From Candidatus Cloacimonadota bacterium (GTDB lineage: Bacteria; Cloacimonadota; Cloacimonadia; JGIOTU-2; B8-G9), in assembly GCA_003647765.1 (NCBI GenBank), contig QMNM01000129.1, positions 1-5,462 on the forward strand: 5,462 nt of DNA, read 5' to 3'. The position numbers and the translations under genes were made by a program. Positions 1-5,462 of the stretch are shown piece after piece. Numbering within the stretch: the first letter of the stretch is position 1; each line of letters starts with the position of its first letter. The notes below the pieces were generated by a model. The model saw nothing but the letters and a program-made list of their open reading frames with translations. It was not told where the DNA came from and made no database searches.

Positions 1-48
1 ATTTCTTGATTTCTTGATTTCTTGAACTCTTGATTTCTTGAACTCTTG
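1..48. repeat. Octamer tandem repeat array upstream of ackA
   Basis: Six contiguous 8-bp units fill the left edge of the window. Unit X is ATTTCTTG and unit Y is AACTCTTG, in the order X X X Y X Y, so the last four units form a 16-bp double unit repeated twice. The array is cut by the window edge and may continue to the left. It ends ten bases before the ackA ribosome binding site, so it lies in the 5' untranslated or promoter region of ackA. No promoter hexamers are recognisable within it. Units this short with no unique spacers exclude a CRISPR array. Confidence 0.93.
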
Positions 49-70
49 TTCTTATTGAAAGGATAATTAT

Positions 71-1276
71 ATGAAAATTTTAGTATTAAATTGCGGTAGT
101 TCGTCTGTTAAATATCAATTATTTAAAATGGAAGGCAGGAAAATACTTGCTAAAGGAATCGCTGAAAGAATCGGAGAGAATATCTCTTATTTTACATATA
201 AGACGGATAAAGTAAATATATGTAAGAAAGAGGTAAAGATTGTTAATCATGAACAAGCCATAGCAATGATTACAGATTATCTTTGTAATAATGATATAGG
301 TGAGATAAAACATGTAAGTGAAATTGATGCTATAGGTCATCGTTTAGTTCATGGTGGTGAAGAATTTTCTAATTCAGTAAAAATCACACAAAAAGTAATA
401 GATGTATTAAAGAAGTGTATAGAATTAGCCCCATTACATAATCCTTCAAATATACAAGGTGTACAAGCTTGTCAGAAATTATTTCCAGACACACCACAAT
501 GTGGTTTGTTTGATACTGCTTTCCACCAAACAATGCCTAAACAAGCATATTTATATGCATTACCACTGAAATTTTATAGAGAGTATAAAATAAGGAAATA
601 TGGATTTCACGGTACATCACATCTTTATGTTGCACACCAAGCCGCAGAATACATTGGTGAAAAAATCAGCGAATTAAAGCTAATTACCTGTCATTTAGGA
701 AATGGCGCATCTATTACAGCTATAAATAAAGGAAAATCAGTGGATACTTCTATGGGATTTACACCATTAGAAGGTTTGGTTATGGGAACAAGATGTGGGG
801 ATATAGACCCTGCAATTCCTTTACATTTAATGCAAAGATTCAATATGTCTATATCTCAAGTAAATACGATACTAAATAAAAAAAGTGGAATGTTAGGATT
901 ATCAGAAATTAGTAATGATATGAGAATAATAGAGCAAAAAGTAGAAGAGAATAACGAAAAAGCAATACTCGCTCTTAAAGTTTATGCATATAGATTAAAA
1001 AAATATATTTCAGCATACATTGGCGTCTTGAATGGAATAGATGCAATTATTTTCACAGGCGGAGTCGGCGAAAATATGCCTTTACTACGAAAAATGACTC
1101 TGTCAGAAATGGATTATTTAGGAATAGAATTGGATGAAGATAAAAATAATCAGTTTGTAAATGGAATTATAGATTTTACCGGAAAAAATTCTAAAGTCCA
1201 TTTATTAAAAATACCTACAAATGAAGAACTAATGATTGCTTTAGAAACAGAAAAAATTGTTAAGGTTAGCCCGTAG
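71..1276 (+). CDS. ackA: Acetate kinase
   Basis: This enzyme interconverts acetate plus ATP and acetyl phosphate plus ADP. It acts in the cytoplasm, normally with phosphotransacetylase in acetate fermentation or acetate activation. The 401-residue length is normal for the family. It has the ASKHA-fold signatures: NCGSSSVKY at residues 7-15, GHRLVHGG from 89, DTAFHQTMP from 148, GFHGTSH from 178, CHLGNGAS from 207, the DTSMGFTPLEG segment with MGTRCGD from 238, GGVGEN from 330 and NEEL from 384. The catalytic and binding residues known from the Methanosarcina thermophila enzyme (N7, R91, D148, H180, R241 and the C-terminal Glu, here E385) are all present at almost identical positions. AAAGGA at 58-63 lies seven bases before the ATG, and N7 sits at the family position, so the start is secure. 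The TAG stop lies in the first unit of the downstream heptamer array, so the array may have set the last residues. No pta gene is visible, but the left neighbour is outside the window. Confidence 0.98.
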   Translation: MKILVLNCGSSSVKYQLFKMEGRKILAKGIAERIGENISYFTYKTDKVNICKKEVKIVNHEQAIAMITDYLCNNDIGEIKHVSEIDAIGHRLVHGGEEFSNSVKITQKVIDVLKKCIELAPLHNPSNIQGVQACQKLFPDTPQCGLFDTAFHQTMPKQAYLYALPLKFYREYKIRKYGFHGTSHLYVAHQAAEYIGEKISELKLITCHLGNGASITAINKGKSVDTSMGFTPLEGLVMGTRCGDIDPAIPLHLMQRFNMSISQVNTILNKKSGMLGLSEISNDMRIIEQKVEENNEKAILALKVYAYRLKKYISAYIGVLNGIDAIIFTGGVGENMPLLRKMTLSEMDYLGIELDEDKNNQFVNGIIDFTGKNSKVHLLKIPTNEELMIALETEKIVKVSP

Positions 1277-1332
1277 TGCGTAATGCGTAATGCGTAATGC
1301 GTAGGGCGTAGTGCGTAATGCGTAGGGCGTAA
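1273..1332. repeat. Heptamer tandem repeat array overlapping the ackA stop
   Basis: Eight contiguous 7-bp units run from 1273 to 1328, followed by a partial GTAA. The unit types are A = GTAGTGC, B = GTAATGC and C = GTAGGGC, in the order A, B, B, B, C, A, B, C. This reads as a 21-bp A-B-C unit present twice, with B amplified in the first copy. The array is visibly richer in GC than the DNA around it. The stop codon of ackA (TAG, 1274-1276) is inside the first unit. Every unit carries TAG or TAA, and because 7 is not a multiple of 3 these stops fall in all three + frames, while the minus strand of the array has none. No coding role is likely. Confidence 0.95.
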
Positions 1333-1335
1333 ATT

Positions 1336-1396
1336 AGTTACAAATGGACACGAAAAAAGGAAAGAATTTACACAATATTCGTGTTAATTTGTGGCT
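1336..1396. repeat. Long imperfect inverted repeat (hairpin) between ackA and the transglutaminase pair
   Basis: Positions 1336-1354 and 1378-1396 are complementary over 19 positions. Fifteen are Watson-Crick pairs, three are G-U pairs and one is a G-A mismatch, around a 23-base loop. The inner seven pairs (ACACGAA with TTCGTGT) are perfect. Neither strand has a U-run after the stem, so it is not a canonical intrinsic terminator, although it could still end or stabilise the ackA transcript. The CGTGTTAATTTGTGGCT-like arm resembles, from memory, interspersed intergenic sequences in many uncultured bacteria, so a decayed dispersed repeat is the most likely explanation. That origin is an inference. 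Confidence 0.6.
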
Positions 1397-1444
1397 CAAA
1401 ATGATAATTAAAAATTTTACGAACTCTGACTCAGTTTATGAAAT

Positions 1445-1463
1445 TTCAACAAAAGTTGGAGGG
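1445..1463 (+). promoter_or_regulatory. Shine-Dalgarno site partly inside a small stem-loop
   Basis: GGAGGG at 1458-1463 is five bases before the ATG at 1469 and fixes the start of the downstream gene. The bases just before it can fold: TTCAAC (1445-1450), a four-A loop, and GTTGGA (1455-1460) give six pairs, one of them G-U. The stem covers the first three bases of the ribosome binding site. It is short and AT-rich, so any control of translation through it is speculative. Confidence 0.5.
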
Positions 1464-1468
1464 CTTTT

Positions 1469-3412
1469 ATGAAAAAATTTATTCTTGCTTTACTTGTAAT
1501 AATCTCTGTATCATCTTTGGTTATTGCAAAGTATATTGATTATGATATTGCTTTTCAAATGCTTTCAGAGGTAAAAAGTTCTGACTTTCCAGAAGCAGAC
1601 CAAATTTCAATTGAAAATACTCAAATCTATCTTGATGAACATTGTTTGGGAACTTACAAATATGATAGTTATCGCAAAATCCTTACAGAAAAAGCAAAAC
1701 GATGGAACACTGTTAGATTCTGGTATAATTCTATGTATGATACTGTTATTGTTAATCAAATTGAAATTATTAAACCTGATGGTAAGAGAGTATCATTTGA
1801 GCCAGATGAAATACTAAAACTAACCCAAAATGCTTTTATGAAATCTGCTAATATTTATAGTGAAACGAGATGGACATTGACAGGAGAATTGCCTGACTTG
1901 AATGTAGACGATATTATCCATACTGTGCAAACAAGAATAAGTCATAATACAGGAATGGAAGATAATTTCTTTGATAGAATTTCTGTGGAACATTATTCAC
2001 CTGTATTGAAAGAATATTATGAACTCAATCTACCCAAAAGTATTAAACTAAATATTCATCATATAAATGAAAAAGATGGCTTTGTGGAATTTGCTCAAAG
2101 AGAGGATGAAGATAGAAAGATTTACTGCTGGGATATAGATTGTGCTCCACATATAATCTATGAGCCAAATATGGAAAATGATGATAAATTTGCATATTAC
2201 ATAATGCTGACAACAGTTGATAATTGGAAAGATATTTCAAGATGGTATTATAGTTTAGTTGCTCCACATTTAGAGACAGATGACGAGATGAAAGCAAAGG
2301 TTGATGAATTGATTGCGGATGCTAAAACAAAAGAGGAAAAGATTAGCAAAATTTTCTATTGGACTGCACAAAAAATTCGCTATCTTGGAGTAGATAAAGA
2401 GAAAAATCGCCCTGGACTTGAGCCACACGATGTAACATATACTTTCTCAACTCGTGGTGGAGTTTGCAGAGATAAAGCCGCATTATTAGTAGCAATGTTC
2501 CGACTTGCTGGAATTCCATCTGACCCAATTCTTATTTCAGCAGGTTATCAATTAAATCCTGTTGCACCTGTGATGTGGTTTAATCACGCTATTACTGTAA
2601 CTTATGACGAAAATGGTAAGCCAGAATATTTCTTTGACCCGACTTCTGAAAATACAAAGGATTATCTACCTCAATATGAAGAGGACTCTTCATATATTAT
2701 TGCATCAGAACAAGGCGATACGCTCAGAATAATCCCAATATCGCCTTGTTCACGCAATAACACTACTATCAATATAAATATTGATGTTGATAAAAATAAA
2801 AATGCGAATTGTTCAGTAAAAATCGTATATTCCGGACTTGGCGATACTTTCATTCGTAGTCGTCTTATGAGAATGACACCTGAAAAAAAGAAAGAAATGA
2901 TTGAACAAAAAATCGCTACTATTCATGCACTTGCAGAACTTATAGATTATACAATTACAGACCCTAATAATAAGAATGAAAATATCTCAATATATACACA
3001 TTTCACAATTCCAAACTATGTTGAAGAACAAGGGAATTTTATCTTTATCCCATTAGAAGCGAGCAAATTATCTTTATCTTTTATTTATGGTTATCAACTT
3101 AATGCTTTTCAGTTAAGTGAACGAAAATATCCTTTCAAATTGCCTAACACTTTTAGTGTAAATATCATAGAGGATATAAAATTGCCATCATCTTTTGTTA
3201 ATATATCTTTGCCAGAGATACATTCTATTGATTATAAAGGATTCAGTTTAACAAAAGAGCATAATTTTAGAGAAGATAACACACGGCTAATATTTAGTTG
3301 CAGTTTTTCTGTGGATAGAATTCATTTTAGACAGGAGGATTTTCTACCATTAAAAGCTGAATTAGGCAGATTGGAACAATTAGAGAAGTTGTATATCATT
3401 GGACAGAAGTAA
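1469..3412 (+). CDS. Exported DUF3857/transglutaminase-like protein with intact catalytic triad
   Basis: The 647-residue protein starts with a Sec signal peptide: KK, a hydrophobic core at residues 4-19, and likely cleavage after A20 (LVIA/KY). No lipobox or later membrane span is seen, so a periplasmic or surface location is expected. The order is a DUF3857-like beta-rich domain (about 45-230), a transglutaminase-like core (about 285-400), then a C-terminal beta-rich part that may match DUF3858 (about 555-640). The core has GGVCRDKAALL with C333, FNHAITV with H373 and YFFDPTSE with D390. This is the Cys-His-Asp triad of the transglutaminase/protease superfamily, so catalysis is plausible. 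The substrate is unknown, and peptide cleavage, amide hydrolysis or cross-linking are all possible. The next gene, 42 bases downstream, encodes a full-length paralogue and is probably in the same operon. A perfect 13-bp inverted repeat lies at codons 414-428. The domain assignment is from recognised motifs. No specific gene name is justified. Confidence 0.93.
   Translation: MKKFILALLVIISVSSLVIAKYIDYDIAFQMLSEVKSSDFPEADQISIENTQIYLDEHCLGTYKYDSYRKILTEKAKRWNTVRFWYNSMYDTVIVNQIEIIKPDGKRVSFEPDEILKLTQNAFMKSANIYSETRWTLTGELPDLNVDDIIHTVQTRISHNTGMEDNFFDRISVEHYSPVLKEYYELNLPKSIKLNIHHINEKDGFVEFAQREDEDRKIYCWDIDCAPHIIYEPNMENDDKFAYYIMLTTVDNWKDISRWYYSLVAPHLETDDEMKAKVDELIADAKTKEEKISKIFYWTAQKIRYLGVDKEKNRPGLEPHDVTYTFSTRGGVCRDKAALLVAMFRLAGIPSDPILISAGYQLNPVAPVMWFNHAITVTYDENGKPEYFFDPTSENTKDYLPQYEEDSSYIIASEQGDTLRIIPISPCSRNNTTININIDVDKNKNANCSVKIVYSGLGDTFIRSRLMRMTPEKKKEMIEQKIATIHALAELIDYTITDPNNKNENISIYTHFTIPNYVEEQGNFIFIPLEASKLSLSFIYGYQLNAFQLSERKYPFKLPNTFSVNIIEDIKLPSSFVNISLPEIHSIDYKGFSLTKEHNFREDNTRLIFSCSFSVDRIHFRQEDFLPLKAELGRLEQLEKLYIIGQK
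2708..2751. repeat. Perfect 13-bp inverted repeat inside the transglutaminase gene
   Basis: The arm GAACAAGGCGATA (2708-2720) is the exact reverse complement of TATCGCCTTGTTC (2739-2751), with an 18-base spacer. It lies within codons 414-428, in the linker just after the transglutaminase core, and leaves the reading frame intact. The encoded GDTLRIIPISP stretch looks normal for this position in the family, so the repeat is not an obvious insertion. No U-run follows the right arm, which argues against a terminator. The RNA could form a stable intragenic hairpin. Confidence 0.85.
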
Positions 3413-3454
3413 GTCAATCCAGCAAATTGAAAAATTTAAAAAGAGGAGAAAATA

Positions 3455-5365
3455 ATGAGAAGAGCTATTATTTGCTTATTCTTCTTGATTACAATTCAGT
3501 TATTCGCCATTCCAAATTATAAAGATTACACCAAAAATGTTCCAGGATTAGATAAATATCCCAATGCTACGGCAATAAATGTGCTTACTGATATTCAATT
3601 AAATATCAATCCTGACACCACATATACTTATGAAGTGTTCTATATCAAAAAAGTACTGACTTATAAAGGCAAAAAACGATACTCGGATGTAAAGTTCATC
3701 TATAATGCTGATTATGAAAGTATAGAATTAGGTGATTGTTTTACAGTTAATCAAGAAGGTGAAAAAATCCCACTTCCACCAGAAGCAATACACGATTCAG
3801 AACATTATCTTACCTTAATTTCTCCTGATTATATCAATTTCCGTGAAAAGATAATAAATTTTCCAGGTATTGAACCGGGCTATTTTATTATAGTTAACTA
3901 TACATTAAAAAATCATCGCAAAGAATTTATTAGTGGCGTTGAACATCTAATGGAAGAAAATCCATTTTTAGAAAAACATTTCACTATCAACAGCCCAAAG
4001 CAAATAAAAATATATTATGATTATAAAAGAGATTTGGATAACCTAAAATTTACAAAAGAAAAAAATGGTAATATTATTTCATACAAATGGGTGATAAAAA
4101 ATTCCGAACTGATACCAGACGAACAGAATGCCCCTTCTTATATGATTACTGGCTGTCCAATTGTGTATAGTACAGCAAAAAATTGGAAGCAGATGAGTAA
4201 TTTCCTGTTTGACAGATTCAAAAAAGGGATATATAGAAACAGAGAAATTGAGGATAAAGCCAGAGAAATCACAAGAAATAAACAGTCAGACAGGGACAAG
4301 ATATTTGCTATTTACGATTATATTGCTAATAATTTTTTGGACAAGGAATCTGATATTACAGAACAAGATTTCAATCCACAACCATTGGAAAAGATATTCC
4401 AACAGAAATATGGAAGCACTCGGGATTTAACTGCTCTTTTTATTGCAATGGCTAATATGTCTGATATAAATGACTGTTATCCAGCAATCGTTTTAAATAA
4501 AGCTGAGAGATTTAGTCCATTTCAGCGAAACAATGCTGTAAGAAATTTCATAGAGAATCTTGTTGTGTTTTGGGATGGTATACTTATATATCCTGGGAAG
4601 GATGATATGAGATTTGGCTATGCAGGTGTTGAAAGTTGTAATTTGATTATTGGAAAGAAAAAGCCGCAATTTCAACAGTATAACTATAATCAAGACATAG
4701 TTGATTATCCAAAGAGTATTTCTTTTATAGACAAAACAATCGGGTGCAAATTAGATAATAATGGAGAGGATGCAAGTATAGATTATTTTATTGCTTATTT
4801 TGGTCCACAGGATTATAAATATAGAACACGATTTCGCAATGAGACAGAACAAAAGCGAAAAATATGGTTTTCGCAACGGCTAAAAGATAAATCGTCTATT
4901 ATTACTGATGGACCTTACTTTGAGAATATTGAAGATTTAGGCAAAGCTCTGATTATTCATTACAAATGTGATATTAGCAACTTCTTTATCAATCAAGGTG
5001 ATTTTATCTATTTTAAATTGCCTGGTGAAACAATTCCTATAAAATCTGGAGCCAAAGAACGAAAAACACCTTTCCAAATTTATAAGAATTTCTCTATAAA
5101 AGAAAAATTCATTATTGAAAATATTACAAAGGATTTTACGTTGATAAAACCAGCAAAGGATGTTTATAAAAATTTAAAGTTAGAAAATTGTCAGATAGAA
5201 TATAAATTGGAATTTAAAGAAAGTACGAATGGAAATTTGACTTTAATTAGACAGATAAATATTCCAGAATGCCTGATTAGTATTGATAATTATAAAAAAT
5301 TTACGGATTTTATAAGTGAATTAAAACAGCCACACAATTTGATGGTATTCTTAAAGAAAAAATAA
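3455..5365 (+). CDS. Exported DUF3857/transglutaminase-like paralogue lacking the catalytic triad
   Basis: The 636-residue protein begins with RR and a hydrophobic run, with likely signal peptide cleavage after A18 (LFA/IP), so it should be exported. It follows the preceding protein along its whole length: a DUF3857-like domain (about 45-225), an NWK motif at 243-245 matching 252-254 there, a transglutaminase-like region (about 260-395) and a beta-rich C-terminal part with a KTPF/KYPF match. The catalytic positions are lost. GVCRDKAAL becomes GSTRDLTAL, putting T322 where Cys is expected. The His position aligns with N368 (FIENLVVFW). The Asp position aligns with Y379 or P380 (LIYPG). The surrounding framework (RD, AL, IAM) is retained and the frame is open, so this looks like a maintained pseudoenzyme rather than a decayed gene. 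A binding, scaffold or partner role is an inference. GAGGAG at 3443-3448, six bases before the ATG, supports the start. The alignment was made by eye. Confidence 0.9.
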   Translation: MRRAIICLFFLITIQLFAIPNYKDYTKNVPGLDKYPNATAINVLTDIQLNINPDTTYTYEVFYIKKVLTYKGKKRYSDVKFIYNADYESIELGDCFTVNQEGEKIPLPPEAIHDSEHYLTLISPDYINFREKIINFPGIEPGYFIIVNYTLKNHRKEFISGVEHLMEENPFLEKHFTINSPKQIKIYYDYKRDLDNLKFTKEKNGNIISYKWVIKNSELIPDEQNAPSYMITGCPIVYSTAKNWKQMSNFLFDRFKKGIYRNREIEDKAREITRNKQSDRDKIFAIYDYIANNFLDKESDITEQDFNPQPLEKIFQQKYGSTRDLTALFIAMANMSDINDCYPAIVLNKAERFSPFQRNNAVRNFIENLVVFWDGILIYPGKDDMRFGYAGVESCNLIIGKKKPQFQQYNYNQDIVDYPKSISFIDKTIGCKLDNNGEDASIDYFIAYFGPQDYKYRTRFRNETEQKRKIWFSQRLKDKSSIITDGPYFENIEDLGKALIIHYKCDISNFFINQGDFIYFKLPGETIPIKSGAKERKTPFQIYKNFSIKEKFIIENITKDFTLIKPAKDVYKNLKLENCQIEYKLEFKESTNGNLTLIRQINIPECLISIDNYKKFTDFISELKQPHNLMVFLKKK

Positions 5366-5397
5366 ATTTTCATTAGAAATTATGAGTTTACCCTAAA

Positions 5398-5420
5398 AAC
5401 CATTAAAATGGTTAAAATGG
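5398..5420. repeat. Short inverted repeat with a 9-bp tandem duplication
   Basis: TTAAAATGG occurs twice back to back (5403-5411 and 5412-5420). The first copy overlaps a 7-bp inverted repeat, AACCATT (5398-5404) and AATGGTT (5407-5413), with two bases between the arms. Read on the minus strand, this stem ends in and is followed by a run of five T, so it could be a weak intrinsic terminator for a minus-strand gene to the right of the window. On the + strand nothing suggests termination. Only the repeats themselves are well supported. Confidence 0.6.
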
Positions 5421-5435
5421 ATTTATTGAGTCCTC

Positions 5436-5462
5436 TTACCCACAACTGAAGTTGTGGGCTAA
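5436..5462. repeat. Strong hairpin at window end, REP or IS200/IS605-end-like
   Basis: CCCACAACT (5439-5447) and AGTTGTGGG (5450-5458) are perfect 9-bp complementary arms around GA. In RNA or single-stranded DNA this is an eight-pair stem with a TGAA loop. TTA (5436-5438) can also pair with TAA (5460-5462) across a single bulged C at 5459. A GC-rich stem with a foot and a bulge, and no following T-run, is typical of REP sequences and of the subterminal hairpins bound by Y1 (HUH) transposases of the IS200/IS605 family. No transposase is in the window and the element is cut by its edge, so the assignment is an inference. A terminator after the transglutaminase pair is the alternative. Confidence 0.6.

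Follow-up and report, generated by a model that had tools for sequence, protein, structure and literature searches.

A tandem pair of DUF3857 transglutaminase-like genes, one with and one without a catalytic triad, as a candidate enzyme/pseudoenzyme pair of the bacterial envelope

The window, the whole stretch of 5,462 nucleotides analysed here, is one entire contig (G000:C155) of a Candidatus Cloacimonadota bacterium whose source assembly of 1.97 Mb is divided into 360 contigs. Its plus strand carries an acetate kinase gene (71-1276) followed by two open reading frames of 647 and 636 amino acids, here called A and B, which lie 42 bases apart on the same strand and are probably co-transcribed (Table 1). 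Profile-profile comparison reveals the two proteins as paralogues (592 aligned columns, 99.8% probability, 21% identity), and Pfam profiles give them a common domain order, DUF3857 followed by a transglutaminase core; in the predicted models the C-terminal part of both is mostly beta. Judged by eye, the N-termini of A, B and their orthologs have a clear hydrophobic segment and an Ala-type cleavage site, and both proteins are apparently exported. An earlier note on this DNA had described two full-length paralogues with signal peptides in this arrangement, and the description holds, the N-termini being signal-like by the same visual reading.

Table 1. Positions of the A-B locus features, counted from the first base of the window
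Feature	Position	Strand	Basis
Ribosome-binding site GGAGGG, 5' of gene A	1458..1463	+	direct sequence reading
Gene A: DUF3857 + transglutaminase-like, signal-like N-terminus, 647 aa, triad intact	1469..3412	+	
Putative signal peptide of A, residues 1-20, ending ...SLVIA	1469..1528	+	translation, by eye
DUF3857 domain of A, residues 62-223	1652..2137	+	Pfam profile
Transglut_core match of A, residues 277-351	2297..2521	+	Pfam profile
Cys333 codon (TGC), catalytic position, A	2465..2467	+	Cys in 17/17 orthologs
His373 codon (CAC), catalytic position, A	2585..2587	+	His in 17/17 orthologs
Asp390 codon (GAC), catalytic position, A	2636..2638	+	Asp in 17/17 orthologs
Ribosome-binding site AGGAG, 5' of gene B	3444..3448	+	direct sequence reading
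Gene B: DUF3857 + pseudo-transglutaminase, signal-like N-terminus, 636 aa, without triad	3455..5365	+	
Putative signal peptide of B, residues 1-18, ending ...IQLFA	3455..3508	+	translation, by eye
DUF3857 domain of B, residues 53-217; most constrained part of B	3611..4105	+	
Degenerate Transglut_core match of B, residues 268-338	4256..4468	+	Pfam profile
Thr322 codon, B, where Cys is lost	4418..4420	+	profile + ortholog alignment
Glu367 codon, B, where His is lost	4553..4555	+	profile + ortholog alignment
Tyr379 codon, B, where Asp is lost	4589..4591	+	profile + ortholog alignment

Alignment to both family profiles, which the earlier note had suggested, places A and B above the curated Pfam cut-offs. 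For DUF3857 (PF12969, cut-off 24.6) the scores are 70.9 bits for A and 70.2 bits for B; for Transglut_core (PF01841, cut-off 23) A reaches 44.7 bits and B 26.2 bits, barely over. The Cys-His-Asp triad first read in A (C333, H373, D390) proved invariant in 17/17 orthologs. In B, profile-profile alignment sets T322 against C333, E367 against His373 and Y379 against Asp390; the earlier reading of T322 and Y379 stands and that of N368 gives way to E367, leaving the conclusion of a lost triad unchanged. None of 18 B orthologs has the triad, and their residues at the Cys site are unrelated to one another; in the 17 full-length ones this column is E, S, T, Q, D, I or A. The profile alignment, the 17-row ortholog alignment and a predicted model of the same fold agree on an active site without Cys, His or Asp. 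The models of A and B were built from 13-sequence alignments, and since that of A has pLDDT <50 in two stretches near the active site (306-330 and 392-404), the mapping of the catalytic site leans on sequence profiles more than on models. Across 17 full-length orthologs, the transglutaminase region of B retains eight invariant residues (W244, K282, Y287, P308, G320, L328, F329 and P343) and no invariant Cys, His, Ser, Thr, Asp, Glu, Asn or Gln, so that transglutaminase-type catalysis by B is very improbable.

The proposal that selection retains B in a non-catalytic role gains support both from dN/dS and from a shift of constraint between domains. Among 21 genome pairs in which synonymous change is not saturated, dN/dS has a median of 0.093 in A and of 0.124 in B, and B is under purifying selection. 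It is a homologue without conserved catalytic motif, which is how PMC10211241 defines a pseudoenzyme, and purifying selection maintains it. Mean pairwise identity in the core is 73% in A against 43% in B, and in the DUF3857 domain 52% in A against 55% in B. Invariant sites follow the same distribution: 62/163 in the core of A against 8/171 in that of B (Fisher p 8e-15), and 19/210 against 30/206 in DUF3857. Taken together, these distributions place the constraint on B away from the transglutaminase core and in DUF3857; much of the pressure on the catalytic domain is gone, and it is retained on the N-terminal domain.

A search of 124 Cloacimonadota genomes gave 12 additional pairs, all in the order A-B, and a scan of named genomes contributed four more, from two Bacteroidales, one Delongbacteria and an unplaced MAG, in which A ends anywhere from 4 bases inside B to 23 bases ahead of it. 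As the earlier note had asked of relatives, adjacency, order and triad pattern are kept in 17/17 loci with both genes on the contig, one of them (G083) with a 222-aa open reading frame between A and B. The second gene is open and full-length in every complete locus, over several phyla, and the two cases of B without A (G064 and G085) both lie at contig edges. A and B travel together; their distance matrices correlate with r = 0.98, though co-inheritance alone would make such a correlation high. The flanking genes vary by lineage (sigma-54 regulator, CNNM transporter, UDP-GlcNAc epimerase, MgsA ATPase, biotin ligase, SRAP peptidase), and the loci fetched offered no conserved neighbour gene as a functional clue. 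Acetate kinase lies 5' of A in the window and 3' of B in one other genome (G050), and in no other fetched locus. Because the neighbours differ between lineages, the pair itself is taken as the unit. The A-B type occurs in 1/395 Bacteroidota genomes, a rarity that suggests movement of the pair between phyla as a unit.

The same live/dead division appears a second time in the genome of the window. On contig C10, a third DUF3857 gene, C, has Cys-His and is followed by 60 codons of a gene D, 72% identical to the D of relatives, before the contig ends. In all six complete C-D loci (family f2, 6/6) C has Cys-His, and in D the Cys position is taken by Pro, so that by its residues C-D repeats the live/dead division of A-B, live meaning with Cys-His and dead without. 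By eye, the signal of C is lipoprotein-like and that of D plain; an anchored C with a soluble partner D would fit these signals, as a guess.

Beyond these two pairs, the pattern extends to tandem DUF3857 genes of Bacteroidota. In a first sample of 99 genomes, DUF3857 genes were detected at E 1e-10 in 33, and 23/23 tandem clusters contain exactly one Cys-His member; 0/20,000 label shuffles reach 23/23, in a shuffle that ignores phylogeny while dead genes sit in few clades. Three apparent singles gained a dead companion found below the first threshold. Another 20 regions, taken as a second set from further Bacteroidota genomes, gave 15/15 clusters with exactly one live member, and the Bacteroidota tandem clusters examined total 41/41 with one Cys-His member and one or two dead ones, either of which may come first. 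On these residue patterns, live/dead pairing appears general for tandem DUF3857 genes. Outside tandems, two genomes (G156 and G208) have a lone dead member with no other DUF3857 gene detected, and several live members lack a tandem partner, some being fused to TPR repeats; neither the live nor the dead part is therefore strictly obligate across the wider family. In G156 the lone dead gene lies 126 bases from a papain-family peptidase gene on the same strand, which may be a swapped partner. Many Bacteroidota matches fall in open reading frames of ~1270 aa, double the usual length. Reading these as live-dead fusions was rejected, as the extra half consists of TPR repeats in the three checked against Pfam and all 20 long frames match the family in their C-terminal half only; they lend no fusion support to a partnership.

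A tree built by a quick method recovers A, B, C and D each as one clade, joins B with D (support 88) and A with C (support 99), and gathers the Bacteroidota dead members into nearly one clade. Forcing all dead members into a single clade lowers the log-likelihood by 14 units (AU p 0.03), which disfavours a single origin, although long branches make this unsure; the tree thus gives a weak hint in favour of two or more losses of catalysis.

We consider it probable that A and B form an ancient enzyme/pseudoenzyme pair of the envelope in which the non-catalytic domains of B bind something that A needs. A would be a secreted Cys-His-Asp enzyme of the transglutaminase superfamily with a substrate in the envelope, working as a protease, amidase or acyl-transferase. 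B would be a dead paralogue kept by selection for that binding, most likely paired with A and presenting substrate to it, activating it or anchoring it. Since the live partner is the single constant neighbour of the dead member, we infer that the latter serves the former, in a physical or functional partnership where B would help rather than inhibit. Strict dependence fits poorly with the two genomes that have lone dead copies.

Those copies would also suit an independent exported protein that binds, for instance, a peptide or a glycan through DUF3857 and shares a pathway with A without forming a complex. The peak of constraint in DUF3857 fits such a protein, as does a polar motif unchanged across B orthologs (K65, K66, Y70, G72, Y76, S77, D78 and Y83). 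Against it, a free binder would hardly account for exactly one live member in every Bacteroidota tandem cluster examined, nor for a locus whose other neighbours are not conserved, so that the live partner is the sole constant companion; we regard it as unlikely, and as the most serious of the alternatives. Dead paralogues may inhibit or activate their live relatives, and with inhibition also seen among pseudoenzymes generally, B could be a dominant-negative or decoy regulator restraining A until a signal arrives. The same genomic evidence applies to this reading; a decoy mimicking the active site, however, would be expected to keep its substrate groove, and the core of B is less constrained than its DUF3857 domain, which leaves this role improbable. 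An enzyme with a different residue set finds a precedent in papain-like folds, where migrated catalytic residues are known (PMC10318531), but the core of B has no invariant residue of a catalytic type and its nearly conserved His164 and Cys95 sit in the DUF3857 domain, and we give this reading very little credence. The loss of all three catalytic residues might have marked B as a decaying, functionless duplicate, but every complete locus, in several phyla, has a full-length frame and dN/dS is about 0.12, which leaves almost no room for that idea.

Returning to the enzyme/pseudoenzyme pair, a broader and more tentative reading, which could well prove wrong, is that tandem DUF3857-transglutaminases in general are heteromeric machines of one live subunit and one or two dead paralogues, arisen at least twice and long kept in Bacteroidota, Cloacimonadota and Delongbacteria. 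If true, this would amount to a widespread and so far undescribed envelope enzyme complex. In the literature searched, mostly open-access papers and no preprints, we found no description of live/dead DUF3857 pairing; what turned up on DUF3858, BDI_1141, pseudo-transglutaminases or inactive bacterial homologs was limited to reviews and papers on other subjects, and among 5.4 million open-access papers a single one names DUF3857, where it is just a neighbouring gene. Transglutaminase-fold proteins without activity are already known, and so are pairs of an enzyme with a pseudoenzyme (PMC10318531, PMC6221367 and PMC10211241). What is new against the literature searched is the consistent live/dead pairing of DUF3857 proteins. 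Well-studied enzyme/pseudoenzyme pairs are mostly eukaryotic, and A-B would offer an ancient and easily sampled bacterial case, present in several phyla, in a family with a solved structure. Assays of a single DUF3857 protein may also fail, about half of the tandem members being dead and the live ones possibly needing their partner.

The solved structure is PDB 3kd4, the DUF3857-containing protein BDI_1141 of Parabacteroides distasonis, deposited as a 'putative protease'. It is the top structural match of both models (A: VIA Z 24.4, rmsd 3.8 over 482 aa; B: VIA Z 23.0, rmsd 4.0 over 486 aa), the next matches standing at Z about 9.5, and its overall fold is that predicted for A and B. In sequence it matches B at E 1.9e-8 and D at E 4.2e-6, with ~14% identity to B in the structural alignment. 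At the Cys position the alignments show YGTP, which lacks a Cys and makes 3kd4 one of the dead members; four proteins of the Bacteroidota dead clades gave no match that would tie it to a particular one of them. The Bacteroidota tandem DUF3857/Transglut_core proteins resemble A and B in length (~640 aa) and in combining one live with one or two dead members. They differ in that their dead members belong to clades other than B, often come in twos and hold no fixed place in the cluster.

Among more distant systems, XPC, EPB42, FBXO21 and menin belong like B to the transglutaminase superfamily and, having lost their catalytic residues, now serve in binding or scaffolding (PMC10318531). Unlike A and B, these proteins are eukaryotic. 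To our knowledge, none of them has a live paralogue as its paired neighbour gene. The AdoMetDC/prozyme system of Trypanosoma brucei differs from A-B in its unrelated fold and reaction and its eukaryotic host, and in a proven complex where that of A and B is inferred: prozyme heterodimerises with AdoMetDC and activates it (PMC6221367). It offers the parallel for the role proposed for B, that of a dead paralogue kept to serve a live enzyme.

Besides A-B, the tandem of a live DUF3857-transglutaminase gene (A, with its catalytic Cys-His kept) and a dead paralogue (B, with the catalytic residues lost), the source genome carries a second live/dead pair, C-D. Other genomes present these proteins in other company. 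The Bacteroidota genome G156 holds a lone dead DUF3857 gene, with no additional DUF3857 gene found there, and 126 bases separate it from a papain-family gene (Peptidase_C1 and DUF4384), possibly a swapped partner of the dead protein. In Bacteroidota proteins of about 1270 aa (L221-L240), TPR repeats are fused to a live DUF3857-transglutaminase, and no dead companion was seen adjoining them. In the Cloacimonadota relative G083, an ORF of 222 aa lies between A and B; it gave no Pfam match and, judged by eye, reads like an aldolase-type barrel.

Coordinates of the gene pairs, the intervening ORF and the repeats
Feature	Location	Remarks
Lone dead DUF3857 protein and papain-family gene	L187 1174-4716	same strand; G156
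Pair C-D	L061 (G000:C10) 11820-14109	C full-length; D truncated by contig end
222-aa ORF	L042 7990-8658	G083; A and B on either side
Array, 16-base unit ATTTCTTGAACTCTTG, 3 copies	window 1-48	start of contig
Array, 7-base unit CGTAATG, 8.7 copies	window 1272-1332	spans acetate kinase end
Perfect hairpin CCCACAACTGAAGTTGTGGGCTAA	window 5439-5462	extreme end of contig

The CGTAATG array lies about 140 bases upstream of gene A, and its repeat is present at many other sites of the source genome. The terminal hairpin looks like a dispersed palindromic repeat: a search of the same genome returned 17 copies at two mismatches or fewer, 3 of them exact and most ending in GGGCTTC, and 0 copies of its reversed control. 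This repeat may have broken the assembly.

The structural models of A (window 1469-3412) and B (window 3455-5365) also resemble parts of other proteins. M1 aminopeptidases have an N-terminal domain to which the DUF3857 part of the models aligns with Z about 9, and the second-ranked Foldseek match is ribophorin I/Ost1 of oligosaccharyltransferase (E 8e-8 for the B model, 2e-7 for the A model), a predicted likeness limited to the level of domains because the global rmsd is large.
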